A stretch of 64,000 bases of DNA, from positions 186,001 through 250,000 of the forward strand of contig NZ_JAAAMK010000003.1 in assembly GCF_024105665.1 (NCBI RefSeq), read 5' to 3'. The translations under genes were made by a program, and so were the position numbers. The notes beneath the pieces were generated by a model, which was given only the letters and a program-made list of their open reading frames with translations, was not told the origin of the DNA and made no database searches. Shown here piece after piece: positions 1 through 64,000 of the stretch. Numbering within the stretch: position 1 is the first letter of the stretch; each line of letters opens with the position of its first letter. This DNA comes from Aliihoeflea aestuarii. Its GTDB lineage: Bacteria; Pseudomonadota; Alphaproteobacteria; Rhizobiales; Rhizobiaceae.

Positions 1-28
1 CAATTGCCGGCCGAAGTGCCGGCAATTG
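1..28. repeat. Inverted repeat at window edge
   Basis: Two perfect 10-bp arms (1-10 and 19-28) with an 8-bp loop form a stem-loop just before the first coding frame. No T-run follows on the plus strand. It may end transcription of a gene lying left of the window. Confidence 0.5.
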
Positions 29-490
29 GCGAGAGGTTGCCCCAGAGTCACGCGCTTGAGACACATCGCGTCTATCCTGGTCGGGTTCGTTGCCGCCGTT
101 CTCGTTGCGACGTTCTTTCTCCTTCTGCCCTCGACATTGCTGGCGCTTTTTCAGCAAAATACACGCGAACTTGAAAACCTGCCGGTACAACTGGCTCTCT
201 GGCCTATGGTCATTGCTGGCTTTGCCGGCATTCCGACGCTTCTCTTCATCGCATTGTCCGAATGGCGAAAATGGCGACATTGGGCCGTTTACGCCGGAAC
301 AGGTGTGGTCATCTCTTTGCCCGGAGGCATGCTGATCGCGCTCGAGCTTTATCCGGAACGGACCGGCATCGCTGCGATGGTCCTGTTGAATGTGACAGTT
401 GCGGGCGCTTGCGGTGCTCTTGCCTACTGGATGATCGCCGGGCGCAATGCCGGTAACTGGCGCGGCGAAGTCAGCGCGCCTCGGTCATGA
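26..490 (+). CDS. Small four-helix membrane protein of unknown function
   Basis: A 154-codon frame with about four hydrophobic helices (roughly residues 13-37, 57-77, 90-108 and 118-138), so an inner-membrane protein. I do not recognise the family. The start is unsure: the frame is open to the window edge, TTG at 26 lies inside the arm of an inverted repeat, TTG at 56 directly precedes the first helix, and neither has a well-placed ribosome-binding site, so the gene may begin outside the window. Its 3' end overlaps the convergent LysE gene by 20 bp. Hydrophobicity and codon use make it a believable gene. Confidence 0.55.
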   Translation: MARGCPRVTRLRHIASILVGFVAAVLVATFFLLLPSTLLALFQQNTRELENLPVQLALWPMVIAGFAGIPTLLFIALSEWRKWRHWAVYAGTGVVISLPGGMLIALELYPERTGIAAMVLLNVTVAGACGALAYWMIAGRNAGNWRGEVSAPRS

Positions 491-1115
491 GGATGCGCAG
501 CGCGAAGGCCGAGAAGACGCCGGCGAAGACGTAGTCGATGATGCGCGTGACGCGCGGCGAGCGCTTCAGGAGCGCAGAAAACGAATCCGCCGCGATCACC
601 ATCGGCACCGTCACCGGCAGCGCCAGCACAATGAACAGACCTCCAAGGAAGAAAAGCTTCGCCGGCGCGTCGGGATCGGCAGCCGAGACGAATTGCGGCA
701 GGAAGGTCATGAAAAACAGGATGATCTTCGGATTCAGGAGGTTGATGCCGAGGCCGGTCGCCCAGTTGGCGAAGAAGGAGCGCTTTTTGCGTGGGGCGTC
801 GGTGCCGGGTGAAAAGGCGGAGCCGTGCCGGATCGCCTGATATGCCAGCCAGACGAGATAGACCGCACCGACGAGCTTCAGCGCCAAAAAGGCTTCCGGC
901 GAAGCGACGATCAGCGCCGACAGGCCGAGCGCGACCAGCGCCGTGTGGATGACGATGCCCGACATCGCGCCGATCATGCACGCAAAACCCGCCATGCGGC
1001 CCTCGGACAGCGCACGCCCGACGAAGAGCGTCATGTCCGGGCCGGGCGTGATCGTGATCACGAAGGTCGCGACGGCGAATTGAACGATGGTGGCGGTCGT
1101 CGGCAGGAAGTCCAT
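471..1115 (-). CDS. LysE/RhtB family amino-acid exporter
   Basis: A 214-aa inner-membrane protein of the LysE/RhtB family, which exports amino acids or their derivatives using the proton gradient. The N-terminal family motif TPGPDMTLFVGRAL follows the first helix, about six hydrophobic helices are visible, and the length is typical. ATG at 1115 is chosen over an upstream frame extension because the fold begins there. The substrate cannot be read from the sequence. It is a single gene, divergent from the TRAP operon and convergent with the gene on its left. Confidence 0.85.
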   Translation of the reverse strand: MDFLPTTATIVQFAVATFVITITPGPDMTLFVGRALSEGRMAGFACMIGAMSGIVIHTALVALGLSALIVASPEAFLALKLVGAVYLVWLAYQAIRHGSAFSPGTDAPRKKRSFFANWATGLGINLLNPKIILFFMTFLPQFVSAADPDAPAKLFFLGGLFIVLALPVTVPMVIAADSFSALLKRSPRVTRIIDYVFAGVFSAFALRILMTEAR

Positions 1116-1282
1116 GAAATCACCCTCAGTGCGGCATTCGAGACAGGACGGTGGTGGGTAACCATGCGCCAGCGCCGGATGCAAGACGTCAACACGACGA
1201 CATCGTCGTGCCAGTTTTCCGGCTCGAAACCGCCTACGACTTTGGTCCAGTATATGCGTGCGACAAAACGGCACAGTTTTAC

Positions 1283-1310
1283 TTGCTTTACGTAGCGTAA
1301 TGAATATTCT
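1283..1310 (+). promoter_or_regulatory. Candidate promoter with operator palindrome before the TRAP operon
   Basis: TTGCTT (1283-1288) and TATTCT (1305-1310) are 16 bp apart. Inside this span is a perfect palindrome TTACG-TAG-CGTAA (1288-1300). The position 50-80 bp before dctP fits a promoter with a repressor site. The assignment is by eye only. Confidence 0.3.
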
Positions 1311-1360
1311 CGCCCGCAGCGGAAAAATCCAAACAACGGAAGCCGCTCAGGGAGGATCAA

Positions 1361-2491
1361 ATGGAAATGAAGACGCTTTCGCGCCGGAAGTTTCTCGGCG
1401 CAACCACGCTGGTCGGCGCAAGCGCGGCCGGCGCCCTTGCCGCCCCGGCGGTTCTCGCCCAAACCCCCTTCACCATCAAGATGCAGACGTCCTGGCCGGC
1501 ATCCGACATCTGGATGGATTTTGCCAAGCAATACACCGACCGCGTCGAACGCATGTCGGCCGGCCGGATCAGGTTCGAGCTGCTTCCCGCCGGCTCCGTC
1601 GTCGGTGCGTTCCAGGTGCTCGATGCCGTCAATGACGGCGTGATCGACGCCACCCATACCGTGCCCGTCTATTGGTACGGCAAGCACAAGGCGGCCTCGC
1701 TCTTCGGCACCGGTCCGGTCTTCGGCGGCAGCGCGACGACCATGCTCGCCTGGTTCCATCAGGGTGACGGCAAGGATCTCTACAAGGAACTCACGCAAGA
1801 CATCATGGGGCTGAATGTCGTCGGCTTCTACGGCTTTCCGATGCCGGCGCAGCCCTTCGGCTGGTTCAAGCAACCCGTCGCGACCGTCGCCGACATCAAC
1901 GGCTTCAAATACCGCACGGTCGGTCTCGCGGCGGACCTTCTCCAGACAATGGGGATGAGCGTCGCGCAGCTTCCGGGCGGCGAAATCGTGCCGGCGATGG
2001 AACGCGGTGTCATCGACGCGTTCGAGTTCAACAACCCGTCGTCCGATCTTCGCTTCGGCTCGCAGGACGTCGCCAAGCACTACATGCTCTCCTCCTACCA
2101 TCAGGCGAGCGAATCCTTCGAGTTCATGTTCAACCGGGATGTCTTCGAGGATCTCGACGACGATCTGCAGGCGATCATTGAATACGCAGTCGAGGCGGCC
2201 AGCACATCAAATACGGCGCTCGCGCTCGACAATTACTCAGCCGATCTGGTGCGATTGCAGGAAGAGCACGGCGTCACGGTCCATCGCACGTCGAAGGAAA
2301 TCCTCGCCGCGCAGCTCGAAGCCTGGGACACGATCATCCCGACGCTCGAGGCCGATGCCTTCATGAAGAAGGTGCTCGACAGCCAGCGCGAATGGGTCGA
2401 GCGCGTCACCTATTACGAATTGATGGGATCGGCCGATCTGGCGCTCGCCTATGAGCACTACTTCCCCGGCAAATTGAAGATGGAAAGCTGA
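1361..2491 (+). CDS. dctP: TRAP transporter substrate-binding protein (DctP family)
   Basis: A 376-aa periplasmic solute receptor of a TRAP transporter, which hands a carboxylate-like solute to the QM permease. The N-terminus has a Tat-type signal (SRRKFLG, then a hydrophobic stretch ending near AAPAVLAQ). The DctP fold follows, with the usual arginine region (KYRTVGLAADLL, near residues 182-193) that normally clamps a carboxylate. The start has a good GGAGG site. It heads a dctP-dctQ-dctM operon. It resembles the branch often named mannitol/chloroaromatic, but the true substrate is unknown. Confidence 0.9.
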   Translation: MEMKTLSRRKFLGATTLVGASAAGALAAPAVLAQTPFTIKMQTSWPASDIWMDFAKQYTDRVERMSAGRIRFELLPAGSVVGAFQVLDAVNDGVIDATHTVPVYWYGKHKAASLFGTGPVFGGSATTMLAWFHQGDGKDLYKELTQDIMGLNVVGFYGFPMPAQPFGWFKQPVATVADINGFKYRTVGLAADLLQTMGMSVAQLPGGEIVPAMERGVIDAFEFNNPSSDLRFGSQDVAKHYMLSSYHQASESFEFMFNRDVFEDLDDDLQAIIEYAVEAASTSNTALALDNYSADLVRLQEEHGVTVHRTSKEILAAQLEAWDTIIPTLEADAFMKKVLDSQREWVERVTYYELMGSADLALAYEHYFPGKLKMES

Positions 2492-2510
2492 GGGCGCGCC
2501 CTTTGCCATG

Positions 2511-2536
2511 AACCGGTCGCCATGAGGCGACCGGTT
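2511..2536 (+). other. Intra-operon stem-loop between dctP and dctQ
   Basis: A perfect 11-bp stem (2511-2521 and 2526-2536) closes a 4-nt loop, 19 nt after dctP stops. Only a weak T-rich tail follows. Such structures between receptor and permease genes commonly protect the receptor transcript or cause partial termination, so that the receptor is made in excess. That role is inferred. Confidence 0.5.
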
Positions 2537-2558
2537 TCGTCTTCGGCGGGAGAATTCG

Positions 2559-3194
2559 ATGCTTCGCTTCATCGCGGTCGCCGACGATCTGTCGGCCTGG
2601 TTCGGCAAGGTGTTCGCCTGGGGCGTCATCGTCATGGCGCTCGGCATCGGCTACGAGGTCGTCGTGCGCTATTTCTTCCGTGCGCCGACGCCGTGGGCCT
2701 TCGACCTTTCCTACATTCTCTACGGCACGCTGTTCATGATGGCGGGCGCCTATACGCTGTCACGCGACGGCCATGTGCGCGGCGACTTCATCTACCGGCT
2801 GTGGAGACCGCGAACGCAGGCGAGCGTCGAACTCGTCCTATACATCATCTTCTTCTTTCCCGGCGTCACCGCGCTGATCTTCGCGGGCTGGAAATATGCC
2901 GCGCGAAGTTGGGGCTATTGGGAAGTGAGTTCCAACAGTCCCGCCGGCATCCCGATCTTTCAGTTCAAGACGGTAATCGTGGCCGCCGGCATCCTGTTGT
3001 TCATCCAGGGCATCGCGCAGGTCTTCCGCTGCATCGTGTGCCTGCGCACGGGCGAATGGGTGAGGGCGGCCGAAGATGTCGAGGAACTCGACAAGGTTCT
3101 GCTCGAACAGGTCCAGTCCCGCGAAAAGCCGGAAATGGTCGATCCCGACACTGTGCCGACACCTGACAATTCAGGGACGGGGGCTTCCCGATGA
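2559..3194 (+). CDS. dctQ: TRAP transporter small permease (DctQ family)
   Basis: A 211-aa inner-membrane protein with about four helices, the small Q subunit that pairs with DctM. It carries family features around residues 25-75: an RYFF segment, a tryptophan-rich helix, and a TLSRDGHVRGDF loop. The hydrophilic C-terminal tail of about 40 residues makes it longer than the shortest DctQ proteins, as seen in the subfamily with larger Q subunits. The last four bases overlap the dctM start (ATGA), so the two are translationally coupled. Confidence 0.88.
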   Translation: MLRFIAVADDLSAWFGKVFAWGVIVMALGIGYEVVVRYFFRAPTPWAFDLSYILYGTLFMMAGAYTLSRDGHVRGDFIYRLWRPRTQASVELVLYIIFFFPGVTALIFAGWKYAARSWGYWEVSSNSPAGIPIFQFKTVIVAAGILLFIQGIAQVFRCIVCLRTGEWVRAAEDVEELDKVLLEQVQSREKPEMVDPDTVPTPDNSGTGASR

Positions 3195-4612
3195 CGGACG
3201 CACATATCGCGGTCGGGATGCTGCTCATCCTGATCCTGACCATCTTTCTCGGCTTTCCGGTCGCCTTCACTTTGATGGCGCTCGGTGTCGGTTTCGGCTA
3301 CTACGCCTATTACGAGCCGGGCCGGATGTGGCGTCCCTTCGAGCGCGCGGTGGAAGATGGGGCAGGCGCCTTCCAGCAGTTCGAACTTTGGATCGGCGGC
3401 TTCTTCAACAACCGCATCTTCGACCTCTTCGTGAACCAGACCTTCTCGGTCATCCAGAACGACGTTCTGACCGCGATCCCGCTGTTCCTTTTCATGGGCT
3501 ATATCGTGGAACGGGCAAACATCGTCGACCGGTTGTTCTCGACGCTGTTCATCGCCACGCGCCGTCTGCCCGGCTCGATGGCGGTCGCAGCGCTCGTCAC
3601 CTGCACGCTCTTCGCCACGGCAACCGGCATCGTCGGGGCGGTGGTGACGCTGATGGGCCTGCTTGCCCTGCCCGCCATGCTCAAGGCGCGCTACGACGTG
3701 CGCTACGCGACCGGCGTCATCTGCGCCGGCGGCACGCTCGGTATCCTGATCCCGCCATCGATTTTGCTGATCGTCTATGCGGCGACATCCGGCATTTCGG
3801 TCGTGCGTATGTATGCGGGCGCGCTCCTGCCGGGTCTTCTTCTGGCCAGCCTCTACCTCGTCTACATCATCGTGCGCGCCGTCATGAATCCCAACCTTGC
3901 GCCCAAACCGCGCGACGAGGACATCGGCAACTATTCCACCGGACAGGTGGCATGGATGATGTTCACCTCCTTCGTCCCGCTCGCCTTCCTGATCCTTGCC
4001 GTTCTCGGCGCGATCCTGTTCGGCTTCGCCACGCCTTCGGAAGCGGCCGCCATCGGCGCGCTGGGCGGGCTGCTGCTCGCCATCGCCTATCGTGCGCTGA
4101 CATGGGAAAGGCTGAAGGAGTCCGTCTATCTGACGGCACGCACCTCTGCGATGGTGTGCTGGCTTTTCGTCGGTTCGGCCACCTTCGCGTCGGTCTTCGC
4201 CTATCTTGGCGGACAGGCGCTGATCAGCGACTTCGTCACCAGCCTCGACATGTCGCCGCTGATGTTCCTGATCACCGCGCAGCTCATCATCTTCATCCTC
4301 GGCTGGCCGCTGGAATGGACAGAGATCATCGTCATCTTCGTGCCGATTTTCATGCCGCTTCTGCCGCATTTCGGCATCGATCCGCTGTTCTTCGGCATCC
4401 TCGTCGCGGTCAATCTGCAAACGGCGTTTCTGTCGCCGCCTATGGCGATGTCAGCTTATTATCTGAAGGGCATCGCGCCGGCGCATGTGAAGCTGACCGA
4501 CATCTTCCTCGGGATGATGCCATACATGGCCATCGTCATCTTGTGCATGGCGCTGATCTACGTCTTCCCGAGCCTCGTTTTCGGGTTGCCCAACGCGCTC
4601 TATGGAGGCTGA
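3191..4612 (+). CDS. dctM: TRAP transporter large permease (DctM family)
   Basis: A 473-aa polytopic protein of about 12 helices, the transporting M subunit of the TRAP system that uses an ion gradient to import the DctP-bound solute. Typical segments include the N-terminal GFPVAFTLMALG helix and the internal pair GTLGILIPPSILLIVYA and TPSEAAAIGALG. It is somewhat longer than the commonest M subunits, with an inserted loop near residues 55-75. It overlaps dctQ by 4 bp. An antisense frame of similar length is a codon-bias shadow. Confidence 0.92.
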   Translation: MTDAHIAVGMLLILILTIFLGFPVAFTLMALGVGFGYYAYYEPGRMWRPFERAVEDGAGAFQQFELWIGGFFNNRIFDLFVNQTFSVIQNDVLTAIPLFLFMGYIVERANIVDRLFSTLFIATRRLPGSMAVAALVTCTLFATATGIVGAVVTLMGLLALPAMLKARYDVRYATGVICAGGTLGILIPPSILLIVYAATSGISVVRMYAGALLPGLLLASLYLVYIIVRAVMNPNLAPKPRDEDIGNYSTGQVAWMMFTSFVPLAFLILAVLGAILFGFATPSEAAAIGALGGLLLAIAYRALTWERLKESVYLTARTSAMVCWLFVGSATFASVFAYLGGQALISDFVTSLDMSPLMFLITAQLIIFILGWPLEWTEIIVIFVPIFMPLLPHFGIDPLFFGILVAVNLQTAFLSPPMAMSAYYLKGIAPAHVKLTDIFLGMMPYMAIVILCMALIYVFPSLVFGLPNALYGG

Positions 4613-4613
4613 C

Positions 4614-4817
4614 ATGAGCGAGCTCCCCGCCCGCGCCGGCATGGATCGCAAGCGTCTTTTTTCCATGCTGGCGTTCATCGCCTTTGCGGGCTTTCTCGGT
4701 ATCCTGATCTGGTTCGTTCCGCGGCTCGATCTGGGCGTAGCGCTCGCGATCGGCATAGCTCTGGCCGCCTACGACATCTGGGATCAGCTCTGGCGACGAG
4801 GCGCGCCGGGGCATTGA
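4614..4817 (+). CDS. Small two-helix membrane protein at the end of the TRAP operon
   Basis: A 67-aa protein with two predicted helices (about residues 19-36 and 41-57) between charged ends. ATG at 4614 has a GGAGG site 5-10 nt upstream, just inside the end of dctM. It starts one base after the dctM stop, so it is very likely cotranscribed. No function is recognised. Its place suggests an accessory membrane piece of the transporter, but it might also be a separate conserved hypothetical. Confidence 0.6.
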   Translation: MSELPARAGMDRKRLFSMLAFIAFAGFLGILIWFVPRLDLGVALAIGIALAAYDIWDQLWRRGAPGH

Positions 4818-4901
4818 GGCGTATCGGGGCGGACGCCTTGTCCGTCCCGTCATTCCTGCTAAAAGAGCGGCCGAAAACCCATCTCAAGCAGGCCCCGAGA
4901 A

Positions 4902-6125
4902 ATGTCCAAGTGGAAAGACGTCAAGAAGGTCGTGCTCGCCTATTCGGGCGGACTCGATACCTCGATCATCCTGAAATGGCTCCAGACCGAACTCGGCGCG
5001 GAAGTCGTCACCTTCACGGCCGATCTCGGTCAGGGCGAGGAACTGGACCCGGCGCGCCGCAAGGCCGAGATGATGGGGATCAAGGAAATCTACATCGAGG
5101 ATGTGCGCGAGGAATTCATCCGCGACTTCGTCTTCCCGATGTTCCGCGCCAATGCGGTCTATGAAGGCACCTACCTTCTCGGCACCTCGATCGCCCGCCC
5201 GCTGATCTCCAAGCGCCTCGTCGAGATAGCCGCCGAGACGGGCGCCGACGCCATCGCGCATGGCGCAACCGGAAAAGGCAACGATCAGGTCCGCTTCGAG
5301 CTGTCCGCCTATGCGCTCAACCCCGATATCAAGGTCATCGCGCCGTGGCGCGACTGGACCTTCAAGTCGCGGACCGACCTGATCAATTTCGCTGAACAGC
5401 ACCAGATTCAGGTGACCAAGGACAAGAAGGGTGAAGCGCCGTTCTCGGTCGATGCGAATCTTCTGCACTCCTCCTCCGAAGGCAAGGTGCTGGAAGATCC
5501 GTGGACCGAGTCGCCGGAATATGTCCATATGCGTACGGTCTCGCCGATGGATGCGCCCGATGCCGTCACCGAAGTCACGATCGGCTTTCGCAAGGGTGAT
5601 GCGGTCGCCATCGACGGCAAGGAAATGTCGCCGGCGACTTTGTTCGCGAAGCTCAACGAGCTTGGCCGGAACAACGGCATCGGCCGTCTCGATCTGGTCG
5701 AGAACCGTTTCGTCGGCATGAAATCGCGTGGAGTGTATGAAACCCCCGGCGGCACGATCCTTTTGGCCGCGCATCGCGCGATCGAATCGATCACGCTCGA
5801 CAGGGGGGCCGCGCATCTGAAGGACGATCTGATGCCGCGCTATGCGGAGCTGATCTATAACGGCTTCTGGTTCTCGCCGGAGCGCGAGATGCTTCAGGCG
5901 CTGATCGACAAGAGCCAGGAAGATGTCGAGGGCGAGGTTCGCCTGAAGCTCTACAAGGGCAACGTCATCGTCACCGGCCGCAAGTCGAACATGTCGCTCT
6001 ATTCAGACGCGCTCGTTACCTTCGAGGACGATCGCGGCGCGTATGACCAGAAGGACGCGGAAGGCTTCATTCGTTTGAACGCGCTGCGCCTTCGCACGCT
6101 CGCCGCGCGCAAGCGTCAGGGCTGA
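4902..6125 (+). CDS. argG: Argininosuccinate synthase
   Basis: A 407-aa cytoplasmic enzyme that joins citrulline and aspartate with ATP, the penultimate step of arginine synthesis. The N-terminal ATP pyrophosphatase loop reads [15 protein letters not shown]. Further family blocks are visible, such as [13 protein letters not shown] for citrulline/aspartate binding and EGKVLEDPW. The length is normal. It stands alone on the plus strand, 84 bp after the TRAP operon, and its own promoter is presumably in that gap. Confidence 0.97.
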
Positions 6126-6137
6126 GGCATTTTTCCA

Positions 6138-6160
6138 TCCCGCCGCAAGACGCGGCGGGA
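6138..6160 (+). terminator. Stem-loop after argG
   Basis: A 9-bp GC-rich stem (6138-6146 and 6152-6160) with a 5-nt loop lies 12 bp after the argG stop. There is no clear T-run, so it is only a weak terminator candidate. Confidence 0.35.
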
Positions 6161-6201
6161 ACCCTTATGCCCATGCGATATTAAGGGCGCGGAGGGTGCT
6201 T

Positions 6202-7800
6202 ATGCGTCTGTCGTCCTGGCTGTTTGCCATTGCCGGAAGTTTGCTGATCGCGGGGGCGATAGGCCGTGCCTCGCGTCTGCCGCGCCATGCCTTGCCGCCG
6301 GCAGGCCCCGCGCCGGACGTCAGCGGCACGACGCTCGCCACGGCGATCACGAAGATCGCCGCGCGGCATAAGGGGCTGTCCGGCGTCTATCTCCTGTCGG
6401 ACGCGCTCGAAGCTTTCGCCACGCGCATGGCGCTGGTACGCCATGCGGAAAAGACGCTCGACCTTCAATATTACATCTGGCGCGGCGACAGGACGGGTAC
6501 GCTGCTTCTGGAGGCCGTGCTCGAGGCAGCCGATCGCGGCGTGCGCGTGCGCCTGCTTCTCGACGATAACGGCATCGACGGGCTCGACAACGTCCTGTTC
6601 GCGCTCGACCGGCATCCGAACATCGAGGTGCGGCTCTTCAATCCGTTCCCGATCCGCTGGCCGAAGGCGATCGGCTACGCATTCGATTTCCGGCGTCTCA
6701 ACCGGCGCATGCATAACAAGAGCCTGACGGTCGACGGGCACGCCACCATCGTCGGCGGGCGCAATATCGGCGACGAATATTTCGGCGTCGAGGACGGCCC
6801 GCTTTTCGCCGATCTCGACGTTTTGGCGGTCGGTCCGGTCGTTGCCGACGTCGGAACGCAGTTCGATCGCTACTGGAACGCGTCGTCCGCCTTTCCCGCG
6901 CGGCTTCTGCTTCGCCGGGTCGGGCCGCGTGACCTGCGGCGTTTGCGCCGGCGCTCGTCCATCGTGGAGCGCGATCCGGCGGCGCGACGCTATGTGGAGG
7001 CGCTGCGAGACCTAGAGATTGTTCGGGAGCTGGCCGAATCCCGCCTGCCGATGGAATGGGCGAAGGTGCGGCTCTTCGCCGACGATCCGACGAAGGCGCT
7101 GGGGCTCAAGGCCGGTGAGACCCGGCTTGCCGGTCTGCTCGAAAACGTCATCGGCACGCCGCAACGCGAACTCCAGATCATCTCGGGATATTTCGTGCCG
7201 GGCCGGATCGGCGTCGCCGACCTGACTGCCATGCGGCTGCGTGGCGTCGATATCTCGATCCTTACCAACGCCTATGAGGCAACGGATGTCGGCGTCGTCC
7301 ATGCCGGCTACGCGCCCTATCGGAAGGATCTGGTCGCTGCCGGGATCAAGCTCTACGAAATGCGGGCTCAGACACGGCAGGCACCGACTCGCAAGGAGCG
7401 GCGCAGGGGCGCGCGCATGGGCGTCGCGCGGCGGTTGCGCGGCTCCGGCAACGCGTCCGTGTCGGCATTGCGCGCTGGGGCGACCACGCTCCACGCCAAG
7501 ACCTTCAGCGTCGACCGCGAACGGCTCTTCGTCGGCTCATTCAATTTCGATCCGCGTTCGGTCGACCTCAACACCGAAATGGGCGTGCTGATCGAATCGC
7601 CGAACCTGGCAGGTATCGCGGCCGACCTTTTCAGGAAGACCGTGCCGCAGATGGCCTATCGCATCGTCGCGGACGATTCCGGGCATATCCTGTGGCAGGA
7701 TGCGGCCGGCCGACGCCTCGCGCGCGAGCCCGGCATGGGAATTGCCAGCCGCGCTGCCATCGGCCTGTTGAAACGGCTGAACATCGAGTGGCTTCTCTGA
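6202..7800 (+). CDS. Phospholipase D-like / cardiolipin synthase-like protein
   Basis: A 532-aa protein with an N-terminal hydrophobic anchor or signal and two complete HKD phosphodiesterase motifs: HNKSLTVD near residue 172 and HAKTFSVD near residue 432. These are the catalytic pair of the phospholipase D superfamily. Bacterial relatives make cardiolipin or hydrolyse phospholipids at the membrane. ATG at 6202 is preferred over GTG at 6196 because GGAGG lies six bases before it. It is monocistronic, with a strong terminator directly after. Whether it synthesises or degrades lipid cannot be told. Confidence 0.87.
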   Translation: MRLSSWLFAIAGSLLIAGAIGRASRLPRHALPPAGPAPDVSGTTLATAITKIAARHKGLSGVYLLSDALEAFATRMALVRHAEKTLDLQYYIWRGDRTGTLLLEAVLEAADRGVRVRLLLDDNGIDGLDNVLFALDRHPNIEVRLFNPFPIRWPKAIGYAFDFRRLNRRMHNKSLTVDGHATIVGGRNIGDEYFGVEDGPLFADLDVLAVGPVVADVGTQFDRYWNASSAFPARLLLRRVGPRDLRRLRRRSSIVERDPAARRYVEALRDLEIVRELAESRLPMEWAKVRLFADDPTKALGLKAGETRLAGLLENVIGTPQRELQIISGYFVPGRIGVADLTAMRLRGVDISILTNAYEATDVGVVHAGYAPYRKDLVAAGIKLYEMRAQTRQAPTRKERRRGARMGVARRLRGSGNASVSALRAGATTLHAKTFSVDRERLFVGSFNFDPRSVDLNTEMGVLIESPNLAGIAADLFRKTVPQMAYRIVADDSGHILWQDAAGRRLAREPGMGIASRAAIGLLKRLNIEWLL

Positions 7801-7804
7801 ACTG

Positions 7805-7829
7805 AAAAGGGCGCTCCGGGCGCCCTTTT
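7805..7829. terminator. Bidirectional Rho-independent terminator
   Basis: Perfect 10-bp arms (7805-7814 and 7820-7829) begin with AAAA and end with TTTT. The hairpin sits between two convergent genes and can serve both. Confidence 0.85.
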
Positions 7830-7848
7830 CAGAATATCGTATGACGGT

Positions 7849-8673
7849 TCAGTTCGCGGCATCGATCCGGGCGCCGAGCACGGCGATCGCCTGCTGGTAG
7901 ACGCGCGCGGCGTTCCAGCCCTGAATGGCCGCGTAATTCGGCTCACCCTGCTGGTAGCCCGCACCCGGCCGCCAGCCATGGCCGCGCAGGAAATTTGCGG
8001 TGGAAGCAAGCGCGTCGGCGCGCGAATTGATCAGATCGATGCGCCCGTCGCCGTCGCCGTCGACGCCGTAGCGCACGACATTGGCCGGCAGGAACTGCGT
8101 CTGGCCGATTTCGCCATGGGCCGCGCCCCTGGCCTGCGGCGACAGATTGCCCTGATCGACCAGCCTCAACGCGCCGACGAGGTGTTCGGAGAAGAATTCC
8201 GAACGGCGGCAATCATAGGCGAGGGTCGCGACGGCCGACAGGATGTTCTCGTTGCCGAGGAAGCCGCCGAAGCCCGTCTCCATGCCCCAGATCGCCATCA
8301 GCGGACCGGCCGGCACGCCGTAGACGCGCTCGATGCGGCTCAAAAGATCGGCGTTCTGGCGCTTGAGTTGGATGCCGCGCGAGACGATCGCATTGCCGCC
8401 CCGGCGTTCGAGAAACTGGTCGAGGGTGAGCGTGAAGCCGCCGCCCTGCTTGCGATCGGCCGATATGGTCCGCGTCGCGTAGCTGGTGCCCGAAAGCGCG
8501 TCGAGGCCGCGCTGGCCGATGCCGCTGGAGGCGGCGCGCTGCGCGAACTGCCCTTTCCACGCGTTGAAGCCCGATCCGTCATTGCCGCATTGCTGCGCGT
8601 GAGCGAGCGACATGCTCGCGCCCAGCGCCACAACCGCGCCAAGAATGGTTTTTGCCAATCCGCGTCCCGCCAT
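7849..8673 (-). CDS. mltB: Lytic murein transglycosylase, MltB family
   Basis: A 274-aa exported enzyme that cleaves the MurNAc-GlcNAc bond of peptidoglycan, forming 1,6-anhydro ends. The N-terminal signal ends near SLAHAQ. The SLT_2 fold shows WGMETGFGG, with the catalytic glutamate near residue 123, and the later block GEIGQTQFLPANVVRYGVDGDGDG. ATG at 8673 has an AAGGTGG site upstream; the long upstream extension of the frame is not coding. There is no lipobox, so it is periplasmic rather than lipid-anchored. Confidence 0.9.
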   Translation of the reverse strand: MAGRGLAKTILGAVVALGASMSLAHAQQCGNDGSGFNAWKGQFAQRAASSGIGQRGLDALSGTSYATRTISADRKQGGGFTLTLDQFLERRGGNAIVSRGIQLKRQNADLLSRIERVYGVPAGPLMAIWGMETGFGGFLGNENILSAVATLAYDCRRSEFFSEHLVGALRLVDQGNLSPQARGAAHGEIGQTQFLPANVVRYGVDGDGDGRIDLINSRADALASTANFLRGHGWRPGAGYQQGEPNYAAIQGWNAARVYQQAIAVLGARIDAAN

Positions 8674-9002
8674 CAATCCACCTTTCCAAGACTGCCCGAG
8701 AATAGATGCCCGCACGCATCCGCCTGTCGCGATACGCCATCTTCCGGCACTGTCGCACAAGCTTCTTACCTGCAAGTTAGACTGGGTCGTTGAAAGAGCA
8801 TGATGACCGAATTGTGATTCACGGCGCTGCCTGCCGGTCGGCCTGTCGTTCCCGGTCGAAGTGCCGCAAAAATGGCACACATCGAGTTGGCCGCCTCGTC
8901 CAGCGGCACGGGCCGAGATTTTCGGGGCATCGCTCCCGAACCCGGAACAACCGCCGCCGGCCGAACGTTCTGCGGCGCAACTTCCCTGCTGGATGTCCGC
9001 TC

Positions 9003-10082
9003 ATGAAGCTCTTTTCCTGCCCGCATTGTTCGAACCGGCTCTATTTCGAGAACGGCCTGTGCCTCTCATGCGGCACCGCCGTTCTGTACGATCCCATGAC
9101 GGAAAACTTCGTCGTCGCCGGGCAGGGCGGTTTTGCCTGCAACAACGCCGCGCCTGCCGGCTGCAACTGGGTTGCCGAGACCGAAACGGGTTTCTGCCGG
9201 GCCTGTTCGCTCAACAAGACGGTTCCCGACATGAGCGTTGCGGGAAACGACCAGCGCTGGGCGAAGACGGAAGCCGCCAAGCGCCGCGCGGTCTATCAGC
9301 TTCTCCATTTCGGGCTCGACGTCGCCCCGAAGGCGAGCCCCGGCGATGAAATCGGCCTCGCCTTCGACTTCCTCGCCGATCCCGGCGGCGGCGGACCGGG
9401 CGGAGAACGCATTTTGACCGGTCACGACAACGGCCTGATCACGCTCAACGTCGCCGAGGCCGACAGTCCCGAGCGCGAAAAGATGCGCGTTTCGATGGGC
9501 GAATCCTACCGCACGCTGCTCGGTCATTTCCGCCATGAGCTCGGCCATTACTATTGGGACCGGCTGATCCGGGACGACGCGCAGTGGATCGATCGCTCGC
9601 GCGCCGTTTTCGGCGACGAGCGGGAAGACTACATGCAGGCCCTCCAGCGCCACTACGAGGCGGGTCCGGTCGGCGGCTGGGAGCAGAACCACATTTCGCA
9701 TTATGCGGCTAGCCACCCGTGGGAGGACTGGGCCGAGACATGGGCCCACTATCTCCACATCTACGACACGCTGGAAATGGTCGCCGCGCTCAACATGCCG
9801 CTCGGCCGGATCGATACGGCCGTGGAGCACGATCTGCCGCCGAACGAGGGCGAGTTTGCCGATACGCCGATAGCCGCGCATACCGAACAGATCGAACCGC
9901 CCGCAGATTTCGACGAATTGCTGACGCGATGGCTCATCCTCTGCGAGGCGTCGAACCAGATCAATCGCTGCATGGGCCTGCCCGACCTCTACCCCTTCGT
10001 GATTTCGGAACAGGTCGGAGAGAAACTGCGCTTCGTGCATGAATTGCTGGCCGAGACGCGTGGGCGGGCCGGACCGCATTGA
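9003..10082 (+). CDS. Putative zinc metallopeptidase with N-terminal zinc ribbon
   Basis: A 359-aa cytoplasmic protein. Residues 1-80 hold several CxxC pairs (CPHC, CLSC, then single cysteines and CRAC), forming a zinc-ribbon-like region. The C-terminal part carries HELGH near residue 180 with downstream acidic residues, the metzincin-like HExxH signature. This two-part architecture is that of the zinc-ribbon plus Peptidase_Mx family of putative peptidases (COG4307-like). No substrate is known for the family. The start at 9003 is chosen because the ribbon begins there; the ribosome-binding site is weak. Confidence 0.8.
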   Translation: MKLFSCPHCSNRLYFENGLCLSCGTAVLYDPMTENFVVAGQGGFACNNAAPAGCNWVAETETGFCRACSLNKTVPDMSVAGNDQRWAKTEAAKRRAVYQLLHFGLDVAPKASPGDEIGLAFDFLADPGGGGPGGERILTGHDNGLITLNVAEADSPEREKMRVSMGESYRTLLGHFRHELGHYYWDRLIRDDAQWIDRSRAVFGDEREDYMQALQRHYEAGPVGGWEQNHISHYAASHPWEDWAETWAHYLHIYDTLEMVAALNMPLGRIDTAVEHDLPPNEGEFADTPIAAHTEQIEPPADFDELLTRWLILCEASNQINRCMGLPDLYPFVISEQVGEKLRFVHELLAETRGRAGPH

Positions 10083-10214
10083 AGGGAAGTAGGGAAGAGG
10101 GAATGAGGGAACAGCGAAGAATGGTTTGACGACGCGGCGGTGTCGATAATCTTCCCTTGATTGACTCTCCCTCCAAAGCGCGTAAAAGCAGCCACGAACG
10201 GGGAAATTTTTAAA

Positions 10215-10343
10215 ATGCGCGGCCTGTTGATGGCATTCTTGGCGTTTTCGCACTCGGCACGGTTTGCCGAAGGTGCATCGTCGCGCGCCCGTTTCAATCC
10301 GGCCGGCACGTTCTCCAAAACGACGACGACTAAAACCGTCTGA
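10215..10343 (+). CDS. Thr/Lys-rich short ORF, possible leader peptide of asd
   Basis: A 42-codon frame with ATG at 10215 and GGGGA about 10 nt upstream. Its last eleven residues read TFSKTTTTKTV, with four consecutive Thr codons and two Lys codons just before the stop. It lies 105 bp upstream of asd in an otherwise empty 366-bp gap, and short GC-rich stems follow it (for example CCGCC/GGCGG arms near 10395-10411). Asd feeds threonine, lysine and methionine synthesis, so an attenuation leader is conceivable. No T-run follows the stems, so a classical terminator is not evident. It could also be a chance ORF. Confidence 0.35.
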   Translation: MRGLLMAFLAFSHSARFAEGASSRARFNPAGTFSKTTTTKTV

Positions 10344-10448
10344 TTGTCCGGTCGCCTCGTCCTCTCCCCGGGATCGGCCGGAGGAGAGCCCCGCCTTCGG
10401 CCGGCGGGTCGTCTCTAAGGTGAACGCGGAGAGATCGAGGAAAGTTTG

Positions 10449-11483
10449 ATGGGTTTCAAGATCGCAGTCGCAGGCGCCACCGGCAATGTCGGGCGCGAAA
10501 TGCTCAATATACTGGAAGAACGCGGTTTTCCGGTCGATGAGGTCGTGGCGCTCGCCTCGCGCCGCAGCCAGGGCACGGAGGTGTCCTACGGCGACAAGAC
10601 GCTGAAGGTGAAGGACCTCGCCCAATACGACTTTTCCGACACGGACATCTGCCTGATGTCGGCCGGCGGCAACGTGTCGAAGGAATGGTCGCCGAAGATC
10701 GGCAAGCAGGGCTGCGTCGTCATCGATAATTCGTCGGCCTTCCGCTACGATCAGGACGTGCCGCTGATCGTTCCGGAAGTGAACCCCGACGCGATCGAGC
10801 TTTTCACGCGCAAGAACATCATCGCCAATCCGAACTGCTCGACCGCGCAGCTCGTCGTCGCGCTGAAGCCGCTGCACGACAAGGCGAAGATCAGGCGCGT
10901 CGTCGTGTCGACCTATCAGTCGGTTTCCGGCGCGGGCAAGGAAGGCATGGACGAGCTGTTCACGCAGACGCGTGCCGTCTTCGTCGCCGATCCGGTCGAA
11001 GCCAAGAAGTTCACCAAGCGCATCGCCTTCAACGTCATTCCCCATATCGACGTCTTCATGGATGACGGCTCGACGAAGGAAGAGTGGAAGGTGATGGCCG
11101 AGACGAAGAAGATGCTCGACCCGAAGATCAAGGTCACCTGCACAGCGGTGCGCGTGCCGGTCTTCATCGGGCATTCCGAGGCGGTCAATATCGAATTCGA
11201 AAACCCGATCACCGCTGACGAAGCACGCGAGATTCTGCGCGAGGCTCCGGGCTGCCTCGTCATCGACAAGCGCGAGGACGGTGGTTACGTCACACCGCTC
11301 GATTCGGCCGGTGAGGACGCAACCTATATTTCCCGCATCCGCGAGGACCAGACGATCGAAAACGGTCTCAACATATGGGTCGTTTCCGACAATCTGCGCA
11401 AGGGCGCGGCGCTCAACACGGTGCAGATCGCCGAGCTGCTCGTCGCGCGCGGCATGATCCAGCCGAAGAAGCAGGCCGCCTGA
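10449..11483 (+). CDS. asd: Aspartate-semialdehyde dehydrogenase
   Basis: A 344-aa enzyme that reduces aspartyl-4-phosphate to aspartate semialdehyde with NADPH, the branch point to lysine, threonine and methionine. It has the N-terminal nucleotide loop GATGNVGREM and the active-site cysteine block NPNCSTAQLV near residue 130. QSVSGAGKEG is present, and a conserved histidine follows in VFIGHSEAVN. The length is standard. ATG at 10449 has GAGG upstream; TTG directly before it is ignored. A strong terminator follows. Confidence 0.97.
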   Translation: MGFKIAVAGATGNVGREMLNILEERGFPVDEVVALASRRSQGTEVSYGDKTLKVKDLAQYDFSDTDICLMSAGGNVSKEWSPKIGKQGCVVIDNSSAFRYDQDVPLIVPEVNPDAIELFTRKNIIANPNCSTAQLVVALKPLHDKAKIRRVVVSTYQSVSGAGKEGMDELFTQTRAVFVADPVEAKKFTKRIAFNVIPHIDVFMDDGSTKEEWKVMAETKKMLDPKIKVTCTAVRVPVFIGHSEAVNIEFENPITADEAREILREAPGCLVIDKREDGGYVTPLDSAGEDATYISRIREDQTIENGLNIWVVSDNLRKGAALNTVQIAELLVARGMIQPKKQAA

Positions 11484-11497
11484 TCGCCGATCCATCA

Positions 11498-11532
11498 ATG
11501 AAAACGGCCGCGCAATGCGCGGCCGTTTTCAT
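11498..11532. terminator. Bidirectional terminator after asd
   Basis: Perfect 16-bp arms (11498-11513 and 11517-11532) with a 3-nt loop and an A-run/T-run at the ends, between convergent genes. Confidence 0.9.
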
Positions 11533-11543
11533 TTGAAGCGCCG

Positions 11544-11942
11544 CTACGATTTCGGAGCAGGCCCGACGAAGGCCCAAGTGTGCCCGAACGGATCCTTCAG
11601 GTTTCCGTAAAGATCGCCCCAGAATGCGACCTCCAGCGGCATGGTCACCTCACAGCCCGCCGCGACAGCGCGGTCCCACACGCTGCGCGCATCGTCCGTG
11701 ATGATGTTGAGCGTGACGCCCTGCGGCTCGACCCACGGATAGCCATATTCAGGCATTGCATCTGCGATCATCAGCGTGCCGCCATTGATCTTCAGTTCGC
11801 AATGCATGACGCGCTTGCCGTCATCCATCAGCATGCGCTCGCCGCTTTCCTCGGCGCCGAACGCCCGCTTGTAGAATTCGATGGCCGCGTTCGCGTCCTT
11901 CGAGCTCAGATGCGGGACCACTCCGGGATAATCGTAAGACAT
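11544..11942 (-). CDS. VOC family protein (PhnB-like, glyoxalase/bleomycin-resistance fold)
   Basis: A 132-aa protein of the vicinal-oxygen-chelate superfamily, PhnB-like branch. Motifs VPHLSSKDANAAIEFYKRAFGA at the start and DPFGHTWAF at the end are typical, with histidines and acidic residues where relatives bind metal. Members range from glyoxalase-like enzymes to proteins with no known activity. It is the last gene of a minus-strand trio with DUF1428 and SRPBCC genes, 23 bp after DUF1428. Confidence 0.8.
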   Translation of the reverse strand: MSYDYPGVVPHLSSKDANAAIEFYKRAFGAEESGERMLMDDGKRVMHCELKINGGTLMIADAMPEYGYPWVEPQGVTLNIITDDARSVWDRAVAAGCEVTMPLEVAFWGDLYGNLKDPFGHTWAFVGPAPKS

Positions 11943-11965
11943 GGTTGAGCCTCCTTGTGGCCGCT

Positions 11966-12319
11966 TCAGCGTTCGACGAACGCGTCGAACCCGCCGAAGA
12001 TCATCCGCTTACCGTCGAACGGCATGTCGTCCATCTGTGCCTTCATGCCCGGATCCTCGAAGACCTTCGTCATCACCTTGTCGCGCGTGGCGCGGTCGGG
12101 GTAGGTCGCCCAGGCGAAGATGACGATCTCGTCGTCCTTGGCCTGAACCGCGCGCGGGAAGGATGTCAATTCGCCATAGGGCACGTCCTCGGCGACGCAT
12201 TCGACATAGCCGGTCGCGCCGTGATCGAGCCAGACCTGCGAGGCGGCGGTCGCCATCTTCTTGTATTCTTCAAGCCTCGCCTTCGGAACGGCGAGCAGGA
12301 ATCCATCGACATAGCTCAT
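11966..12319 (-). CDS. DUF1428 family protein (YbaA-like)
   Basis: A 117-aa cytoplasmic protein of the DUF1428 family, recognised from its start (MSYVDGFLLAVP) and the end block FDGKRMIFGGF. The family adopts a dimeric alpha/beta-barrel fold and has no proven function. ATG at 12319 has an AGGAG site. It is the middle gene of the SRPBCC-DUF1428-VOC group; such trios of small proteins of this kind often accompany ECF sigma or regulator genes, and an ECF/DGPF pair lies about 2 kb away. Confidence 0.82.
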   Translation of the reverse strand: MSYVDGFLLAVPKARLEEYKKMATAASQVWLDHGATGYVECVAEDVPYGELTSFPRAVQAKDDEIVIFAWATYPDRATRDKVMTKVFEDPGMKAQMDDMPFDGKRMIFGGFDAFVER

Positions 12320-12396
12320 TTCGGTTCTCCTCTTGGTTGGTAGTCTGGCTGAATGACGGATGAGACCCATGCGAACCGACACCCGTCAAAGAAAAT

Positions 12397-12861
12397 TCAA
12401 AGCCCTTTCGCCAAAACCTCGAGCTGGTCGGCGCATTTGCCCCACCCCTCGTGAAAACCCATCTTCTCGTGGGCGTCCCTGTCTTCCGCGCGCCAGTGGC
12501 GGGCGGTCGCGACGTAGCGCGTCCTGTCGCCCTCGTCTGCAAAGGTCACGATGCCGGTGAAGAACGGCTTTTCCGACGGGATCCAGCCGGCCGTATAGGC
12601 ATCTGTGAAGACGAGTTTCTCGTTCGGCACGATATCGAGATAGACGCCCTCGTTCGGATATTCCTTACCTTCCGGATCGCGCATGGTGATCGATGAGGCG
12701 CCGCCGGGCCGCGGATCGACCTTTGCGCTGGCGATCGTCCAGGGCGCCGGCACGAACCATTGCTTCAGGAGCGCGGGCTCCGTCCAGCAGCGGAAAAGCT
12801 TGTCGCGCGGCGCGTCGATCAGGCGGTCGAGTACGAGGTCGTGGGCATGGGCTTTCGTCAT
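12397..12861 (-). CDS. SRPBCC (AHSA1-like) domain protein
   Basis: A 154-aa START-like protein of the AHSA1/polyketide-cyclase-like group. It shows the N-terminal pattern VLDRLIDAPRDKLFRCWTEP, the loop LLKQWFVPAPWTI and the C-terminal helix HEKMGFHEGWGKCADQLEVL. The fold is a hydrophobic cavity; no ligand can be inferred. ATG at 12861 is taken because the domain starts there. It is the first gene of a likely three-gene operon read leftward. Confidence 0.82.
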   Translation of the reverse strand: MTKAHAHDLVLDRLIDAPRDKLFRCWTEPALLKQWFVPAPWTIASAKVDPRPGGASSITMRDPEGKEYPNEGVYLDIVPNEKLVFTDAYTAGWIPSEKPFFTGIVTFADEGDRTRYVATARHWRAEDRDAHEKMGFHEGWGKCADQLEVLAKGL

Positions 12862-13044
12862 ATCGGGTCTCCCTATTGCGGCGGTTTCGCATTGAAGACG
12901 CGCGATACCGGCGACGACCGACAGCCTGCGGCAAACAAATTGATGGTGCCGTGTCTGCGATGCAGCCGCAAGAAGTGCGATCGGGCTGCTTGACAGGCGT
13001 GGCCCGATCACGATTCTCGGCGGGAAATTCGGGAGAGAGTGGCC

Positions 13045-14178
13045 ATGAAGATCGATCCGTTCGCCGTCGAAATCTGGATGAACGCGCATGAAACCGGGTG
13101 CGCGTTCAATCTGGCCGAAACATGCGTCGATTCGTTGACGGTCGCCGAACTCCTGGAGATTTCCGGCGGAGGAAAAAGCGAGCTCGATGCGTTACTGGAG
13201 ATGCGGCTGTCCTACGGCGCGATCGAAGGGTCCGATCGTCTGCGCGCGGCGATTGCCGCGCTCTATGACCGGCAGAAGCCGCAGAACATCATCGTCACCC
13301 ATGGGGCGGCGGGTGCCAACGCGCTCGTCCATCAGGCGCTGATCGAGCCGGGCGACCGTGTCGTCTCGGTGGTTCCGACCTACCAGCAGCACGTATCGAT
13401 CCCTGAAAGCATGGGTGCGAAGACCGCGCGGCTCGAATTGCGATGGGAGGATGATTTCCGTCTCGATATGGATGAGCTCGCCCGGCTCGCCGTTGACGGG
13501 ACGAAGCTGATCGTTCTGACCAATCCCAACAACCCGACCGGTGTGCTCATCGATCGCGCCGGGCTTGAAGAAATCGTCGGGATCGCGCGCGGCTGCGGTG
13601 CGTGGGTCCTGTGCGACGAGGTCTATCGCGGCACGGACCAGAGCGGGCCGGGCGCGACGGTGTCCATTGCAGACCTCTACGAGAAGGGGATCAGCACCGG
13701 CTCGATGTCGAAGGCGTTTTCGCTGGCCGGTCTCAGGCTCGGCTGGATCTGTGCACCGAAGGAAATCATCGAGGCGGTGTCCATCCACCGCGACTACAAC
13801 ACGATCAGCGTCGGCATGATCGACGATCACTTCGCCGCGCTCGCGCTGGAAAATGCCGATGCCGTTCTGGCGCGCAGCCGCCGCATCACCCGCACGAATC
13901 TCGGCATCCTGTCCGAATGGGTCGAGCGCGAGACGCTGATCGACTGGGTGAAGCCCCAATCGGGCACGGTGGCCATGCTGCGCTATCGGCTGCCGATGTC
14001 GTCTGAAGAATTCTGCCTGGCACTGCTCACTGAAACCGGCGTGATGCTGACGCCCGGAAGCGCGTTCGGCATGGAGGGCTTCCTGCGCATCGGCTATGCC
14101 AATGAGGAAGCCGTGCTGCGCGAGGGGCTGCGCCTGATGTCGGGATTTCTTGCGCAGCGAGCCAGATCGGCCGCGTAA
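13045..14178 (+). CDS. PLP-dependent aminotransferase, class I/II
   Basis: A 377-aa fold-type I enzyme. Visible motifs are TNPNNPTGVLID (cofactor contact), CDEVYRG (Asp to the pyridine nitrogen), SMSKAFSLAGLRLGW (the lysine binds PLP), and an arginine near the C-terminus in FLRIGYANEE. It transfers an amino group between an unknown amino acid and keto acid. ATG at 13045 follows a GGGAGAG site; GTG at 13039 is an alternative. It is monocistronic and is followed by a gene scrap and a long inverted repeat. Confidence 0.85.
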   Translation: MKIDPFAVEIWMNAHETGCAFNLAETCVDSLTVAELLEISGGGKSELDALLEMRLSYGAIEGSDRLRAAIAALYDRQKPQNIIVTHGAAGANALVHQALIEPGDRVVSVVPTYQQHVSIPESMGAKTARLELRWEDDFRLDMDELARLAVDGTKLIVLTNPNNPTGVLIDRAGLEEIVGIARGCGAWVLCDEVYRGTDQSGPGATVSIADLYEKGISTGSMSKAFSLAGLRLGWICAPKEIIEAVSIHRDYNTISVGMIDDHFAALALENADAVLARSRRITRTNLGILSEWVERETLIDWVKPQSGTVAMLRYRLPMSSEEFCLALLTETGVMLTPGSAFGMEGFLRIGYANEEAVLREGLRLMSGFLAQRARSAA

Positions 14179-14290
14179 GGGCTCGGCCTGCATGGCGGCG
14201 ACATCACGCTCACCGACAGCCCGCTCGGAGGGTCGAGCGATCGTCAGGCTGCCGCCGAAACGTCCGGATGCTTTACCCTACGATTTTCCG
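14179..14290 (+). pseudogene. C-terminal scrap of a sensor histidine kinase
   Basis: Directly after the aminotransferase stop, and in its frame, the sequence reads GLGL then HGGDITLTDSPLGG, which is the end of a histidine-kinase ATPase domain. About nine residues normally found between GLGL and HGG are missing. The usual ending (IVRLP) continues in another frame from about 14240. There is no start and no catalytic core, so it is a remnant. Confidence 0.55.
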
Positions 14291-14294
14291 TAGA

Positions 14295-14422
14295 GGCCTG
14301 GATTCCTGTGACGAGCACAGGAATGACGATGGCGGGAGGGGTGGCCATAAAAAGGATCAGCATCGACGATTGACAGCAAGCTTTCCGCCGTCATTCCTGT
14401 GCTCGTCACAGGAATCCAGGCC
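14295..14422. repeat. Long inverted repeat made of two palindromic units
   Basis: Two perfect 34-bp arms (14295-14328 and 14389-14422) flank 60 bp. Each arm is itself a palindrome (ATTCCTGTG-ACGAG-CACAGGAAT). The layout is that of a REP-type doublet and resembles a dispersed palindrome I know from alphaproteobacterial genomes. It sits between convergent genes, where it can also stop transcription. Confidence 0.8.
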
Positions 14423-14491
14423 CCGACAGTTCGGGCAAGCGTAACGATCCCAAAAAATCAGAACAGCCGTCCGCCGTCAGGCACCTCGCCG

Positions 14492-15730
14492 TCATGCCTG
14501 CATCTCATCGAGATGGCGGCGGATATGGGCCGCTTCCGCCGGTGTGCGCGCAAGAGCGATCGCACGATCGAACGCCTCGCGCGCCTCGCGGCAGCGTTCC
14601 AGTTCGGCCAGCAGCCCGCCGCGCATGCCGTGATAGTGAAAATAGCCCGCCAGGCGGTCAGCCAGCGGTTCGATCAGGTCGAGCGCGGCCTGCGGGCCCT
14701 TCACCTTCGAAAGTGCGGCGGCCCGATTGAGCGTGACGACCGGTGACGGCTCGACCGCCTCCAGCATGCGATAGAGAAGCTCGATTTCGGTCCAGTCGGT
14801 ATCGCGGGCCTGTGCGGCGCGCGCATGCAGCGCGGCGATCGCCGCCTGAATCTGGTAGCTGCCGGGCTGGCGATGACGAAACGCCTTGTCGACCAGCGCC
14901 AGCCCTTCCACGATCATCTTCGCATTCCAGCGGGAGCGATCCTGATCGGCCAGAAGCACGATCTCGCCCCGGTCGTCGAGGCGCGCGGTCGAGCGCGCAT
15001 GCTGAAGAAGCATGAGCGCCAGAAGGCCCATGATTTCCGGCTCCGCGGGGAAAAGCCGCAAAAGCAGGCGTCCGAGCCGGATCGCTTCCTCGGCGAGCAC
15101 ATTGGACGCCGCGACGTTTTCGGGACGCGAGGAGTAGCCCTCGTTGAAGACGAGATAGATCATCGCGGCGACCGCACCGACGCGCTGCGACCGCGCGATG
15201 GCGTCGGGCGTTTCGAATTTGTGACCGGCGGCGGCGATCCTGGCCTTGGCGCGCGTGATGCGCTGTTCCATGGCGGCTTCGGAAATCAGGAAAGCGCGGG
15301 CGATCTGCGGAACGGTGAGGCCGGAAACGATGCGCAGGGCGAGCGCCACCTGATGCTCGGGCGGCAGTGCCGGGTCGCAGCAGGTAAACAGGAGGCGCAG
15401 GATGTCGTCGCGATAATCGGCGCCGTCGAGACGTTCGACCAGTGGCGTTTCCACGTCGCTGAGGTCCGACAGAGCCTCTTCCTCCGGCAAGGCGACAAGA
15501 CGCTTGTCTCGGCGCACCGCGTCGATGCCGACATTGCGGCCGACGAAGATCAGCCAGGCCGCCGGATCGCGCGGCGCGCCGTTTTTCGGCCAGTTCCTCA
15601 GTGCCCTGAGGCTGGCCTCCTGAAAGGCTTCCTGCGCGCGGTCGAGATCGCGAAAATAGCGCAAAAGCGCGCCGACCGCCTGCGGCCGGGCGGCGGCAAG
15701 CGTTCTTCCTATGGTGTCCGCATCTTTCAT
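14492..15730 (-). CDS. ECF-type RNA polymerase sigma factor with C-terminal TPR-like extension (ECF42-like)
   Basis: A 412-aa sigma-70 family protein. Region 2 (about residues 10-75) includes the AQEAFQEASLRALRNWP segment, and region 4 (about 115-165) includes GLTVPQIARAFLISEAAMEQRITRAK. A helical extension of some 230 residues follows, ending in TPR-like repeats. This layout, plus a DGPF/YCII gene directly upstream, is the signature of the ECF42 group, in which no anti-sigma factor is usual and the extension is thought to regulate. Its start overlaps the DGPF gene by 4 bp. Confidence 0.9.
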   Translation of the reverse strand: MKDADTIGRTLAAARPQAVGALLRYFRDLDRAQEAFQEASLRALRNWPKNGAPRDPAAWLIFVGRNVGIDAVRRDKRLVALPEEEALSDLSDVETPLVERLDGADYRDDILRLLFTCCDPALPPEHQVALALRIVSGLTVPQIARAFLISEAAMEQRITRAKARIAAAGHKFETPDAIARSQRVGAVAAMIYLVFNEGYSSRPENVAASNVLAEEAIRLGRLLLRLFPAEPEIMGLLALMLLQHARSTARLDDRGEIVLLADQDRSRWNAKMIVEGLALVDKAFRHRQPGSYQIQAAIAALHARAAQARDTDWTEIELLYRMLEAVEPSPVVTLNRAAALSKVKGPQAALDLIEPLADRLAGYFHYHGMRGGLLAELERCREAREAFDRAIALARTPAEAAHIRRHLDEMQA

Positions 15731-16110
15731 TCGCGCGCGTACTCCGTGGCTTGCGGGCGCACGTAGCCGACGGGGCGGATTTCGTAGGAACCGTTGCCGG
15801 GATTGGCTTCAGCCAGTTCCTTCGAGAAGGCGATGGCTTCGTTAAGATCGGCGCAGTCGACGAGATAGAAGCCGAGGAACTGCTCCTTGGTCTCGGCGAA
15901 GGGGCCGTCGATGATCAGCGGTTCACCGGCGGATTTGCGCAAGGTGGTCGCCGCCGTGGTCGGCAGGAGGCGGGCGACCGGGCCGAGCCGGCCTGACTTT
16001 TCGACCTTCTGCAGGACGGCATCGAGCCGCGCCATGACGGCGGCGTCCTCTTCGTCGGACCATTGGCCCACGGCGTCTTCGTAGTCGTAGCATAAAATGG
16101 CGTACAGCAT
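15727..16110 (-). CDS. YCII/DGPF domain protein partner of the ECF sigma factor
   Basis: A 127-aa protein with the signature DGPFAETKEQFLGFYLVDC and the start MLYAILCYDYEDA. The YCII-related family has a ferredoxin-like fold. DGPF genes are the conserved neighbours of ECF42 sigma factors and probably belong to their regulon; the biochemical role is unknown. ATG at 16110 has GAGG nearby. It overlaps the sigma gene by four bases (ATGA), so both are made from one message. Confidence 0.87.
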   Translation of the reverse strand: MLYAILCYDYEDAVGQWSDEEDAAVMARLDAVLQKVEKSGRLGPVARLLPTTAATTLRKSAGEPLIIDGPFAETKEQFLGFYLVDCADLNEAIAFSKELAEANPGNGSYEIRPVGYVRPQATEYARE

Positions 16111-16199
16111 GTCCAGCCTCGTGCTCATCGTGAAAGACGCAAGAGACAAGACCGATCCGACATTCGCCGCAACGATAATTTTAATGCAGGCCGAAACGA

Positions 16200-16231
16200 A
16201 AAGCCCCGCCGGCGTGTGCCGACGGGGCTTT
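16200..16231 (-). terminator. Terminator of the ffh-rpsP operon
   Basis: Arms 16200-16213 and 16218-16231 pair over 14 bp with one mismatch and a 4-nt loop. Read leftward, the stem is followed by a T-rich stretch. It lies 24 bp after the rpsP stop. Confidence 0.75.
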
Positions 16232-16254
16232 CGACTGTCGATAGCGACAGAAAC

Positions 16255-16668
16255 TTACGAAGCAGCTTCTTCTGAAGCTTCCTCGGCCGGTGCATTTGCA
16301 GCTTCGGCTTCGGCGGCTGCCTTGGCGGCTGCATCCTCTTCGGCCTGCTTCTGGGCGGCGATGCGCTCCTGCGCCTTCTTGCCCGGCTCGGCCTTCTTCG
16401 GGTTCTGGCGCTCGTCGCGCTTGGCGACGCCGGCCTGGTCGAGGAAGCGCAGGACGCGGTCGGTCGGCTGTGCGCCGTGGTCGAGCCAGTATTTGATGCG
16501 CTCTTCGTTGAGCTTCACGCGCTCACCATCCTTCGGCAGCATCGGGTTCCACGAGCCGACCTGCTCGATGAAACGGCCGTCGCGCGGCGAGCGGACGTCG
16601 GCGATGACGACGTGGTAGTAGGGACGCTTCTTGGAGCCCGCACGGGCCAGACGAATTTTCAGTGCCAT
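16255..16668 (-). CDS. rpsP: 30S ribosomal protein S16
   Basis: A 137-aa protein of the small ribosomal subunit. The conserved core fills the first 80 residues ([20 protein letters not shown], then [13 protein letters not shown]). The tail is a long Ala/Glu/Lys-rich extension of about 50 residues, common in Alphaproteobacteria and likely disordered. It is the last gene of the ffh-GNAT-aroQ-rpsP run, ahead of a terminator. Confidence 0.97.
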
Positions 16669-16696
16669 TTCTGTTCTCCTGGGATGGATGTTCGGT

Positions 16697-17008
16697 TCAA
16701 CGGGTTTCCGAGGCGATCGCCTCATGGTGGCGGATGACCTCGCGGACGATGAAGTTCAAAAACTTCTCCGCGAAATCGGGGTCGAGATTGGCTTCGTTCG
16801 CCAGGCGGCGAAGCCGTTCGATCTGGGTCTTCTCCCGCGACGGATCGGCGGGCGGAAGGTCGTGTTCTGCCTTGAGCTTGCCGACCGCCTGCGTGCAGCG
16901 GAAGCGCTCGGCGAGCATGTGGATCAAGGCGGCGTCGATATTGTCGATCGACGCGCGGTAGGTCGCGAGGATTTCGCGGGCGCGCTGTGCGTCCGGTGTG
17001 TCAGTCAT
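16697..17008 (-). CDS. Chorismate mutase (AroQ type)
   Basis: A 103-aa single-domain AroQ enzyme that converts chorismate to prephenate, the first committed step to phenylalanine and tyrosine. Visible residues are the N-terminal [20 protein letters not shown] helix with its arginine, the GKLKAEH lysine and the C-terminal helix with [10 protein letters not shown]. The length is that of monofunctional mutases. It overlaps the GNAT gene by 4 bp and precedes rpsP by 28 bp, the common order in Rhizobiales. Confidence 0.92.
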
Positions 17009-17541
17009 GCCGGCTCCTGCGCGTGGCGTGCGAAAAATTCGGATGGTGGCAGATGCCGATAGACGGGCATCATGCCGTAAGGTTTGAACTCGGCTTCCCC
17101 GTCGCGCCTGGCGCCCAGCTTTTCGGCGACGCGCTGCGAGGGAAGGTTCTCGTTGTCGATGCAGGATATGGCAGTCGTCCATCCGAGATCATGGTAGGCG
17201 AAAGCGAGCGTTCGAGCGGCGGCTTCGCTGGCATATCCCTTGCCTTGAAACTCGGGAAATATGATCCAGCCAATCTCTTGCTCAGGCCAGCCTTCGGGAA
17301 ACCACGGGCCTACAACGCCGATGAAACGGCCGCTTCCCTTTTCCTCGACGGCGAATTCACCGTATCCGCACAAGGTCCACGATCCCGCGATCGTCGCCAG
17401 CGAACGCCATGCGGCCGGGCCGTCTTTGGCTCCACCCACGAAACGAGCCGCATCGGTCGCCGAAAATGCAGCGAATGGCTCGTAATCATCCGGCTTTATT
17501 CCGCGCAACAAGAGGCGTTCGGTTTCCAGCGTCGGGATCAT
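17005..17541 (-). CDS. GNAT family N-acetyltransferase (RimJ/RimL-like)
   Basis: A 178-aa acetyl-CoA dependent acetyltransferase. It opens with the RimJ/RimL pattern LETERLLLRGIKPDDYEPF. It has the acetyl-CoA loop in FQGKGYASEAAARTL (about residues 96-112) and NLPSQRVAEKLGA near the end. The substrate is unknown; relatives acetylate ribosomal proteins or small molecules. It overlaps both ffh and the chorismate-mutase gene by four bases, so it is translationally coupled in this operon. Confidence 0.87.
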   Translation of the reverse strand: MIPTLETERLLLRGIKPDDYEPFAAFSATDAARFVGGAKDGPAAWRSLATIAGSWTLCGYGEFAVEEKGSGRFIGVVGPWFPEGWPEQEIGWIIFPEFQGKGYASEAAARTLAFAYHDLGWTTAISCIDNENLPSQRVAEKLGARRDGEAEFKPYGMMPVYRHLPPSEFFARHAQEPA

Positions 17542-19115
17542 TTCTTCCCGCCTTTCGGCAGGCCCGGCAAGCCGCCAAGTCCCGGAAGACCGCCGCCGCC
17601 GAGGCCCGGCAACCCGCCGCCCATTCCGCCCGGCAATCCTTTGCCGAGACCGGATGCCTGAACCTGCTTCTGCAAGGCTTCGAGCTGCTTGGGGTCCATT
17701 TTCGACAGGTCCGGCATGCCGCCGCCCATTCCACCGAGACCACCCATTCCGCCGAGGCCCATTTTAGAGGCGAGACCGCCCATGGCCGCGCGCATCATGC
17801 CGCCGCCCTTGCCCTTGCCGCCCATGGCTTTCATCATGTCGGCCATCTGGCGATGCATCTTCAGGAGCTTGTTGATCGCGGCGGCGTCGGTGCCGGAGCC
17901 TGCGGCGATGCGCTTCTTGCGCGAATGCTTCAAAAGGTCGGGATTGCCGCGCTCGGCTTTCGTCATCGACTGGATGATGGCGATCTGGCGCGCGAAGGTC
18001 TTGTCGTCGAAACCGGCGGTCGCGATCTGGTCCTTCATCTTGCCCATGCCGGGCATCATGCCCATGATCCCGCCCATGCCGCCCATCTTCTGCATCTGGC
18101 GCAATTGGTCGGCGAGGTCGTTCAGGTCGAACTTGCCCGACTGCATCTTCTTCGCCATCGCCTGCGCCTTTTCGGCGTCGATGGTTTCGGAAGCGCGCTC
18201 GACGAGGCTGACGATGTCGCCCATGCCGAGAATGCGGTCGGCGATGCGCTTGGGGTAGAACTCCTCCAGCGCGTCCATCTTTTCGCCGGTGCCGATCAGC
18301 TTGATCGGCTTGCCGGTGACGGCGCGCATGGAAAGCGCCGCACCACCGCGTCCGTCACCGTCCATGCGGGTCAGGACGAGGCCGGTGATGCCCACGCGGC
18401 TGTCGAAGTTCTGGGCGAGGTTGACGGCGTCCTGGCCGGTCAGTGAATCGGCGACCAGCAGGATTTCATGCGGATTGGCGACCTGGCGGATTTCCGCCAT
18501 CTCGGCCATCAGCGGCTCGTCGATATGGGTGCGGCCGGCGGTGTCGAGGATGACGACGTCGTGGCCGCCGAGGCGAGCGGCCTGAACCGCGCGCCGGGCG
18601 ATGTCGACCGGAGACTGGCCGGCGATGATCGGCAGCGTCGGTACGCTCGTCTGCTCACCAAGCTGGCGCAATTGCTCCTGCGCGGCCGGGCGGCGCGTGT
18701 CGAGCGAGGCCATCAGGACCTTCTTGCCCTGGCGCGCCGTCAGCCGCTTCGCGATCTTGGCCGACGTCGTCGTCTTGCCCGAGCCCTGAAGGCCGACCAT
18801 CATGATCACGACCGGCGCGGGCGCGTTGAGATCGATCGTCTCGCCTTCTGCGCCGAGCATCTCGATCAGTTCGTCATGGACGATCTTGACGACCATCTGG
18901 CCGGGCTTGATCGACTTCAGGACTTCCGCGCCGACCGCCTTCGCCTTGACGCGATCGGTAAAGGAACGGACGACCTCGAGCGCCACGTCGGCCTCGATCA
19001 GCGCGCGGCGCACTTCGCGCAGCGCGGCCGATACGTCTGCTTCCGACAGCGCGCCACGGCCGGTCAGGCCGTTCAGGATCGAACCAAGGCGCTCTTGCAG
19101 GTTTTCGAACATCAT
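17538..19115 (-). CDS. ffh: Signal recognition particle protein Ffh (SRP54)
   Basis: A 525-aa GTPase that binds signal sequences and 4.5S RNA and delivers ribosomes to FtsY at the membrane. The N and G domains show GLQGSGKTTTSAK, DTAGRTHIDE and LTRMDGDGRGGAAL. The C-terminal M domain is rich in methionine and ends in a glycine-rich tail of about 70 residues, longer than in E. coli but usual in this group. ATG codons at 19115 and 19112 are both possible. It heads the operon that ends with rpsP. Confidence 0.97.
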   Translation of the reverse strand: MMFENLQERLGSILNGLTGRGALSEADVSAALREVRRALIEADVALEVVRSFTDRVKAKAVGAEVLKSIKPGQMVVKIVHDELIEMLGAEGETIDLNAPAPVVIMMVGLQGSGKTTTSAKIAKRLTARQGKKVLMASLDTRRPAAQEQLRQLGEQTSVPTLPIIAGQSPVDIARRAVQAARLGGHDVVILDTAGRTHIDEPLMAEMAEIRQVANPHEILLVADSLTGQDAVNLAQNFDSRVGITGLVLTRMDGDGRGGAALSMRAVTGKPIKLIGTGEKMDALEEFYPKRIADRILGMGDIVSLVERASETIDAEKAQAMAKKMQSGKFDLNDLADQLRQMQKMGGMGGIMGMMPGMGKMKDQIATAGFDDKTFARQIAIIQSMTKAERGNPDLLKHSRKKRIAAGSGTDAAAINKLLKMHRQMADMMKAMGGKGKGGGMMRAAMGGLASKMGLGGMGGLGGMGGGMPDLSKMDPKQLEALQKQVQASGLGKGLPGGMGGGLPGLGGGGLPGLGGLPGLPKGGKK

Positions 19116-19358
19116 CCGTCCTTCAGGTCTCGTGCGTCATCGCCCGAGAGGTAGTGCATGCCCAACCGAAACCCAACCGAACAAAGCAAAACGACACCCG
19201 GGGGCGCATGGCGCTGCCGGGTGTTGACCTCCGGGATCCGGCCCTTCCGCATACGGAAAGCGCCCCGGTCGGCTGCTCGGAGTCGGTAACTCGTCGCTTG
19301 AACTGGCGGCTTATTCCCTCAAAAGCCGCACGGAGTCAAGTTTTCGCGGCTCATAAGA
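19116..19358. other. Intergenic region upstream of ffh
   Basis: About 240 bp without a convincing ORF. It must hold the ffh promoter (leftward). An imperfect stem with CACCCGG/CCGGGTG arms is seen around 19195-19223. I looked for an SRP RNA gene here and saw no conserved tetraloop region. Confidence 0.4.
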
Positions 19359-19391
19359 AAACGCCGCCCCGGTCGAACCGGGACGGCGTTT
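19359..19391 (-). terminator. Terminator after the 300-aa membrane protein gene
   Basis: Arms 19359-19372 and 19378-19391 pair over 14 bp with one mismatch. Read leftward, the stem ends in a T-run. It lies 26 bp after the stop of the membrane protein gene. Confidence 0.7.
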
Positions 19392-19416
19392 GCGTCCGAA
19401 GGCGACGCGATCGCTG

Positions 19417-20319
19417 TTACCAGGGGCGGGTCCAGCCCTGCACGACCGTCTGCCGGTCGCGATGATTGCCGCCGGTGACCGCGCCGAAATAGGCACCGGC
19501 TGCACTGATCAGAAGCGAGGCCGCGGTAATGAACGCCGCAACCATGGTCACGCGACGTGCCCGTTCGGCCGTTTCGCGGGCAGTTGCTTCAAGCTCCTGA
19601 GCCTGCGCCCAGAACTGGTCGACGCGCGCCTGTGCCTCAGCCTCGTCGGTGCCCGTCCTGGCCGCGACGACGCTTGCCAGATAGTCACGATCTTCCTGCG
19701 CCAGTTCGCCGTCCGCGACGGCGGTGATCAAGATGCGGCCAACCTCGTCACGCAAGTCCGTGTCGGCTGTGTCTGTCGCCGTGCCGGGCCGAAGCAGCCT
19801 GTCGCTCAGGATGGCATTGGGATCGATATTCTCAGCGAGCGAGGCGGCACCGGATGCCGCACCGCCCACTGCAGACCCGACGGCGTTGGTCGCGGTACCG
19901 AGAACCGCCGAGGCGCTCGAAAATGCCAGAACCGCACCGATCAGAACGCCGAGCCCCCATACGAGAAGGCCATGCGACCCGTCGCGGATATCGGATTCGT
20001 CTTCCGTCGCGTCGTAATTGCGCCGGCGCAGCCGGCCGGCCAGATAACCGCCGGCCATGAAGGCCGACACCTGCACCCATATAAGCCATAGCGCCGCAGC
20101 GATCGCGAAGGCGGCAAGCGAGATTCCGCTGCCCTCGCGGGCCGAGGTCAAGCTGAGACCCAGCGCCGAACCGAAGGCGAGAAGAACGACGGAAATGGCG
20201 GTCGCGAGAACCGCACCGCCGATGATGGCAGGCCAGTCGACATACGATTTTTCGTCGCCCGTGGCGATGGCTGTCGCGCCGACAGGCGGTGTGGGGGTAG
20301 CCCCGTATTCAGGAGTCAT
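19417..20319 (-). CDS. Conserved multi-helix membrane protein (often labelled PhnA-like in rhizobia)
   Basis: A 300-aa inner-membrane protein with hydrophobic segments near residues 30-55, 67-90, 120-160 and 255-285. A soluble acidic stretch (about 185-250) with DGELAQEDRDYLASVVAARTG, resembling a calcium-independent helical domain, lies between. I know similar proteins from rhizobial genomes under the loose name PhnA-like; no function is established. ATG at 20319 has GGAG 8 nt before it. A 24-codon membrane peptide lies 20 bp upstream and both follow a likely EcfG promoter, which suggests a general-stress role. Confidence 0.65.
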   Translation of the reverse strand: MTPEYGATPTPPVGATAIATGDEKSYVDWPAIIGGAVLATAISVVLLAFGSALGLSLTSAREGSGISLAAFAIAAALWLIWVQVSAFMAGGYLAGRLRRRNYDATEDESDIRDGSHGLLVWGLGVLIGAVLAFSSASAVLGTATNAVGSAVGGAASGAASLAENIDPNAILSDRLLRPGTATDTADTDLRDEVGRILITAVADGELAQEDRDYLASVVAARTGTDEAEAQARVDQFWAQAQELEATARETAERARRVTMVAAFITAASLLISAAGAYFGAVTGGNHRDRQTVVQGWTRPW

Positions 20320-20339
20320 CGAGATTCTCCGATCATGGC

Positions 20340-20414
20340 TCAACGAAGGCCCAGAAGCGAAAGGATGAAGAGAACGACCACGACGAGGCCGACGAGATAG
20401 ATGATGCCATGCAT
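20340..20414 (-). CDS. 24-aa single-helix membrane peptide
   Basis: A 24-codon ORF starting at ATG 20414 with GGGAG 10 nt upstream. It encodes a short start (MHGI), one continuous hydrophobic helix rich in Val, Leu and Ile, and a polar end (LLGLR). It is too short for normal gene finders. The ribosome site, the helix and its place 20 bp before a membrane-protein gene support it. Similar tiny helix proteins with the same ending are, to my memory, widespread in Rhizobiales, function unknown. Confidence 0.6.
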   Translation of the reverse strand: MHGIIYLVGLVVVVLFILSLLGLR

Positions 20415-20446
20415 GATGATGCTCCCAATGTTAGTGGCTGCTCATC

Positions 20447-20471
20447 AACACGCCAATTTGCCCTTCGTTCC
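20447..20471 (-). promoter_or_regulatory. Candidate EcfG (general stress sigma) promoter
   Basis: Read leftward: GGAAC (20471-20467), 16 bp, then TGTT (20450-20447). The EcfG consensus of Alphaproteobacteria is GGAAC-N16/17-CGTT, so one base deviates. It lies 33 bp before the 24-aa peptide gene. Confidence 0.5.
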
Positions 20472-20518
20472 CGCCGATGACACAAATTCGCCACGCTGGC
20501 GCCGCCTGCGGGGCTTCC

Positions 20519-21262
20519 TCAGGCGGATTTGGCCTGGATACCTTTCGCCGCCCTGCCCTCGCCCATGTGAAGATAGAGCGGATCGAAAAGGGCAATTTCC
20601 TCCAATTGCTCCAGATTGACGATGGTGAGGAGGCGCCCGTCGAATTTCACGACCCCGCTTTTGCGCAATTGCTGAAGGACTCGGTTGACATGGACGGCGG
20701 ACAGGCCGGTCATCTCAGCCAGATCGCTCTGGCGTAGCGGCAGCCGCACGGTCGGGCCATCCGCCAGGCCGACGGCATGGGCGCGGTGATAGATTTCACA
20801 GAACAGATGCGCGAAGCGTTCGACGGCGGTCCGCTGGCCCATAGAAAGCAGCCATTCCCGCGTGATCGATTCCTCTACGAGGGTTGCCCACCAGAGCGCG
20901 CGCATGATGCGGGGATAGCGGTCGACGACCTCGACCACGCGCTTTTCGGGGATGGTCTTTATCTCGGCCTGCGTCAGCGTCGCGATGGAGTGATCCATGC
21001 GTTTCAGGATGAAGACGCGCAGATCGCAAATGTCACCGGGCACGAAATAGCCCAGTATCTGCCGTCGCCCGTCTGCGAGTGCCTTATAGCGCACCGCGTA
21101 TCCGTCGACGATCAGATTGACGCCTGTCGGGTTGTCTCCCTCCCTGATGATGTCGTGACGCGGGGCGACGACGAGCGGCAGTTCTGACAGGGAATCCAGA
21201 ACCGCACGCTCCTCTTTGTTGAACGAACAAAAATGTTCCAGCTTCCTGACGAGTGCATTCAT
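20519..21262 (-). CDS. Crp/Fnr family transcriptional regulator
   Basis: A 247-aa DNA-binding regulator. The N-terminal cyclic-nucleotide-type beta barrel covers about residues 20-130 (with EGDNPTGVNLIVDGYAVRY). A long dimer helix follows, then a winged helix containing LRQSDLAEMTGLSAVHVNRV near residues 178-197. The N-terminal cysteine cluster of Fnr is absent, so oxygen sensing by an iron-sulfur cluster is unlikely; the effector is unknown. ATG at 21262 fits the family start (MNALVRKLEHF). It is monocistronic, downstream of an IS scar. Confidence 0.88.
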   Translation of the reverse strand: MNALVRKLEHFCSFNKEERAVLDSLSELPLVVAPRHDIIREGDNPTGVNLIVDGYAVRYKALADGRRQILGYFVPGDICDLRVFILKRMDHSIATLTQAEIKTIPEKRVVEVVDRYPRIMRALWWATLVEESITREWLLSMGQRTAVERFAHLFCEIYHRAHAVGLADGPTVRLPLRQSDLAEMTGLSAVHVNRVLQQLRKSGVVKFDGRLLTIVNLEQLEEIALFDPLYLHMGEGRAAKGIQAKSA

Positions 21263-21378
21263 GGGGCCTCCGGCGGAATGTTTTCGCATGATGCTGAAAC
21301 GGAACAGCGCAAGAATGGTTCTGCGCGAAGAGCCGACGGACAATGCCTCGCCTTGCTCAATGGCCTTGCCCCCAGGGT

Positions 21379-21606
21379 GAGCCGTGGACCAATGGACAGG
21401 TCGAGAGGATGAACCGCACCATCAAGGACACCACCGTCAAGCGCCTCTACTACGAAACCACGACCAGCTCCGCAGCCATCTCGCCGACTTCGTCGCAGGC
21501 TCAAGCCCCTCAAGGGCATCACCCCTTACGAGTTCATCCGCAAGGCGTGGACCTCACAGCCCCAACGGTTCACCCTCAATCCGCTCCAGCAAATACCGGA
21601 CCGAAC
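21379..21606 (+). pseudogene. IS481-type transposase remnant (3' end)
   Basis: The sequence encodes the end of an IS481-like DDE transposase broken over three frames. PWTNGQVERMNRTIKDT, with the catalytic Glu region, runs from 21382. HDQLRSHLADFVA is in a second frame from about 21459, and RLKPLKGITPYEFIRKAW in a third from 21497. A few residues between the last two are missing. There is no start, no catalytic Asp pair and no visible inverted end. It is a scar between the Crp gene and ccmG. Confidence 0.8.
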
Positions 21607-21608
21607 AT

Positions 21609-22187
21609 CTACCCGCCCGAACGCGCGCGTTCTATGGCGACCATCAGCCCGTCGCGCATCGATTGCGGCGTGAACGGGCCGACATGCTTGTAGAGGATCG
21701 TGCCGTCCGCGCCGACCAAGAAGGTTTCCGGCACGCCGTAGACACCCCAGTCGATCGCCGTGCGGCCCGACCCGTCGACACCGATCGCATCGTAGGGATT
21801 GCCGAGTTCGGCAAGAAAGTTGCGGGCCTGTTCGGGGCGGTCCTTGTAGTTGAGACCCGCAATGGTCAGCCCCTCATCCTCGGCGAGGTCCATCAGAAGC
21901 GGATGTTCCTGACGGCACGGCGCGCACCAGGAGGCCCAGACATTGACCAGCGTCAGTTCGCCGCCGAACGACGCGCTCTCGATGCCCGGCAGGGGTGAGC
22001 CTTCGAGCGGCGGCAGGCTCGTCTGCGGGGCCGGTGCACCGATCAGAGCGGACGGGACGACCGATGCATCGCGGCCCGACAGAAGCATGATCAGGAAAAC
22101 GCCCGCCAGCCCGAGAAAGAGCGCCAGCGGCACGATTGCCAGAAGCGGCAGGCGGCGGCGCGGGGTTGGTCGACTATCTATGCTCAT
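21609..22187 (-). CDS. ccmG: Cytochrome c maturation thiol:disulfide oxidoreductase CcmG/DsbE
   Basis: A 192-aa periplasmic thioredoxin-like protein anchored by an N-terminal helix (about residues 13-37). It keeps apocytochrome c cysteines and CcmH reduced for haem attachment. The redox motif is WCAPC in VNVWASWCAPCRQEHP, and the family block YGVPETFLVGADG with cis-Pro follows. It overlaps ccmD by 4 bp and ends the ccm operon. An IS481 scar abuts its stop codon. Confidence 0.94.
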   Translation of the reverse strand: MSIDSRPTPRRRLPLLAIVPLALFLGLAGVFLIMLLSGRDASVVPSALIGAPAPQTSLPPLEGSPLPGIESASFGGELTLVNVWASWCAPCRQEHPLLMDLAEDEGLTIAGLNYKDRPEQARNFLAELGNPYDAIGVDGSGRTAIDWGVYGVPETFLVGADGTILYKHVGPFTPQSMRDGLMVAIERARSGG

Positions 22188-22336
22188 TGCGCCGACCTGC
22201 GGCGCACGCCACGCGCTTCGAGATCGGCGAGTTCACGCTTCCGCGCGCGATGGTCGATGAAAAGCCAAAGCGCGATGCTGGCCAGAACCAGAAACGTAAC
22301 CCCATAGGCGGCCGAAACGAAGGCGACATGATTCAT
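22184..22336 (-). CDS. ccmD: Heme exporter protein CcmD
   Basis: A 50-aa small membrane protein with one helix (about residues 8-28) and a basic tail (RARKRELADLEARGVRRR). CcmD stabilises CcmC-CcmE during haem handover and release of holo-CcmE by CcmAB. It overlaps ccmC and ccmG by four bases each (ATGA), which fixes start and stop. Sequence conservation in this family is low, so position is the main evidence. Confidence 0.9.
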   Translation of the reverse strand: MNHVAFVSAAYGVTFLVLASIALWLFIDHRARKRELADLEARGVRRRSAQ

Positions 22337-23097
22337 GACGCGCCTCCATCGGCGCGCCGCGCGGCAAGGCGGCGCATGGCCGAGACGCGGCGACGCCAGA
22401 TTTCTGTGCGCATCGCGGTCAGGTGAAATGCGAGGAAAAGCACAGTGAAACCCGCGGCCATGACGAGCAGCGGCCAGAGCATCGAGGAGTGGATCGTTGG
22501 TCCGTCGAGCCGGATGACCGAGGCCGGCTGATGCAGCGTGTTCCACCAGTCAACCGAGAACTTGATGATCGGAATGTTGACGAAACCGACCAGCGTGACG
22601 ATGGCAGCCGCTTTCGCGGAACGCCCCGGATCGTCGAGCGCGCGAGTGAGTGCGATGATGCCGAGATACATCAGGAACAGGACGAAGACGGAAGTGAGCC
22701 GCGCGTCCCAGACCCACCACGTCCCCCACATGGGCTTGCCCCAGATCGAGCCGGTGGCGAGCGCCAGAAGCGTGAACGCCGCGCCGAGCGGGGCGGCCGC
22801 CTTCAGCGCCACATCGGCCAGCGGATGCCGCCAGACCAGCGTGCCGAGCGCCGAGATCGCCATGATCGAGTAGCACATCATGGACAACCACGCGAAGGGC
22901 ACATGGATATACATGATGCGCACGGTGATGCCCTGCTGGTAATCCTCCGGCGCCGTGAAGCTCATATAGAGACCGACGCCGAGCAGGATCGCGGCGAGCG
23001 CATAGGCGAACGGGATCAGCCTGTCCGCCAGCGCGATGAAACGCGTCGGATTGGCAAGATCGGTCAGCCGCGTGGCGGAAACGCTCGTATCGCTCAT
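22333..23097 (-). CDS. ccmC: Heme lyase/transfer protein CcmC
   Basis: A 254-aa protein with six helices and the periplasmic tryptophan-rich signature GTWWVWDARLTS near residues 126-137, where haem is bound and passed to CcmE. Histidines before and after it (YIHVPFAW and NTLHQPAS) are the expected axial ligands. The length is normal. It lies 75 bp after ccmB and overlaps ccmD. Confidence 0.95.
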   Translation of the reverse strand: MSDTSVSATRLTDLANPTRFIALADRLIPFAYALAAILLGVGLYMSFTAPEDYQQGITVRIMYIHVPFAWLSMMCYSIMAISALGTLVWRHPLADVALKAAAPLGAAFTLLALATGSIWGKPMWGTWWVWDARLTSVFVLFLMYLGIIALTRALDDPGRSAKAAAIVTLVGFVNIPIIKFSVDWWNTLHQPASVIRLDGPTIHSSMLWPLLVMAAGFTVLFLAFHLTAMRTEIWRRRVSAMRRLAARRADGGAS

Positions 23098-23172
23098 GGT
23101 CCCTCACATAGCTTCAAGCGGGAAGCGGCGCAATTCGCTGCCGATCAACCTGCCGTGCGTGATGTCGTCGCG

Positions 23173-23838
23173 TCAGTCGCTCGCCGATTTCAGCGCGAGC
23201 GCGGCGGCGAACGGGCCGATCACGGCGAAGAACAGCGTCAGGGCGCACAGGATCAGGAACGGCGGCAGGAAAGGCTGCGGATCGTTCGCCGCGCCATAGG
23301 CCGCCGATACCCCGAAGATCAGCACCGGGATGACGAGCGGCAGGACCAGCACCGACACGAGCAGCCCGCCGCGCGGCAAGGCGACGGCGACCGCCGCACC
23401 CACCGCGCCGATGAAGGCGATGGCCGGGGTTCCGGCGAGCAGTGTGGCCGATGTCGCGAAGATCGCGACCGGTTCCATGTTCATGAACAGCCCGAGCAGC
23501 GGCGAGGCGACGACGAGCGGCAGAATGCTCGCGGTCCAGTGGGCAAGGCATTTCACGAAGACGGTGAGGGCAAGCATGTGGCGGGTGTCGCCAAGGATCA
23601 GGAGGTCGAGCGAGCCGTCCTCCCGGTCGGCCTGAAAGAGCCGGTCGAGACCGAGCAATCCGGCGAGCAGCGCGCCGATCCACAGCATGGCCGGGCCGAT
23701 GCGCGCGAGAAGATTGAGGTCCGGGCCGACGCCGAAGGGCACCACCGCGACGACGGCAAGAAAGAACAGGACGCCCACCAGCGCACCGCCGCCAGCGCGA
23801 ATGCCGAGACGTATGTCGCGGATGAAGAGGGCTAGCAT
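23173..23838 (-). CDS. ccmB: Heme exporter protein CcmB
   Basis: A 221-aa inner-membrane protein of six helices, partner of the ATPase CcmA. CcmAB uses ATP to release holo-CcmE from CcmC-CcmD. It shows the N-terminal cytoplasmic start (IRDIRLGIRAGGGAL) and the block DREDGSLDLLILG. A 204-bp gap with a long inverted repeat separates it from ccmA, which is unusual for this tightly packed operon. Confidence 0.93.
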   Translation of the reverse strand: MLALFIRDIRLGIRAGGGALVGVLFFLAVVAVVPFGVGPDLNLLARIGPAMLWIGALLAGLLGLDRLFQADREDGSLDLLILGDTRHMLALTVFVKCLAHWTASILPLVVASPLLGLFMNMEPVAIFATSATLLAGTPAIAFIGAVGAAVAVALPRGGLLVSVLVLPLVIPVLIFGVSAAYGAANDPQPFLPPFLILCALTLFFAVIGPFAAALALKSASD

Positions 23839-23875
23839 GAGGGTACACCCCGGCCAACGCGCTTTACGACGCCCC

Positions 23876-24018
23876 CCTCTGTCCTGCCGGACATCTCCCC
23901 TGTAACGGGGGAGATCACGCTCTTCCTGTCCCCGCCTTTGCGGCGATCGGAGTGCTGTCGAAGCGAATGACGTGCTTGATCTCCCCCCTTGCGGGGGAGA
24001 TGTCCGGCAGGACAGAGG
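23876..24018. repeat. Long inverted repeat between ccmA and ccmB
   Basis: Perfect 25-bp arms (23876-23900 and 23994-24018) flank 93 bp. Next to each arm is a small hairpin of the TCTCCCC/GGGGAGA type. The motif (CTGTCCTGCCGGACATCTCC) matches a palindromic element I know from rhizobial intergenic regions. It fills the gap between two genes of one operon. Confidence 0.8.
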
Positions 24019-24042
24019 AGCGCGCGAAGAAGTATCGTCATT

Positions 24043-24642
24043 TCAGCGGTCGCCCATCACCAGGCTCGTTGCCCCCTCGATCCCGAGCGGGATATGCGTC
24101 GCGGCGACGATGATTCCGCCATCCTCCAGATGCGCCGCCATCAGCGCGGCGAAGCGGCGTTCGGAGCGGGCGTCGAGGCCGGCGGTCGGCTCGTCGAGCA
24201 GCCAGACCGGGCGATAGCTGACGAGCAGCTTCGCGATGGAGACGCGCCGCCTTTGCCCGGTGGAAAGATAGCCGAAAGGCAGATGCCCGAGATCGGCCAG
24301 CCCGACCTCGTCCAGCGCTTCTTCGTTGGTCAAAAACGGTTCGCCATGGAAGTCGCGCCAGAAATCGAGATTCTCGTTGACGGATAGCGCCGTCTTCATC
24401 GCGTTCTGGTGGCCGAGATAATGCGCGGCGGACGCGACCTGCTCGTCTTCAGCGCCTTCCAGCCGCACAGCGCCGGACGCAGAAGGCAACAAACCGGCGA
24501 CGACGCGCAAAAGCGTCGACTTGCCCGACCCGTTCTCACCCGTGACGACAAGCGCCTCGCTTTGTCCCAGCGCGAAGTCGACCGGGCCGAACACGGGTTC
24601 GCCGCCGCGTTCGCCGCACAATGCCTCGGCAATCAGCCGCAT
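24043..24642 (-). CDS. ccmA: Heme exporter ATP-binding protein CcmA
   Basis: A 199-aa ABC ATPase. It shows Walker A (GENGSGKSTLL), the signature YLSTGQRRRVSIAKLL and Walker B WLLDEPTAGLD. With CcmB it powers release of haem-loaded CcmE in cytochrome c maturation. ATG at 24642 is chosen; TTG at 24660 would add six residues. It is the first gene of the leftward ccm operon and is divergent from acnA, with promoters for both in the 263-bp gap. Confidence 0.93.
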   Translation of the reverse strand: MRLIAEALCGERGGEPVFGPVDFALGQSEALVVTGENGSGKSTLLRVVAGLLPSASGAVRLEGAEDEQVASAAHYLGHQNAMKTALSVNENLDFWRDFHGEPFLTNEEALDEVGLADLGHLPFGYLSTGQRRRVSIAKLLVSYRPVWLLDEPTAGLDARSERRFAALMAAHLEDGGIIVAATHIPLGIEGATSLVMGDR

Positions 24643-24905
24643 CCTGATACTTTCCGCCAATTATCTTTACTGCGGCGATTTTTGCCCGCCCGCTACTCTG
24701 GAACTCTTATAAGAAATTCTCTATAGAACCGGCAACCACGCCAGCGGTCGGCGTGTGGACCAAATTTGCGCCGAGCCAGCGCGCGTGCCGCCTTGAACGG
24801 CCGGGTTGCGGGGTGACGGACAGCGGAAATGACCGTACCCGCACCTTTGCGCGTGATGCACACTGGCGTTCGTCCCCTCTCGGTACCGACAGTTAGGGAA
24901 CGCCC

Positions 24906-27599
<2,694 letters not shown>

Positions 27600-27630
27600 G
27601 CGCGTCGCGCCTCTGCAATTTCGAACGAAG

Positions 27631-27656
27631 GCCGGGGCGTTCGCGCCCCGGCTTTT
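27631..27656 (+). terminator. Rho-independent terminator of acnA
   Basis: A 9-bp GC stem (27631-27639 and 27644-27652), a UUCG-type loop and TTTT directly after, 31 bp past the acnA stop. Confidence 0.92.
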
Positions 27657-27773
27657 CTCTTGGAAGTCATTGCAAGGCTCACCCGAACGTTACTTTCCGT
27701 TGACCTGCGGCAATGCCTAACCTTATGTCGATTGCGGCAGCGCCATTCCGGCCCTGCCTGAACCGGATCGATC

Positions 27774-28532
27774 ATGGGACTGCGACACGCATTCGCGCTC
27801 ATCGCCTTTGCGATAGCCGGGTTTGGAACATTTGCCGCGTCGGCCTCGCCGGACGTCGAAAAGCCCGTTGCCGTGGTCGAGCTTTTCACCAGCCAGGGCT
27901 GTAATTCCTGCCCGCAGGCCGACGCCAAGCTGGCCGAACTCGCCGAGGCCGGCGACATCGTCGCGCTCGGCTTCCATGTCGATTACTGGGACTATCTGGG
28001 CTGGAAGGACACGCTCGCCACGCCCGAGAACACCGATCGGCAGCGCGACTATTCGCGCCTGTTCGGCAACCGGTCGGTCTATACGCCACAAATCGTCATC
28101 AACGGCGCGGGCGACGTCAAGGGATCGAAGCCCCAGCGGGTCGAGGCGGCCCTGCGCCGCGTGCGCATGGGCGGGTTTTTGCCCGTAAAGGTCGATCTTC
28201 GGCTGACATCCGACAGTCTGGTGATTTCGCTCGGCAAAGGCGTCGCGCGCACGGAGGCGAGCGTGCTGGTCGTCTATTTCGACAAGCGCACCGAAGTCGA
28301 GATCAAACAGGGACACAATCGCGGCCGTTCGCATGCTTACGTTCACCCGGTCAAGGCGTTCCACAGCGCGGGAATGTGGCAGGGAGAGGCGGGCGAACTG
28401 CGCCTGCCGCTTCATGACGTGCGCAAGAAGGGAAGCGGCGGCGTCGCCGTGCTCGTGCAGGAAATCAATCCCAACGGCCTGCCGGGCGCGATCCGGGGCG
28501 CCGCGCTGATCCATCACGGCGCAGGATCATAA
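27774..28532 (+). CDS. DUF1223 thioredoxin-like secreted protein
   Basis: A 252-aa protein with a signal peptide ending near FAASASP. The family block VELFTSQGCNSCPQAD carries a CxxC pair, and a thioredoxin-like fold follows with HVDYWDYLGWKDTLATPE and YTPQIVING (cis-Pro). DUF1223 genes commonly follow acnA in Rhizobiales. A periplasmic redox role is likely but unproven. ATG at 27774 is the start before the signal sequence. Confidence 0.88.
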   Translation: MGLRHAFALIAFAIAGFGTFAASASPDVEKPVAVVELFTSQGCNSCPQADAKLAELAEAGDIVALGFHVDYWDYLGWKDTLATPENTDRQRDYSRLFGNRSVYTPQIVINGAGDVKGSKPQRVEAALRRVRMGGFLPVKVDLRLTSDSLVISLGKGVARTEASVLVVYFDKRTEVEIKQGHNRGRSHAYVHPVKAFHSAGMWQGEAGELRLPLHDVRKKGSGGVAVLVQEINPNGLPGAIRGAALIHHGAGS

Positions 28533-28867
28533 GGAGCGGGCGGCCGCACCGTTGTCGTCTCATCGATTTTCAGGAAGTGTCACCGAGTTGGTTCGATCCG
28601 ACGTCGATCCCGTGGGCGGGGGGCTTGGGGTTACGGCACCGGGCCGGACCGAACCGTCTCAGGCAACGGGGGAACACTGGCCTTCGATTGGGGCTGCAAC
28701 TTGGATTAATTACGGCAAGAATAAGTCCGACAATCACCAATTCCGACAGCCTGTCCCGCGGCGTGAGTGTGGTGCGACATTCGTGCAACGACGCTTTTGA
28801 CCTTGCAATTGCCACGCATGCAGGCGAACCTTCCTATGTCGCGAAACTGTCACGAGGAGGTTCGCCG
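28533..28867. other. 335-bp intergenic region
   Basis: No believable ORF: frames here lack ribosome sites and similarity. The region is less GC-rich around 28700-28745 (with TTGGATTAATTACG), so it may hold the promoter for the DUF2794 gene. A GAGGAGG ribosome site stands at its right end (28854-28860). Confidence 0.4.
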
Positions 28868-29251
28868 ATGAATGATGGCGGACATGGCGCAGGTGCCGAT
28901 TCATCCGCAACGCTCATTCCACTTCATGAAGCGCGCCGCGAGCGCATGGAGCTTCCGGTGACGTTTCACCGCCTCGAACTGGATCTGATCCTGCGGCTAT
29001 ACGGGAAAATGGTGGCCGCCGGCGAATGGCGCGATTACGCGATCGATCACCTGAAGGACCGCGCCGTCTTTTCCGTTTTCCGCCGCACCAGCGAAGTGCC
29101 GCTCTTCCAGATCACAAAGATCCCCGCGCTCGCTCGCAAGCAGGGCGCCTTTTCGGTCGTAGCCGCAAACGGCGTCATTTTGAAACGCGGACACGAACTT
29201 GCACGCGTCGTCACAATCTTCGACAAGAAGCTGAAACTCGTCGGCGCCTGA
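28868..29251 (+). CDS. DUF2794 family protein
   Basis: A 127-aa cytoplasmic protein of the DUF2794 family found in Alphaproteobacteria. Typical segments are FHRLELDLILRLYGKMVAAG, then EWRDYAIDHLKDRAVFSVFRR and VFDKKLKLV-like ending (here IFDKKLKLVGA). No function is known for the family. ATG at 28868 follows GAGGAGG at good spacing. It is monocistronic; a palindromic repeat follows. Confidence 0.87.
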   Translation: MNDGGHGAGADSSATLIPLHEARRERMELPVTFHRLELDLILRLYGKMVAAGEWRDYAIDHLKDRAVFSVFRRTSEVPLFQITKIPALARKQGAFSVVAANGVILKRGHELARVVTIFDKKLKLVGA

Positions 29252-29302
29252 AGCGCGCCGCGATCTTTCAGATTCGCTCCATGCGCTTCAGCTTCTTATT
29301 TT

Positions 29303-29351
29303 GCGCATGTCTTTATCCCGAAACCGGTGCCCATTTTCGGGAGACATGCGC
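29303..29351. repeat. Rhizobial-type palindromic element
   Basis: Outer arms of 10 bp (29303-29312 and 29342-29351) and inner arms of 7 bp (29317-29323 and 29335-29341) form a two-step hairpin. The pattern of a GCGCATG stem around CCGAAA-type sequence is a well-known dispersed element of Rhizobiales. Its last base is part of the ridA stop codon. Confidence 0.75.
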
Positions 29352-29695
29352 TAGTCCTGCGCAGCGACCACGATGATCTCGACCTTGTATTTCGGCGCGG
29401 CGAGCTTGGCTTCACCGGTCGCGCGGGCCGGCGTGTTCGCCGGATCGACCCAGGCATCCCACGCCGCGTTCATCTCGGCGAAATCGGCCATGTCGGACAG
29501 CCAGATCTGCGCCGACAGGATGCGCGACTTCGAAGAACCTGCCACAGCGAGCAGCCGGTCGATCTCCGTGAGAATGGATTCCGTCTGCGCCTTGACCGTC
29601 TCGCCGTCGCCGACCTGACCGGCGAGATAGACGACGCCGTTGAAGATGTTGGCATGGCTCATGCGCGGGCCGGTCTCGTGGCGGGTGATGGTCAT
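29351..29695 (-). CDS. RidA/YjgF family protein
   Basis: A 114-aa protein of the RidA family, enzymes that hydrolyse reactive enamine/imine intermediates made by PLP enzymes. The key arginine is in NTPARATGEAKLAAP (about residue 92). The family start HANIFNGVVYLAGQV is clear, with normal length. The nitrilase gene lies 10 bp upstream on the same strand, so both form an operon. It may be one of the non-archetypal RidA subgroups, as the ending differs from the VEIE form. Confidence 0.87.
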   Translation of the reverse strand: MTITRHETGPRMSHANIFNGVVYLAGQVGDGETVKAQTESILTEIDRLLAVAGSSKSRILSAQIWLSDMADFAEMNAAWDAWVDPANTPARATGEAKLAAPKYKVEIIVVAAQD

Positions 29696-29705
29696 GGCGA
29701 ACTCC

Positions 29706-30479
29706 TCAAATATTCAGATCGGCCAGATAGGAATTGGCCTCGGCCGAATCCGCATAGCGTGACGGCGTCAGTTCCGCAACGATCAACGCTTCCTCGTCCC
29801 CGCCCGCCTTGGCGAGCAGCGTTCCGTCCGGCGCGACGATCGACGACAGCCCGGCATAGGCGAAGCGTTCGTCGGCGCCGCAGTGATTGACATAGGCGAG
29901 GAAGACCTGGTTCTCGAAAGCCCGCACCGGCACCATCTGGCGTGCGATGAAAGCGTCGTGATCGCTGGTCGGAAGCGCCGTCGGCACCAGAACCGCGTCG
30001 ACGCCGGCTCTGGCCAGCCGGCGCATGTTCTCGGGAAACTCCACATCGTAGCAGATCAGGAGACCGAAGGTCAGCCCGCCCTTTTCGAAGGTGACCGCCG
30101 CCGGCTTAGCCTGCTCGAAAAGCCCCCGTTCGTAGGGACCGTAGAGATTGCACTTGCGGTAGACGATCGGCAACGCCTCGCCATCGACCACGACCGCGCT
30201 GTTGCGGACGATGTCGCCGTCGCGCTCCGCAAAACCGGCGACGATGGTGAGGCCCGTTTCGCGGGCCGTGGCGGCAAGCCCGGCGATCTGGTCGCCGTCC
30301 AGCGTCTGCGCGGTCTCGCGCACCGCCTTGCCGACGCCGTAGCCGGTGAGCGCGAGTTCGGGCACGACGAGGATCGACGCGCCCTTCTCAGTCGCCGCGC
30401 GCGCGGCAGCCGCGATCTTGTCGAGATTGGCGCCCACGTCGCCCGGCACGCTCTTCATCTGGAAGCCCGCGATCTTCAT
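29706..30479 (-). CDS. Carbon-nitrogen hydrolase (nitrilase superfamily)
   Basis: A 257-aa amidase of the nitrilase superfamily. The catalytic triad is visible: Glu in VPELALTGYG, Lys in YRKCNLYG, and Cys in LLICYDVEFPE. Members split amides or nitriles; the closest look is to R-amidase or omega-amidase-like enzymes. Together with RidA downstream it may process a nitrogen compound, for example an amine/imine degradation product. The 392-aa aminotransferase gene starts divergently 149 bp away. Confidence 0.87.
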   Translation of the reverse strand: MKIAGFQMKSVPGDVGANLDKIAAAARAATEKGASILVVPELALTGYGVGKAVRETAQTLDGDQIAGLAATARETGLTIVAGFAERDGDIVRNSAVVVDGEALPIVYRKCNLYGPYERGLFEQAKPAAVTFEKGGLTFGLLICYDVEFPENMRRLARAGVDAVLVPTALPTSDHDAFIARQMVPVRAFENQVFLAYVNHCGADERFAYAGLSSIVAPDGTLLAKAGGDEEALIVAELTPSRYADSAEANSYLADLNI

Positions 30480-30628
30480 CTTTCACCTCACCCGATTGCC
30501 CGGTTCACGATCAGCCCCCTCAACCGGTGAGACGACGGAAAGTTCAGCATCCCGGTAAGGCGCGTTGAATTGCGGGTGCAAGCTGGTGTAGCGCTGACGC
30601 ATCCGTCATTCATCGAGGTTCGCCGCCC

Positions 30629-31807
30629 GTGTCCCGTCCCGCTCCGCTCAATCCCCTGATCGCTGATCTGTCGGCACCGCCGATCCCCCTTGTTCAGGCA
30701 TGGGGCCGCGCCTATGACGGGCATAGAGGGCCGTTGATCGATCTGAGCCAGGCCGTTCCCGGCTATCCGCCGGAGCCGCGCATGCTCGGATGGCTGGCGG
30801 ACGCCGCCGGCTCGGTCGCCGCCACCGGCTATGGGCCGATCGAGGGCGAGGCGGCGATGCGTGCTGCATACAGTGAGCATCAAAGCCACCTCTACGGCGC
30901 GGCGATCGGGGCCGAAAACGTCCACATCACATCGGGCTGCAACCAGGCTTTCGTCAGTGCAGCGATGGCGGTCGCTGGCGCTGGCGATGCCATATTGATG
31001 ACCAATCCTTGCTATTTCAACCACGAGACGACGCTGGCCATGCTCGGCATCGCACCGCGTTACGTGACATGCCGGGCCGAAAACGGCTTCCTGCCGACGG
31101 TCGAAGACGTCGCCGCCGCCATCGACGGCAAGGTGTGCGCGCTGGCGATCGTCACGCCCAACAATCCCACCGGCGCGGTCTATCCGCCGGCCCTGCTCGC
31201 CGATCTTCTGGCGCTGTGCCGCGAAAAAGGCATCTGGCTGATCCTCGACGAAACCTATCGCGATTTCCTGGCGACGGGAGATACGCGCCCGCACGATCTC
31301 TTTTCCGATCCGCAGTGGGGCGACAATCTCATCGGGCTTTATTCGTTCTCCAAATCCTTCTGCATTCCCGGTCACCGGCTTGGCGCGGTGACGGCGTCGC
31401 CGCATATGGTCGATGCGATCGCCAGGATAATGGACAACATCCAGATCTGCGCGCCGCGCGCGCCGCAGATGGCGGTTGCGAAGGCCCTGCCGGCGCTGAC
31501 GGACTGGCGCGAGGCCAACCGCGCCGAGATCGCGAAACGCGCGCGCGTGCTGCGTGCGGCGCTCGAGGGCCTGAACGGCTGGACGCTCGACGCCGTCGGC
31601 GCCTATTTCGCCTTCCTGCGCCATCCCTTCGAGGATCGGCCGAGCGTCGAGGTCGCGGAACGGCTGGCGCGTGAGGCGGGCGTGATCACGATCCCCGGCT
31701 CGTTCTTCGGCGCGGGCAACGAACGCCATTTGCGCGTCGCGTTTGCCAATGCGACCGCCGAGACCTTGGAAAAGCTGCCGGAGCGGCTGGCGGCAGTCGG
31801 TTCCTAG
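30629..31807 (+). CDS. PLP-dependent aminotransferase, class I/II
   Basis: A 392-aa fold-type I enzyme with NNPTGAVYPPALL, the LDETYRDF aspartate, the PLP lysine in SFSKSFCIPGHRLG, and a substrate arginine in HLRVAFANAT. The start is GTG at 30629 with CGAGG upstream; no in-frame ATG lies near. Divergence from the nitrilase/RidA pair suggests they may share a pathway, since nitrilase-family omega-amidases act on keto-acid amides left by transaminases. The gene end overlaps the next convergent gene by 4 bp. Confidence 0.86.
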   Translation: MSRPAPLNPLIADLSAPPIPLVQAWGRAYDGHRGPLIDLSQAVPGYPPEPRMLGWLADAAGSVAATGYGPIEGEAAMRAAYSEHQSHLYGAAIGAENVHITSGCNQAFVSAAMAVAGAGDAILMTNPCYFNHETTLAMLGIAPRYVTCRAENGFLPTVEDVAAAIDGKVCALAIVTPNNPTGAVYPPALLADLLALCREKGIWLILDETYRDFLATGDTRPHDLFSDPQWGDNLIGLYSFSKSFCIPGHRLGAVTASPHMVDAIARIMDNIQICAPRAPQMAVAKALPALTDWREANRAEIAKRARVLRAALEGLNGWTLDAVGAYFAFLRHPFEDRPSVEVAERLAREAGVITIPGSFFGAGNERHLRVAFANATAETLEKLPERLAAVGS

Positions 31808-32370
31808 ATTTCGCCGCGAAACCGCCGTTCCGGCAACGATGCCGGATCGGGCGGCGCATCGGCGCCTTCATTCAATGCGAGTTGCATGAACGCCGTGTCG
31901 AGCCAGCGGCCGTGCTTGTAGCCGGTGCCGGCGAGCTTGCCGGCGTCTTTAAATCCAAGTTTGGCGTGAAGCTTCACGGATGCGCTGTCGGTGTGCCCGT
32001 CGCCGATGACGGCGACGATCTGGCGAAAGCCGAGCCGGGCCGCCTCCGCGATCAGGGCTTCCATCAGCGCACGGCCGACACCTTTCCCCTTATGGCGCGG
32101 TGAAACATAGACCGAATCCTCCACGATGAAGCGGTAGGCGGGACGCGCGCGAAATGCGCCGGCATAGGCGTAGCCGGCGATATCGCCGTCGATCTCAGCG
32201 ACGAGATAGGGATATCCGCCTGCCGTCAGGGTGGCGAAACGCGCCGTCATCTCGGCAAGGTCCGGCGCGGTCAGCTCGTAGCTCGACGTACCGTGCAATA
32301 CTGCGTCTTCATAGATGGCGGTGATCGCGAACAAGTCGTCTTCGCGGGCAGCACGGATGGTGATCGTCAT
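31804..32370 (-). CDS. GNAT acetyltransferase, phosphinothricin acetyltransferase-like
   Basis: A 188-aa acetyltransferase of the Pat-like GNAT branch. It shows the start IRAAREDDLFAITAIYEDAV, the block FRARPAYRFIVEDSVYVSP, the acetyl-CoA loop HKGKGVGRALMEALI and NxxSVKLHAKLGF. Relatives acetylate phosphinothricin, methionine sulfoximine or similar amino acids. It is 12 bp downstream of the LysR gene on the same strand. Confidence 0.87.
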   Translation of the reverse strand: MTITIRAAREDDLFAITAIYEDAVLHGTSSYELTAPDLAEMTARFATLTAGGYPYLVAEIDGDIAGYAYAGAFRARPAYRFIVEDSVYVSPRHKGKGVGRALMEALIAEAARLGFRQIVAVIGDGHTDSASVKLHAKLGFKDAGKLAGTGYKHGRWLDTAFMQLALNEGADAPPDPASLPERRFRGEI

Positions 32371-32382
32371 GAAAGTGTCCGT

Positions 32383-33264
32383 TCAGGAAAACAATGCGCG
32401 GTCTTTCTCGACCGCGCGCGCGATATGGGCGGCGACGGCCTGGATCCGCCGGACCGGCCGGACCGATTCGTGGTAGACGAGCCAGTAGGCGCGCCGGATC
32501 GGCTTGATCGTCTCGATCTGGACGAGATCTTCATGCCGGCGCGCGATGAAGGAATGCAGGATGCCGATGCCCGCCCCGGCGCGCACCGCTTCCACCTGCC
32601 CGAGCGCCGAGGACACCGAAAACCGCGCCTCCCATTGCGGGTGGAACTGGCGCGCATAATCGAGCGAAGGGCTGACGATCAGATCCGGCACGTAGCCGAC
32701 GAGCCGATGGCCCGGCAGATCGTCCGTGGTTTCAGGCATGCCGTGCGACGCCGCGTAGTCGCGCGAGGTGTAGAGCGCCAGCGTGTAGTCCACCAGTTTC
32801 ACCGCCACCAGCCGTCCTTCGGTCGGCCGGTCGACGGTGATCGCGATGTCGGCCTCGTGGCGCGACAGCGAGAATGAGCGCGGCACCGGCACGAGTTGCA
32901 GGTCGAGATCGGGATGCGCGGCGGAAAACTCCGGCAGGCGCCCGGCGAGCCAGGCGACGCCAAAACCATCCGGCGCGCCGATCCGCACCGTGCCGGTAAG
33001 CGAGGCGCCCTCGTCGGCAATCTCGGAGCGCGCCGCGATCATGTCGGCTTCCATGCGCTCGGCGACCTGGAAGAAGCGTTCGCCCTCGGGCGTCAGCTCG
33101 CAGCCCGTCGTCAGCCGGTTGAGCAGCTTCGCGCCGAGCGCGGCCTCCAGCGCGACCATGCGGCGCGAGACGGTCGCATGGTTGAGGCCGAGGCGCTTGC
33201 CGGCCCCCAATATCTGCCCCGAGCGCGCCACGGCGAGAAATACGCGCATATCGTCCCAGTTCAT
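32383..33264 (-). CDS. LysR family transcriptional regulator
   Basis: A 293-aa LysR-type regulator. The N-terminal winged helix (residues 1-62) reads WDDMRVFLAVARSGQILGAG then LNHATVSRRMVALEAALGAKL. The effector-binding domain follows from about residue 90. It is divergent from mmsA with a 158-bp gap, the usual position for control of the neighbouring gene, so mmsA regulation is a fair guess. The GNAT gene follows on the same strand. Confidence 0.9.
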   Translation of the reverse strand: MNWDDMRVFLAVARSGQILGAGKRLGLNHATVSRRMVALEAALGAKLLNRLTTGCELTPEGERFFQVAERMEADMIAARSEIADEGASLTGTVRIGAPDGFGVAWLAGRLPEFSAAHPDLDLQLVPVPRSFSLSRHEADIAITVDRPTEGRLVAVKLVDYTLALYTSRDYAASHGMPETTDDLPGHRLVGYVPDLIVSPSLDYARQFHPQWEARFSVSSALGQVEAVRAGAGIGILHSFIARRHEDLVQIETIKPIRRAYWLVYHESVRPVRRIQAVAAHIARAVEKDRALFS

Positions 33265-33422
33265 CGAAAACCCTCTTTGTCGTCTCCCATATCGCGTTGC
33301 GTCGATTGCTGCACCTTATTTCGCGCGCACGCATTCCTGCACAGCGGCTTGCGCTGCCGTGACGTTGCATTCGCAGGCTGAAGGGTCAAAATGCGATCCA
33401 ACCAGACAAGGGAGAAACGGTC

Positions 33423-34919
33423 ATGATCGAGGTCGGACATTTCATCGGCGGCAAGCGCGTCGCGGGAACCAGCGGGCGTACGGCGGACATCATGCAGCCG
33501 ATGGACGGCTCGGTGCGCGGCAAGGTGGCGCTCGCCTCGCGCGAGGAACTGCGCAAGGCCGTCGAGAACGCGAAGGAAGCGCAGATCGGCTGGGCGGCGA
33601 CCAATCCGCAGCGCCGCGTGCGCGTCCTGATGAAGTTCCTGGACCTCGTCCAGAACGAATATGACGAGTTGGCCGAAATGCTCGCCCGCGAGCACGGCAA
33701 GACGATCCCCGATGCCAAGGGCGACATCCAGCGCGGTCTCGAAGTCATCGAAGTGTGCATCGGCGCGCCGCATCTTTTGAAAGGCGAGTATACCGACGGC
33801 GCCGGCCCCGGCATCGACGTCTATTCGCTGCGCCAGCCGCTCGGCGTCGTCGCCGGCATCACGCCGTTCAATTTCCCGGCCATGATCCCGCTCTGGAAGA
33901 TCGGCCCGGCGATCGCGGCCGGCAATTCCTTCATCCTGAAGCCGTCCGAGCGCGACCCGTCGGTGCCGATGCGCATCGCCGAACTGTTCATCGAGGCCGG
34001 TCTGCCGGCTGGCGTCCTCAACGTCGTCAACGGCGACAAGGACGTCGTGGACGGCATTCTCGACGATCCCGACATCAAGGCCGTGGGCTTCGTCGGCTCG
34101 ACGCCCATCGCGCAATATATCTATTCGCGCGCGACGGCGAACGGCAAGCGCGCCCAGTGCTTCGGCGGTGCCAAGAACCACATGATCATCATGCCCGACG
34201 CCGACATGGACCAGACGGTCGACGCGCTGATCGGCGCGGGCTACGGTTCGGCCGGCGAGCGCTGCATGGCGATCTCGGTCGCCGTCCCGGTCGGCGAGGA
34301 GACCGCGAACCGGCTGGTCGAAAAGCTCATTCCGCGTGTCGAGGCGCTGAAGATCGGTTCCTCGCTCGACGCCTCGGCCGATTTCGGCCCGGTCGTCACC
34401 GCCGACGCGCTGTCGCGCATCAAGACTTACGTCGATGGCGGCGTGAAGGAAGGCGCGAAGCTCGTCGTCGACGGGCGCGACTTCAAGATGCAGGGCTATG
34501 AGAACGGCTATTACATGGCCGGTTGCCTGTTTGACCACGTCACGCCCGATATGAAGATCTACAAGGAGGAGATCTTCGGCCCGGTCCTGTCGGTGGTGCG
34601 CGCCAAGACCTACGAAGACGCGATCCGCCTGCCCAATGAGCACGAATACGGCAACGGCGTGTCGATCTTCACCCGTGACGGCGATGCCGCGCGCGACTTC
34701 GCTGCCCGCGTCCAGGTCGGCATGGTCGGTGTCAATGTGCCCATCCCGGTGCCGATCGCCTATTACACCTTCGGTGGTTGGAAGGCCTCCGGCTTCGGCG
34801 ACCTCAACCAGCACGGCCCCGATGCCTTCCGATTCTACACCAAGACCAAGACGGTCACCTCGCGCTGGCCGTCAGGCATCAAGGATGGCGCGGAATTCGT
34901 TATTCCGACGATGAACTGA
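33423..34919 (+). CDS. mmsA: Methylmalonate-semialdehyde dehydrogenase (CoA-acylating)
   Basis: A 498-aa aldehyde dehydrogenase that turns methylmalonate or malonate semialdehyde into propionyl- or acetyl-CoA in valine and inositol breakdown. Diagnostic features are the start HFIGGKRVAGTSGR, the cofactor block GVVAGITPFNFPAMIPLW, the catalytic cysteine in GSAGERCMAIS and the end GASGFGDLN-type motif (here WKASGFGDLNQHG). ATG at 33423 has GGGAGA. A diverged copy of the gene's last 47 bases lies 99 bp further on. Confidence 0.95.
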   Translation: MIEVGHFIGGKRVAGTSGRTADIMQPMDGSVRGKVALASREELRKAVENAKEAQIGWAATNPQRRVRVLMKFLDLVQNEYDELAEMLAREHGKTIPDAKGDIQRGLEVIEVCIGAPHLLKGEYTDGAGPGIDVYSLRQPLGVVAGITPFNFPAMIPLWKIGPAIAAGNSFILKPSERDPSVPMRIAELFIEAGLPAGVLNVVNGDKDVVDGILDDPDIKAVGFVGSTPIAQYIYSRATANGKRAQCFGGAKNHMIIMPDADMDQTVDALIGAGYGSAGERCMAISVAVPVGEETANRLVEKLIPRVEALKIGSSLDASADFGPVVTADALSRIKTYVDGGVKEGAKLVVDGRDFKMQGYENGYYMAGCLFDHVTPDMKIYKEEIFGPVLSVVRAKTYEDAIRLPNEHEYGNGVSIFTRDGDAARDFAARVQVGMVGVNVPIPVPIAYYTFGGWKASGFGDLNQHGPDAFRFYTKTKTVTSRWPSGIKDGAEFVIPTMN

Positions 34920-34973
34920 CGTCCGGCGGTTCCCTTTTGCGCGTCCTCGCCTGCGGCTGCGGGCGCGTTGCGG

Positions 34974-35020
34974 GGCATCAAGGACGGTGTGGAATTGGTC
35001 ATTCCGACCATGAACTGACG
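34974..35020 (+). repeat. Diverged duplicate of the mmsA 3' end
   Basis: 47 bp match 34875-34921 with six differences. Both copies can encode GIKDG-x-E-x-VIPTMN and a stop; four differences are silent. The rest of the gene is not present. It is a relic of another mmsA allele or paralogue, in the 331-bp gap before the next gene. Confidence 0.8.
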
Positions 35021-35044
35021 CTTCGCAGCACGTTCTGAAATCTT

Positions 35045-35074
35045 AAACGGGCGCCTTCGAGCGCCCGTTTTCTT
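35045..35074 (+). terminator. Terminator after mmsA and its 3' echo
   Basis: A 10-bp stem (35045-35054 and 35061-35070) with a 6-nt loop ends in a T-rich tail. It lies after the duplicated mmsA end, so transcription from mmsA crosses the relic first. Confidence 0.85.
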
Positions 35075-35250
35075 ATGGGTTCCATCAGAACGCATGTCGC
35101 AGCGTCACGAAATGGTGATGGAACGGATACCTTTTCTCAACCCTTGTTTCCGCGAGACCGCCAAGCGCGGAAATGCACAGATTTCAGGGTCGGGCCAGGG
35201 CATTTTGTAGATCGTCGTTCCCCACTGACCGAAACGCAGGAGGTGCCATC

Positions 35251-35634
35251 ATGGCACGTACGGCATTTATCGTTTCAGCAGCGGCGGCCGCGATGGTTCT
35301 GACCGCATTGCCATTTGCATCGGCGACCAGCCCGAACGCCGACATGACCGCCCAGACATCCGCTCCCGTCGAGCAGCTTCCGGCCATGAACGCGAACATG
35401 CTCAACATGAACATGTGCAGCGACCGCAGCCACATCGTTTCCGAGCTCGAACAGCAGTTCCAGGAAAACGTGACTGCTGTCGGCATGGTCGACCAGAACG
35501 CGGTCGTCGAGATTTTCGTCTCCGACAGCGGGTCGTGGACGATCCTTGCAACCGGCACCGATGGCAATAGCTGTATCATTTCGGCCGGCGAAGGCTGGGA
35601 ATCGACCCAGATGGTTCGCGGAACCGACGCCTGA
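35251..35634 (+). CDS. Small secreted protein of unknown function
   Basis: A 127-aa exported protein. The signal peptide spans residues 1-25 (ending FASA-TS), followed by a Met-rich linker (AMNANMLNMNMC). A compact domain follows with two cysteines and the pattern GSWTILATGTDGNSC, then GEGWES. I know similar WTIL/SC-containing secreted proteins from Alphaproteobacteria as hypotheticals. ATG at 35251 follows an AGGAGG-like site. A weak EcfG-like pair (GGAAC at 35120, CCTT at 35142) lies 105 bp upstream, which is only suggestive. Confidence 0.72.
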   Translation: MARTAFIVSAAAAAMVLTALPFASATSPNADMTAQTSAPVEQLPAMNANMLNMNMCSDRSHIVSELEQQFQENVTAVGMVDQNAVVEIFVSDSGSWTILATGTDGNSCIISAGEGWESTQMVRGTDA

Positions 35635-35662
35635 TCACTGATCGGCGCTTTTATCAGGCAAC

Positions 35663-35691
35663 AAAAAAGCCGGGCATTGCCCGGCTTTTTT
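35663..35691. terminator. Bidirectional terminator
   Basis: Perfect 13-bp arms (35663-35675 and 35679-35691) with six A and six T at the ends, between the secreted-protein gene and convergent rpmF. Confidence 0.93.
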
Positions 35692-35708
35692 CATGCGTTC
35701 GGAAAGGC

Positions 35709-35891
35709 TCAGCCTTCCTTGGGCGTCAGCACCTGACGACCGCGATACATACCGGTCTTCAGATCGATATGGTGCGGGCGGCGCATTTCGCCGGAATTCT
35801 TGTCTTCGGTGAAGGTCGGCGACTTCAGCGCATCGGCCGAACGACGCATGCCACGCTTAGAAGGCGAGGTCTTCCTTTTAGGTACTGCCAT
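35709..35891 (-). CDS. rpmF: 50S ribosomal protein L32
   Basis: A 60-aa ribosomal protein with the family start [20 protein letters not shown] and the end [10 protein letters not shown]. The cysteine zinc pairs of some L32 proteins are absent, as in the zinc-free form usual here. ATG at 35891 is the only fitting start; the long upstream frame extension is non-coding. mtgA lies 172 bp upstream on the same strand. Confidence 0.96.
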
Positions 35892-36063
35892 TTGTCTGCT
35901 CCGGTAAACGGTCGATGGCCGCCGCCGCCCTTGGGACAAGGGCCTGCAACTGGCCGAATTTAAGCGAAAGGTTGCGGTGCCTATACACGCATGGGGGCGG
36001 CTTGGCCAGACTCGGCGTGCAGATTTTTCAGAGCGCTCCCGCCATCTCCATTCGCGCATCCAT

Positions 36064-36855
36064 CTACCGCAGACACCCGACATAGGCACCCGCCTGCGCG
36101 GCGCGCCTTTCGATCGTATTGGCGAGGCGGTTGAGCCCCTGGCCCGGATTGGACGGATTGCGCGTCAGCGGGCTGGGCAGCGACACCGCCAGAAGCGCCG
36201 CCTGCCGGGCGCTCAGATCACGCGCCGAACGCCCGAAATGATACTGCGCGGCAGCTTCCGCACCGTAAACGTTCGGACCCCATTCGGCGATGTTCAGATA
36301 GATTTCCATGATGCGCTTCTTGGGCAGGACGGCATCGACATAAAGCGACAGCGGTACTTCGATGCCTTTGCGTATCATCGAGCGGCCGTGCCACAGGAAC
36401 AGGTTCTTCGTCGTCTGCATCGAGATGGTCGAGGCGCCCCGCGTGCGCTCGCCCGACATCGCGCCTTCGATGACCGTGTTGAGCGCGGTCCAGTCGACAC
36501 CCTGATGGGCACAGAACTGGCCGTCCTCCGACATCATCACGGCGTAGACGATGTTCGTGCCCATCTCGTCGATCGGCATCCAGCGCCGGTCGTAGCCCTG
36601 GAACGTCAGCGCATCGCGCACCATCAGCGTGGACGGCGCGGGCACGGCGGGAAGGCGATAGAGCATCGTCAAGGCCAGGGGAAGAAGCGCGACGACGACG
36701 AGCAGCATGATGCCGCGCCATAGCCAGCGCAAGCGCGAGCCGCGTTTGCGGCGCGGCTTCAGGAGCGCCAAGGCTTCCGGCCTTTCGCGTCTGCGCGGTT
36801 CGACCTCGATTGCAGGCTCGTCCACCCGTTTCTTCCAAATTCGGATACAAGTCAT
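36064..36855 (-). CDS. mtgA: Monofunctional peptidoglycan glycosyltransferase MtgA
   Basis: A 263-aa membrane-anchored enzyme that polymerises lipid II into glycan strands. It has one N-terminal helix (about residues 47-68) after a basic cytoplasmic tail. The GT51 motifs follow: [13 protein letters not shown] with the catalytic Glu, [17 protein letters not shown], and [13 protein letters not shown]. No transpeptidase domain is present. ATG at 36855 has only a weak ribosome site; GTG at 36825 is an alternative. It is divergent from ispA. Confidence 0.94.
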
Positions 36856-36937
36856 CGTCTAACCGCTCAGGCGATAAGGCGCAATCTTCGAGGCGAACGT
36901 CTTGACCATGCCTTCATTTGAGGCGATTGCCTGACGC

Positions 36938-37849
36938 ATGCAGACCGACATCGATTTCGAAACGCTGCTCGCCAGCACCGCACTGCGCGTGGAAGCCATG
37001 CTGGAGAGTTGCCTCGGCTCCACCCCGGCAGAGGGAGAACTGGCGCGCCCCGAGCGGCTTCTCGCCGCCATGCGCCATGGCGTGCTCAACGGCGGCAAGC
37101 GGCTGCGCCCGTTCCTGCTGCTCGAAAGCGCCGCTCTTTTCGGCGTCGACGGCGAGGCTGTGGTGCGGGTCGCCGCGGCGCTCGAATGCGTGCATTCCTA
37201 TTCGCTCGTCCATGACGACCTGCCCGCGATGGACGATGACGATCTGAGGCGCGGCCAACCGACCGTTCACAAGGCGTTCGACGAGGCGTCCGCGATTCTC
37301 GCCGGCGACGCGCTCCTGACGCTCGCCTTCGACATCATCGCCGACCCCGCGACCGAACTCGACGCCGAAACGCGCGTGACGCTGGTGCGCAAGCTCTCCT
37401 CGGCGGCCGGCATCGGCGGCATGGTGGGCGGACAGGCGCTCGATCTGTCCGCCGCAAGCGATGCGCCGGACGAAGCCGGCATCATCCGCCTGCAGGCGAT
37501 GAAGACCGGCGCGCTGATCCGTTTTGCCTGCGAGGCCGGCGCGATCGCGGCCGGTGCGCCGAAAGCGGATGTGGAGCGGCTGGGCGAGTTCGGCTCGGCG
37601 ATCGGCCTCGCCTTCCAACTCGCCGACGATCTTCTCGACCGGACGGGGAGCGCCGAGGCGATGGGCAAGGCGACCGGCAAGGACGCCGCCGCCGGCAAGG
37701 CCACGCTGACCGCGCTTCACGGCGAGGACTGGGCGCGCGGCCAGTTGCGCGGCCTTGTCGCGCAGGCCGCCGACGTGCTCGCACCCTATGGCGCACGCGC
37801 CGACATTTTGATCGCGGCCGCACAGTTCGTGGCTGCCCGGCAGCGCTGA
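36938..37849 (+). CDS. ispA: Farnesyl diphosphate synthase (short-chain polyprenyl synthase)
   Basis: A 303-aa all-helical enzyme that condenses IPP with allylic diphosphates to farnesyl diphosphate, precursor of undecaprenyl phosphate and quinones. The first aspartate motif is in HDDLPAMDDDDLRRG (about residues 92-106) and the second is DDLLD near residue 229. GGKRLRPFLLLE is also present. The aromatic residues before the first motif fit a short-chain product. PAP2 phosphatase follows 100 bp downstream. Confidence 0.94.
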   Translation: MQTDIDFETLLASTALRVEAMLESCLGSTPAEGELARPERLLAAMRHGVLNGGKRLRPFLLLESAALFGVDGEAVVRVAAALECVHSYSLVHDDLPAMDDDDLRRGQPTVHKAFDEASAILAGDALLTLAFDIIADPATELDAETRVTLVRKLSSAAGIGGMVGGQALDLSAASDAPDEAGIIRLQAMKTGALIRFACEAGAIAAGAPKADVERLGEFGSAIGLAFQLADDLLDRTGSAEAMGKATGKDAAAGKATLTALHGEDWARGQLRGLVAQAADVLAPYGARADILIAAAQFVAARQR

Positions 37850-37949
37850 AACCTTAAGACGCCGGCTAACCGCCGATTAACCGGCCGGGCGCAATCTCGC
37901 CATCGAATCGGTGCATGCGACGCGCCGAAACGACAAAGTGCGAGACCAG

Positions 37950-38549
37950 ATGAACGCGATCGACCAGCAGCTTTTCCTCATGATCAACGCGTCGAGCGAC
38001 GAATGGGGCGTTATGGCCGCCATCGCCTTCGTCGCGGCAAAAGTCGTGATCTATCTGATCCCGCTTCACCTGATCATGATCTGGACGCTCGGCGACCGTT
38101 CGGTACGCCGGCAGGCGCTCATCCTGTTCGCCGCGCTCGTGATCGGCCTCGTCATCAGCTACCTCATCGGCAGGATCGTTCCGACGCAGCGCCCATATCT
38201 GATCCCGATCGGGCACGCGCTGGTCGAGCACCGCTCCAGCCCATCCTTCCCGTCGAACCATGGGTTGATCATGTTCACCTATGCGATCACGATGGCGATG
38301 CTCGCCCACTGGCGTCATGCGCTGGTGATCGGCGCGGCCGGTCTGACGGTCGCATGGGCGCGCATCTATGTCGGTGTGCATTTCCCGCTCGATATGATCG
38401 GCGCGGCGCTTCTCGGCACGCTGGCTGGATGGCTGGCTATCCGCCTTGATCGCGTGTTCGGCGCCCGCGCGCTTCGTTTCGCGGACCTCGTCTACGACGC
38501 CTTCGTGCTGCGCCCGATGCGCAGCCTTGCGCAGCGTTTCACCAGTTAG
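37950..38549 (+). CDS. PAP2 family phosphatase, likely undecaprenyl-diphosphatase
   Basis: A 199-aa membrane protein with about five helices and all three PAP2 motifs: the Arg-Pro of GRIVPTQRP, SFPSNHG with the catalytic His, and ARIYVGVHFPLD. It resembles BcrC-type undecaprenyl-pyrophosphate phosphatases that recycle the cell-wall lipid carrier. ATG at 37950 is preferred; GTG at 37911 would add 13 polar residues without a ribosome site. Its place beside ispA and cell-wall genes supports the role. Its 3' end overlaps the convergent SLT gene by 4 bp. Confidence 0.87.
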   Translation: MNAIDQQLFLMINASSDEWGVMAAIAFVAAKVVIYLIPLHLIMIWTLGDRSVRRQALILFAALVIGLVISYLIGRIVPTQRPYLIPIGHALVEHRSSPSFPSNHGLIMFTYAITMAMLAHWRHALVIGAAGLTVAWARIYVGVHFPLDMIGAALLGTLAGWLAIRLDRVFGARALRFADLVYDAFVLRPMRSLAQRFTS

Positions 38550-39382
38550 CGGTTGCGCGTGACGATGCACGCGCCGCCCGAGCGGCGCAGTGACGAACAG
38601 ATCTCGTCCGCCTTTCCGCGCGTCTCGGCCCCGATCCGCACTGCATAGACGCCGGCGCGTCCGCGCCCCGAGCGCGTGCGGCTAATAACCGGCTCGTGAT
38701 CGGCAAGGATTCGCGCATGGGTTTGCCGCAGACGCTGCCATTGCCGAAGGGCGGCGTCGCGGCGGAAATTCCCGGCCACCTGAATGCCCCATGGCAGGAC
38801 CGGGACGGTCGCCATGGCGATCATGGACGCTCCGGTGGCTGGAAGTTGCCGGCACGCCTCGCCAAACGGCTTTTCCTTGTCGAGCGGCTGGATTTCGACC
38901 GCCCGCGTGACGCCGATGAAGGCATCTGCCGGTGCGCCCATGATGTCGAGCACGTAATTCTCGGTCTCCAGCGGCAGGAAGCCGCCCGAAGCGAGCCAGC
39001 GCGATACGCGCCCCTCGCCCGAATTGTAAGCCGCGGCGGCAAGGCCAAGATTGCCGTATTTGTCGGAAAGCTCGGCAAGATAGGCGGCGGACGCTGCCAG
39101 CGCCCGATGCGGATCGAACGAATCGCCGAGCCCGCGCAGCGCAGCCGTGCCCGGCATGAACTGGGCGATGCCCTCGGCCCCGACGGGGCTGACCGCGTTC
39201 GGATCGAACCGGCTTTCCTTCCAGATCAGCCGCGCGAAATAATCGACCGAAAGATCGTTGCGGGCCGCGTTGTCGGCGATCAGGTCGCAGACCAGACCGA
39301 TGGTCGGCGCGGCCTTCTCGGCGGCATGTACCGGCGCGGCAGGGAAAAGGGCGAGCGCTGCAAGAACCGCCCGCCACCGCAT
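38546..39382 (-). CDS. Lytic transglycosylase (SLT domain) protein
   Basis: A 278-aa exported enzyme that cleaves peptidoglycan glycan strands. The signal peptide ends near PVHAAEK. The SLT core shows RLIWKESRFDPNAVSPVGAEG, with the catalytic Glu near residue 56, then GIAQFMPGT and AAAAYNSGEGRVSRWL. The C-terminal 60 residues look like a small SPOR-like, Cys-containing domain (YAVRIGAETRGKADEICSSL), possibly binding denuded glycan. It lies 3 bp after ispG on the same strand, so the two are cotranscribed. Confidence 0.88.
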   Translation of the reverse strand: MRWRAVLAALALFPAAPVHAAEKAAPTIGLVCDLIADNAARNDLSVDYFARLIWKESRFDPNAVSPVGAEGIAQFMPGTAALRGLGDSFDPHRALAASAAYLAELSDKYGNLGLAAAAYNSGEGRVSRWLASGGFLPLETENYVLDIMGAPADAFIGVTRAVEIQPLDKEKPFGEACRQLPATGASMIAMATVPVLPWGIQVAGNFRRDAALRQWQRLRQTHARILADHEPVISRTRSGRGRAGVYAVRIGAETRGKADEICSSLRRSGGACIVTRNR

Positions 39383-39385
39383 CCG

Positions 39386-40639
39386 TCAGGCCGTTTCGCC
39401 GCGCCCGAAGCGCTTTTCGATATAATCGGCGACCATCACCTGAAAATCCGCCGCGATCGCCGGCCCGCGCAGCGTCGCCGCCTTCGCCCCGTCGATGAAA
39501 ACGGGTGCGGCGGGTGTCTCGCCGGTGCCGGGCAGCGAAATGCCGATATCGGCATGTTTCGATTCGCCCGGCCCGTTCACGATGCAGCCCATGACTGCAA
39601 CCTTGAGGTTTTCGACGCCCGGATATTTCTCGCGCCAGACCGGCATGTTGCGGCGAAGATCGCCTTCGATGGTCTGCGCGAGTTCCTGAAAGACGGTCGA
39701 GGTCGTGCGCCCGCAGCCCGGACAGGCCGCGACGACCGGCAGGAACTGGCGAAAGCCCATGGTCTGGAGAAGTTCCTGCCCCACCTGAACCTCGCGGGTG
39801 CGGTCGCCGCCCGGCTCCGGCGTCAGCGAAATGCGGATCGTGTCGCCGATGCCCTGCTGAAGCAGGATGGCCATGGCGGCGGACGAGGCGACGATGCCCT
39901 TGGTGCCCATGCCCGCCTCGGTGAGGCCGAGATGCAGCGCATGGTTCGACCGCCGCGCCAGTTCGACATAGACGGCGATCAGGTCCTGAACCTGTGAAAC
40001 CTTTGCCGACAGGATGATGCGCTCGCGGGCAAGGCCGATCTCCTCGGCCAGTTCCGCCGACAGGATCGCGGATTGCACGATCGCCTCGCGGGTCACCTCC
40101 TGCGCCGTCATCGGAAAGCCTTTGGCCTGATTGTCGTCCATCAGGCGCGTCAGAAGCTCCTGATCGAGCGAGCCCCAGTTGACCCCGATGCGCACCGGCT
40201 TGTCGTGGCGGATCGCCGTTTCGACGATGGCGGCGAACTGCTTGTCCTTCTTGTCCTTGAAGCCGACATTGCCCGGATTGATCCGGTATTTCGCCAGCGC
40301 CTCGGCACAGGCCGGATGATCGGCGAGAAGCTTGTGACCGATATAATGGAAGTCGCCGACGAGCGGCACGTCGATGCCGAGGCGTTCCAGGCGCTCACGG
40401 ATTTTCGGAACGGCGGCTGCGCTCTCGTCGCGATCGACCGTGATCCGCACGATTTCCGAACCGGCGCGGTGAAGCGCGGCGACCTGCGCGACCGTACCGT
40501 CGATATCGGCCGTATCTGTATTTGTCATCGACTGGACGACAACGGGCGCAGCGCCACCGACAAGAACGTTGCCGACGGGAACGCCCACGGAGACGCGGCG
40601 CGTCAGTGGCCGGTCGAGAAATTGTACATGCGGATTCAC
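39386..40639 (-). CDS. ispG: 4-hydroxy-3-methylbut-2-enyl diphosphate synthase (IspG/GcpE)
   Basis: A 417-aa [4Fe-4S] enzyme of the MEP pathway that turns MEcPP into HMBPP using reduced ferredoxin or flavodoxin. The TIM barrel starts at [15 protein letters not shown]. The C-terminal cluster domain has the cysteines of ACPGCGRT and [11 protein letters not shown]. The start codon is GTG at 40639; no ATG lies near. It sits in an operon with the SLT transglycosylase, next to ispA and the PAP2 phosphatase, all serving isoprenoid carrier lipids or the wall. Confidence 0.96.
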
Positions 40640-40788
40640 GTTTGGCTGCCTTGTCTGGATGCCGCCTTAGGCTCATCGATTAAACCCGGCTCCGGGCGGG
40701 AGCAAGGCGCAGCGGCTGGATATTGTGCTGCACCGCAATATATGATCGATGCGACAGGATACAAAATCATGACGGGGTGGAGACTTAT

Positions 40789-41568
40789 ATGAGCGCGCGA
40801 ACGGCAGTGGTGACGGGATCGACGTCTGGAATAGGACTTGCCATCGCCCGGTCGCTGGCTGGCAAGGGCTTCAACCTCGTCCTCAACTCCTACACGGACG
40901 ATACGGACGATACGGCTCTTGCCGAGGGTCTGGCCGCCGAGTTCGGCGTCGAGGCGGTCTATGTCAGCGCCGACATGTCCAACGCGGGCGATTGCCGCGC
41001 GCTGATCGAAAAGGCGGCGGAGACATTCGGCGCGGTGGACGTGCTCGTCAACAATGCCGGCATCCAGCATGTCGCGCCGATCGACAAATTTCCGGTCGAG
41101 CAATGGGACAGGATCATCGCGATCAACCTGACCTCCGCTTTCCACACGACGGCCGTCGCTTTGCCGATCATGCGCAATTCCGGCTGGGGCCGGATCGTCA
41201 ACATCGCCTCGGCGCATGGCCTGCGCGCCTCGGTCCACAAATCCGCCTATGTCGCCGCCAAGCATGGCATCGTCGGCTTCACGAAGGTCACCGCGCTGGA
41301 AACGGCCGGTCACGGCATCACCGCCAACGCGGTGTGCCCCGGTTTCGTGCTGACGCCGCTGGTCGAAAAGCAGATCGTGGATTTGATGGCTGAGACGGGC
41401 GAAAGCCGCGAGGACGTGGTTGCGAACCGCATCTTGCAAAAGCAGCCGTCGAAGCAGTTCGCCACTGTCGAGGAAATCGGCGGCACCGTCGCGTTTCTTG
41501 CCTCGGACGATGCCGCGCAGATCACCGGCACGACGATTTCCGTCGATGGCGGCTGGACGGCGCAATAA
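40789..41568 (+). CDS. bdhA: 3-hydroxybutyrate dehydrogenase
   Basis: A 259-aa short-chain dehydrogenase that interconverts 3-hydroxybutyrate and acetoacetate with NAD, in PHB turnover. It has the nucleotide loop TGSTSGIGLAIA, NNAGIQHVAPI, and catalytic SAYVAAKHG (Tyr and Lys). The conserved ending TAQITGTTISVDGGWTAQ is typical of bacterial BDH. ATG at 40789 has GGAG upstream. An oxidoreductase gene follows 57 bp downstream in the same direction. Confidence 0.93.
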   Translation: MSARTAVVTGSTSGIGLAIARSLAGKGFNLVLNSYTDDTDDTALAEGLAAEFGVEAVYVSADMSNAGDCRALIEKAAETFGAVDVLVNNAGIQHVAPIDKFPVEQWDRIIAINLTSAFHTTAVALPIMRNSGWGRIVNIASAHGLRASVHKSAYVAAKHGIVGFTKVTALETAGHGITANAVCPGFVLTPLVEKQIVDLMAETGESREDVVANRILQKQPSKQFATVEEIGGTVAFLASDDAAQITGTTISVDGGWTAQ

Positions 41569-41625
41569 GCGACTTGCCGCAGGCGCGCGAAGCTGATTCC
41601 CTGACTTTTCCATGCGGGAGGCCTC

Positions 41626-42792
41626 ATGCAGCGGGACATCGTGATCATCGGCGGCGCGATCATGGGCGCGTCGGTCGCCTATTTCCTGCGTGAAGAGGGA
41701 TTTGCCGGCTCTATCGCCGTCATCGAGCGCGACCAGAGCTTCGCAAAGGCCGCGACGACGCTCTCCTGCGCCTCCATCCGCCAGCAATTCTCCATTCCCG
41801 AAAACATCCGCCTCTCGCGTTTCACGCTCAGCTTCTTTCGCGAACTGAAAGAGCGCTTCGGCGCGGGCGCGGATATCGCCTTTCGCGAGAAGGGCTATCT
41901 GATCCTCGCCAGCGAGGACGGCCGCGCCATCCTCGAAGCCAATCATGCCGTCCAGATGCAGGAAGGCGTGGATATCGCGCTGTTGTCGGCCGGCGAGCTC
42001 GAAGCGCGATTTCGATGGCTGTCCGCCGAAGGGATCGCCGCAGGTGCCTATGGCCGCAGCGGCGAAGGCTGGTTCGACGCGCATGCCTTGCTCGGCCTGA
42101 TCCGCAAAAGCCTGAAGGCGCGCGATATCGACCTCGTGCAAGGCGAGGTGAGGGCGGTCGAACGGCAGGCGGACAGCATAAAAGCCGTCGTGCTCGCGGA
42201 CGGCACGCGGATCGAGGCCGCGCTGGTCGTCAATGCCGCCGGCCCCAACGCCGGAGGGGTCGGGGCGATGGCGGGCATCGACCTGCCGGTCGAGCCGCGC
42301 AAGCGGTCCGTCTTCGTTTTCGAGGCCGCCGACCGGTTCGACGACATGCCGCTATTGGTCGATCCTTCGGGCGTCTATGTGCGGCCGGAGGGCGGCGTCT
42401 ATATCACCGGTGGTGCGGAGGATCATGAGAGCGACGGAGCGGCGGACCCGGCCGATTTCGAACCTGACTGGTCGCTGTTCGAAGAGCGCATCTGGCCGGT
42501 TCTTGCCACCCGCATCCCGGCCTTCGAAGCATTAAGGCCGGGCCGCGCCTGGGCCGGGCACTACGACTACAACACGCTCGACCAGAACGCCGTCATCGGG
42601 CCGCATCCCGAAATCGCCAACTTCATGTTCGCAAACGGCTTTTCCGGCCATGGACTGCAACAGGCCCCGGCGGTCGGCAAAGCCCTCGCCGAATTGATCG
42701 TCCACGGCGAATATCGCACGATCGACTGTGCCGCTTTCGGCTACGGGCGGATACGGGAAGGCCGGTCGTTTCGCGAACTGAACGTCATCTGA
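41626..42792 (+). CDS. FAD-dependent oxidoreductase (DAO family)
   Basis: A 388-aa D-amino-acid-oxidase-fold enzyme. The FAD loop is IVIIGGAIMGASVAYFL with the acidic end of the second strand (VIERD). It also shows SIRQQFSIPENIRLS and the C-terminal FAD block GFSGHGLQQAPAVGKALAEL. Relatives oxidise sarcosine, dimethylglycine or other secondary amines. The substrate is not predictable. It is the last chromosomal gene before the prophage region; the direct repeat at 42862 starts 70 bp after its stop. Confidence 0.87.
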   Translation: MQRDIVIIGGAIMGASVAYFLREEGFAGSIAVIERDQSFAKAATTLSCASIRQQFSIPENIRLSRFTLSFFRELKERFGAGADIAFREKGYLILASEDGRAILEANHAVQMQEGVDIALLSAGELEARFRWLSAEGIAAGAYGRSGEGWFDAHALLGLIRKSLKARDIDLVQGEVRAVERQADSIKAVVLADGTRIEAALVVNAAGPNAGGVGAMAGIDLPVEPRKRSVFVFEAADRFDDMPLLVDPSGVYVRPEGGVYITGGAEDHESDGAADPADFEPDWSLFEERIWPVLATRIPAFEALRPGRAWAGHYDYNTLDQNAVIGPHPEIANFMFANGFSGHGLQQAPAVGKALAELIVHGEYRTIDCAAFGYGRIREGRSFRELNVI

Positions 42793-42861
42793 AACGAGCG
42801 CGCGTTCGATCACCTGCTGACGCCGGGAACGTCGCAGAACAAGTCCCGATTGAGGAAAAAC

Positions 42862-42876
42862 TGGTACTCCCAAGGG
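42862..42876. other. Candidate left attachment site (attL)
   Basis: The 15 bases TGGTACTCCCAAGGG recur exactly at 55964-55978, nine bases after the integrase stop. This copy is at the chromosome-phage junction. The word resembles the 3' end of a tRNA gene read backwards, though no full tRNA is present. Confidence 0.6.
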
Positions 42877-43025
42877 AACGCGGAGATGCGCCAGTTTCCA
42901 ATGCGTTAGCTTAAGGTGAGGGCGTTATGGCGCGTATTGTTTGGAAAAGGTAATTTTCAGCGCCACCCTTACCGAATTGACGCCTCCCCCGCCCCGCGCC
43001 ATCTTCAGATGACACCGAGCGCGCC

Positions 43026-43280
43026 ATGCCTGACCATCAACAGAAAACGCCGAAGCTTATCGTCGTGATGGCTTTCGACCGGAACGACGATGGCGAGCTT
43101 GTGACTGCGTTCGGACCGCAGGATTATGCGTCAGAGGATCGTGCTGTGAGGCAGGCGCAGACGCTGGCGCCGAGCCACGCCGGCGTGATCGCCTGGAGCC
43201 GAGACGCGCAACCTGACATCGGCGAATATGGCGAGCCGACGACACTGTTTGTTAGCGGTGACGTGCCGGATATGGAGTGA
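43026..43280 (+). CDS. Small hypothetical protein
   Basis: An 84-aa acidic protein with no membrane segment. It has a beta-strand start (LIVVMAFDRNDDGEL) and a later stretch (AGVIAWSRDAQPDIGEYG) with a DUF-like look. I know similar short proteins from rhizobial prophage ends but no function. It precedes another small gene by 18 bp and both point away from the att site. Coding is likely from codon use, though the ribosome site is weak. Confidence 0.6.
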   Translation: MPDHQQKTPKLIVVMAFDRNDDGELVTAFGPQDYASEDRAVRQAQTLAPSHAGVIAWSRDAQPDIGEYGEPTTLFVSGDVPDME

Positions 43281-43298
43281 TTGAAACAGGAGGAAGGA

Positions 43299-43583
43299 AT
43301 GAGCAGGAGTTTTGATGACGCCGTGGAAGAACGCGACGAAAAAGAACGGCACGAGGAGATTGCGCGTGAGCTGAATATCAGCGTGGGTGAGCTTAACGAT
43401 TTGGGAGGCTACGGTATCGACCGACATACGGGAAATGACGATCACCCGTATTCGTGGCTCGTAATTTTTCATGATCCAGTGCCTGAAGACGTGCGCGAAA
43501 AGATCGGCAGTTTCGTCAACGACACAACGGTCGCTATTTCACTAAATGCATTTGATCGGCCGGAACCTGATGACGACTACTGA
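43299..43583 (+). CDS. Small acidic hypothetical protein
   Basis: A 94-aa protein starting at ATG 43299 with a strong AGGAGGAAGGA site. A charged helix (AVEERDEKERHEEIAREL) is followed by SVGELNDLGGYGIDRHTGND and a strand region. No known domain is recognised. It is cotranscribed with the 84-aa gene. Its 3' side meets, tail to tail, the leftward lysis operon at a shared hairpin. Confidence 0.65.
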   Translation: MSRSFDDAVEERDEKERHEEIARELNISVGELNDLGGYGIDRHTGNDDHPYSWLVIFHDPVPEDVREKIGSFVNDTTVAISLNAFDRPEPDDDY

Positions 43584-43588
43584 AACGC

Positions 43589-43623
43589 AAAAAAGCCCGC
43601 CGCCTCCGAGAGAGACGACGGGC
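43589..43623 (-). terminator. Terminator of the leftward phage operon
   Basis: Read leftward, a stem of about 10 bp including G-U pairs (43623-43614 with 43604-43595) is followed by six T. It lies 58 bp after the last leftward gene. Confidence 0.6.
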
Positions 43624-43680
43624 CAATATGCAGAAATTGCATAATGCTGTCGGATCATGTTGCCGACGTCGGGAAAATGA

Positions 43681-44133
43681 TCAGCGGCGCTTGATCTCGA
43701 ATCGGATAGGCGGTGAGTAGACGCGGATCGGTATGCTCATGATGCGCGCCAGCGGATTGCACTCGTAATCGAGCACGATCTGATACTGTGCCGGCCCGCT
43801 AGCGGCGGCATCTGGGATCGTGATCGTCCGCTGATAGACCTCACGACCTGCCAGAAGCTCAAGGCCCGTCGTCCAACTTGGTATGGCGTGCCGGTTCATT
43901 CCGCTGTCGTAGAGCCAGCGCCTGACATCGATCGGACAGATGCGATGGCGGAACACGTCGAATTCGACGGGGATAGTTCCACCTTGAGCCACAACCGGCG
44001 TCAGCGCGCGCGCACCGAGGTAGGTGATGGGAGGGTCGCGGTCCATCATCCAGACGGTCATGTTGAATGTACCGACTGCTGCCAGCATCAGCACGATACC
44101 GCCGATGATCTTCCATCCGAGATTGCGGTTCAT
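43681..44133 (-). CDS. Single-helix anchored hypothetical phage protein
   Basis: A 150-aa protein with one N-terminal helix (about residues 8-30) and a periplasmic beta-rich part with two or three cysteines (HRICPIDVRRWLYDSG and LDYECNPLARI). It follows the holin and a 95-aa membrane protein, the place of lysis accessory genes. A spanin-like role is possible from position only; there is no coiled coil or lipobox. It overlaps the upstream gene by 4 bp. Confidence 0.65.
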   Translation of the reverse strand: MNRNLGWKIIGGIVLMLAAVGTFNMTVWMMDRDPPITYLGARALTPVVAQGGTIPVEFDVFRHRICPIDVRRWLYDSGMNRHAIPSWTTGLELLAGREVYQRTITIPDAAASGPAQYQIVLDYECNPLARIMSIPIRVYSPPIRFEIKRR

Positions 44134-44417
44134 TTCGACGGCCCTCTACTAAAGAAGCCGATCGCCTTCAGCACGTATTCGTAGAGCACGACCGTACCGA
44201 TAAAGATTGAGATGAAGGTCAGGATCAGCCAGCGCGTGAATTTGCCGAAGGCGCGTAGCTCTTTGACGAGCTTAAAGCCCTCGCGGATATCGGCGGCAGG
44301 CATCTTGACCACTTCGCGGAAGGTATCGAGTTCTTCCGGCCGCAGACCGGCAAGGAACTTGCGCGTTTCCTCCGGCAGTTCGGTGAGCCGAGCCGGCGCG
44401 CGTTCTGGTTCGAGCAA
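44130..44417 (-). CDS. Tail-anchored small membrane protein in the lysis module
   Basis: A 95-aa protein with a helical charged N-terminal part (residues 10-60, with LPEETRKFLAGLRPEELDTF) and one C-terminal helix (about 62-88). The end is basic. It lies between the holin and the 150-aa protein on the same strand. I do not recognise a family. A role in lysis or membrane tethering is suggested by its neighbours only. Confidence 0.65.
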   Translation of the reverse strand: MLEPERAPARLTELPEETRKFLAGLRPEELDTFREVVKMPAADIREGFKLVKELRAFGKFTRWLILTFISIFIGTVVLYEYVLKAIGFFSRGPSK

Positions 44418-44434
44418 TGATCCAGCTCCTGCTG

Positions 44435-44797
44435 TCAGCCGACCGCTTCGGGATCGGGTTGCTGCGTCTTCGCAGCCTCGATCCGCGTGGCAGTGATATG
44501 CGGTCGGATGAGATCGAGAATACGGCTGTCATCGAGGCCAAACTTTTTCACCGCATCGGGAACCGACTGGCGTACGTAGCTGATGGCCGCTCCGGTGGCC
44601 CCATTCTTCGAACCGCGAGCCAGCGCAATCAGAGCCGCGTTTGTCAGCGCCGATTGCAGCGCGTCGCGGTGCTGTGCCTCGATGTCGAGGCCAAGCTTCT
44701 GGAACCAGCGGACGAGCGCCGAGACCAGAGCCGGTACGAGGATGGCAAGCAGAGCGGCGATAACCGGTGCGAGGATTTCAAAAACGGTGGTCCACAT
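44435..44797 (-). CDS. Phage holin, LLH-like
   Basis: A 120-aa protein with one N-terminal helix (about residues 8-28, ILAPVIAALLAILVPALV) and a helical cytoplasmic part (AQHRDALQSALTNAALIALARG). This is the look of the LLH/phi29-type holin superfamily common in phages of Alphaproteobacteria. Holins open the inner membrane so that the amidase can reach the wall. It overlaps the end of the amidase frame by 20 bp because of a frameshift there; before that shift the two genes would have been adjacent. Confidence 0.78.
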   Translation of the reverse strand: MWTTVFEILAPVIAALLAILVPALVSALVRWFQKLGLDIEAQHRDALQSALTNAALIALARGSKNGATGAAISYVRQSVPDAVKKFGLDDSRILDLIRPHITATRIEAAKTQQPDPEAVG

Positions 44798-45647
44798 TGT
44801 CAGGCTCCAAGTGCTTCGAGTTCGTCCAGATCGCGATGGATGCGATCGATGATGGCGCGGTGCGGGCTGGGCTTCGTCGGTTCGAGCGCAGGTGGGCCGT
44901 CGACCATGGCGACGTGATCGCGATGCACCACACGCTGAAGCCGGCCGGCGTGGTGACGTTCAGCCAGACGCCATCAAGACCGTTCACCTCGACAAGCGTC
45001 CCGGCCTTCAGTGAGCCTGTGACATCGCCGTTTGGGCCGTTGCGTGTGTTGAGGACAGGTGCGGTGATTCTGCCTATTCCGCCGGCCGGGACAGGCTCTT
45101 GCGGCGCAGTGGGAGCATTGCCAGCCAAGAGCGCGGCGACCTCTCGGCGCAGCTTGTCGCCGGCTTCCTTGGCGCCGACAACGGATGGTTCGAACGGGAG
45201 TCGGATCACGTCCCACTTGGCGCGCTGTGCGATGCAAAGATTGGCCTGCACCTCGGCGTGGAAAAGGATGGTCTGCGGCGTCACCGGGATCTGATAGAAC
45301 CGCGCATGCTCAGCGACTGCCCGCACGAAGGCGCTCCACTGCACGGCGGTCAAAGGGGCGCGACCGGCGCTGAACGGGCTCTCGATGGCCCCGGCCATAC
45401 AACACATCGATAAACCGATGCTGTCGGTATTGCAGTTCAGGGTGTGTGCCGCGTAGCCGTTCTTGATCGAGCCGGAGTTCAAGTCGATCGACGGGACGCC
45501 GCGAATGATCTTACCGATCCCCTCGATGAGGACGTAATAGGCGCGCTTGTCGGTATCGCTTGCCGTGTGATTGCCAGCCGTCCAATGGCCGATAATCCGC
45601 TTCATGGGCACGCGCGGCATCCACGCTGCTGGGATGACAGACGTCAT
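44778..45647 (-). CDS. N-acetylmuramoyl-L-alanine amidase endolysin, C-terminal frameshift
   Basis: A 289-aa amidase_2 endolysin. Zinc ligands are visible in RIIGHWTAGNH and ILFHAEVQ, then an SH3-like region (about residues 195-235). After residue 235 the frame changes: the expected ending VHRDHVAMVDGPPALEP through DELEALGA lies in the next frame and would stop at 44800. One G is missing in GTGTGG(G)TGC near 44926-44931. The catalytic domain is intact, so it may still work with an altered tail. The start at 45647 has AAGGA upstream. Confidence 0.82.
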   Translation of the reverse strand: MTSVIPAAWMPRVPMKRIIGHWTAGNHTASDTDKRAYYVLIEGIGKIIRGVPSIDLNSGSIKNGYAAHTLNCNTDSIGLSMCCMAGAIESPFSAGRAPLTAVQWSAFVRAVAEHARFYQIPVTPQTILFHAEVQANLCIAQRAKWDVIRLPFEPSVVGAKEAGDKLRREVAALLAGNAPTAPQEPVPAGGIGRITAPVLNTRNGPNGDVTGSLKAGTLVEVNGLDGVWLNVTTPAGFSVWCIAITSPWSTAHLRSNRRSPARTAPSSIASIAIWTNSKHLEPDNVDHRF

Positions 45648-45810
45648 AGCAGTTCCTTTCCCGCCGCATCACGGCGTGAGTTGTACGTGTTAAGATTGTG
45701 GTTGGGGTGCGGGCGGTAGACGCTATGCCAGCGAAGCTTGGAGAGGATTGACAGGCAAGCCCCAAGCAGGCGAGACACGCCAGGAGTTACGACGGACCGG
45801 GGGACATTAG

Positions 45811-47211
45811 ATGCACTCCAGAATCGCTTGGTTGCGAATGGAAATAGCGACGTTGGGCTTTTTGATAGCCTTGACGGTTTGGTCTGTACGTCCGCTTCTG
45901 GAAGAGTGGGGATTGTTCCACTCATACCTGATGCACGGGCTGTCCTACCAGCGGGATATTTTCTCGTTGATAGCGCTCAGGCCTCTGCACCTGACACCGT
46001 CCGGCATGCAGTGGATCCTTGGTGGCGGACATCCGATAGGGGTCGGTGTCGTTGCGGTTTTGCTAGTTGCCGCCCGCTACATAGTCGCAAGATGGGCTGT
46101 TGCGCCATTGCTATCTTCCGCTCATCAGTGGCTGTTCGCCATGAGTGCAACAGCGCTGGTCGGATGGCCAGGGTTATGGCTTGCACGCTTCCACCCTGCA
46201 CAACTGTCTGCGGTATTCTTGTTCGCAGCGCTGGGTTTCTCAATCCGGCTTATTGTGAAGCCGCGAGCCGTCCACTTCGCTGGCGCTGCGTTCTCCGTTG
46301 TCGCCCTTTTAATGACCTATCAGGCATTGGCATTGGTCGTTGCAGCGCTGCCCCTTATTGCGCTGTTCGTACGAGATTTTGACTGGATATCGCGACTGAG
46401 GGGAGTGGCCATCAGCGCGGCTGCGCTGGGGGCTGGCTTAGCGCTGTATCTCCTATACGCCTACCTCGTGCGTGACTTGGCAACAGACAGCTACGAAGGC
46501 CTTCTGATTGCCCATCTGCGATCGGTCGGACTATGGAACGTCTTTGTCGAGAATGTGTCTACGAGCTACGCAACGGTAATCTTCGGCGGGTCTCTCTTTT
46601 TGATCTCGTGTTCGCTATTGATCGGGCTCGCCATCTTGACAGATTGGCGTCCTATGCACGCGGTCCTCGCTTCAATTTTAATATTGCTTACGCCCCTACT
46701 CTCTCTGGTCTACCTCAGCGTCGGTCACTTGAGAGACCCTGAAAGAGCACTGTTTCCAGCGACGGTAGGCGCGTCACTGGCACTTGCCGTTGTCTGCATT
46801 CAAAACAGGGCGCGCGCGCGCCATGGTGTTGCGGCGGTTGGTGTTTTGGCCATGCTCGCCGCGTCAACTGTGTCTGCGTACCAAGTACGGCAGATGTGGC
46901 TTACGCAAGACAGCATCATCAGGCAGGTGCAGGCCATTGCCGAGGAAGTTCAAGGGCCGTTGGTTATCATCGACAATTCTGGCCGCCTCGGAGACGTTTA
47001 CACCTTCTTGGAGGGTACGCTTAGCAATGCCGTGAACGTATACGGCACCGACGCTGATATTATCATCTGCACGCCTGCCGATGTTGACCGGAAGCATCCA
47101 TATGCAGATCGCTATCCGATTCAAACGACCAGGCGCTGCGAAGACATCGATATCTCGGATCGCGAAACTGCTTATGCTAATGGCTGGGACCGGATTGTTA
47201 TTTCCCGCTAA
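45811..47211 (+). CDS. GtrC-like polytopic membrane glycosyltransferase
   Basis: A 466-aa protein with about nine to ten helices and a C-terminal periplasmic part of some 100 residues. This is the shape of phage serotype-converting transferases that move a sugar from undecaprenyl phosphate to O-antigen in the periplasm. The specific family motif is weak, so the call leans on shape and on gtrB and gtrA next door. Its codon and base use are less GC-rich than the host. Its stop overlaps the convergent gtrB stop by 4 bp, an odd layout. Confidence 0.6.
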   Translation: MHSRIAWLRMEIATLGFLIALTVWSVRPLLEEWGLFHSYLMHGLSYQRDIFSLIALRPLHLTPSGMQWILGGGHPIGVGVVAVLLVAARYIVARWAVAPLLSSAHQWLFAMSATALVGWPGLWLARFHPAQLSAVFLFAALGFSIRLIVKPRAVHFAGAAFSVVALLMTYQALALVVAALPLIALFVRDFDWISRLRGVAISAAALGAGLALYLLYAYLVRDLATDSYEGLLIAHLRSVGLWNVFVENVSTSYATVIFGGSLFLISCSLLIGLAILTDWRPMHAVLASILILLTPLLSLVYLSVGHLRDPERALFPATVGASLALAVVCIQNRARARHGVAAVGVLAMLAASTVSAYQVRQMWLTQDSIIRQVQAIAEEVQGPLVIIDNSGRLGDVYTFLEGTLSNAVNVYGTDADIIICTPADVDRKHPYADRYPIQTTRRCEDIDISDRETAYANGWDRIVISR

Positions 47212-48251
47212 GACCGTTCTGCTATGAGATAGCGTGGCCTACCCTTCGATGCGTCGTAAATTCGAGCAACATATTCGCCAACAATCCCGATTGATAGCAA
47301 CTGTAGCCCCCCGATCCCAAGCAACAGCACCACCGTCGTCGCGTAGCCTGGCACCTCTCTGCCGAAAACGGCCGTTTGGACAATTACGATAACAAGATAC
47401 AGCACGGCGATTGCTGCTGATCCCATCCCAATCGCGGACCATGCACGCAATGGCCACGAACTAAACGAAAGGATCGCGCCGAACGCGAGACGCAACATTT
47501 TAGGGGTGGACGATTTTGCGACGCCTCCTTCACGGCGCTGAATGTCAATCGGCACCAACTTCTTCCGAAACCCGACCCATCCAACCAGCCCCTTCATAAA
47601 AGGGTGGTCTTCGCGAAGTCTTCGCAGTGCGTTTACAACGCTTGGCTTCATGACGTTGAAGTCGCCCGCGCCCTCGTCAATTGGCGCATCACTGAGGCTT
47701 CTGAACAGGCGGTAGAACAATCGAGTCATTCGCTGCTGCCGATGTGTTTGGTAGTCACGATTGGACCGAACCCCGCAGACCAAGTCAACATCGGGGTCAC
47801 GCGCAGCCTCGACCAACCTCAGAAGGTCTTGGGCGGTGTGCTGGCCGTCACTATCCATGTATGCAAGAGCGTCAAAATCATCGCCACATTCCAGAATCCC
47901 TGCCATCAGAGCAACTTCTTTGCCGAAGTTGCGCGAGAAGGAGATAAAGCTTATTCGCTCGTCGGAAAGCGCCAGTGCGCGGGCAATTGAGAGAGAGCCG
48001 TCTGTGCTACCATCGTCAACAAGAAATACCCTTGGCGATAACCCTGAACTCGCCACCTCCCGCACGATCGAAAGAACGAGGCTTTCAATATTTTCCGCTT
48101 CGTTGTGGAAGGGTAGAATGATGGTGAGGCGAATAGCCGTCTGATGGCCCTTCTCAACGCGGTTTACAGGCAGGCTCCCTACGTCGCGAGATACGCGGCT
48201 GTCGGAATTGCCTCGCTTAGCCTTTATGTCGCTGTCGCGAGCGTCATGCAT
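47208..48251 (-). CDS. gtrB: GtrB-like bactoprenol glycosyltransferase (GT2)
   Basis: A GT2 enzyme that loads a sugar from its nucleotide onto undecaprenyl phosphate. It has LTIILPFHNEAENIESL, FLVDDGSTDGS, SRNFGKEVALMAG, the metal motif YMDSDGQ, and two C-terminal helices. The start is unclear. The fold begins near 48145, yet the nearest ATG is 48251, which lies inside gtrA on the other strand; a rare start near 48130-48160 is likely. In phages gtrA and gtrB normally run in one direction; here they are divergent. Confidence 0.8.
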   Translation of the reverse strand: MHDARDSDIKAKRGNSDSRVSRDVGSLPVNRVEKGHQTAIRLTIILPFHNEAENIESLVLSIVREVASSGLSPRVFLVDDGSTDGSLSIARALALSDERISFISFSRNFGKEVALMAGILECGDDFDALAYMDSDGQHTAQDLLRLVEAARDPDVDLVCGVRSNRDYQTHRQQRMTRLFYRLFRSLSDAPIDEGAGDFNVMKPSVVNALRRLREDHPFMKGLVGWVGFRKKLVPIDIQRREGGVAKSSTPKMLRLAFGAILSFSSWPLRAWSAIGMGSAAIAVLYLVIVIVQTAVFGREVPGYATTVVLLLGIGGLQLLSIGIVGEYVARIYDASKGRPRYLIAERS

Positions 48252-48542
48252 CGCATCGTCTCCTTGGATGCGGTCATTGCTAACGCGATCGGATATTTCC
48301 TTGCAACGGCATTTAACTACGTCGCCAATTTCTATTGGGCTTTTCGAACTCGACGCAGCCATGCACAGGCTACATGGCGGTTCCTTGTCGTCGTCTTCGT
48401 CGGAGTTATCTTGAACGCGCTTTATGCAGTGCTCCTAGCCAGCCAGTTCGATGTACCCGTAGAGATAATTGCGACCTCGTTCGCGCTTTTGTGGCCGATG
48501 GTTTCGTTTGTTGCACTTAGGATGTGGGCTCTTCGCGGGTGA
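48144..48542 (+). CDS. gtrA: GtrA family flippase-like membrane protein
   Basis: A 132-aa protein of four helices, with the GtrA pattern YVARYAAVGIASLSLYV and NAIGYFLATAFNYVANFYWAFR. GtrA is thought to flip the sugar-undecaprenyl phosphate made by GtrB to the periplasm for GtrC. The length is standard. ATG at 48144 fits the family start. It reads in the opposite direction from gtrB and their 5' ends overlap, so promoters must lie within coding DNA. Confidence 0.87.
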   Translation: MALLNAVYRQAPYVARYAAVGIASLSLYVAVASVMHRIVSLDAVIANAIGYFLATAFNYVANFYWAFRTRRSHAQATWRFLVVVFVGVILNALYAVLLASQFDVPVEIIATSFALLWPMVSFVALRMWALRG

Positions 48543-48544
48543 TA

Positions 48545-48808
48545 TTATCCCGGCTTCGAACCTACGATCACAGCGCTTCCGCCGTTCGAGGCAAAGTTAC
48601 GCGGTCCAAGCGCATTTGCTACATAGTCGCATCCGACTTCCGCATATCGCGCGCCATTAGTGGAAGCCATGCCAAAACCAGCGGTTTCTCTGAAAAGAGT
48701 ATCGCTGACCCGCAACAGTTCGGTGACGTTCGCGCCACGCCATGCGCGCAACGTTCCAATCGTAATGCCCATGTTCGTTGCGCCGCCGGGGTCGCTTGGG
48801 TGATCCAC
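48545..48808 (-). pseudogene. Scar: GH108 endolysin piece joined to a tail-spike end
   Basis: Read leftward, codons for EGGYVDHPSDPGGATNMGI then TLRAWRG (the start of a GH108 muramidase, from about 48825) run directly into NVTELLRVSDTLF through YVANALGP, which looks like the last turns of a phage beta-helix spike. Neither part is complete and no start is evident. The stop at 48545 is two bases from the gtrA stop. The flanking 48809-49029 holds nothing I recognise. Confidence 0.5.
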
Positions 48809-49029
48809 ATAGCCGCCCTCGTTGGGGTTATACTTTTGGTGGCCGCTGGATCAGTTGCAGTTTCAGGATGTGCGGATAGGATCGCCCTCGGCTTGGATGG
48901 CTACGGAATGAACGCGAGAGTGATGGCGCTGATGCTATGCGCCGGCATCAAGGTCACGGTCGCATGGTTCGGCATCACACCAGCCGTCATGCCGACAAAG
49001 CGTGCCACGCGATGATCAGCGGCGGTCCT

Positions 49030-50688
49030 TCATCGTCCATGCCCGAGGCTCCCGTCTGGCTTTCCCTTTGAAGCAGCGAGATCGAGCGCGGCGACGTACT
49101 CACGCACGACGACCGACCAAGATCGCTTCACCAGTTCCTCATCATAAAAGTCTGTTTCCAATTTCAGAAGATCATTTCGATTCTTCAGCGCCCATTCGAT
49201 CTTTGCAGCGAGCTCGCGCCAATCGTACGGATCGAACAGGATTGCTTCTCGCAAATGCTCACGCGTGATGATTTCGCTCGTGACCGGAATGTCGCCCATA
49301 ATGGCTGGCGTGCCCACAGAGATTGCCTCCGTCAACGTGAACGGCATCGCGCCTTCGGCCAAGCTTGGGTTCACGGCAAGGTGAGCCAGCTTATAGCAAG
49401 CTGCTAATTCCTTCTGCGTTAGGCCGCGCAAACACAGAACATCATCGTCGAGATCGTTTTCCTTCAGGAACCGACCCAGTGGGCTATGTCGCGGATCCCC
49501 GGTTAAGATGAGTTTCAGCGACAGGCCGCGCTCGCGTCGAAGGAACGCGTATGCTTTTAGAAGGGTCTGAACGTTTTTGTTTGGTCTGAATTGACTGGCA
49601 TAGAATAAGAATGCTGGCTCACCGAACGCCAAGCGAGGGGCAGATGCATTGTTAAGGCACTTCCCTAACGCCGCCGCCAAATACTGCTGTGAGGTGATTA
49701 GGGACGCCTTGTCGTTATCCGTAAAGCCCGTGACGGTAATATACCGATCAAGACGATTTGCTCCGTGAGGGATTACGGTGACTTTTGAAGTGGGGACACC
49801 AAATTTTTCACCTAGCGTGGTGTTACGAATTTCCACGCTATACGTGATAAAGTGGTCACCGCTCTCTATGATATCGGCAATCGCATCGAATGTCGTTCTT
49901 AGTCTGTCACCACCCTCCTGTTCGCTTGCAAACGGAAGCGGAAACTCGCTGAAAACGACGTCTGGTATGCAAATGACTTTGGGAGCTGCTATCAGATTGA
50001 AGTTTGGCCAGAACGCGGACGGCGTATACCAGGCAAGAACGTCATCCTGCTTATTTGCAAGTTCGCTTAGGTAACGTGATTCAGCATCCTGCATCGCCTT
50101 GTAGACACGCCCTCTAAGCGCTCCAACGATCGAACCTGCTACGTGAGCAACTTTAGAGATTTTGCCGCGCCAGCGTGTAGGGCTGATAAACCTCTGAGGC
50201 AGCAGACGACGCAATAATTTGCCGACGAGCCAGATCAGCAGCATGACGGTTACGAATGGCAGTGCGACCAAGGCAAGCGGAAGCAGTGCTAACAACACCC
50301 ATAAACTTCTCACTCCGACTAAGCGTCTAATCTGCGACTTACCCCATCTCGAAACTTTTGCTCGAAGCCCTATTCGAGCAGGCCGAGAGCCGCGACGTCG
50401 CCTTGCATCAAGACGCTTTTTCAGCCTGTCGAGCCACGAGTAGCCCACCCAGAGAAGGGGTGGATTTTCGGGTATCAGCAGCTTGAATGCGTCTTCCCTG
50501 AGATTGAATTCTTCCCGCAGTTCTTCGTAAGGCTCGCGAAACCAGGAAGGCGCAGCAATCACAAACTCGACGTCATCCAAGTCCTGAGCTGCTTTCAGGA
50601 ATTCCCCTAAATGCCTACCGAGCCCCTCAGCAGTGAAGTTTTTGATGGGACCATACGCAAGATAGATGCCGTACTTTCTCACAGGCAT
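49030..50688 (-). CDS. Glycosyltransferase family 4-like protein with internal membrane segment
   Basis: A 552-aa glycosyltransferase. The C-terminal half (about residues 330-520) is a GT-B donor domain, with FLFYASQFRPNKNVQTLLKA, LILTGDPRHSPLG and the phosphate-binding end NPSLAEGAMPFTLTEAISVGTPAI. The N-terminal acceptor half is interrupted by a basic stretch and a long helix pair (about 128-160), suggesting membrane attachment. It probably adds a sugar to a surface polysaccharide. It overlaps the next upstream transferase by 10 bp. It sits in lower-GC DNA within the phage. Confidence 0.82.
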   Translation of the reverse strand: MPVRKYGIYLAYGPIKNFTAEGLGRHLGEFLKAAQDLDDVEFVIAAPSWFREPYEELREEFNLREDAFKLLIPENPPLLWVGYSWLDRLKKRLDARRRRGSRPARIGLRAKVSRWGKSQIRRLVGVRSLWVLLALLPLALVALPFVTVMLLIWLVGKLLRRLLPQRFISPTRWRGKISKVAHVAGSIVGALRGRVYKAMQDAESRYLSELANKQDDVLAWYTPSAFWPNFNLIAAPKVICIPDVVFSEFPLPFASEQEGGDRLRTTFDAIADIIESGDHFITYSVEIRNTTLGEKFGVPTSKVTVIPHGANRLDRYITVTGFTDNDKASLITSQQYLAAALGKCLNNASAPRLAFGEPAFLFYASQFRPNKNVQTLLKAYAFLRRERGLSLKLILTGDPRHSPLGRFLKENDLDDDVLCLRGLTQKELAACYKLAHLAVNPSLAEGAMPFTLTEAISVGTPAIMGDIPVTSEIITREHLREAILFDPYDWRELAAKIEWALKNRNDLLKLETDFYDEELVKRSWSVVVREYVAALDLAASKGKPDGSLGHGR

Positions 50689-52394
50689 TCCTCAATTAGC
50701 TCCCAGTAGCTCTTGCTGTCTTCAAGGGTTGGCGGTGATCTCATCACGAGGAGGTTCGCTGGCGATACCCCTTCCATACCAACGAATATCGATGATGCGC
50801 GTTCTTCATTCGTGACCACTGCATTGGATAGGCTGGCAATGCCGGAAAGCCATTTATCCGGGAGATCACCGTTATCCAAATCAGCAGCGAGCGACGTACG
50901 ATCGGCGTGCAAGATCAATGGCCGCAACGGAACCGGCGTGTGCTTCAGTTCTCCATTCGCCAGCACCCAGATATCGCAATCTAGGAAATTGTTCATGCCA
51001 TCGTTTGGGAACACATATCGATCATGCCTCGGACGTGAAAAGGCGCGTCCGTAGTGCATCGCGCGATTAACATGCTGCGCGTCCGTGGCCTCCCACCCAA
51101 AATCGCGCGTCGCATATCGCGACTGAGGCTCCAGCCGATTAATTCCAGCACCTGCGGCACGACGAATTCCGATGACCACCTTTATTGATCGCCCGGCTTC
51201 CCTCGCCCCGTTGACTATCAAATCCGCAGCCTGTTCCGCTACTTGCAAGTCTGATGGCTCAGTCAAAATCGCAATTCTGACGGCTTTTGTCTCTTTGACC
51301 GCTTGTGGAGAGTTGGCAGAGGATAGCACTTTTGCCATTCCCACCTCCCACGCTGCCCTGCAATTTTCGGGCTTCATGGGCTCGAGCAATATATGCTGGC
51401 TTTCTCGAACCTCGCGAATGAATTTCTCATCACCCGCAAGGATCCGGTCCAGTTTTTTTCGCGCTTCACGGATTGTCGCGCTTCGGCCAGGTAGCTTTTT
51501 GCCACCGAAACGATCAAGTATCCCTCCCCCCATGAAAATGAGCGGCATCCCCGCAACGATTGCCTCGAAGGGATGGAAGTGAATGTGCGTTGGTTCGGTG
51601 CTGTGATAGAACATGACGCGCAATTGCTTCATATTACGCAAATGCTCGTCGTAGGGCAGATAGCCGAGCACACGATCGTCATCAACAGCGATAGATTGCG
51701 CACCGCCGATTACGCACGGCAAATTCGGAAAGTCTCGTCGGAACTTTCGATAAATTTCTTCATAGACCGGGTTGAAGTTAACGTCGGGGCAGACAAACAA
51801 TGTTCGGCGATCAGTTCCCGTCCATTCTTCGGGTCGAGGTCGCGAGGCGCTATTCATTCCGAGCGGGAGAAAGACAGCTTTGCTTCGAAGGTAGCGATCT
51901 TCAACTTCGTGCAGATGATCATATGCCTCTGCGAACCAAAATCTCCCGTAGAGCTTCCTTATCGACGCATAGGCCGGCTCATAAAACGGATGCGAAGACA
52001 GGATTGAACTGTAGGTATTTCCGTTCGACAGCCCAAAAGTCCTCCAAAGGACTTGCCCCTCGAAATGTTTTTGTGCCGCTTCAAACGTGTCTGGCCGATA
52101 GAGCATTACGAAAGCGACATCAAAGTAGCGACTCGCAAGCTCCCAAGAGCGACGATTGCCGCCCTTGTACCAATCCGTGGCATTCAAAATAGCCAAGTCA
52201 TCGGCTGGGATTGTCAGATACTGATCATGCTCCCAATCCACGGAGGCACTTCTGAAGTTCGGGTCGTCGGGATAAATCTTCGGCGTAAATACCTCGTTGA
52301 AGCCAATGCTCTTCAGCATCGACACCTCGAATTTCCGCGCTGCCGTATGGTTCAGCAACCACATAATGCGGGGTACATTGTCTACTCGTGGCAA
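50679..52394 (-). CDS. Large glycosyltransferase-like protein, two domains
   Basis: A 571-aa protein. It opens with PRIMWLLNHTAARKFEV and PKIYPDDPNFRSASVDWEHD, and has a GT-B-like middle with FYHSTEPTHIHFHPFEAIVAGMP (about residues 262-286), where the late Glu fits the donor-site acid. After a linker (about 385) a second, degenerate domain follows. I know this start from uncharacterised polysaccharide transferases. TTG at 52394 with AACGAGG is the probable start; ATG at 52364 is an alternative. It is coupled to the GT4 gene downstream. Confidence 0.7.
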   Translation of the reverse strand: MPRVDNVPRIMWLLNHTAARKFEVSMLKSIGFNEVFTPKIYPDDPNFRSASVDWEHDQYLTIPADDLAILNATDWYKGGNRRSWELASRYFDVAFVMLYRPDTFEAAQKHFEGQVLWRTFGLSNGNTYSSILSSHPFYEPAYASIRKLYGRFWFAEAYDHLHEVEDRYLRSKAVFLPLGMNSASRPRPEEWTGTDRRTLFVCPDVNFNPVYEEIYRKFRRDFPNLPCVIGGAQSIAVDDDRVLGYLPYDEHLRNMKQLRVMFYHSTEPTHIHFHPFEAIVAGMPLIFMGGGILDRFGGKKLPGRSATIREARKKLDRILAGDEKFIREVRESQHILLEPMKPENCRAAWEVGMAKVLSSANSPQAVKETKAVRIAILTEPSDLQVAEQAADLIVNGAREAGRSIKVVIGIRRAAGAGINRLEPQSRYATRDFGWEATDAQHVNRAMHYGRAFSRPRHDRYVFPNDGMNNFLDCDIWVLANGELKHTPVPLRPLILHADRTSLAADLDNGDLPDKWLSGIASLSNAVVTNEERASSIFVGMEGVSPANLLVMRSPPTLEDSKSYWELIEECL

Positions 52395-52483
52395 AGCGTT
52401 GAGCCTCGTTAAGAGCCTGCGGGAAGCTAGCTACCTAGACGATCCCCTCCGCCTTGGAAAGCACACTTCAACCCTGCGAAGGC

Positions 52484-52711
52484 TTATGCCGAAATAGCTC
52501 CGATATTTGAAGCGATGAGCGTTCCACCGGCCCCGATCCATTGGAAGTGCCCCGAAGAGGCTCCTTCCTGGATTAGATTGCCACCAGCGTTCGCAACGTA
52601 CCGCGCTGTCGAGACGATGTTCCTGTTCGAGCCAGCGCCTGTTTCAACGTAGCCTCTGCCTGTGTTCTCCCGCGACACAAGACCAATGAACTGACAGTCG
52701 GTGCTGCTCAC
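52484..52711 (-). pseudogene. C-terminal part of the tail spike, split off by a frameshift
   Basis: A 75-codon frame with beta-helix style short repeats (GYVETGAGSNRNIVSTARYVANAGGN) and a polar end. It continues the spike of 52708-53850. The upstream frame stops right after GHGVSL, and adding one base near 52710-52716 joins both parts. Taken alone it has a GTG start at 52711 overlapping the stop. A separate small gene is less likely. Confidence 0.6.
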
Positions 52712-53850
52712 AAGGAAACACCATGACCGAGATTGTAGTCCGACACGGTGTTTGTGAACTGAGCTCGGGCTGAATTTACGATAGGAATACCGTTGTTGTC
52801 AGGAGCGCCGGTGAGGCCGCGCGCACCGCGAATTTGCGTGTTGGCAAATTTCAGGTCGGAAGAATTACTGATGCTGAGAGGCTGACCGAGATTCTGGAAA
52901 ATACACAGGAAGTCGGAGAAGACGTTGAATACATTGTCGATCACCAGACCCGGCTCGCGTGTGTTGTCGATCAGGACGCGCGTGAGCCAGATGGACGCGC
53001 GACCATTCGTGGTCCCGTAGATGCCAAGCCCGAGAGCATCATTCTGGTAAACGGATGCGGGCTGCACCGGTCCCACGACGTCGAATTTTTCGAGTTCCAG
53101 GCCGATAACGTCAGTGAACAGAGCGCCGCCCCATGTCACTTGCGCACTGTTGTATGTGTGATCGATCTTGAAATCACGAAACGTAATGAAGCCCCGCGAG
53201 CGCCGGGAACGAACCTGCCGGCCGCGCGTGAAGTAGCATAGGCAATCTTCGAAGATCACATCCACGATGTAGTTCGAAGAGGTGTCCTCGTCGCCAATGG
53301 CCTCGCCACAATGCATGAAGTCAACGTTATGCGCTCGAAAGCCAAAGACGTTGCCGTCCAGTAGCCCAAAACGAATTGCTGTTACGGAAGTCGGACAGGC
53401 TGAAAGATCAAACAGGACGCTCTCGATTTTCGCGTAGCCGCCGATGCTGTGCGAGCGCACGCGAACAGCCCAATAGGCCCCAGATGGTGTTTTCCACTGA
53501 ACCTTACGCGTGCCAAATATCTCTTGCCGGGTTCCGAGAGTGATGTTGCCCGCCACGAAGCCGGTAGCAGTCCATGGGATAATCGCTTTCCCGCAAACGT
53601 CGAGCGCGGCTTGGATGCAGCTACTGTCGTCAGTAACGCCATCAACCGCCGCCCCGAACGCTAAGATCGTCGGAGCAACTGCCGGTGCGTACACCCTTTC
53701 CCAATAGAAGCCGGCCGTATTGCTGACGACGTAGATGCCTTCCATCCCGTCGACAACAGGCGGCGTGCCTACCTTCAATAGAAACTGTCCCTCGCGGCCG
53801 GGTTCCTTGAGATAGGCGGATGTGATCGTCTCTGTATCGAGCGCCTTCCC
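52708..53850 (-). pseudogene. Phage tail spike/fibre with right-handed beta-helix, 5' truncated
   Basis: Recognisable spike sequence starts near 53850 (LDTETITSAYLKEPGREGQF, then VVSNTAGFYWERVYAP). It passes a linker FGAAVDGVTDDSSCIQAALDV, the typical entry of pectate-lyase-like helices, and goes on to GHGVSL. The frame is open to 54015, but those first 55 codons are only the shifted tail-tip gene. There is no start codon for the spike itself, and the last part is frameshifted. Such spikes bind and often cut host surface glycans. Confidence 0.68.
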
Positions 53851-54673
53851 ACTGATAGGAAGCGCTCGGCATGGACTGGACCTGTAAGGTAACGCCCGTG
53901 AGGATGCCGCCCTCGCCAAGATTGAAGCGGAAGTCCTGCACCTCAAAGACACTGTTGATCCCGAACAGCGGATACTGGATGCGGACGAACCGCTCTCCAA
54001 TCGCTGCCAGTGCACGCAGGTTCATCTGGAACGTGCCGACCCATGCCGGATTGGCCCGATAGTAGGCCAGCTTCATCAGCCGGCGCGTCTGACTGTGCGA
54101 TGGCGACATATGGAACTGGAGGTCCGAACTGATTTCTCCACGCTCGGAAACATCATCTTCGTCGGCCCAAGGATCGGCATCGGCCGCTTGATAGTCCTGG
54201 TTCGGTTCGAGATAGGTCGCGCGGATCGTGTTCGCCGTGGTCAGCACGTCCCGGCCTCGGCCGAGTTCGGAGAATCCGGTAATCGCGTCAGGCCCGAGAA
54301 CGACCGTCGGTTCTGCCCATGTGCCAATGTCGAGTGTCAGGCCACCGTCAGGCGTCGGCACCAGCCTGCCATCGCATGATTGAAGCATGCGGCCGAGAAC
54401 GTCGGCTGGACGCTCGTTGAGCTGATAAGACCCCCACAGGCGATAGCGCGGTTCCGTGCCGCCTGCTGCCAGCGCAATCGCCTGCGCTGCGCGATTGAAC
54501 GCCGCAACCCAGCCGGCCTGAGCGAGAGGCGTACCGATGATTGATGCCGGTAGACGCATACCGTCGCGATGGGTGAGATAATCGCGAATGATCAATGCTG
54601 CGCTATAGCGTTTATCGTCGGCGTGATGATCGCTTGCGCATGGAGGGTGGGATGAGCCGGCGCGCCGCGACAT
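53642..54673 (-). pseudogene. Phage tail tip / central tail protein fragment
   Basis: The homologous part spans about 54600-53850 (residues 25-275 of the frame), with IRDYLTHRDGMRLPASIIG, GRMLQSCDGRLVPTPDGGLTL and the C-terminal INSVFEVQDFRFNLGEGGIL then SMPSASYQW. This is the end of a TipJ/host-specificity-type baseplate protein, normally several hundred residues longer. Its front is cut where the integrase module begins. After 53850 the frame runs into the spike gene out of frame, so a deletion fused the two. Confidence 0.7.
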
Positions 54674-54842
54674 TCACCGCCGAGGATGTGACCCGCGCTT
54701 TGCGTGGTGCCGTAAGGCAAAGGTGCCTATCGCCCGCTGCGAAATTACCACCGATGGCAGGATCGTCCTGATCCCCGGCGAACCTGACAATTCACCATCT
54801 GGAAGAATACCTCTTGCAAAAGAAGAAGAGGGGCATCTGTAA
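54652..54842 (+). pseudogene. Small integrase-associated gene, frameshifted
   Basis: ATG at 54652 has GGAGGGTGGG upstream and reads MSRRAATFTAEDVTRALRGA. About 24 codons in, the frame is lost at GGCAAAGG (54716-54723). The shifted frame continues KVPIARCEITTDGRIVLIPG and ends at TAA 54840-54842, sharing TAATG with the integrase start. I know this small protein as the usual partner in front of rhizobial prophage integrases; it may be an excisionase-like helper. Confidence 0.6.
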
Positions 54843-55955
54843 TGTCCCCTATGCCAAAGAAGCGACTGCCATTTATCCAGCGAGAAACGAGTCGTCACGG
54901 TCGCGTCGTTTGGTATTTCCGCCGACCGGGCGGTCCTCGCATTCGTCTTCCTGAGACATACGACACGCCGGCCTTCTGGCATGCATACAATGCTGCTCTG
55001 GCAGGCGAGGTCGAGGATAAGCGGGCCGCACTGCCCCAGCATCGGCACGGCTCCCTGTCATGGCTGATCCGACAATACAAGCAGAGCCAGGCATTTTGCG
55101 AGCTTGCTGACAATACACGCAAGACCCGCGACGCGATCCTGCGCCAGATCGACCAGTCCGGCGGCGCCCTGACGGCAGCAAACATAACGGCAAAGCACAT
55201 TCGGGAAGGACTGGAGAAGCGCGCGGGAGAGCCGGGAGGCCAACGGAATTTCCTACAGACCATGCGTGGCCATTTTCCAATGGGCCGTGCCTGATCACGT
55301 CGATACTGATCCGACTGCGGGCTTTCGCGTGAAGATGCCGAAGACGGCCGGGCACCTGACGTGGACTGTCGAGATGATCGAGCGTTACCACGAGCGCCAT
55401 CCGCTCGGGACGAAAGCGCGTCTGGCGATGGACCTCGCGCTCTATACCGGCCTACGCCGATCGGACATCTGCCGAATCGGGCCGCAGCACATTTCGAATG
55501 GTGTCATGACCATTCGAGCCAAGAAGGGCGGGGAGATAGTCGAAATAGTCTTGCCGGTGCTCGAGCCGTTGCGACAGAGCATCGCCGCGTCGAAGGTCGG
55601 CAATCTGGCATTTGTCGTCACCGAGTATGGCAAGCCTTTCACTGTAGCAGGCTTTGGCAACTGGTTCGCCGATCGGTGCAACGAGGCAAAGGTTGACGGA
55701 CGAGCGCATGGCCTGCGCAAAGCTGCTGCCACCTTCGCGGCAGACAACGGCGCGACAACGCACGAACTGAACGCAATCTTCGGCTGGTCAGGACTTCAGC
55801 AGGCAGAGCTTTACACGCGCGCCGCGAACCGTCGAAAGGCGGCGCTGGCGAAGACGCATCTCATGATGCCGGATCATATGCGGAACACAAATACCCGCAC
55901 CCACGATGACGGTACGGGTAACAGCGCAGAAAGCGCCAAGAAATCAACTGCTTGA
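54842..55955 (+). pseudogene. int: Tyrosine-type phage integrase, frameshifted
   Basis: The first part (54842-55294) holds the arm-binding and core-binding domains, up to RNFLQTMRGHF. The second (from 55266 in the next frame) continues AIFQWAV, then the catalytic domain with GLRRSD (Arg), HGLRKAAAT (His and Arg) and the tyrosine in QQAELYTRAANRR. One extra base near 55264-55270 breaks the gene. Apart from that all key residues are present. It lies 9 bp from the attR repeat, as integrases usually do. Confidence 0.85.
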
Positions 55956-55963
55956 AAATTGGA

Positions 55964-55978
55964 TGGTACTCCCAAGGG
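55964..55978. other. Candidate right attachment site (attR)
   Basis: Exact second copy of TGGTACTCCCAAGGG, 9 bp after the integrase stop. DNA beyond it is not ordinary chromosome but further phage genes, so it may be an internal junction of tandem elements. Confidence 0.6.
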
Positions 55979-56106
55979 GAGTGAGTGAGTCAAGCAATTC
56001 CAGCGGCTTACCTCGTCCAACCACCACTTATCCGCAAACTGAAAACATTAGGGAAATTCTGGCGTTGTCCAGCCTCCCTATCGGTGGCTCGACAGGTCTT
56101 TGCCAT

Positions 56107-56253
56107 GTGAGCACGGATGCGATCTCAACTGCTGCCGAGTGGTATCGCGCAAACCGCGATCAATGCGAACGACCGATCATTCCCGCCATCAGGCGGCGGT
56201 TTGGCCTGACGCCACACGAAGCAGTCTGCGCGCTTCGTGAGGCCGCTGGCTGA
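56107..56253 (+). CDS. Small hypothetical phage protein
   Basis: A 48-aa protein with GTG start at 56107. It has STDAISTAAEWYRANRDQCE then a helix-turn-like RRRFGLTPHEAVCALREA. I know short proteins of this kind next to replication genes of rhizobial phages. The stop overlaps the next start (TGATG), supporting coupled translation. The upstream frame extension to 55906 reaches into the integrase end and is not part of the gene. Confidence 0.6.
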   Translation: MSTDAISTAAEWYRANRDQCERPIIPAIRRRFGLTPHEAVCALREAAG

Positions 56254-56951
56254 TGTCACGCTTGCCAGAGAGCAGTGTCCTGATCGCGCTGAAAGCGATC
56301 GGGCTAGCGCCTGGCTTTACGGGCGACACGCGGCGCGTTGCCGCCGCCATCCTCGATCATTTCAATCACAAGACCGGCCGCTGCGATCCGAGCAATGAAC
56401 GTCTTGCAAAGCTCCTCGGAATATCCGTCCGGATGGTGCGCAAGGCGACGAAAGAGCTTTGCGAAGGCATGACGCCGCTATTCGAGAAAATCAGCCACGG
56501 CGGTCACTCTCATTGCGCGAGCTACACCCCGCTTTGGGCGACCTTCGCAAGCATCGTCGCGGAGTGGAATTCGGCGATGAAAGGTTCACCCGTTGAAGCG
56601 GCAAACAGGAACAACCGTTCCTGTTCAACAGGAACAGATGTGCCGGTTGAACAGGAACAGATGTGCCTACAAACCAGTCTTAGGAACCAGTTGAAAGAAC
56701 CTGAGCTGGTTGAGGGGCAGAGAACCAACCTTCATCGACCCCGTCAGGTTGATACTTCGAATGGGCTTATGACCGAGAGGCGCTTGCCGTCGAGACAGAA
56801 GGCAATGCTACTCCCGGTTGTGGGCGGGAGAAGCGCCGCAAAGGCGGATGCTGCGGAGGCGGCGCGCCATCGCAGGATCGCTGCCGAAATCAACAGTTTG
56901 CCGAAGCATGAACGCGAAGCCGCATGGCTGGCGCAGATGGGGGAAGGCTGA
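56253..56951 (+). CDS. Helix-turn-helix phage protein, possible replication initiator
   Basis: A 232-aa protein with an N-terminal winged-helix region (about residues 20-80, with HKTGRCDPSNERLAKLLGIS and VRMVRKATKEL). This resembles the DNA-binding parts of phage replication proteins such as those of the lambda O class. The middle is low-complexity, encoded by iteron-like repeats, and the end is basic and Ala-rich (ADAAEAARHRRIAAEINSLP). It overlaps its neighbours on both sides (TGATG). A transcription-regulator role is the alternative. Confidence 0.7.
   Translation: MSRLPESSVLIALKAIGLAPGFTGDTRRVAAAILDHFNHKTGRCDPSNERLAKLLGISVRMVRKATKELCEGMTPLFEKISHGGHSHCASYTPLWATFASIVAEWNSAMKGSPVEAANRNNRSCSTGTDVPVEQEQMCLQTSLRNQLKEPELVEGQRTNLHRPRQVDTSNGLMTERRLPSRQKAMLLPVVGGRSAAKADAAEAARHRRIAAEINSLPKHEREAAWLAQMGEG
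56617..56667. repeat. Iteron-like repeats inside the helix-turn-helix gene
   Basis: The 18-bp word AACAGGAACAGATGTGCC occurs at 56627-56644 and 56650-56667. A shorter AACAGGAACA copy is at 56604. GTTCCTGTT-C-AACAGGAAC (56617-56635) is a perfect palindrome. The copies start 23 bp apart. Confidence 0.6.
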
Positions 56952-57511
56952 TGCGGATCGGGAATTGTGCCGTTTGCGGTGAAAGCTTTGAGGCTGGCTC
57001 GCGTGGTCGGCAAGCGATGCACTGCTCGGCCGCTTGCAAGGCTGAATTGGTCCGCCGTCAGCGAAATGCCTGGCGCGCGGCTAATCCGTCGAAGATGGCA
57101 GCTCAGCGAGCGCGAGCGCGAGCAGGCCGTCCGTTGTTCGTGGAGGTTCCATGCCTGATCTGTGGTGGCCCAGTCATCCAGCCGCGCCGGGGCAGAGGAC
57201 GCCATGCCCGAACGTGCTCGGCCGCTTGCTGGCAGGAGCAGCACCGCCGGACGAACCAAAAGCACAAGGCCAAGCTGAAGGCGGGGGGCGGGTCGAAAGT
57301 CAGAGCCGACCCAACCGCTAGACCCGTCCCCCTCTCATTCGCAGATTTTTTTCCCGCTCAGGTGGATTTTCACCCGACCACAGCAGTCATGGCTGACGCT
57401 AGCGATGCCGAAACCCTTGAAACGCAAGGGGTTGAGGAAAGCGGGTTGGCTGAAAGCGCCGAATATTTCCCGATTTCTTTTATTTTTGAGCCAGAGGACC
57501 CGACGTCATGA
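56951..57511 (+). CDS. Zinc-finger-like phage protein
   Basis: A 186-aa protein with two similar Cys clusters: CAVCGESF through MHCSAACKAE (residues 6-33) and CLICGGP through RTCSAACWQ (about 76-101). Each would bind one zinc like a treble-clef or HNH-type knuckle. The rest is basic, then acidic. It may act on DNA; no nuclease residues (HNH) are evident. It starts in the TGATG overlap with the upstream gene and overlaps the next by 4 bp. Confidence 0.65.
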   Translation: MRIGNCAVCGESFEAGSRGRQAMHCSAACKAELVRRQRNAWRAANPSKMAAQRARARAGRPLFVEVPCLICGGPVIQPRRGRGRHARTCSAACWQEQHRRTNQKHKAKLKAGGGSKVRADPTARPVPLSFADFFPAQVDFHPTTAVMADASDAETLETQGVEESGLAESAEYFPISFIFEPEDPTS

Positions 57512-57789
57512 AGCCCCGAAAAGTTACCGCCGAAAGCGAGATGGAAGAGCGCCGCCGCGCGACATGCGATCTAATCCTGACGCGCGCTGCGCAGTTGATG
57601 GTCGACGAAGCAGAAGCCCCGGTCGGAATGGTCCTGGACCGATTGCTGACATACGCGGCGGCGCAGGCCTGCACGATCGACGGATCGCCGACGACCGCGA
57701 GGAACTTCCGCCTCCTCGCCGACCGGATCGAGGCGGGAATTTTCCACAGCCTCACAGGCGAAGATCGCGTCGCCGGATCGAGGCATTGA
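57508..57789 (+). CDS. Small helical phage protein
   Basis: A 93-aa soluble helical protein (EMEERRRATCDLILTRAAQL, then a second helix VLDRLLTYAAAQACT). It overlaps the preceding gene by ATGA and is followed at once by the head genes. No domain is recognised. In intact phages of this type terminase genes would be expected near here; the protein shows no terminase motif. Confidence 0.6.
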   Translation: MKPRKVTAESEMEERRRATCDLILTRAAQLMVDEAEAPVGMVLDRLLTYAAAQACTIDGSPTTARNFRLLADRIEAGIFHSLTGEDRVAGSRH

Positions 57790-57960
57790 CGGATGGCAAC
57801 GAACGGACGTAGATTCGTCGCTGGCTCGATCGAGAGCGCAACTGGCCAAGCCGGGGCGCATAGCGACGATCCACCTTCGAATGCACCGGCGACCAAACCG
57901 GGCGCGAAGCATCAAACGGGCGAACGCGCCCGCGCTTTGTCGTTTCTCGAAGGTGCTGCC

Positions 57961-58641
57961 ATGTCTCAAAGTTTGAAAATCAAGAATTCTGCGGAAATCC
58001 GGCTCGCGCCGGTTCTGGAGGTCCGTGCTCGTGATGCCGATGCTGGTGTAATCGAGGGCTACGCCAGCGTGTTCGGCGGTGCTCCTGACAGCTACGGCGA
58101 CATCATCGCGCCGGGTGCCTTTAAGCGGACATTGGCTGAGCACAAGCTCGAGAACTCGACCCCTGCAATGCTCTGGTGCCACAAAGGCGATGCGCCTGTC
58201 GGTCGCTGGCTGGAGCTGCGCGAAGACGCCACCGGATTGTTCGCTCGTGGCAAACTCAATCTCGAAACGCAGGTCGGCCGCGAAACGCATGCTCACGTCA
58301 AGGGCGGCGACGTTTCCGGCTTCTCAATCGGCTTCGTTCTTCCGGACGGAGCGCACACCCGCAATTCCGATGGCACGTGGACGATCACCGACCTCGATCT
58401 ATGGGAAATTTCGGTGACGCCGATCCCGGCAAATCGACGCGCACGCGTCAACGCCGTGAAATCCCTCGGCTCAAAATCCGAACTGATCGACATGCTCCGC
58501 GAAGGCGGGCTTCCGAAAGCGGCGGCGGCACGCGTTGCCGCTGGCGGTTGGCCAGCGCTTGCCGGTCAAGATCATCAAAAAGCAATCGACCTGGCTGAGC
58601 GCATTCGTCTCGCCACGGCAACCCTAAGGAATTTGAAATGA
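57961..58641 (+). CDS. HK97-family prohead protease
   Basis: A 226-aa protease that cleaves the capsid delta domain during head maturation. It shows EGYASVFGGAPDSYGDIIAPGAF, the catalytic His in MLWCHKGDAPVGRW and the catalytic Ser in GGDVSGFSIGF, then DLWEISVTPIPAN. ATG at 57961 has AAGGTG at good spacing. An in-frame ATG at 57793 would add 56 residues that match nothing I know, perhaps a deletion scar. It overlaps the capsid gene by 4 bp. Confidence 0.9.
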   Translation: MSQSLKIKNSAEIRLAPVLEVRARDADAGVIEGYASVFGGAPDSYGDIIAPGAFKRTLAEHKLENSTPAMLWCHKGDAPVGRWLELREDATGLFARGKLNLETQVGRETHAHVKGGDVSGFSIGFVLPDGAHTRNSDGTWTITDLDLWEISVTPIPANRRARVNAVKSLGSKSELIDMLREGGLPKAAAARVAAGGWPALAGQDHQKAIDLAERIRLATATLRNLK

Positions 58642-59822
58642 ACAAGCTTGCACTCGCACATCTTACGAGCTCGGGCCTTGCACTGCTTATGGCTGGTGCA
58701 CCCATGCATCGGAAAGAGGATCCTATCGAACTGCTCACGAAGTCGTTCGAGGATCATAACAAAACGATCGATGACCTCCTCGCGAAGCACTCGCAGAAGG
58801 CAGAAGAGATGCATGCGCGTCTGTTCGAGCTGGAGCAGAAGGGCGCGCGTCGCTCGTATGGAGGGTTCGGCGGTGGTTCGCCACTCACAGCCGGCGCGGA
58901 AGTAGCGCAGAAATCGAACGAACTCGCCAGTGTCTACGATGACAAGCGCGCGAAGGCTCGTATCGAGGTCAAAGCCATCACGTCTGGACCGTCGTCGGCC
59001 GGCGCGCTGGTATCGCCGGATCGCGAAAGCGGGATCCTTATGCTTCCGAAGCAGCGGCTCACGATCCGCGATTTGGTCGGCAAGGGACGCACGTCAAGCA
59101 ATTCGGTCGAGTACATGCGGCAGACTGGCTTTGCGAACAACGCAGCAACGGTTGCGGAAGGCGCATTGAAGCCGGAATCGGATATCACCTTCGATTTCAA
59201 AGACACGAAGGTGAAGACGATCGCGCACTGGGTCAAAGCCTCGCGCCAGATCCTCTCCGACGCACCGTTGATCCAGACGACGATCGATACTGAGCTGCGA
59301 TATGGTCTCGCGATCGCTGAGGAACGGCAGTTGCTTCTCGGCGATGGCGTCGGTCAGAACCTGTTAGGCCTCGTTCCGCAGGCGACCGCCTATGACGCTG
59401 CTCGCAATGTCACGGGGGACACTCGGTTCGATACGTTGCTGCATGCCATCGAGCAGGCCGAAGTAGCCCTTCTGCCTGCCAGCGGGATCATCCTCAACAC
59501 CTCCGACTGGTTTGCCATGCTCGGCATCAAAGACAGCGATGGTCGTTACATTTCGGGCGGTCCGCTTGCCAATGTGCCGGAGCGTGTCTGGCGTCTGCCG
59601 ATCGTGTGGACGAACGCAATGCCGTCCGGCAGCTTCATGGTCGGTGCATTCGAGACAGCAGCGACGATCTATGATCGTGAAGATGCGATTGTTGAGCTGG
59701 GCTACGAAAGCGACGACTTCATTCGCAACCTGCTGACCATCCTCGGCGAGCAGCGCCTTGCCTTCGCCGTGAAGCGTCCTGAGGCGCTGATCTACGGCTC
59801 GTTCCCAGCGCCGCAGGGTTAA
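58638..59822 (+). CDS. HK97-type major capsid protein
   Basis: A 394-aa capsid protein. The first 100 residues are a helical delta/scaffold domain (LLTKSFEDHNKTIDDLLAKH). The HK97 fold follows with PKQRLTIRDLVGKGRTSSNS, EGALKPESDITFDF, and the A-domain loop LLGDGVGQNLLGLV. It ends with the usual GEQRLAFAVKRPEALIYG. It is intact and coupled to the protease. A stem-loop (11-bp arms 59897-59907 and 59922-59932) follows, then tape measure directly, without the connector genes. Confidence 0.92.
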   Translation: MNKLALAHLTSSGLALLMAGAPMHRKEDPIELLTKSFEDHNKTIDDLLAKHSQKAEEMHARLFELEQKGARRSYGGFGGGSPLTAGAEVAQKSNELASVYDDKRAKARIEVKAITSGPSSAGALVSPDRESGILMLPKQRLTIRDLVGKGRTSSNSVEYMRQTGFANNAATVAEGALKPESDITFDFKDTKVKTIAHWVKASRQILSDAPLIQTTIDTELRYGLAIAEERQLLLGDGVGQNLLGLVPQATAYDAARNVTGDTRFDTLLHAIEQAEVALLPASGIILNTSDWFAMLGIKDSDGRYISGGPLANVPERVWRLPIVWTNAMPSGSFMVGAFETAATIYDREDAIVELGYESDDFIRNLLTILGEQRLAFAVKRPEALIYGSFPAPQG

Positions 59823-59960
59823 ATCGAACGCTGCGCGTGTGACCGCGTCCCTTCGCGGCATGATTGGGACGTTGCTTCAACCACACGACGCGCGACGGCG
59901 GCGGTCACTTCTCCCCGGCAATGACCGCCGCCACCTTCCCAATCACCAAGGATCTGCGAG

Positions 59961-61898
59961 ATGAGCGCTCAAAGCACGGTTCGCATAGTTCACATTCGAG
60001 GCACGCAAGAGGGTCTCGACAAACTGGAGCAGGATCTGCGGTCGGTTTCCGATGCGCAGGACAATCTTGCCAAGAGCAGCGAGACAGTCGCCCGCACCAC
60101 GGAAACGACGTCACGGCGTCAGCTTTCAGCGGCCGGCGCATATGACCGCCTGCGAAATCAGATCGATTCGCAGTTCCGCGCGCAAAGCCAGTTGGAGCGC
60201 GGTCAGCAGACGCTCGATCGCGCCTTTCAGCAGGGTCTCGCCACGCAGGCCGAATACAATCGCGCCATGGGGCAACTACGTGAGCGCTACCTCTCAGCGA
60301 CCGCCGCAAACGACAATTTCCGCGCCTCGAACGACAACACTGCCGCATCGGTGGATCAATCGACCGGGCTGATAGATCGCCTGAAAAGTTCGGTCTCGCA
60401 GCTCGTGCTGGCCTATCTGAGTTTTCAGGGCGTCAAGATGCTCGGCAACATGGCCGATCAATGGAGCGAGATACAGGCCCGCGTTGTCAACGCGACCGGA
60501 TCGTTCGAAGGTGGGCAGGCGGTTCTTGAACGCCTCGGTCAAATGGCGCGGCGTACCTATTCGGACCTCGACCGCACGGCCGAAAGCTGGCTGTCGAGTT
60601 CAACGTCTTTGACGGCGCTCGGCGTCTCGATCAGCGACCAGCTTGACCTGGTCGAAAGCTTCAACAATGCGCTGGTCATCAGCGCGACACGCGGGCAACG
60701 CGCCGAAAGCGTCCAGCGCGCTTGGTCCGACGCCATTTCGCTCGGCAAGATGAACCTCGACCAGTTCAACACGGTCATGACCGGCAGTGACCGGCTTGCG
60801 CAGGCACTTGCCGATTCGATGGGAGTGAACGTCCTCGAGCTGCGCAAGATGGCGTCTGATGGCAAGATCACGCGCGAGGTAATGCTTGGCCTTTCATCGC
60901 AGCTCGAAACACTGCGCGAAGAAGCCGACCGGATGCCCGCGACGATCGCGGACGGAATGACGCTCATTCGCAATTCGCTGCTGATGACAATCGGCATGAT
61001 GGATCAGGCGGGCGGCGCATCGGAAAGCTTCGCGGCCGGTCTCGTCATCATCGCCGACAACATGCAGCGGATCGTGACCTACGCAGCGACTGCCGCGACC
61101 GCCTACGGAACCTACTACGTTGGTGCGATGGTGGCAGCTCAGCTTGCCACGCATGGCCTCACAGGGGCGCTTGCGTTGCTTCGGACGGCGTTGATCCGGA
61201 TCGGTATCGGCGCGGCCGTCGTGCTGTTGGGTGAGCTGGTTCACCAGCTTATCGAAGCGCGTCGCGGTGCGGAGAGCTGGGGCGATGCCTTCGCGGACAT
61301 ATTTGATCGCTCCAAGTCCATTTTAAGCGCCTTCTCCTATTACTGGCAAAGCGCGGTGGCGCAGCTCGGCGCGGACTGGAACCGGATGCTCGCATCAATC
61401 GTCGAGGGCACCGAATGGGCGCTGTCAGGTGTTCTAGGCATGTTGGGCATCGCGACCGATAGCCTCGGTGAACGCGCGCGCGAACTGCGTCAGGAAGCCG
61501 AGACGGCTACCGCTTTGTCAGCCGCTTTGCAGGGCAAGGGTGACGCTGCCTGGGACTATGCGTTTCGCAGCCGAGAAAGCCCGACAGTCCTGCCGGCGAT
61601 CACCACGACCGCTACGCTGCCATCCGCGATCGATGAAAAAGGGTTGGCGAAGGCCGCGCACGAAGCGAAGAAGCTGGAAGAAGCGTACGACCGTCTGACG
61701 TCGAAGGGCTACGATTTCATCCGGGCGCAGGAGCTGGAAGCGCAGTTGATCGGCCTGACCACCCTTGAGGCGAACAGCCTGCGATACGCGCAGGACTGCC
61801 TCGGCGATGCCAAGAAAGGCGATATCAAGCTCTCGGCAGGACAGAGAAGCGCAATTCATAAACTGGCTGCGGCCCATGAACAGGAGAATGATCTATGA
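59961..61898 (+). CDS. Phage tail tape measure protein, shortened
   Basis: A 645-aa protein with an N-terminal coiled coil (about residues 10-110) and the TMP domain around residues 140-330 (QWSEIQARVVNATGSFEGGQ, QFNTVMTGSDRLAQALADSM). Hydrophobic stretches follow (about 375-430). Tape measure sets tail length and reaches the host membrane. The protein stops soon after a second coiled region (AYDRLTSKGYDFIRAQELEA), where family members usually run on, and the stop overlaps the next gene. A 3' truncation is likely. Confidence 0.82.
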   Translation: MSAQSTVRIVHIRGTQEGLDKLEQDLRSVSDAQDNLAKSSETVARTTETTSRRQLSAAGAYDRLRNQIDSQFRAQSQLERGQQTLDRAFQQGLATQAEYNRAMGQLRERYLSATAANDNFRASNDNTAASVDQSTGLIDRLKSSVSQLVLAYLSFQGVKMLGNMADQWSEIQARVVNATGSFEGGQAVLERLGQMARRTYSDLDRTAESWLSSSTSLTALGVSISDQLDLVESFNNALVISATRGQRAESVQRAWSDAISLGKMNLDQFNTVMTGSDRLAQALADSMGVNVLELRKMASDGKITREVMLGLSSQLETLREEADRMPATIADGMTLIRNSLLMTIGMMDQAGGASESFAAGLVIIADNMQRIVTYAATAATAYGTYYVGAMVAAQLATHGLTGALALLRTALIRIGIGAAVVLLGELVHQLIEARRGAESWGDAFADIFDRSKSILSAFSYYWQSAVAQLGADWNRMLASIVEGTEWALSGVLGMLGIATDSLGERARELRQEAETATALSAALQGKGDAAWDYAFRSRESPTVLPAITTTATLPSAIDEKGLAKAAHEAKKLEEAYDRLTSKGYDFIRAQELEAQLIGLTTLEANSLRYAQDCLGDAKKGDIKLSAGQRSAIHKLAAAHEQENDL

Positions 61899-62689
61899 GC
61901 GCCATCGTCGCCTATGAGGCTCCGAAAGCGTCGTTCGTCTTCACGGATGGTGCCGTCTACGATGTTGACGGCCGGCTGACACGCATGAACCGGAAGGTCA
62001 CCGTTTCAAACAAGGTGCCTCTCGCGATCGCGTCGCGCGGTAACGCGGGCTTGGGCCAGATCCTCGTTGAAGGGCTGCTCGAACGCATCGAGGCCGATGG
62101 CTTCGACAAAGCCATGTCGATGTTCGAAGCCGAGCTGCCGGAGCTGATGGCGAGCGTCGACGACGCGGGAACGCTATTCCACACGCAAGTTTTCATCGCA
62201 GGACTGTCGGAAACGCACGGCATTCGAAACGTGTTTTTCCAGATCCCCGGCAGTGACCGTTGGCCAAGCGACAAGATTCATCACCAGCCGGATTTCTTCA
62301 CTGGCTTGAACTGCGACGAGGGGCTGACGCTGGATGACATGGGTGTCCGGCCGGTTCGCGATGGTGATGTGTTCCACGAATGGATTCGGGATGCTGGCCT
62401 TTCTATGATGCAGTTCGCCCGGAAGAACCCGAAGCCGTCGCCATACTTCGAAGGGCTGTTCAGTTCGACGGGCGGGCATGTGGACATGACGACGGTGACG
62501 GCGCAGGGCGTCAAGGTCGATACCATCCATCGATGGGATGACACGGTTGGCGAGCTGATCGATCCGACGAAAGATCGACCAATCGCGAAGGTCATCCCGA
62601 TCATGCCGCCGGCCATTGCCGGTATGAGCCGGCAGCAGCGCCGCGCAATGAAGGCAGCGTCGCGTCAAAACCGGAAGCGCGTCGCATGA
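61895..62689 (+). CDS. Unknown phage protein with Ntn-hydrolase-like look
   Basis: A 264-aa soluble protein. The front (AIVAYEAPKASFVFTDGAVYDVDGRL) alternates strands and reminds of proteasome/Ntn-fold proteins that begin with a strand pair and a TDG turn. But no N-terminal nucleophile is exposed after Met-Ser. The end is basic (SRQQRRAMKAASRQNRKR). I do not recognise the family. It overlaps tape measure and the next gene by 4 bp each. Its place fits a tail or host-takeover gene. Confidence 0.6.
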   Translation: MSAIVAYEAPKASFVFTDGAVYDVDGRLTRMNRKVTVSNKVPLAIASRGNAGLGQILVEGLLERIEADGFDKAMSMFEAELPELMASVDDAGTLFHTQVFIAGLSETHGIRNVFFQIPGSDRWPSDKIHHQPDFFTGLNCDEGLTLDDMGVRPVRDGDVFHEWIRDAGLSMMQFARKNPKPSPYFEGLFSSTGGHVDMTTVTAQGVKVDTIHRWDDTVGELIDPTKDRPIAKVIPIMPPAIAGMSRQQRRAMKAASRQNRKRVA

Positions 62690-62970
62690 TCGAAACAGAT
62701 CTCGAATGGGGCGAAGCCAAGAACCGGGACGAGTTCATCCAGATCGGGTCCGCATGCGGCTATTCGCTGGCGAAACAGATGCGCGCCCGTTGCCCCGCGG
62801 GCATGTCCGTGGCGATCGGGACGTTCCTCGGTGAGGCGACGGCGTCACTTTCTGATGCCCGCGCCGAAATGCTGTCGCGGGGTGTGACAGCTTCTGACGC
62901 CGATGCCTGGCAGGATGCTGCCATGGACGTCGTCAACCGTGCCGCAAAGTTCTGGATGGCTTTAGCGTAG
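62686..62970 (+). CDS. Small phage protein of unknown function
   Basis: A 94-aa helical protein with two cysteines (GSACGYSLAKQMRARCPAG) and an Ala-rich second half. It is coupled by ATGA to the 264-aa gene. It may be a partner of that protein. Its 3' end overlaps the convergent gene by 9 bp. No family is recognised. Confidence 0.58.
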   Translation: MIETDLEWGEAKNRDEFIQIGSACGYSLAKQMRARCPAGMSVAIGTFLGEATASLSDARAEMLSRGVTASDADAWQDAAMDVVNRAAKFWMALA

Positions 62971-63372
62971 GCCGAACGGCGCAGGAGTAGTGTCCCGGAT
63001 CAGCTGGGCTCGACGTTCCGTCGACCTGCGTTTGACTTCCTCGCCCTTGGTCGTATCCCCATCGGGGAGTCGAACAGGTACGCTGAACGTGAGGCGATTA
63101 GCGCCGGTATGCTTGCGATCGGCAGCTGCCTCTGCTCCGAATCCAAAAACTTTCAACCCCGCGCCGGCCGCTCCGGATACCTCGGCGGTGACAGCCACGT
63201 CGAAATCGATACGCGTAAAAACACCGTGAGTGCCAGCGTTGAAGAGATTGCCACCTGTCGCAGCCGATAGCGAATTTGCGTTGACCAGATCGCCTTGATC
63301 AGCGGATTGGGCTTCAACGATGCCCGCAATTATCTCGCGAATGCTTTGAGAAACGAAATCTTTGAGCTCCAT
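62962..63372 (-). CDS. Conserved protein of unknown function (trypco2-like start, VPVRLP end)
   Basis: A 136-aa soluble protein. The pattern is an N-terminal helix MELKDFVSQSIREIIAGIVE, a middle strand FDVAVTAEVS, and NRLTFSVPVRLPD near residue 108, then a basic tail. I recall many bacterial proteins with the same layout (helix, FDVAVT, VPVxLP), all of unknown function. ATG at 63372 has GGGAGG upstream. Its 225-bp upstream region holds three operator-like palindromes, so it is probably a regulated single gene. Confidence 0.65.
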   Translation of the reverse strand: MELKDFVSQSIREIIAGIVEAQSADQGDLVNANSLSAATGGNLFNAGTHGVFTRIDFDVAVTAEVSGAAGAGLKVFGFGAEAAADRKHTGANRLTFSVPVRLPDGDTTKGEEVKRRSTERRAQLIRDTTPAPFGLR

Positions 63373-63444
63373 CCCCGTGCCTCCCACAATTTATGCGGGG
63401 TATTTATTCAGCCCAGCACGTCCTTCGCAAGCCATCTCCGACGG

Positions 63445-63478
63445 CTGACTTCCGATAAGGAAGGTTATCGGAAGTCAG
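63445..63478. other. Stem-loop upstream of the 136-aa gene
   Basis: Perfect 13-bp arms (63445-63457 and 63466-63478) around an 8-nt loop, with no T-run. It lies between the 136-aa gene start and the three palindromes, so it would be in the 5' untranslated RNA or at an operator. Confidence 0.55.
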
Positions 63479-63507
63479 GATATAGGGATGGCATATGGAT
63501 GCCAGCT

Positions 63508-63584
63508 ATTCCCAGCCGGAATGGCTTCTCAAACATTCCACGCTGGAATGTCTTTTGGAACTGAATCGTATTTCCAGCAAGAAT
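63508..63584. promoter_or_regulatory. Three ATTCC-N5-GGAAT palindromes
   Basis: 63508-63522 and 63535-63549 are perfect ATTCC-N5-GGAAT; 63570-63584 (ATTTC-CAGCA-AGAAT) deviates at two places. Centres are 27 and 35 bp apart. They lie upstream of the leftward 136-aa gene, between it and the XRE gene end. This is a likely binding array for a dimeric regulator. Confidence 0.5.
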
Positions 63585-63596
63585 TCGTTTTGAATT

Positions 63597-63833
63597 CTAC
63601 GCCGCTACGGAATCCTTGCGAAGCCGGACCCCAGGGCCTTGATCGTCGTCGTTGATGAAGATGACGCCGGCGCTTTCCAGCGTGTTCTGAATTGCGTCGA
63701 TGGTCCGCTCTTTTAATTCTTCTCCAGCTTCAAAACGGGATATCGTCGCGGGGGCTACCTTCGCAAGTTCTGCGAGGTCTCGGATGCCTAATCCCAACGC
63801 TACACGTGCCATTTTTGACTGAACGGGTTTCAT
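63597..63833 (-). CDS. XRE family helix-turn-helix repressor
   Basis: A 78-aa DNA-binding protein. The helix-turn-helix lies at about residues 10-45 (GLGIRDLAELAKVAPATISR then FEAGEELKERTIDAIQ), followed by the small family tail SAGVIFINDDDQGPGVRL. I know this compact type as a common regulator in rhizobial genomes and phages. ATG at 63833 or TTG at 63851 could start it; neither has a ribosome site, so leaderless translation is possible. It diverges from the next gene and likely acts on the repeats between them. Confidence 0.85.
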   Translation of the reverse strand: MKPVQSKMARVALGLGIRDLAELAKVAPATISRFEAGEELKERTIDAIQNTLESAGVIFINDDDQGPGVRLRKDSVAA

Positions 63834-63834
63834 T

Positions 63835-63905
63835 TGAGAGCAATGTTCCAATTTGAGATTGACGATATAACGCTGCTTTGTTATGAGAGCATTGTTATCA
63901 ATTTG
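63835..63905. promoter_or_regulatory. Pair of operator-like direct repeats between divergent genes
   Basis: TGAGAGCAATGTTCCAATTTG (63835-63855) recurs as 63884-63905 with one extra base and two changes. One copy touches the XRE start, the other lies about 25 bp before the rightward gene. This is a likely repressor-binding switch. Confidence 0.5.
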
Positions 63906-63928
63906 TAGCTCAAATATAGGAGCAAATC

Positions 63929-64000
63929 ATGCGATCCGCAATGGAATTCGCCAGTGGCGAAGCTTTGCCCGAGAAGGATTCAATCCCGTCGATTATGGAA
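63929..64000 (+). CDS. Start of a rightward gene, cut by the window edge
   Basis: ATG at 63929 follows AGGAG at 6-nt spacing. Twenty-four codons are open to the window end (MRSAMEFASG, then EALPEKDSIPSIME). It is divergent from the XRE repressor with shared repeats. The fragment is too short to name. Confidence 0.55.
   Translation, partial: MRSAMEFASGEALPEKDSIPSIME

Follow-up and report, generated by a model that had tools for sequence, protein, structure and literature searches.

A divergent gtrA/gtrB pair with predicted overlapping coding starts, recurring in three bacterial genomes, in a putative periplasmic glycosylation locus

Three intact reading frames on alternating strands make up the locus described here; all coordinates refer to the window, by which we mean the whole stretch of 64,000 nt that was analysed. 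The first frame, on the + strand (45811-47211; Shine-Dalgarno (SD) energy -8.6), encodes an orphan multi-pass membrane protein of 466 aa, a possible GT-C transferase that we refer to as gtrC-like. Its stop codon shares the four bases CTAA (47208-47211) tail-to-tail with that of gtrB on the - strand (47208-48251), which is predicted to encode a polyprenyl-phosphate glycosyltransferase of 347 aa, including an N-terminal extension of about 38 residues. The third frame, gtrA, lies again on the + strand (48144-48542) and encodes a predicted GtrA/DPMS-family membrane protein of 132 aa, a proposed flippase. The 5' parts of gtrB and gtrA run head-on into each other (48144-48251). The GC3 values of the three genes are similar (0.61 for gtrC, 0.59 for gtrB and 0.61 for gtrA). 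An earlier sequence-only reading of this DNA had pointed out the alternating strands, the tail overlap, the head-on overlap and the intactness of all three frames, and on each of these points the frames, their coordinates and the sequence at the stops bear it out.

The assignment of gtrB follows from several matches of its product: to the Pfam domain Glycos_transf_2 (E 5.9e-28), to PHROG 841 'GtrB-like' (E 4.6e-79) and, over 308 residues of the core, to PDB entry 5ekp (E 1.6e-56), with 5eke also related. Both entries we take to be Sll0501 GtrB of Synechocystis. Two hydrophobic segments are present in the C-terminal part, where the structural model has helices at 266-296 and 304-335. The family 2 domain, the pair of C-terminal helices and the relatedness to a solved GtrB agree with membership of the GtrB family. 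The gtrA product is likewise predicted to belong to the GtrA/DPMS family, based on an essentially full-length match to the Pfam family GtrA_DPMS_TM (PF04138; E 2.6e-15; residues 16-129 on profile positions 1-116 of 117) and a match to PHROG 2224 'GtrA-like' (E 9.4e-5).

The third protein is a different matter. The 466-aa gtrC-like sequence had no match at cut-offs of E 10 for Pfam, E 1 for NCBIfam, E 0.001 for PHROGs and E 5 for the PDB sequences, and PF14264 found nothing anywhere in the genome at E 10; its sequence thus does not place it in a known GtrC/GtrII-type family. Homologues were absent from the phage and IMG/VR collections, and among 151 genomes the window's own copy was the only one. 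The hydropathy profile displays several hydrophobic segments followed by a less hydrophobic, soluble C-terminal part; in broad terms this agrees with a GT-C enzyme, without proving one, and a single-sequence AlphaFold2 model (mean pLDDT 46) was too poor for fold comparison. The identification as gtrC in the sequence-only reading therefore holds as far as multi-pass hydropathy and position go; the name is positional, carries no family match and is not backed by a gtrC beside the pair elsewhere.

The extent of the head-on overlap depends on the start codons. Ahead of the catalytic core of GtrB, ATG 48251 and ATG 48362 are the only in-frame ATG, GTG or TTG codons. ATG 48251 is preceded, 8 nt upstream, by AAGGAG in a Shine-Dalgarno region that lies within gtrA (48254-48265, - strand), with a duplex energy of -8.3 kcal/mol; all SD energies are those of duplexes with an assumed anti-SD sequence. 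ATG 48362 lacks an SD (+0.8) and would extend the frame to 47208-48362 (-), giving a protein of 384 instead of 347 aa and an overlap of 219 bp. For gtrA, ATG 48144 is the sole canonical start that keeps helix 1, since the next one, ATG 48246, would delete it. With gtrB starting at 48251 and gtrA at 48144, the overlap is therefore 108 bp. The sequence-only reading had named the lack of a usable gtrB start as a refutation, and ATG 48251 with its AAGGAG provides such a start. The nearest ATG, GTG or TTG lies 39 residues from the GtrB core, the largest distance among 137 rows of the locus survey, five of which are the window itself.

Relatives of the pair were sought widely. A pattern scan of a collection of 84,980 species genomes yielded 57 loci, among which by far the closest GtrB relative was that of Chelativorans sp. 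J32 (locus L033; 59% identity), the next ones matched along most of the query reaching 42% at most. In Chelativorans gtrA is on the - strand and gtrB on the + strand, head-on as in the window, and the pair sits between genes that by eye appear to encode an ABC transporter and an MFS transporter. A second additional case came from a GtrA search (E 1e-12) of 394 genomes of the window's family, in which only the window and genome G226 (locus L091), from a different genus of that family, matched. Judged by eye from the translations, the G226 pair adjoins putative GDP-mannose and GDP-fucose enzymes and an O-antigen-type ABC exporter. The divergent overlap hence spans three genomes and at least two genera. 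The search among 385 genomes of the class (GtrA, E 1e-10) returned the window only, that among 397 genomes of the order (GtrB, E 1e-62) returned 12 others at 35-40% identity with no further divergent overlap, and that among 300 relatives of the Chelativorans genome (E 1e-80) returned that genome alone. The G226 gtrB (1783-2052 of L091) reads as far as the DDG motif, after which the frame continues in unrelated sequence and stops close to where the contig ends; an insertion or the end of the assembly may be the cause. A gtrB profile at E 1e-14 found no match in that genome.

Same-strand order prevails among the collected loci: gtrA adjoins gtrB in 93 rows (177 loci), of which 78 are same-strand (44 tandem B-A and 34 tandem A-B), 2 convergent and 13 divergent, although these row counts do not equal natural frequencies, since similarity to the window's genes was the basis for collecting the loci, and only the divergent rows were de-duplicated. 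The 13 divergent rows represent six distinct loci: the window (5 rows), Chelativorans (3), G226 (2), L013, L032 and L050. In L013 and L050 the nearest canonical starts leave gaps of 198 and 429 bp, and in L032 the starts are about 250 bp apart; among the six, overlap is found in the window, Chelativorans and G226 only. Nine plasmid loci (L163-L171), hand-picked among the matches listed, comprised six tandem pairs and three loci without an adjacent pair. The convergent gtrB/gtrA pairs of L047 (4983-6306) and L053 (4983-6371), whose domain matches lie only 38 and 103 bases apart, also depart from the prevailing order.

Since the same rare overlap is present in two other bacteria, it looks kept rather than accidental. 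What reappears elsewhere of the alternating layout that the sequence-only reading proposed to look for is the divergent, overlapping gtrA/gtrB pair, in two more genomes; no gtrC was found beside the pair in either of them. Its suggestion that the genes are still under selection is in line with a comparison of the window and Chelativorans copies, in which third codon positions differ most, as expected for purifying selection: the differences at the three positions are 0.36, 0.25 and 0.71 for the gtrB core (59% identity, a conserved core) and 0.52, 0.31 and 0.66 for gtrA, and no dN/dS ratio is given because dS is saturated.

In all three genomes the codon boundaries of gtrA and gtrB coincide within the overlap, as judged from the coordinates, and each gtrB codon is therefore the reverse complement of a gtrA codon; in the window, codons 1-36 of gtrA read in exact reverse complement give the first 36 codons of gtrB. 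The starts are similarly placed. In Chelativorans gtrB has ATG 4884 (+) with GGGGGA upstream (-8.4), and gtrA (-) has candidate starts at 4964, 5003 and 5042, all with weak SDs, so that the overlap from the SD-equipped gtrB start is 81, 120 or 159 bp depending on the gtrA start. In G226 gtrA (-) runs from ATG 1878 and gtrB (+) from ATG 1783 with GTGAGG upstream (-6.5), an overlap of 96 bp. TTG codons lie nearer the gtrB core in both genomes and would shrink the overlaps to 9 bp in Chelativorans and 24 bp in G226, but they lack an SD (+0.3 and -2.1 kcal/mol, respectively). Every pair of canonical starts overlaps nonetheless, by 108 bp in the window, at least 9 bp in Chelativorans and at least 24 bp in G226. 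The SD-equipped gtrB ATG is within one codon of the same place in the three genomes, and because it is shifted by one codon in the window relative to Chelativorans and G226, it is not accounted for by one conserved residue of GtrA.

Could such a start arise by chance on the antisense strand of any gtrA? As controls we used 82 non-overlapped gtrA genes, whose first ~105 nt contain 177 antisense ATGs in any frame. Only 2 of the 177 have an SD energy of -6.5 kcal/mol or better and none reaches -8.3, the values of the overlap starts being -8.3 (window), -8.4 (Chelativorans) and -6.5 (G226). An in-frame ATG among the ten deepest codons from which the frame stays open is present in 4 of the 82 controls and in all three overlapped loci; these had been selected by gene order and not by start or SD, although they are not independent, because they are homologous. 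The SD scores are less striking against random window positions, 4.6% of which score -8 or better and 13.3% of which score -6 or better. At 17 gtrB starts of other loci, hand-picked from 129, the scores range from -6.0 to +1.2. That the antisense frame is open counts for little: 62 of the 82 non-overlapped gtrA genes are likewise free of stops in this phase for 24 codons, and synonymous recoding of the window gtrA start left the frame open in 34% of trials, and with that ATG as well in 16%.

These comparisons bear on the most serious alternative, namely that the overlap is only apparent, gtrB starting at a non-canonical codon beside the core (ATT 48134 or CTG 48173) and the buried ATGs being unused. 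In most GtrB relatives a canonical start is indeed found only a few residues from the core, the duplex energy at ATT 48134 is moderate (-5.0), and a survey of 2008 (PMC2478687) attributed each of the 75 divergent overlaps above 60 bp that it examined to a misannotated start. Nor is third-position change reduced in the overlap (13 of 22 versus 65 of 95 codons, p 0.46; 0.65 versus 0.69 over three sequences), so that no constraint is detectable on the sequence of the GtrB tail itself. ATT and CTG are, however, rare as starts, and the SDs of the buried ATGs in the three loci surpass those of nearly all control antisense ATGs, which makes this alternative unlikely.

The extra GtrB tail is antisense to the gtrA start and first membrane helix. 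Complementarity of the middle bases in paired codons makes the antisense product of a membrane helix hydrophilic, and the GtrB tail has this character. In an AlphaFold2 model of GtrB built from 40 sequences (mean pLDDT 85) the first four ten-residue blocks average 45-63 and the rest 70-98; the tail (residues 1-40, of low model confidence) is probably disordered.

A second alternative is a noncontiguous operon, in which a single + transcript would run from gtrC to gtrA across the antisense gtrB, the gtrB mRNA being both coding and antisense. Such an organisation has been described (PMC7154746, in the part considered here). It would suit the placement of gtrB antisense between two + genes, the 4-bp tail overlap, which leaves no space for an intergenic terminator, and the uniform GC3. 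The pair in Chelativorans and G226 nevertheless has no gtrC match beside it, nor does the whole Chelativorans genome contain one at E 0.1, and this organisation therefore cannot explain the conserved overlap; the region moreover holds 8 terminator-like sites against 3.3 expected. We regard it as improbable.

The surroundings of the locus are partly phage-like. G+C content is 53-57% at about 46-54 kb, which includes the gtr genes, compared with 58-69% in the first 43 kb, and the low-G+C island (46000-54000) also holds two large - strand frames, for a group 1 glycosyltransferase and an unnamed protein of 571 aa. On one side the gtr genes are flanked by a phage-endolysin-like amidase (44778-45647). 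Directly downstream of gtrA lies a fragment of a glycosyl hydrolase 108 (phage lysozyme type) gene (48545-48808, -; profile positions 13-41 of 85). An integrase is split over two overlapping + frames (54842-55294 and 55266-55955) near head-protease, capsid and tape-measure genes, and phage head and tail genes extend to 61.9 kb. Within this phage-like part, positions 56604-56668 carry a 30-nt imperfect inverted repeat (83%), its arms 2 nt apart, which includes a direct repeat of 23 nt. Four sister genomes (stretches of 13-14 kb) match the window at 41573-42792 only, so that no right-hand boundary of an empty site was found, and none of them matches the adjacent glycosyltransferase (49030-50688) at E 1e-20. 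An Rfam search of 43000-50000 gave no match. A scan for sigma-70-like promoters found none in the overlap and 2 in the 3.6-kb region, with 2.2 expected.

A phage origin of the gtrA/gtrB pair was considered and rejected. Neither the phage collection nor IMG/VR (candidates from short patterns) contained a gtrA relative, GtrB relatives on the phage side are at most 40% identical, and the nearest relative found is bacterial. The sequence-only reading had suggested that the locus may be an inverted phage cassette; the gtrA and gtrB of the window are not on the same strand, as they are in phage gtrABC cassettes, and the 59% identity to Chelativorans, compared with 38% to the best named phage, speaks against it. 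As Chelativorans carries the same divergent pair, the orientation predates the window locus. That a phage gtrABC cassette was inverted by chance and is now a decaying relic would agree with the broken phage genes close by, the low G+C and the truncated gtrB of G226. The frames in the window are intact, however, the orientation is shared with two other genomes and the nearest relative lies outside the phage and viral collections, which renders this explanation very improbable. The idea, related to the surface-glycan switch of the sequence-only reading, of an invertible DNA switch that flips gtrB relative to gtrC and gtrA draws on the alternating strands and nothing else and is hardly credible, since no inverted repeat of at least 22 nt lies near the genes, shorter ones are imperfect or inside genes and none cleanly brackets gtrB alone (a 15-nt pair of 80%, 47170-47184 and 48653-48667, considered without a chance control, encloses gtrB and gtrA together), and gtrB has the same orientation relative to gtrA in three genomes.

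We consider it probable, from the sequence comparisons, that the window contains a three-component periplasmic glycosylation locus with a genuine, conserved divergent gtrA/gtrB pair whose coding starts overlap. In such a pathway GtrB would charge undecaprenyl phosphate with a sugar, GtrA would carry the lipid-linked sugar across the membrane, and the GT-C-like protein would transfer the sugar. Translation of gtrB would begin at ATG 48251, inside the codons for the first helix of GtrA; with gtrA starting at ATG 48144, the promoter and ribosome-binding site of each gene would thus lie within the coding region of its partner. Both genes are presumably transcribed. If they are, opposed transcription at their 5' ends is physically forced, and the 5' ends of the two mRNAs would be able to pair with each other along 108 nt or more, both start codons included. 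The complementary ends may limit or couple the outputs of gtrA and gtrB in an excludon-like manner. A more far-reaching version is that the overlap of roughly 100 bp is itself selected, that the obligatory 5' pairing of the mRNAs sets the ratio, or the mutual exclusion, of charging and flipping, and that the GtrB tail is a new sequence overprinted on gtrA; this we put forward only tentatively, as it is rather doubtful. Should the overlap of the coding starts be confirmed, it would join protein-tail overprinting with an imposed antisense pairing at the 5' ends of two genes linked in function; annotation that rules out overlaps of this kind would then place gtrB wrongly or lose it.

In the classical system, as summarised in PMC11127046, undP-Glc is synthesised by GtrB, GtrA is the proposed flippase, and transfer is finished by a GT-C enzyme; by analogy, the same chemistry is likely for the window locus. 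As in the GtrABC systems for O-antigen glycosylation (Shigella SfII/SfV, Salmonella epsilon34 and relatives), members of the GtrA and GtrB families are adjacent with a multi-pass membrane protein alongside. In those systems, however, gtrA and gtrB are same-strand neighbours, whereas in the window they are divergent and overlapping, the third gene is an orphan on the strand opposite gtrB, and GtrB is at most 38% identical to the named phage copies. With Sll0501 GtrB (5ekp, 5eke) the window protein has the core in common; of the two, it is the window GtrB that has the antisense-encoded N-terminal tail. The layout is compatible, again by analogy, with the excludon and the noncontiguous operon, in which genes on opposite strands necessarily have partly complementary mRNAs, as would those of the window; in the examples in the part of PMC7154746 considered, the overlap concerns UTRs or whole interspersed genes, as opposed to the coding starts in the window. 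We found no report of a divergent overlapping gtrA/gtrB pair in the open-licence literature, and the accessible part of PMC7457138 contains nothing on divergent pairs. The phase of the window pair (123:321) accounts for 30% of 274 divergent overlaps according to the excerpted text of PMC2174442. The pair is head-on and longer than 60 bp, like the long divergent overlaps of PMC2478687. It differs from those cases in its recurrence in three genomes, each time with an SD-equipped start; in the window, moreover, no choice of ATG, GTG or TTG removes the overlap without losing helix 1 of GtrA. With a strong SD and its ATG lying inside the gene of a pathway partner in all three, the gtrA/gtrB pair is a testable candidate for a counterexample to the conclusion of that survey.
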